Assembly (NCBI GenBank): GCA_017483985.1
Contig: JAFUUB010000025.1
Location: 1-18,123 of the forward strand
Reading direction: 5' to 3'
DNA length: 18,123 nucleotides
Source: Bacteroidales bacterium
GTDB taxonomy: Bacteria > Bacteroidota > Bacteroidia > Bacteroidales > UBA932
Part shown: in pieces, positions 1 to 18,123 of the stretch
Layout of the letters: each line of letters opens with the position of its first letter
Numbering within the stretch: the stretch's first letter is position 1
The notes under the pieces: model-generated
The model's input: the letters and a program-made list of their open reading frames with translations, nothing else
The model's database searches: none
What the model was told of the DNA's origin: nothing
Program-made: the position numbers and the translations under genes

Positions 1-230
1 GGGATACTCCCGTAGATCTGAATGGCGATCGGCGCCTCCTCGTCGGAGGTATGCATCTTGGCAATGGCCTTGGCGGCATCCCGGATCAGCCCGTCCGAGG
101 ACATGAACTCCGTATAGACCATGTCCGCCCCGCACTCCTTGCAGATGATGCGGAACGAAGCGTCGGTCACGTCTTCCATCGGCGCGAGCAGGACGGGACG
201 GTCTCCCAAGTCGACATTGCCTATCTTCAT
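1..230 (-). CDS. dus: tRNA-dihydrouridine synthase, second copy (5' part only)
   Basis: The frame opens at ATG 230-228 on the minus strand and runs off the left edge, so only the first 76 codons are visible. They read MKIGNVDLGDRPVLLAPMED and onward, through a conserved TEFMSSDGLI stretch. This is the start of the FMN-binding TIM barrel of the Dus family, which reduces uridine to dihydrouridine in tRNA. Aligned by eye with the full dus gene at 2691, there are 11 base differences in 230 and three residue changes (D10/E, M43/I, E64/Q). Similarity stops about six bases before the ATG, so the upstream regions are unrelated. The pattern of mostly silent changes suggests a working paralogue rather than decay, but the active-site cysteine region lies outside the window. 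Whether the copy is complete cannot be seen. Confidence 0.85.
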   Translation of the reverse strand, partial: MKIGNVDLGDRPVLLAPMEDVTDASFRIICKECGADMVYTEFMSSDGLIRDAAKAIAKMHTSDEEAPIAIQIYGSI

Positions 231-236
231 AGCACG

Positions 237-244
237 CAAAATTA
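237..244 (-). promoter_or_regulatory. Candidate -7 promoter box for the minus-strand dus copy
   Basis: Read on the minus strand, this is TAATTTTG, a match to the Bacteroidetes -7 consensus TAnnTTTG. It ends only six bases before the ATG at 230, so the transcript would have almost no 5' untranslated region. A clear TTTG -33 box is not evident; GTTTAG lies about 18 bases upstream. This is a motif match only. Confidence 0.4.
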
Positions 245-283
245 CATATTTTCCGGCAGAATCTAAACGAGCCCCCTCATTTT

Positions 284-318
284 CCGCCCACGCCCGAATG
301 CCTACGCCTGCTGGGCGG
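284..318. repeat. Short inverted repeat in the dus-RAYT gap
   Basis: CCGCCCA at 284-290 is perfectly mirrored by TGGGCGG at 312-318 with a 21-base loop. No T-run follows on either strand, so it is not an obvious terminator. It sits next to the REP-like palindromes at 333-454 and may be part of the same mobile-repeat unit. In a GC-rich region a 7-base match could also be chance. Confidence 0.35.
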
Positions 319-332
319 GCTCCGGCAGCCAC

Positions 333-454
333 TTCCGGTAGGACTGACACCGAATCGCGGTCTCACGGCGTATCGGTGTCAGGGGTGGCATCATGATCCG
401 GGGCCTGACACCGCCAGAGCTTCAGCAGGCGTTTTGGTGTCAGTCCTGCCGGAA
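333..454. repeat. Two facing REP-like palindromes (BIME-like unit)
   Basis: The 8-mer CTGACACC or its complement GGTGTCAG occurs four times in alternating orientation, at 344-351, 375-382, 405-412 and 436-443, at steps of 30-31 bases. Hairpin A (344-382) has a perfect 10-base stem, CTGACACCGA with TCGGTGTCAG. Hairpin B (405-443) has an 8-base stem that can extend through GCC/GGC. The outer arms are also mirrored: TTCCGGTAGGACTGACACC at 333-351 against its complement at 436-454, with 18 of 19 bases matching. GTAG stands two bases before hairpin A, and the facing unit has GCAG. In gammaproteobacterial REP elements a GTAG tetranucleotide beside a hairpin is the mark recognised by RAYT transposases. 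A RAYT-like gene starts here, so a REP/BIME identity is a reasonable inference. Confidence 0.7.
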
Positions 455-1447
455 ATCGATGCCCCGGAAGCCGATTTGAATCGGGAAAAACAGGCCTCGT
501 TTTGGATCATTCAACGCGCTGATTATAAGTTCATAAAGCTAGAATTATGGGAAACGGATGGGAAAACGGATAAGTTTTCCGATCTTGCACGTATGATACA
601 AGCTACAAATCATAGGATCTGGCATCTGTTTTCTGACGGCACCCGCGCGGACATCCCTTTTGGGAGGGACGAGGATAAGACGTATGTATGGAACAGCATC
701 GCAATCTGTTCCTTCTCCTCAGAAGTCCGGATACTGGTCGCCACAGTGAACGACACGCACTTCCACCTGCTGGTTCGGGGAGAAGGTAAAGACGCTGAAA
801 AATTCCGTGGGGCACTTCTTCATCGGTTAAGGTTCGAGTTCAGAGGCGATCGGATAGAAATTGCCATGGATCCGGTCAATGACAGGAGGGAGATTCTCTC
901 CAAATTTATGCATGTCTATCCCAACTGCCTGGACTTTTACAGGAAACTACCGTGGGAATACCCTTGGGGTTCAGGGAACATCTATTTTTCAGAGAAATGT
1001 CATTTTTATCGTGGAGCATTGATTGGGAAGGAATATGGAAGAGCTTATCGACGGTTTTTCAAGACGCGTATACAATTGCCTCAGGAATGGCGGTACAATG
1101 AACGGGGGATGATTCTGCCCGAGTGTTTCATTGATTATGAATACGTTGAGAGTTTATTTGGAACCATCCGGACATGGTTGGCATTCTTATATGTACGGAA
1201 AGAGGATGAGGCTCGGATCCGGCAACAAGTTGAGCACCGTTACCTGGAGCATCGAAGTATCCTGGATCTGCGCAGACAAGGGAATCTGTACTGCCAGAAC
1301 CTGTGCAAACGGAGTTTGGCCAAAGCCCCGATCGAGATGCGGCTGAGAACGGCGGTTCGAATGATACAGGATGGTCTGTCGGGAAAGAATGCCAGCCTGG
1401 CCAAAGCGTTGTACCTGGAACCGGAGGACTTGCAACGGCTCCTCTGA
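434..1447 (+). CDS. REP-associated tyrosine transposase-like protein (RAYT, Y1/HUH family)
   Basis: The product is a Y1_Tnp/RAYT-like DNA-nicking protein of up to 337 residues. The HUH metal-binding motif is H109-F-H111 in NDTHFHLLVRG, comparable to NHxHLLV of RAYTs. The later stretch with PNCLDFYRKLPWEYPWGSG matches the RAYT pattern NPvraGlv..PedYpWSS. The exact nucleophile is unclear: the position of the usual tyrosine in YIxxNP appears to be F158, with Y162 nearby. The C-terminal third (residues 230-337) is charged and helical-looking and ends in a helix-turn-helix-like SLAKALYLEPEDLQRLL. The start is uncertain. TTG 434 and GTG 437 lie inside the palindrome arm; TTG 476 and ATG 593 (M54) are alternatives, but residues 22-40 look coding. 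The gene is richer in A/T than its neighbours, which suggests acquisition. RAYTs are thought to spread or maintain REP elements. Confidence 0.75.
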   Translation: MVSVLPEIDAPEADLNREKQASFWIIQRADYKFIKLELWETDGKTDKFSDLARMIQATNHRIWHLFSDGTRADIPFGRDEDKTYVWNSIAICSFSSEVRILVATVNDTHFHLLVRGEGKDAEKFRGALLHRLRFEFRGDRIEIAMDPVNDRREILSKFMHVYPNCLDFYRKLPWEYPWGSGNIYFSEKCHFYRGALIGKEYGRAYRRFFKTRIQLPQEWRYNERGMILPECFIDYEYVESLFGTIRTWLAFLYVRKEDEARIRQQVEHRYLEHRSILDLRRQGNLYCQNLCKRSLAKAPIEMRLRTAVRMIQDGLSGKNASLAKALYLEPEDLQRLL

Positions 1448-1506
1448 GTGGATGAGCCGGGATGAAAAATAAACAAAAGACTGCAAAAAAGCGGCGATGA
1501 ATTGCT

Positions 1507-1514
1507 ATCTTTGC
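1507..1514 (+). promoter_or_regulatory. Candidate -7 promoter box for lpxK
   Basis: TATCTTTG fits the Bacteroidetes -7 consensus TAnnTTTG. It ends five bases before the lpxK ATG at 1520, so transcription would start at or next to the start codon (a leaderless or nearly leaderless message). No good TTTG -33 box stands at the expected distance. It would drive lpxK and probably dus and pfkA. Confidence 0.5.
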
Positions 1515-1519
1515 AAGCT

Positions 1520-2674
1520 ATGTTAGAAAAGATTCCCCTCGCTCCCTATTACCTGACACTCAAGATCAGGCATGCGCTTTATAATAAAGGTATCCGCAAA
1601 TCGCACAGCGCCGATGTCCCCACCGTCTGCGTGGGCAACATCACCGCCGGCGGAACCGGGAAAACTCCCCACACCGAAATGATTCTCAAGACGTTGCTTC
1701 GCAGTGACGACTGGGGGATGCGGGAGATCGCCGTGCTGTCCCGCGGGCACAAGCGCCGCAGCAAGGGGTTCCAGCAGGTCGACCGCCGCGGCACCGCTGA
1801 TTTCTATGGCGACGAACCGCTGCAGATCAAGAAGAAGTTTCCCGGCGTAACCGTCGCCGTGGACAAGGACCGCATCGAGGGATGCCGTTTCCTGACCCAT
1901 CCGGAAGAGCTCAAGACCTCCAAGAAAGCCCGCAGGTGCGAGAACAAGGAATTCCGCCCGGCCGATGTGATCGTCCTGGACGACGCGTTCCAGCACCGGG
2001 CCCTCAAAGCCACCTTCAACATCGTGCTGGTCGACTGGAACCGACCGATCTACAAGGATAAGCTCCTGCCGTTCGGCCGGCTGCGCGACCTGCCGGAGCG
2101 CCTGTTCGCTGCCGACGTTGTCATCGTCACCAAATGCCCGGTCTACCTGGAGGATTGGGAGCGGATCGAATGGCTCAAGCCGCTTGGCATCAAGGACTTC
2201 GATCCGGAGACCTGCGAAGGGACCGGCCGTAAGGGGAAAAAGATGACGGTCCTGTTCACGTCAATCAATTACTGCCCGCTCGAGCCGATCTACCCGGAGC
2301 AGGGCAACCTGAGATACATCTATTCGAAAATGGCGATCCTCTTCTCCGGCATCGCCAAGGATACGCCGCTCCGCCGCTATCTGTCTGACCGGTACAAGAT
2401 CGTCCGGCGATTCGCCTTCCCGGATCACTACCGGTACACCACAGCGGATATCAAGAAGATTTCGGCGGCCTCCAAGAACGATCCGACAGCGGTCGTCGTG
2501 ACTACGGAGAAAGACGCCCAGCGCGTCCGGGATATCAAGAAGATGCCGGAAGGCCTTCCGGAAAGGCTCTTCCAGGTCCCGATCCAGGTCGCTTTCCTGA
2601 CACCGCATGAGCAGGAGGTCTTCGAAGACCGGATGCTTTCCGCTCTGCGCCAGGCCCGGACCGAAGAAATTTAA
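1520..2674 (+). CDS. lpxK: Tetraacyldisaccharide 4'-kinase
   Basis: LpxK phosphorylates the 4' position of the tetraacyldisaccharide-1-phosphate lipid A precursor at the cytoplasmic face of the inner membrane. The 384-residue product has the family P-loop GNITAGGTGKT at residues 39-49, VLDDAFQHRAL in the middle (the family's DDGxQH signature) and VVVTTEKDAQRVR near the C-terminus (the family's TEKDAVK). The hydrophobic N-terminal stretch is short, as expected for a membrane-associated enzyme. The start was set at ATG 1520; an upstream in-frame TTG at 1502 would read through the probable promoter box. Dus follows after 16 bases and pfkA after that, suggesting a core-gene transcription unit. 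It is somewhat longer than the roughly 330-residue E. coli enzyme, as is usual for Bacteroidota. Confidence 0.95.
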   Translation: MLEKIPLAPYYLTLKIRHALYNKGIRKSHSADVPTVCVGNITAGGTGKTPHTEMILKTLLRSDDWGMREIAVLSRGHKRRSKGFQQVDRRGTADFYGDEPLQIKKKFPGVTVAVDKDRIEGCRFLTHPEELKTSKKARRCENKEFRPADVIVLDDAFQHRALKATFNIVLVDWNRPIYKDKLLPFGRLRDLPERLFAADVVIVTKCPVYLEDWERIEWLKPLGIKDFDPETCEGTGRKGKKMTVLFTSINYCPLEPIYPEQGNLRYIYSKMAILFSGIAKDTPLRRYLSDRYKIVRRFAFPDHYRYTTADIKKISAASKNDPTAVVVTTEKDAQRVRDIKKMPEGLPERLFQVPIQVAFLTPHEQEVFEDRMLSALRQARTEEI

Positions 2675-2690
2675 CTTTTCCCTCCGTGCT

Positions 2691-3725
2691 ATGAAGATAG
2701 GCAATGTCGACTTGGGAGAACGTCCCGTGCTGCTGGCACCGATGGAGGATGTGACCGACGCTTCGTTCCGCATTATCTGCAAGGAGTGCGGGGCGGACAT
2801 GGTCTATACGGAATTCATCTCCTCGGACGGGCTGATCCGCGATGCCGCCAAGGCCATTGCCAAGATGCATACCTCCGACCAGGAGGCGCCGATCGCCATT
2901 CAGATCTACGGGAGTATCCCGGAGGCCATGGTGGATGCTGCACGGATGGCGGACCGGGCCGCGGAAATCGCCGGGGGACACGGCTGCGACGTGATCGACA
3001 TCAACTTCGGCTGCCCGGTCAGCAAGATTGCCGGCCGCGGGGCCGGGAGCGGGATGATGCGCGAGCCGGACAAGATGGTAGCCATCACCAAGGCCATCGT
3101 CGAGGCTGTCGGAAAGCCGGTGACCGTCAAGACCCGGCTGGGCTGGGACGATAACTCCAAGATCATCGTGGAACTGGCTGAACGGCTGCAGGATGTGGGC
3201 ATCCAGGCGCTGACCATCCACGGGCGGACGCGCTGCCAGATGTACAAGGGGGAGGCGGACTGGATCCTGATCGGGGCGGTCAAGGCCAATCCCCGGATGC
3301 ACATTCCCATCATCGGCAACGGTGACATCAATTCCGCCGTCAAGGCGAAAGAAGCCTTTGACCGGTACGGCGTCGACGGCATTATGGTGGGCCGCGCTTC
3401 CTTCGGCCATCCCTGGATCTTCACCGAGATCAAACACTATTTGCAGACCGGCGTGGAACTCCCGCCCATGGGGGTCCGCGAGCGGGTGGACCTGGCCAAG
3501 CGCCATTTCCAGCTGTCGCTGGACCATAAGGGACCGGTGACGGGCGTTTTCGAGATGCGCCGCCACCTGAGCTGCTATTTCAAGGGCCTGCCGGACTTCA
3601 AGGATACCCGCATCAAGCTCGTGACTACGACCGATCCGCAGGAAATCTTCCGTCTGCTGGATTACGTGGCTGAGCGGTGGGGCGATACGCTCCTGGCGGA
3701 GGCGGCTTCGGTCTATGGATTGTAA
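2691..3725 (+). CDS. dus: tRNA-dihydrouridine synthase (DusB-like)
   Basis: This FMN enzyme reduces specific uridines in tRNA to dihydrouridine. The 344-residue product begins MKIGNVDLGERPVLLAPMEDVTD. It shows the family marks in order: APMEDVTD at 16-23, DINFGCPV with catalytic Cys108, VKTR with Lys147, TIHGRTR at 175-181, and IIGNGDI then GIMVGRASFGHPWIF for the FMN phosphate site. The C-terminal helical tRNA-binding domain follows from about residue 250. An in-frame upstream extension to 2607 overlaps the end of lpxK and is not homologous to Dus, so ATG 2691 was chosen; the inverted copy at 1-230 starts at the same codon. The gene lies 16 bases after lpxK and 24 bases before pfkA. Which tRNA positions it modifies cannot be told from sequence alone. 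Confidence 0.95.
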   Translation: MKIGNVDLGERPVLLAPMEDVTDASFRIICKECGADMVYTEFISSDGLIRDAAKAIAKMHTSDQEAPIAIQIYGSIPEAMVDAARMADRAAEIAGGHGCDVIDINFGCPVSKIAGRGAGSGMMREPDKMVAITKAIVEAVGKPVTVKTRLGWDDNSKIIVELAERLQDVGIQALTIHGRTRCQMYKGEADWILIGAVKANPRMHIPIIGNGDINSAVKAKEAFDRYGVDGIMVGRASFGHPWIFTEIKHYLQTGVELPPMGVRERVDLAKRHFQLSLDHKGPVTGVFEMRRHLSCYFKGLPDFKDTRIKLVTTTDPQEIFRLLDYVAERWGDTLLAEAASVYGL

Positions 3726-3749
3726 CGAAAACGACAAATCACAAAAGAT

Positions 3750-4736
3750 ATGAGAGAAATCAAGAAAGTGGCGGTTCTGACCTCCGGTGGCGATGCCCCG
3801 GGCATGAATGCCTGTATCCGTGCCGTCACCCGGGCGGCGATCTACAACGGGATGAAAGTCGTCGGCGTGTACCGCGGCTATGAAGGTCTGATGAACGAAG
3901 AGTTTAAGGAGTTCACCTCCTCTTCCGTGTCCAACACCATCCAGCGGGGCGGAACCATCCTCAAAACGGCTCGCAGCAAGGGGTTCCTGGAACCGGAGGG
4001 CCGCAAGTTGGCCTATGACAACATGGTCAAGCACAACATCGATGCCCTGATCGTCATCGGTGGCAACGGCTCCCTGACCGGAGCCCAGCAATTCGCCCGG
4101 GAGTATGACATCCCGATTATCGGCCTGCCCGGCACGATCGACAACGACCTGTACGGAACCGACCATACCATCGGCTACGATACGGCCCTGAACACCATCG
4201 TCGAATGCGTGGACAAGATCCGCGACACCGCCAACTCCCATGACCGCATCTTCTTTGTCGAGGTGATGGGCCGGGACGCCGGCTTCCTAGCTCAGAACAG
4301 CGCCATCGCTTCCGGCGCCGAAGCCGCCATCATCCCGGAAGACCAGACCGATGTCGACCAGCTGGCCGAGTTCATCGGCCGCGGCATGCGCAAGAGCAAG
4401 AACAGTTCCATCGTCCTGGTCTCCGAAGCCAAGAAAGACGGGATCGGCGGAGCCATGTACTATGCTGACCGTGTGCGCAAGGAGTATCCGCAGTTCAATG
4501 TGCAGGTAACGATCCTGGGCCACCTCCAGCGGGGCGGCACCCCGAGCGCCTACGACCGGATCCTGGCCAGCCGCCTGGGGTACGCCAGCATCGAGGCCCT
4601 GCTCGAAGGGCAGCGGAATATCATGGTGGGCATTTCCAACGATGAGATTGTCTATGTCCCGATCCAGCGTGCCGTCAAGATGGACAAGCCGATCAACAAA
4701 GAATTGATTGACGTATTGGCCGTCCTCTCCCTGTAA
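3750..4736 (+). CDS. pfkA: 6-phosphofructokinase, ATP-dependent type
   Basis: PfkA phosphorylates fructose 6-phosphate to fructose 1,6-bisphosphate, the committing step of glycolysis. The 328-residue length is normal for the bacterial enzyme. The ATP-site loop [10 protein letters not shown] is at residues 11-20, RGYEGL at 42-47, the catalytic TIDND at 129-133 (D131 and D133), and the MGRDAGFLA substrate segment follows. PGTIDND rather than PKTIDND fits the ATP-using group. The metal-site motif reads GGNGS at 104-108, with asparagine where E. coli has aspartate (GGDGS). I believe this occurs in other Bacteroidota, so it is not taken as loss of function. The gene ends the lpxK-dus-pfkA run and is followed 24 bases later by a terminator. 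Confidence 0.95.
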
Positions 4737-4760
4737 CGGCTTTGCAAAAATAATATCAGT

Positions 4761-4793
4761 CCCGCTTTTGATTTTTCAAGGCGGGGCTTTTTT
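4761..4793 (+). terminator. Intrinsic terminator after pfkA
   Basis: CCCGC at 4761-4765 pairs with GCGGG at 4781-4785. The stem continues through TTTG/CAAG around a loop of five or six bases, and the run of six T ends at 4793. It closes the lpxK-dus-pfkA unit and insulates it from the PUL promoter. Confidence 0.85.
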
Positions 4794-4940
4794 GTTGCGT
4801 CTGTTTGTCCAAAAAAGCGAAATTGCGTCGAAACTTGACTTTTTATGGGTTAAATGGGGGTTTTTGCTTATAAATCGATCGTGTCCCGGTACATTAATTG
4901 GCCGAAACGAACTTTTTTCGCTCCAAATTGCGCAAAAGGC

Positions 4941-4976
4941 TAAATCGGTTGAACTTTTTTTATAAATAGGTTGAAA
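4941..4976 (+). promoter_or_regulatory. Tandem direct repeat, candidate activator site for the PUL
   Basis: TAAATCGGTTGAAC (4941-4954) is repeated as TAAATAGGTTGAAA (4963-4976), matching at 12 of 14 bases, with a 22-base period, about two turns of the helix. The second copy ends four bases before the predicted -33 box. Placement and spacing fit a dimeric activator, such as the hybrid two-component regulators that control many PULs. The regulator gene is not in the window, so its identity is unknown. Confidence 0.5.
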
Positions 4977-4980
4977 CGGT

Positions 4981-5011
4981 TTTGCGAATTCCGGAAATGA
5001 TAGTATCTTTG
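4981..5011 (+). promoter_or_regulatory. PUL promoter (Bacteroidetes primary sigma type)
   Basis: TTTG at 4981-4984 and TATCTTTG at 5004-5011 are separated by 19 bases, a near-perfect match to the Bacteroidetes -33 TTTG / -7 TAnnTTTG promoter. Transcription should begin near 5017, giving a leader of about 70 bases before the susC ATG at 5087. Confidence 0.75.
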
Positions 5012-5086
5012 CGGCCGGTTTGAAAGAAACTAAGCTAGAGACGAAAACTGACAAACCAAACATCATCATTAATAACAACCCAAACA

Positions 5087-8000
5087 ATGAGTAAAAGTCT
5101 ATTCAGCAACGTCTGGATCAAGACCCTTTCCATTGCCTTCGTTGCCCTCTGCCTGGCTCTCCCGTGCGGGACGGCCTATGCCCAGGGCGGCGAAAGCGTT
5201 ACCCTGAAAATGCGGGTAACCTTGAGCAGGTGCTCATGGCAGTCGAGCGTCAGTCCGGACATGTGTTCCTGAACGACAACGTCGATCTCAGGAAGACGGT
5301 CAGCGCGGATGTCCAGGGTCAGACCCTGTCCTCCGCCCTCGACGAGATCCTCGCCGGTACCGGTGTCTACTACCGGATCAGCGGAGGCAATGTCGTCATT
5401 TCCACGGAGCCTCTCTCCGAGCAGAAGGCTGCCGAGCTGGTGAAAAAGCTTGCCCCGGTCTCTTCGACCGCCGCGACCCAGGCTGCCTCCCAGCCCGCCC
5501 AGCGCGAAGAACCCAAACCTGAAACTCAGCCCCAGCAGCCCCAGGGCCGCCAGGGCCAGGCCCGCACCATCAGCGGTACTATCGTGGATGAGTTCGGCGA
5601 GCCGGTGATCGGCGGCGCCGTCCTCCTCAAGGGCACGACCATCGGCGCCAGCACCGACATCGACGGTAACTTCTCCTTCGACGTGCCGGCCGGCAGCGAG
5701 GACCGCATCCTCGAATTCTCCAGCCTCGGCTATGCCACCGTTGAGGAACCCCTGAACGGCCGCAGCATCTTCAACGTGACCCTCGGTGAGGACAGCGAGA
5801 TGCTCGAGGCTACTGTCGTCACCGCTCTCGGTATCAAGCGTGCCGAACGCAGCGTGACCTATAATGTACAGAAAGTCAGCGACGAAGCCTTCGCCGTGCG
5901 GGAAGCCAATATGGTCAATTCCCTGCAGGGCAAACTGGCCGGCGTGCAGGTCAACTCGACCGCGGCCGGCGCCGGTGCCGAATCCAAGGTCGTCATGCGT
6001 GGTGCGAAGTCCATCGCTTCCAGCAACAACGCGCTCTACGTCCTGGACGGTATTCCGCTTCCGACCCTTTCCCGTACCAACCCTGGTGACAGCTGGAACA
6101 TCTATGCCGGTGCCGGCCTGACCGGTGACGGTATCTCCAACTTCAACCCGGAAGACATCGCCGAGACTTCCGCCCTCGTCGGTCCGTCCGCAGCCGCCCT
6201 TTATGGTTCCAAGGCTGCCAACGGTATCCTCATGCTGACGTCCCGCGGCGGTCAGGAAGGCATCAGCGTTTCCTACGCCAACAATACTTCCTTCTCCACG
6301 CCGGTGATGCTCCCGGAACTCCAGACGACTTACGGTTCCGCTGCGAACAGCTTCAAGTCCTGGGGCTCGAAACTCACCGCTGAACCTTCCTGGAACATCC
6401 GTGATTTCTTCCAGACCGGTTTCAACACCCAGAATTCCGTCGCGCTCTCCATGGGCGGCGAGAACTATACCACCTACCTGTCCGCTTCCATGACGAAGGC
6501 CGAAGGCATCATTCCGAACAACACCTACGGTAGGCAGAACCTGACGGCGAAGCATACGGCCGACCTGCTGGACGACCGTTTCCATGTCAGCCTGCTCGGC
6601 ATGTACATTACGGTCGACGAGCAGAACCAGCTGGCCGGCGGTCAGTACTACAACCCGCTCGTCCCGCTGTACCTGATGTCCCCGAGCGACGACCTGTCCA
6701 AGTACCAGACCTACGAGCGTCACGACGTGGTGCGCAACTTCAAGACTCAGTACTGGCCGGATTATGCCAGCGACTTTGCGATGCAGAACCCGTTCTGGGT
6801 CATCAACCGCAACATGACCACCGCCACCAAGGACCGTATCCTGCTCGGCGGCACGCTGGGTTATGACATCGCCGACTGGATCGACATCCAGGTCCGTGGC
6901 CGCATCGACTCGAACAACACCGTTTCCGAAATGAAGAACTACGCTTCCACCAACGGTCTGTTCGCCGGCAAGTTCGGCCGCTACTACTATGATACCTACA
7001 AGACCCGCCAGACCTATGCGGATGCCCTCCTGAACATCCACAAGCAGTTTGCCGACAACATCTGGCAGATCAATGCCGTGCTGGGCGCCGCCGTCGAAAC
7101 CTACAAGGATGCGGCCGTCTTCACGCGTGGTGACCTGCAGAAGATCGCCAACCTCTTCACGATGAACAATATGGACACCTCCAAGGGTCTCTGGAGAGAG
7201 AGCATCAACGACCAGACCCAGTCCGTCTTCGGTACGTTCCAGCTCGGTTTCCGCAACTGGCTCTTCCTCGACCTGACCGCCCGTAACGACTGGGATTCCC
7301 GTCTTACCAATCCGGAAGGAAAGGTCAAGTCCATCTTCTATCCGTCCGTGGGTCTGTCCGCCATCCTGACCGATGCGTTCAACGTCCACTCCGATTTCCT
7401 GTCCTTCGCCAAGGTCCGTGCTTCTTACGCCGAGGTGGGCAACGCCCCGATGCGTTACATCGTCGGTCCGAAGTACTACGAAGTCTCCAGCGGCGGTACC
7501 GCCGCCACCCGTTCCTGGGGAGTCGCGGACGATTTCGAGCCGGAGCGCACGAAATCCTTCGAAGCCGGTATCGACCTGCGCCTGTTCAGCGGCAAGCTGA
7601 CCTTCGCCGGTACCTATTATAATTCCCGTACCTTCAACCAGGTCTTCACCCCGACCGTGTCCGGCTACAGCACCTTCTATGTCAATGCTGGCCGTGTCGA
7701 CAACAAGGGTGTCGAACTCTCCCTGGGCTTCAACCAGGATCTGGGCCAGGTCCACTGGACTTCCAACCTGATCTACAGCCGCAACATCAACAAGATCGTC
7801 AAGATGCTCGACACCGAGATCAACGGCCGCCGCTATGTGAGCAGCAGCCTTAACGTGGGCGGTGTCGACGGTGCCAAGTTCTGGCTGACCGAAGGTGGCC
7901 GGATCGGTGACATCTATGTCAGCACCCTGAAGACCGATGAGCATGGCTACATCTTCGTCTCCAACGCCGAATCCGGCAACATCGTCGTTCCTGCGGAGAA

Positions 8001-8544
8001 CAAGGGAACCATCGAGACCATGATGTACGCCGGCAACGTGAACCCGTCCTGGACCGGTTCCTGGCGGAACGCCTTCTCCTGGAAGGGTCTTTCCGCTTCC
8101 GCCATGGTGACGGCCCGCGTCGGCGGTGTCGGCGTTTCCATCACGGAAGCCGCCTTTGATTCCTATGGCATGTCCAAGCGCACCGAAGAGGCCCGCGACA
8201 ACGGAGGCGCCCTCGTCAACGGTGTCCGCATCCCGGCCGAGCCGTTCTACACGACCATCGGCGGCCAGGGCGACAAGGCCATCGGTTCCTTCTATACCTA
8301 CTCCATGACCAACGTCCGCCTCAGTGAGGTGACCCTCGGCTATGACATCCCGATCAACAACTGGCTCAACTGGGTCAAGGGTCTGAATGTTTCCGTCGTC
8401 GGCCGCAACCTCCTGATGATCTACTGCAAGTCGCCGTTCGATCCGGAACTCATCCAGGGCGCCGGCAACTATTCCTCCGGTATCGACTACTTCATGGTGC
8501 CGTCTACCCGCAACATCGGTTTCTCGGCCAAGATCACCTTCTAA
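5087..8544 (+). CDS. SusC-family TonB-dependent outer membrane transporter, frameshifted near the N-terminus
   Basis: SusC proteins import oligosaccharides across the outer membrane with TonB energy and pair with SusD. The signal peptide starts at ATG 5087 and ends near AYA-Q (residues 1-32). That frame stops at 5272, while the rest of the protein continues in another frame from about 5212. Adding one base to the A-run at 5207-5210 joins them as TLKNAGNLEQVLMAVERQSG, the expected start of an STN domain. Rejoined, the product is about 1,152 residues, normal for the family. Domains in approximate rejoined numbering: STN 38-100; Ala/Pro/Gln-rich linker; carboxypeptidase-D-like repeat 162-238; plug 248-390 with ALYVLDGIP and YGSKAANGILMLTSRGG; beta-barrel to the end, finishing NIGFSAKITF with terminal Phe. 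The shift may be a real mutation, a switch or a sequence error. The long downstream frame shows no other damage. Confidence 0.9.
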
Positions 8545-8557
8545 TCACCGGAACATT

Positions 8558-10168
8558 ATGAAAACAAGTAAGATATTCAATCTCTTCGCTCTGGCCGTTG
8601 CATTCACGGCGGTCTCCTGCACCGGGGATTTCCTGGACAGGAATACCAATCCCGAGCAGGCTTATGAAGAGCATATGAAGCACGACGGTCTGGCCATCGG
8701 CGGTCCTTTCTCCCAGATGACCAAGAATGTCAGTGCCGCCTACCAGATGGGTGCCAGCGAATATGGTTCCGACCGCTATCAGGTCATCCAGGACCTGGCG
8801 GGCAACATTTTCTCCGGTTACACGGGCGCTACCAACAGCGGTTTCACCCAGAACAACCTGTATAACATCACCGCCGGTGGCTGGAGCAAAGGCATGTTCG
8901 AAGATGTCTACGAGCGTCTGGTGACCCAGGCCGTGAACGTCGAACCGCTCCGCGAAAGCTTCCCGTCCGAGGTCGCCCTCGTGGATATCGTCAAGGTCGC
9001 CGGCCTGCACCGCGTGACCGACTCCTACGGCCCGATTCCCTACAGCGTCATCTATGACGAAGAGCAGGTCCTGGCCCGTCCGTACGATTCCCAGGAGCAG
9101 GTCTACCGCGGCATGTTCAAGGATCTGGACAATGCCATCGAAACCCTTCAGAACCAGGCTCTCGGCGGCGGTATGCTGCTGGCCGATTATGACGATGTCT
9201 TCTACGGCGACGTCGCCAAGTGGGTCAAATTCGCCAACACCCTGCGCCTGCGTCTTGCCATGCACGTCGTCTATGCGGACGAAGCCCTCGCTTTCGAGGA
9301 GGCGGAGAAGTCCATCAACAACCCGGTCGGCCTGATGACCGAAGCCGGCGACGCCGCCTATCTCCATCCGGGTGCCGGTGCCTGGCAGTATCCGCTCTAC
9401 ACCATCCAGTACGACTTTAACAACGGTGACTCCGCCGTGGGTGCAACCATCGAGACCTACATGAACAGCTTTGGCGACCCGCGTCGTGAAAAACTCTTCA
9501 CCAAGGTCAGCGACGGCGCCCGTGACTATATCGGTGTCCGCAACGGTGTTACCAACGGATCCGACTACAAGCTCAAGGTTTCCCGCATCCTTTGCGACCA
9601 GACCAGCCCGATGCTGTGGATGGCGCCTGCAGAGGCTTATTTCCTGAAGGCCGAATACTGGCTCCGCAAGGGCGACGAGGCTCAGGCGAAGACCGCGTAT
9701 GAAGAAGGTGTGAAGGTCGCGTTCGCGACTGTCGGTGCCGCCGGTGCCGATGAGTACCTTGCTTCGACGGCGACCGTCGGCGGCTATACCGATCCGGTGG
9801 GCAACAACTCCTACGAGAACGCCCTGTCCGGTACGCCGGTCGTCTGGAGCGGTGCCTCTTCCTTCGAGAACCACCTCGAGCAGATCATCACCCAGAAGTA
9901 CATCGCCATGTTCCCGGAAGGCCAGGAAGCCTGGACCGAATATCGCCGTACCGGCTATCCGAACATCATTCCGGTCAAGCAGAACAACAGTGGCGGTACC
10001 ATCAACACGAACCTCCAGGTCCGTCGTCTTCCTTATCCTTCCAGCGAGTACCAGGCCAATGCGACCAATGTCGCCGCAGCCGTGACCCTGCTCGCCGGCG
10101 AGGCCAAGAGCGGATCCGCCGACAATGGCGGTACCCGTCTGTGGTGGGACAAGAACCCCAGATTCTAA
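8558..10168 (+). CDS. SusD/RagB-family glycan-binding outer membrane lipoprotein
   Basis: SusD-like lipoproteins cap the SusC barrel at the cell surface and bind the glycan. The 536-residue product starts with a lipoprotein signal peptide ending at AVSC (Cys21), then GDFLDRNTNPE, a typical SusD start. FGDPRREKLFTKVSD, the AEAYFLKAEYWLRKG helix (TPR-like) and KYIAMFPEGQEAWTEYRRTGYPNIIP place it in the SusD-like_2 group rather than classical SusD. Its C-terminus, RLWWDKNPRF, is also typical. It lies 13 bases after susC and 13 bases before the GH18 gene, as expected for an obligate pair in one operon. The ligand cannot be read from the sequence. Confidence 0.95.
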   Translation: MKTSKIFNLFALAVAFTAVSCTGDFLDRNTNPEQAYEEHMKHDGLAIGGPFSQMTKNVSAAYQMGASEYGSDRYQVIQDLAGNIFSGYTGATNSGFTQNNLYNITAGGWSKGMFEDVYERLVTQAVNVEPLRESFPSEVALVDIVKVAGLHRVTDSYGPIPYSVIYDEEQVLARPYDSQEQVYRGMFKDLDNAIETLQNQALGGGMLLADYDDVFYGDVAKWVKFANTLRLRLAMHVVYADEALAFEEAEKSINNPVGLMTEAGDAAYLHPGAGAWQYPLYTIQYDFNNGDSAVGATIETYMNSFGDPRREKLFTKVSDGARDYIGVRNGVTNGSDYKLKVSRILCDQTSPMLWMAPAEAYFLKAEYWLRKGDEAQAKTAYEEGVKVAFATVGAAGADEYLASTATVGGYTDPVGNNSYENALSGTPVVWSGASSFENHLEQIITQKYIAMFPEGQEAWTEYRRTGYPNIIPVKQNNSGGTINTNLQVRRLPYPSSEYQANATNVAAAVTLLAGEAKSGSADNGGTRLWWDKNPRF

Positions 10169-10181
10169 AACGTAGAGCATT

Positions 10182-11324
10182 ATGAAAAAAGCATTATATT
10201 ACCTCGCTGCTGCATTTGTAGCCGTCGCCGGCCTCCAGGCCTGCGATACGGAGCCGCAGGCCCTCGACCTGCAGCCGGCCTACGAATACACCGACGCCTA
10301 CTACAAGGCGCTGAGGGCGTACAAGGAGAGCGATCACTCGATCTGCTATCTCTGGTTCGCCAACTACGAAGAGGCTTGCCCGGGTTCCCGTTTCATGGGC
10401 CTTCCGGACAGTGTCGATGTCGTTTCGCTCTGGGGCGGTATCCCGAAGAGCGACGTCCTGCGCGAAGAGATGTATGAAATGCGCCGTCTCAAGGGCACCC
10501 GCCTGGTCGGCGTGAAGATCGTCCGTCTGGCTCCGAGCAATCCGAATTACTATAACTACCTGACCTGGGCCAAGGAAGCGGAGATCCCTTCCTTCATGGA
10601 GGCCTATAAGGCTGCGTATGACGAGACCTACAATGCCGCCATCGCCGCAGGTGACAAGGAAGACATCGCCGCCTCGAAGGCTGAGACGGCCGGCCGTGCA
10701 GCCGGTTGCAACGCCCTCCGTGCCGACATGTCCGCCCATCCGACCCGTACCCTCGTGTCCGGCGAAGAAGGCGCTGACAATGCAGTGTATGAGTATCCGG
10801 AATGGTGCCGTTATGCCGGTGACAACCTGCTGAACGAAATCAAGGAATACGATCTCGATGGCTATGACCTGGACTATGAACCGGAAGGTGACGCCCTCAG
10901 CGGCAACACGTTCCTGACCTTCGTCCAGTACCTTTCCCAGTTCATCGGTCCGAAGTCCCCGAATCCGCGTACCCTCTTGTGCGTCGATGCCCCGGGCGGT
11001 GCTCCCGGCATGTGCGCTCCGTATGCCGACTACAGCATCAACCAGTCCTATGGCAGCGTTCCTTCCGAGAGCAGCTTCAACCGGGGTGACTGGAGGAATG
11101 ATCAGTTGATTTTCTGCGAGAACATCGGCGATAGCTGGAAGACCGGCGGCGTGATGGAGCAGATCGCTGCTTTCCAGCCTTCCCGCGGCGGCCGCAAGGG
11201 CGGTTTCGGTGCGTTCCACAACCAGCGCGACTATGCCATCACGGCGGTCGGCGGTGACAAGGAGACCCCGTACGGCCACCTTCGCCGTGCGATCCAGCTC
11301 CAGAATCCGGCTGTTACCAAATAA
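10182..11324 (+). CDS. GH18-family lipoprotein, probable endo-beta-N-acetylglucosaminidase
   Basis: GH18 enzymes cut beta-1,4-GlcNAc linkages by substrate-assisted catalysis; the PUL-linked endo types release N-glycans between the two core GlcNAc residues. The 380-residue product has a lipoprotein signal (LQAC, Cys21) followed by acidic DTEPQALD, suggesting surface display. VVSLWGG near residues 83-89 corresponds to the SxGG strand. The catalytic DxxDxDxE is intact: D226, D229, D231 and acid/base E233. Q288-S-Y290 fits the substrate-binding tyrosine region late in the barrel. Many GH18-like PUL lipoproteins have lost these residues and only bind glycan, so their presence argues for activity. 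Unlike the B. thetaiotaomicron enzyme BT_3987, no DUF1735 domain is fused; that domain is on the neighbouring proteins. N-glycan specificity is an inference; chitin-like substrates are not excluded. Confidence 0.85.
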   Translation: MKKALYYLAAAFVAVAGLQACDTEPQALDLQPAYEYTDAYYKALRAYKESDHSICYLWFANYEEACPGSRFMGLPDSVDVVSLWGGIPKSDVLREEMYEMRRLKGTRLVGVKIVRLAPSNPNYYNYLTWAKEAEIPSFMEAYKAAYDETYNAAIAAGDKEDIAASKAETAGRAAGCNALRADMSAHPTRTLVSGEEGADNAVYEYPEWCRYAGDNLLNEIKEYDLDGYDLDYEPEGDALSGNTFLTFVQYLSQFIGPKSPNPRTLLCVDAPGGAPGMCAPYADYSINQSYGSVPSESSFNRGDWRNDQLIFCENIGDSWKTGGVMEQIAAFQPSRGGRKGGFGAFHNQRDYAITAVGGDKETPYGHLRRAIQLQNPAVTK

Positions 11325-11342
11325 TATTAAAGCAGCAACGTT

Positions 11343-13172
11343 ATGAAAAATATTGTCAAATATATGATGGCCGCCGTCGCCGGTATGGGTGTCCTCGCTG
11401 CCTGCGAGCAGCTGGAAGACTTCCAGACCACGATCGACGCCCCTGACGTGCTCGTCTATTCCCAGCAGGCCGGTTCCGCCAACGTGCACACGACCAAGAT
11501 CGCGCATGCCCCGGTCGGTTCCTTCGGTTCCTATGACGCCGTCTTCCCCGTGACCTGCAACTCCGGCAGCCACAAGGCTACAACGGTCAAAGTCACGTAT
11601 GACGCCGATGCCGCCCAGGCTTACAAGGACGAGAAGAAACTTGAGCACAGCATCCTTCCCGCCGAGTTCCTCAGCATTACCAAATATGTCGCGGGTGCCG
11701 AGGCGACGGCTTCTTCCGAGGCCCTTCTGACCCTTCCGGAAGACGCCCGTTCGACCACCGATTCCGTGCGGGTAGCCCTGACCGGCGACCTGAGCAAACT
11801 GACTGAAAAGCAGTATATCGCCGCCCTTAAGATTTCCTCCGACGCCTTCGAAGGAAGCGAGGTCATGGGTACCTATTATCTGGAAGTCCTGACCGAGAAG
11901 AACTGCATCCGCCCGCTGACCAGCATGGACGAAATGGCCGGCAAGACCGCCGACCGCAGCGGCTGGGAGTACATCGAAGGCCTGTCCGGCGATGTGTCTT
12001 CCCGCAAGTCCCTGCCTGGCGAGCCGGTGCAGATTGTCGTGGACATGAAGAAGAACTACATCGTCACCGGCGTCCGTTTCGGCCTGTACTCCTCTTGGAG
12101 CGTCCCTACGTTCAGCGCCATCGAGTATAGCACGGACGGCACGACCTGGGAGCAGGCCGGCAGCCCGGACCAGAACGGCCTGACCACCGACAATGCCGTC
12201 AATGTCGCTTTCTATGGCTATATCGAGGCCCGTTACATCAAGTTCACCGCCGATGCGACCAACGTCTCTTCCTGGTACCGCTACCTGAATGATTTCAACA
12301 TCTTCTGCGCAGCCGGCAAGGAGCCGACCCTGTACTTCGAGTGCGGAAAGGCCAATGTCTTTACCGGAAAGATCAAGCATTCCCCGGTCAGCTCCTCCAC
12401 GGATGTCGACTTTACCTTCCCTGTCCGCGTAGCCCCCGCCGGTACTTCGACCCTGACGGGAACGGTTGCCGTGGACAACAGTCTGATCGCCGCCTACAAC
12501 GAGGCGAACGGAACGGCTTTCGAGGCCCTTCCGGCCGCGAACCTGAAGCTTGAATTCGCCAGTGCATCCATTCCTGCCGGCAGCGTCAAGTCCGACGATG
12601 TCCATATCGCCCTGACGGGTGACCTGTCTGTGCTGCGCGCTTCCGCCGGTTACCTGATCCCCCTGAAGCTTACCTCTTCCTCCGCCGTAGATCCGGACAA
12701 TTCCGTGGTTTATGTCGTCGTCGAGGTCATGGAACAGCTGATCAAGTCCAACCCGACCGCTGCCGATCTCGCCGGACTGACCCTGGTCAACGACCGCAGC
12801 GGCTGGAGCGCCAAGGACGGCAACGGCAACCCGGTTGACGATATCTTCGGCCAGAGCTCCTGGAGCGGTTCCGATGCGAACCCGATCATCGTGGACCTGG
12901 GTGCGGAATACGAAATCGGCGCCATCGGCCTGGGCTCCGTCTATGGCAATTACGGCAGTTATTACCGTGTCAACGGTGCTACTCTGGCCTACAGCGTGGA
13001 CGGAACTTCCTTCACCGGTGTCGGCGTGGCCGCCGCCAGTGACTTCGTCTGGCAGAACCCTTATCAGGTTGCTGTCCTCGAAGTGACGGTCAAGGCCCGG
13101 TACATCCGCGTCTCCGACATTACCGCCAACTATTTCTATGGCCTGAACAACTTCAATGTATATGTCAAGTAG
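11343..13172 (+). CDS. Surface lipoprotein with duplicated DUF1735 + F5/8 type C modules
   Basis: This 609-residue lipoprotein (signal peptide ending LAAC, Cys21) is a tandem of two modules. By eye: DUF1735 (BT_3987-like N-terminal domain) at about 28-175, discoidin-like F5/8C at 180-325, DUF1735 again at 328-460, F5/8C again at 470-608. Both DUF1735 copies have the vALTGDLSxL strand, and both F5/8C copies have DRSGW, PI/QIVVDL and ARYIxxxD segments. A 15-base identical stretch (11952-11966 and 12792-12806) covers the first of these. F5/8C domains commonly bind carbohydrate. No catalytic domain is visible, so the likely role is a surface glycan-binding protein holding substrate for the GH18 enzyme and SusCD. 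It sits 18 bases after the GH18 gene. Confidence 0.85.
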   Translation: MKNIVKYMMAAVAGMGVLAACEQLEDFQTTIDAPDVLVYSQQAGSANVHTTKIAHAPVGSFGSYDAVFPVTCNSGSHKATTVKVTYDADAAQAYKDEKKLEHSILPAEFLSITKYVAGAEATASSEALLTLPEDARSTTDSVRVALTGDLSKLTEKQYIAALKISSDAFEGSEVMGTYYLEVLTEKNCIRPLTSMDEMAGKTADRSGWEYIEGLSGDVSSRKSLPGEPVQIVVDMKKNYIVTGVRFGLYSSWSVPTFSAIEYSTDGTTWEQAGSPDQNGLTTDNAVNVAFYGYIEARYIKFTADATNVSSWYRYLNDFNIFCAAGKEPTLYFECGKANVFTGKIKHSPVSSSTDVDFTFPVRVAPAGTSTLTGTVAVDNSLIAAYNEANGTAFEALPAANLKLEFASASIPAGSVKSDDVHIALTGDLSVLRASAGYLIPLKLTSSSAVDPDNSVVYVVVEVMEQLIKSNPTAADLAGLTLVNDRSGWSAKDGNGNPVDDIFGQSSWSGSDANPIIVDLGAEYEIGAIGLGSVYGNYGSYYRVNGATLAYSVDGTSFTGVGVAAASDFVWQNPYQVAVLEVTVKARYIRVSDITANYFYGLNNFNVYVK

Positions 13173-13179
13173 GAATACC

Positions 13180-14325
13180 ATGAAAAAGATATTTTCCATC
13201 GCAGCGGCCGTCGTGGCGCTCGCCGGATGCCAGAAGTCTCTGGAGTACAGGGATGTCCTGTACTTCACCGGGACCGAAGACGATCCCGCCGTCAGCATGT
13301 ATGTCGACGGTCCGGCTTCGAAGAACCTGACGGTCTCCTCGTCCAAGGTTTATGACGAGGATGTCAATATCGCCGTGATGGTCGACCCTTCGGCGCTGGA
13401 GGCGTTCAACGCCGCCAACGGCACCTCTTACCAGATGCTTCCCGAAGGCAGCTACCAGCTCAGCGACAACCATTTCACGATCTATGCGGGAACCAGCGTT
13501 TCCGCACCGGTCGCCTTCTCGATCGTCTCCATGGATGATTTCGAGGAAGGCGTGCTGTATTGCGCCCCGGTCCGGCTCCTGGCCGCCGCGGACGGTTCCA
13601 ACATCCTCTATCCCAGCCAGACGATCTTCCTGGTGATCAACTCCATCATCACCACCCGCTGCGTCAACCTGGGCGGTTCCAACTGGTACAACATGGAGAC
13701 GATGGTCAACAACTCCGACCTGGCCAACCTGCCGGCCGTGACCCTCGAGGCCCGCGTCTACATGAACGGCTGGTCCAACCTCAGCCACAAGATCGCTTCC
13801 GTGGTCGGTATCGAGGAGCACATGATCGTCCGTTTCGGCGATGTCTCCTGCGACCGTGACCAGCTTCAGGTGGCAGGCCGCGGCGTCTCCCTGACGTCCA
13901 CCGACCACTTCTCCCTGGGCCGTTGGTACCACATCGTCGCCATCGACGACGGTTCCAAGCTCCGCCTGTATGTGGACGGCAAGCTCGAAGGTGAGGTTGA
14001 TTCCTCCGGCAAGGCTGCCCTGAACCTCGGTGCGAACGCCGAAGGCGGCGGTTTCCGTATCGGCGCCTCCGCCGGTGACAACCGTCCGTTGAACGGTTAC
14101 ATCAGCGAGGTCCGCGCCTGGAAGCGTGCCCTGTCCATCGTCGAGGCTGAGAATAACCAGTGCTATGTCAACCCGGAAACCGCGCAGGACCTGGTCGGTT
14201 ACTGGCGGATGGACCAGCTGGATGAGAGCGGCAAACTCGTCGACCTGTCCGGCAACGGCTATGTAGGTACCCCGAGAGGCGGCACCAACTGGGTGGACGG
14301 CATCAAGTGCCCGGTCGTTGAATAA
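13180..14325 (+). CDS. Surface lipoprotein with DUF1735 and LamG-like domains
   Basis: The 381-residue product starts at ATG 13180, seven bases after the previous stop; an in-frame ATG at 13156 lies inside the previous gene and would spoil the signal peptide. The lipoprotein signal ends LAGC (Cys17). Residues about 22-150 are DUF1735-like, containing AFNAANGTSYQMLPEGSY, similar to the AYNEANGTAFEALP stretch in the preceding protein. Residues about 160-381 form a concanavalin A-like LamG_3 domain, with RWYHIVAIDDGSKLRLYVDG, then GYISEVRAWKRAL and YWRMDQ near the end. Such proteins are usually non-catalytic glycan binders. The next gene overlaps its stop codon by eight bases, suggesting coupled translation. 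Confidence 0.85.
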   Translation: MKKIFSIAAAVVALAGCQKSLEYRDVLYFTGTEDDPAVSMYVDGPASKNLTVSSSKVYDEDVNIAVMVDPSALEAFNAANGTSYQMLPEGSYQLSDNHFTIYAGTSVSAPVAFSIVSMDDFEEGVLYCAPVRLLAAADGSNILYPSQTIFLVINSIITTRCVNLGGSNWYNMETMVNNSDLANLPAVTLEARVYMNGWSNLSHKIASVVGIEEHMIVRFGDVSCDRDQLQVAGRGVSLTSTDHFSLGRWYHIVAIDDGSKLRLYVDGKLEGEVDSSGKAALNLGANAEGGGFRIGASAGDNRPLNGYISEVRAWKRALSIVEAENNQCYVNPETAQDLVGYWRMDQLDESGKLVDLSGNGYVGTPRGGTNWVDGIKCPVVE

Positions 14326-15058
14326 GTTCCTGCATATCATGGCAGTTTGCGCTGCAGCTGTCCTGGCTGCCGGTCATCCGGCGGCCGGGCAGACTGCGCG
14401 TATCCTGCAGTTTGACGCTCCCGTCCAGAACTTCGGATCCATCCGTTATGACGCCAAGCCCGTGACGGTCCGGTTCGCCTGCACCAACATCGCGGACAAA
14501 CCGGTATCCATCGTGGACGTGCATGTCCAGTGCGGCTGTACGATTCCGTCCTGGAGCAAGGACGCCATCGCGCCCGGAGCCAAAGGCTACGTGGACGTGG
14601 TCCTCGATCCGGCTTCCCTGGTCGGCCCGCAGAAGCGGCACCTCACGGTCATCGCGACCAACGGGGATTACCGCAAGTATAACACCATCACCCTGGAGGG
14701 TGAGGTGCTGCGGGACGAGACGCTGGACCAGATCCGGCATCCCCACCAGTGGGGCGGCGGACTGCGGACGGACCTTGACGTGATCGGCCTGAGGCTGTGG
14801 AAGCAAGGTACGGTCGTCGAGCGGCCTTTGTCCGTGATGAACGACAGCGACGCACCCATGCGGATGCGCTGGTCCTGTCCGTCCCGTCGGGCGAAGGTGA
14901 CGATGCCGGCCCTGATCCGGCCCGGACAGGTTGTCGAGGCTACGGTCCGGTACGATACCTCCGGATTGCCGGAGGGGGAGTATACCGACGAGATCTACCT
15001 CTATGTCGGTGACGTCCGCTACGGACCGATCGTCCTCAAGGGAGCCGTCGAACGCTAA
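14318..15058 (+). CDS. Secreted DUF1573 protein within the PUL
   Basis: The 246-residue product contains a DUF1573 (PF07610-like) Ig-like domain at about 30-128: NFGSIRYDAKPVTVRFACTN, then VQCGCTIPSW with C72 and C74 and a PGxxGxVxVxxD strand. A second, more divergent Ig-like half runs from about 150 to 246. TTG 14318 was chosen over ATG 14339 because it gives a normal signal peptide (MNKFLHI then a hydrophobic run, cleavage near AAGQ); from the ATG the basic N-region is lost. The TTG overlaps the previous stop, so translational coupling is likely. There is no good lipobox, so it is probably periplasmic or secreted. DUF1573 has no established function and is not a standard PUL component; a structural or binding role is only a guess. 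Confidence 0.75.
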   Translation: MNKFLHIMAVCAAAVLAAGHPAAGQTARILQFDAPVQNFGSIRYDAKPVTVRFACTNIADKPVSIVDVHVQCGCTIPSWSKDAIAPGAKGYVDVVLDPASLVGPQKRHLTVIATNGDYRKYNTITLEGEVLRDETLDQIRHPHQWGGGLRTDLDVIGLRLWKQGTVVERPLSVMNDSDAPMRMRWSCPSRRAKVTMPALIRPGQVVEATVRYDTSGLPEGEYTDEIYLYVGDVRYGPIVLKGAVER

Positions 15059-15082
15059 TTGCCAGAGAAATAAACGTTGAAT

Positions 15083-16351
15083 ATGAAAAAGATAATCACC
15101 ATCCTTTCCGTTTCCCTCGGCCTGCTGGCCTTTGCCGCCTGCTCCGAGAAGACTGAAACTACGCCGGAATATCCCGCGGCCGAATCCCTGTCCATCAACC
15201 AGACAGCCCTTCAGCTTGACGGTATCGGCGCCACGGCGACCCTTTCCGCCACCGTCGCTCCGACGACCGCTGCGGTGACCTGGGCCAGTTCCGACCCGAC
15301 CGTCGCCACTGTTTTCAACGGTGTCGTGACCGGCCGCGGCCGTGGCAGCTGCGAGGTCTATGCCATGGCCGGCGACCTCAAGGCCTATTGCGCCGTGACC
15401 GTCGGACATGAGATTCCGACCTCCTCTCTCGTTGTGGATCCGTCCGAACTGACCGTCAAGGCCGGTGAAACGGCCACCCTTACCGTGACCGCCCTCCCGG
15501 AAGACCATACCGACGAACCCGTGTATGCCTGGTCGAGCAGTGACGAGACCGTCGCCACCGTCAACGGCGGTGTCGTGACCGGTGTCGCTGCCGGCACGGC
15601 CACCATCAAGGTCGTTACCGGCACGATCGAGGCCACCTGCGAAGTGACCGTCACTTCCGATGCCCCGACCCCGACCGACAACCCCTACCTGGTGAACCTG
15701 ACCACCCAATACTTCCCGTATGACTGGGCTTCGGCCGACGCCACGCAGGACAACATCACCATGGAAGCCTGGGTCAAGCCGTCCTCCTTCGAAGGCAGCA
15801 ACGACAACATCTACACGATCGTCGGCACGGAAGGCATCTTCCTGCTCCGCTTCGAAGGCAGCCAGCTGAACCTGGTCTACGGCGGAACGAAGAAGTCCAA
15901 CGGCGAATACAATGAGAAGAAGGTCACATATTCGACCAACTTCAGCACCGGCGAGTGGCACCATGTGGCCGCGACCTACGCCAAGGGCGGAGACGTCGTC
16001 CTTTATGTAGATGGCGAGCAAGTGGGCAAGAACACCGCGGAGGATCATGGCATCGAGCTGAACGGTATCGGCGCCACCTGGGTGCTCCCGTTCAAGTTCT
16101 ATGTCGGCGTCTCTTCCAACAACCGCTATTTCAAGGGTTCCATCGCCGATGTCCGGATCTGGAACAAGGCCCGCACGGGCGAGGAGATCAAGGCTGACAT
16201 GAGGAAGGCCGCTCCTTCCACCTCCGGCCTGATGGCTTACTGGCGCTTCAACGAGGGTTCCGGCAATACCGTGAAGGATTACTCCGGTAACGGCCGCGAC
16301 ATCACCGCCAACGCCGCCCTGACCTGGATCGAGGCCGAACGCCCGTTCTAA
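15083..16351 (+). CDS. Surface lipoprotein with two BIG2 domains and a LamG domain
   Basis: The 422-residue product starts at ATG 15083; a TTG two codons upstream is possible but less likely. The lipoprotein signal ends FAAC (Cys20), followed by acidic SEKTETTPEYP, consistent with surface export. Two BIG2 Ig-like repeats lie at about 36-110 and 115-190, each with V(T/Y)AWxSSDxTVATVxxGVVTG and a closing VTV strand. Residues about 200-415 are a LamG_3 domain: NITMEAWVKPSSF, GEWHHVAATYAKGGDVVLYVDGEQVG, FKGSIADVRIWNKAR and LMAYWRFNEGSG. The BIG2 pair probably acts as a spacer lifting the LamG glycan-binding domain from the membrane. It is the last PUL gene. No clear terminator follows before the rplM promoter 20 bases downstream, so read-through into the ribosomal genes is possible. 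Confidence 0.85.
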   Translation: MKKIITILSVSLGLLAFAACSEKTETTPEYPAAESLSINQTALQLDGIGATATLSATVAPTTAAVTWASSDPTVATVFNGVVTGRGRGSCEVYAMAGDLKAYCAVTVGHEIPTSSLVVDPSELTVKAGETATLTVTALPEDHTDEPVYAWSSSDETVATVNGGVVTGVAAGTATIKVVTGTIEATCEVTVTSDAPTPTDNPYLVNLTTQYFPYDWASADATQDNITMEAWVKPSSFEGSNDNIYTIVGTEGIFLLRFEGSQLNLVYGGTKKSNGEYNEKKVTYSTNFSTGEWHHVAATYAKGGDVVLYVDGEQVGKNTAEDHGIELNGIGATWVLPFKFYVGVSSNNRYFKGSIADVRIWNKARTGEEIKADMRKAAPSTSGLMAYWRFNEGSGNTVKDYSGNGRDITANAALTWIEAERPF

Positions 16352-16370
16352 GCCCTTGTAGCCGCAGAAA

Positions 16371-16402
16371 TTTGCGTAAAACCTAAATTCTTCTTATCTT
16401 TG
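16371..16402 (+). promoter_or_regulatory. Promoter of the rplM-rpsI ribosomal protein unit
   Basis: TTTG at 16371-16374 and TATCTTTG at 16395-16402 are 20 bases apart, a strong match to the Bacteroidetes housekeeping promoter. Transcription should start about 16408, giving a leader of roughly 55 bases before the rplM GTG. The -33 box lies only 20 bases beyond the stop of the last PUL gene. Confidence 0.75.
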
Positions 16403-16428
16403 CGGTCCCTATAAAGTGTAGGGATCGC
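16402..16428 (+). promoter_or_regulatory. Palindrome overlapping the predicted rplM transcription start
   Basis: GCGGTCCCTA (16402-16411) is mirrored by TAGGGATCGC (16419-16428) around a seven-base loop, with one G-T type mismatch. A run of six T follows at 16431-16436. The left arm overlaps the -7 box and the predicted start, so it is either a DNA operator or, if transcription starts upstream of it, a short hairpin with a T-run that could act in a ribosomal protein leader. The sequence does not decide between these. Confidence 0.5.
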
Positions 16429-16462
16429 AATTTTTTAGTATAAACCATTAAAGATCAAGACA

Positions 16463-16915
16463 GTGGACACACTTAGCTACAAAACAGTCTCGCTGAACAA
16501 GGCGACTGTCAAGAAAGAGTGGGTGGTCATTGATGCTACCGATCTGGCACTTGGTCGTCTCGCCTCCCGCGTGGCCCTTGTCCTTCGTGGCAAGACCAAG
16601 CCGGGCTTCACCCCGAACGTGGACTGCGGTGACAACGTCATCGTCGTCAACTGCGAGAAGGTGGCCCTCAAAGGCAACAAGATGACCGACCGCGTCTATA
16701 CGCGCTACACCGGTTACCCGGGTGGCCAGCGTTTCACGACGCCCGCCGAGATCCTCGCAAAGAGGCCGACCGAACTGGTCCGGAGAGCTGTTAAGGGTAT
16801 GCTCCCGAAGACCCGTCTTGGTGACAAGCTCATCAACAACCTGTTCATCTATGCAGGTCCCGAGCATCCGCACCAGGCACAGAACCCTAAAACTATCAAG
16901 TTGAACGAAATCTAA
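16463..16915 (+). CDS. rplM: 50S ribosomal protein L13
   Basis: L13 is an early-assembly protein of the large ribosomal subunit. The 150-residue product begins MDTLSYKTVSLNKATVKKEWVVID, the usual Bacteroidales start, which supports the GTG start codon at 16463. Family marks follow: DATDLALGRLASRVA, HxDCGDNV-type NVDCGDNVIVVN, YTRYTGYPGGQR, AVKGMLPKTRLGD and YAGPEHPHQAQ. It has its own promoter and is followed nine bases later by rpsI, the conserved gene pair. Confidence 0.97.
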   Translation: MDTLSYKTVSLNKATVKKEWVVIDATDLALGRLASRVALVLRGKTKPGFTPNVDCGDNVIVVNCEKVALKGNKMTDRVYTRYTGYPGGQRFTTPAEILAKRPTELVRRAVKGMLPKTRLGDKLINNLFIYAGPEHPHQAQNPKTIKLNEI

Positions 16916-16924
16916 ACAGAGCAA

Positions 16925-17317
16925 ATGGAAAAAACAGTCAACGCCCTTGGAAGACGTAAATCAGCTGTGGCTCGTGTTTATGTGGCTGCCGGCAGCGGCA
17001 AGATGACGATCAACGGCCGTGACCTGGACGAGTATTTCGCCGAGGATACGCTCAAGTACATCGCCAACCAGCCGTTCGAAGTGACCGGTACCGCAGGTCA
17101 GTTTGACGTGAAGGCTACCATCGACGGTGGTGGAGTCAAAGGTCAGGCCGAAGCCCTGAGACTCGGTATCTCCCGCGCACTTTGCGAGGTGGATCGCGAG
17201 GCTTACCGCTCCGCCCTCAAGGCCGCCGGCTTCCTCACCCGCGACGCTCGCGAGGTCGAACGGAAAAAGCCTGGTCAGCCTGGTGCACGCCGCCGCTTCC
17301 AGTTCAGCAAGCGTTAA
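16925..17317 (+). CDS. rpsI: 30S ribosomal protein S9
   Basis: S9 belongs to the head of the small ribosomal subunit, and its C-terminal tail reaches the P-site tRNA. The 130-residue product has [13 protein letters not shown] near the start, [19 protein letters not shown] in the middle and the basic tail [25 protein letters not shown] with the terminal Lys-Arg. Its length is normal. A short inverted repeat (AGCG at 17310-17313 with CGCT at 17329-17332) spans the stop codon and may belong to the structured spacer that follows. Confidence 0.97.
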
Positions 17318-17537
17318 TCGCCGCCTGACGCTGGTTTGCGCCCACAGTCCGGTTTTGCAAATCCGTCGGATCTTCGCACTGGTGTGAACCCGTGGAAGCT
17401 GCCCAGGATTGCCGGTACTGCGAAAAATTCCGGAGACCGGGTCTCCCGCTGCTTCGGGATTGATGTAAGAAGCCCCTCAGGCACAAGGCAAAACGCCTGT
17501 CGGGACAGTTTTTAAAACAAAAAAGAACTTTAAAACA
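17318..17537 (+). promoter_or_regulatory. Structured spacer, candidate leader RNA of rpsB
   Basis: The 220 bases between rpsI and rpsB hold no gene but are rich in self-complementary stretches. GGAGACC at 17432-17438 mirrors GGTCTCC at 17440-17446, CCCG at 17445-17448 mirrors CGGG at 17455-17458, and a strong last hairpin ends in a T-run at 17513. The first two hairpins share bases 17445-17446, so they would compete or adjust. I see no good -33/-7 promoter in the gap, so rpsB is probably read from upstream through this element. An autoregulatory ribosomal protein leader is the simplest reading; I do not recognise a named family. Confidence 0.5.
17474..17513 (+). terminator. Attenuator-like hairpin before rpsB
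   Basis: CCC-T-CAGGC (17474-17482) pairs with GCCTG-TC-GGG (17495-17504), giving eight pairs around a small internal loop and a 12-base apical loop. Four bases later comes a run of five T (17509-17513). It lies between genes expected to be co-transcribed, which fits an attenuator or a partial terminator setting the rplM-rpsI to rpsB ratio. Confidence 0.55.
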
Positions 17538-18123
17538 ATGCCAAGAACAAATTTCCAGGAATTGCTTGATGCAGGTGCACACTTCGGCCATCTCGCCCGC
17601 AAGTGGAACCCTAAGATGGCTCCCTATATCTTCGATCAGAAGAACGGAATCCATATCATCGACCTGCACAAGAGTGTCGTCAAGATTGACGAGGCTGCCG
17701 AAATGATGAAGGAGCTGGCCCGCAGCGGCCGCAAGATCCTCTTCGTGGCAACCAAGAAGCAGGCTAAGGACATCGTCGCCGAGAAGGCGAACGCTGTCAA
17801 CATGCCTAGCGTTACCGAGCGTTGGCCGGGCGGTATGCTCACCAACTTCCCTACCATCCGCAAAGCCGTCAAGAAGATGAATACCATCGACAAGATGAAA
17901 GAGGATGGAACCTTCGAGAAACTCGCCAAGCGTGAGCGTCTCCAGGTTGACCGCCAGCGTGCCAAGCTTGAGAAGAACCTCGGTTCCATCAAGGACATGA
18001 GCCGTCTCCCTTCAGCTATTTTCGTAGTGGACGTACAGAAAGAGGCCAATGCCGTCAAAGAGGCAAACCGTCTCAACATCCCGGTTATCGCTATGGTTGA
18101 TACTTGTTGCGATCCTACTCCGA
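17538..18123 (+). CDS. rpsB: 30S ribosomal protein S2 (3' end outside the window)
   Basis: S2 binds late on the small subunit and is needed for S1 attachment. The first 195 codons are present and uninterrupted: MPRTNFQELLDAGAHFGHLARKWNPKMAPYIF, then the family segments FVATKKQAKDIV, ERWPGGMLTNFPTI, LPSAIFVVDVQKEANAVKEA and IPVIAMVDT. The gene runs off the right edge at the DPTP turn, leaving about a quarter of the protein unseen. In most bacteria tsf follows rpsB; that cannot be checked here. The ATG at 17538 gives the usual Bacteroidales N-terminus. Confidence 0.96.
   Translation, partial: MPRTNFQELLDAGAHFGHLARKWNPKMAPYIFDQKNGIHIIDLHKSVVKIDEAAEMMKELARSGRKILFVATKKQAKDIVAEKANAVNMPSVTERWPGGMLTNFPTIRKAVKKMNTIDKMKEDGTFEKLAKRERLQVDRQRAKLEKNLGSIKDMSRLPSAIFVVDVQKEANAVKEANRLNIPVIAMVDTCCDPTP

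Follow-up and report, generated by a model that had tools for sequence, protein, structure and literature searches.

The palindrome at 333–454 and the gene beside it

The window (the whole stretch of 18,123 nt analysed here, from a Bacteroidales bacterium) contains a REPIN-like unit at 333–454, assigned to neither strand, and a RAYT-like gene at 593–1447 on the forward strand. The unit was delimited by repeat search and folding and comprises two facing hairpins with four alternating arms, each located by exact 8-mer match: arm 1 (CTGACACC, 344–351, forward strand), arm 2 (GGTGTCAG as read on the forward strand, 375–382, reverse strand), arm 3 (CTGACACC, 405–412, forward strand) and arm 4 (GGTGTCAG on the forward strand, 436–443, reverse strand). 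The arm starts at 344, 375, 405 and 436 are separated by steps of 31, 30 and 31 in the orientation + − + −; the window holds one extra exact CTGACACC, within lpxK at 2597. The repeat search returned an inverted 60-nt pair (324–383/404–463, 73% complementarity) and an inner inverted pair (344–361/365–382). Folded as single-stranded DNA, 333–454 reaches −36.3 kcal/mol (z −6.36), which none of 200 dinucleotide shuffles equalled, with a 22-bp outer stem (333–354 paired with 433–454) that includes one T–G pair. As read from the sequence, a GTAG lies two bases 5′ of arm 1 (338–341, forward strand) and a GCAG occupies the mirrored place of the facing unit (446–449, reverse strand). The original prediction of four alternating copies at 30–31 base steps forming two facing hairpins, with these tags two bases ahead of the stem, is thus confirmed.

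Facing palindromic units with a GTAG-type tag at the stem foot are the architecture of REP doublets (REPIN/BIME). The tag is also present in the RUG528 unit; it is not general, as the TTGCAA-type units of relatives do not have it. Plain 8-mer counts are weaker support for the palindrome than the fold statistics: an 8-mer occurring at least four times on either strand in 231–592 was matched by 4 of 2000 shuffles of that segment and by 6 of 297 tiles (362 nt, overlapping) cut from the real window, some of which cover the palindrome. At least four arms in both orientations within 170 nt were found in none of 1240 shuffled flanks, drawn from all 31 loci including the window's, and in 1 of 291 control tiles.

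The gene encodes 284 amino acids and was characterised by homologue alignment, structure and profile comparison. Of 200 homologues found, 120 were listed and aligned, the window's own protein among them. Thirteen of the 120 start at the residue of ATG 593, 63 one residue later and 18 further upstream; the closest listed homologue (P0002, 284 aa) starts as in the ATG 593 reading. The gene had been thought to touch the palindrome, which it probably does not, because the homologues, P0002 included, start at or near ATG 593; an ORF from TTG 434 overlaps the palindrome only because the frame stays open there.

The HUH motif is intact (THFH, codons at 755–766, forward strand, position computed from the frame). 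In the alignment its last His is found in all 120 sequences and its first in 119; the exception is P0117, another homologue lacking a catalytic residue, which has Asn. In the FMY-x-YRN columns the catalytic Tyr and the Arg are each present in 119 of the 120 sequences; only the window departs in either column, having His (CAT, 911–913, forward strand) and Pro (CCC, 920–922, forward strand), respectively. To differ at two of the 67 most conserved columns is not in itself extreme, since ten other sequences differ at two of them and two more at three. The Tyr is also found in all 31 genus loci of a separate alignment, and its conservation rests on these two alignments; the loci of the GTDB scan, found partly by a pattern containing FMY, provide no independent evidence for that reason. 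The motif reading across loci left out L045 and L050, the latter being the same place as L013, which carries the Tyr. A catalytic Tyr moved by one helix turn (FMHVY) was also considered and ruled out: the His of FMHVYPN aligns to the Tyr column, where relatives read FMYVYRN. Profile comparison with four paralogues of genome G001 (99.8% probability) likewise places the window's His on their Tyr. The His comes from a single contig, and an error in sequencing or assembly could account for it.

The predicted structure aligns best to RAYT 4er8, the E. coli TnpAREP/RAYT protein, and better than to IS608. In Foldseek by itself 4er8 ranked 17th (E 0.01), with IS200-type transposases ahead (best E 0.003) and acylphosphatases just below. 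The window protein matched no Pfam or NCBIfam model up to E 10, the RAYT model NF047646 included, which also gave no match to P0002 or P0047 up to E 1. None of 30 scanned family members matched Pfam Y1_Tnp up to E 1 (their best Pfam match of any kind was at E 0.023), and a sequence-profile search against the PDB found nothing. On the structural model, the neighbour of the palindrome has a RAYT-like fold. The proposed RAYT gene beside the palindrome therefore holds as regards fold and HUH motif, and fails as regards the catalytic Tyr, replaced by His.

The nearest genome compared, G001 (very probably RUG528), shares 59% of the window's sampled words. From a breakpoint at 1464 (no strand assigned) rightwards the window is collinear with it and 96.4% identical; left of 1464 there is no G001 match in the 4.2 kb compared, save an inverted dus copy, and the RUG528 sequence 5′ of lpxK differs from the window's. 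The contig end holds a partial inverted second dus copy (1–236, reverse strand), identical to the window's own dus at 225 of 236 bases. Further right, at 5164–16351, a run of ORFs resembles a SusC/SusD-type outer-membrane locus, judging from translations.

Since the Tyr is lost, the simplest reading of the window copy is that of a decayed unit located where a rearrangement took place, or else of a chimeric end of the contig. We consider it rather unlikely that the left 1.46 kb is an assembly chimera, the palindrome and gene being real and belonging to another locus or strain, although such an origin would be compatible with the reading preferred below. The window seems to be a whole contig, and the synteny break at 1464 and the partial dus copy at the contig end are in favour of a chimera. 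Against it, the dus copy differs at 11 of 236 bases and is preceded by a sequence of its own, and therefore did not arise by simple fold-back of one allele; even in a chimera, the break would not separate the palindrome from the gene.

Repeats bracketing homologous genes in related Bacteroidales

Relatives were taken from one scan of GTDB genomes, which provided 30 loci, all titled Bacteroidales or Bacteroidia. The RUG names presumably denote rumen genomes; several other related loci have rumen in their titles. When the 700 nt upstream of the gene were compared with the 900 nt downstream, 26 of the 30 loci showed a common repeat (E 1e-3), mostly in direct orientation, and none of 51 control pairs drawn from these loci did. 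With the loci clustered at 80% protein identity, the count is 15 of 19. The same flank comparison gave no repeat across the gene in the window, whose downstream flank holds no match, or in L034, L041, L045 and L048. Strong hairpins are found upstream in L034 and downstream in L041.

With the window's flanks counted, at least three alternating arms are present in 15 of 62 flanks, compared with 6 of 1240 shuffles and 8 of 291 control tiles; for at least four arms the figures are 5 of 62, 0 of 1240 and 1 of 291. Because 47 of the 62 flanks have fewer than three exact arms, the bracketing repeat, rather than the four-arm form, is the general feature. Fifteen of the 31 loci reach a fold z of −5 on neither flank or on one flank only. 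Palindromic repeats are therefore present beside homologous RAYT-like genes in related Bacteroidales, as the original prediction proposed to check. It is not the same repeat, however: an exact search found the window's arm pair in none of 400 genus genomes, and the palindromes change from clade to clade, stem sequences being alike only within some (L042/L043; L060/L061/L056).

Several other observations concern these loci. L034 and L044 have the RAYT-like gene amid homologous flanks, yet in opposite orientation (among the pieces listed, of at least 60 nt). The 2.1-Mb genome G001 contains five RAYT-like genes (L001–L005), several with their own flanking repeat arrays. A ACTTTATCCGTTTCCC..GAACACGG motif common to L124, L133 and L134 is also found upstream of the gene of L035; besides a RAYT-like gene, it precedes a lipoprotein-like gene in three genomes. 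The conserved upstream motif TTATCCGTTT was considered as RAYT-specific and rejected, as it is not confined to RAYTs.

Copy number and a precise presence/absence

The exact arm pair of RUG528 is found at two places in the whole genome, and a 101-nt BLAST query gave two strong matches there, both beside the gene, the next being at E 0.18. The arm pair of RUG193 also occupies two places, those of three further genomes two, two and one, and the palindrome type of another RUG528 paralogue three. Eleven of these 12 places adjoin a RAYT-like gene; control genomes gave 0 of 8, 0 of 8, 0 of 2 and 0 of 3. All four cognate palindrome types thus have one to three exact copies per related genome rather than a high-copy dispersal, as counted by searches that would miss diverged copies. 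For a fifth type, BLAST showed a few more diverged end-like copies. A 1.6-kb query with the RUG253 unit gave end-like pieces away from full genes at no fewer than five places in three genomes (40 of 83 candidates scored in G408 and 40 of 45 in G402). Three solitary pieces that were fetched all read as four-arm units, with no RAYT-like match within 1.0–1.5 kb on either side. The expected REP with many intergenic copies is therefore borne out in its doublet architecture and not, in the relatives searched, in its numbers.

A different, dispersed palindromic repeat of TTCCGGGTCAAGCCCGGAATGAC type occurs in RUG253 (40 of 44 matches listed), with one copy inside the RAYT unit (L035:3721–3750); it resembles the CGTC-tagged repeats. 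Repeats of the CGTC kind are reported from Bacteroidetes (PMC3733652).

An ordinary high-copy REP/BIME population served by the RAYT, with the low copy number in relatives a lineage accident, appears improbable. The architecture and the GTAG are as in gammaproteobacterial REPs, and the abundance of the other repeat in RUG253 (40 of 83 candidates scored) indicates that related genomes tolerate REP-like repeats. However, the low counts for all four RAYT-associated types, the RUG528 BLAST result, the absence of the window's arm pair from the genus genomes searched and the His in place of the Tyr all argue against such a population.

One locus pair bears on the unit as a whole. L039 (RUG193) contains a 1,287-nt unit where L035 (RUG253) is contiguous, the flanks being 96.7% identical over 1312 nt and 95.1% over 575 nt; the joint has one base of ambiguity and no target duplication. 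The coding part of the unit is 87% identical to a copy elsewhere in RUG253, which is lower than the flanks, so that this other copy is no fresh transposition product. Outer letters near the joint, read by eye, remain in RUG253 and are also seen on solitary copies; they look like an excision footprint. Either insertion in RUG193 or excision in RUG253 would give the difference, and we lean towards excision because these letters stay behind. L039/L035 is the single clean case, and the difference may stem from faulty assembly of a 5.5-kb MAG contig. RUG253 itself had the sole uninterrupted orthologous site found (84 of 300 genomes matched; nine loci read at the junction). Relative to L035, G414 and G475 (L177 and L178) carry in inverted orientation the 2.5-kb segment that separates two RAYT/REPIN sites, with a different four-arm palindrome at one breakpoint and no RAYT-like match in the stretches fetched around it. 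Two sets of candidates were discarded: apparent empty sites among L052–L059, where the alignments run between the locus's own flanking repeats, and the L035/L049 and L033/L035 gaps, neither of which is exact, as the empty partner retains 21 and 60 nt, respectively.

Interpretation and comparison with known systems

We consider it likely that the REPIN-like doublet at 333–454 forms the left end of a unit that carries a RAYT, and that the window copy is a low-copy remnant. In relatives, the gene for an HUH-type single-strand endonuclease of this family lies between copies of its own repeat unit, and solitary copies elsewhere number a few at most. By analogy with published RAYT/IS200 biochemistry, the enzyme would presumably recognise its own hairpins in single-stranded DNA and would cut and rejoin there. 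The window copy would be a remnant in which the right end is not found, synteny breaks just 3′ of the gene and the catalytic Tyr has become His; for these reasons its enzyme, judged from the sequence, probably no longer works. A regulatory hairpin independent of the enzyme, for example a terminator or attenuator, lying between the RAYT-like gene and the divergent copy of dus, would suit an intergenic palindrome upstream of a gene and is nevertheless highly improbable, since 200–640 contains no terminator-like site and 1–2000 no Rfam match at the gathering threshold, and repeats on both sides of homologous genes and solitary copies elsewhere are unexpected for a terminator.

On the reading as the left end of such a unit, palindrome and gene appear to represent, at low copy number, a repeat system already known from bacteria. 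The current view of RAYTs is that of domesticated transposases that do not move. It is stated that 'there is no evidence of tnpAREP mobility' (PMC8266576) and that RAYTs 'do not copy themselves' (PMC8049555). That RAYT-like genes with palindromic ends form low-copy units with precise excision and insertion like IS200/IS605, in opposition to this published non-mobility, is possible but doubtful. With its paired ends, very few dispersed repeats and one precise presence/absence, this Bacteroidales family could stand midway between an IS200-like element and a REP–RAYT system, and it makes RAYT mobility a testable question. Among the open-literature matches listed, titles and abstract openings contained no description of low-copy bracketing RAYT units in Bacteroidales. 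RAYT/REP pairing in Bacteroidetes is not the new extension that had been supposed, as PMC6006769 already reports subclasses 2.4 and 2.6 from them.

The locus resembles TnpAREP/RAYT with its REPs (REPtron, 4er8) in fold, HUH motif, palindromes beside the gene, the GTAG of the window's unit and, in relatives, a Tyr followed by Asn four residues on. It differs in being a family of about 283 aa without a match to Pfam Y1_Tnp (30 scanned) or the NCBIfam RAYT model (3 scanned), in Y-x-x-x-N-C in the window's subfamily versus Y-x-x-x-N-P, in one to three exact palindrome copies per related genome and in the window's loss of the Tyr.

TnpAY1 subclass 2.6, as described in PMC6006769, is found in Bacteroidetes and has a gene flanked by 'atypical secondary structures' with copies elsewhere in the genome, both of which apply here. 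Its entry in Table 1 of that paper (NH[LIV]H, YIH[QN]NP, median 179 aa) differs from TH[LF]H, Y[VA]YRNC and about 283 aa here, a comparison by published motif table only.

IS200/IS605 elements share an HUH transposase gene between hairpin ends and, at the one joint read, no target duplication. In the window a hairpin end is present on the left only; in 26 of 30 relatives a shared repeat lies on either side of the gene. Unlike in IS200/IS605, each end consists of a repeat unit that can reach 120 nt or more, with one or a few units per genome, and the protein is closer to 4er8 than to IS608 in alignment; P0002 matched no plasmid or phage record at E 1e-5.

The REPINs of Pseudomonas fluorescens SBW25 are of high copy number. 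Rare precise excisions leaving about 6 bp of conserved end are reported for them in PMC3116915, and both the doublet of facing palindromes and, as a putative case, a precise loss with a conserved-end remainder have their likeness here; unlike in SBW25, the presence/absence covers the whole unit, including the gene.
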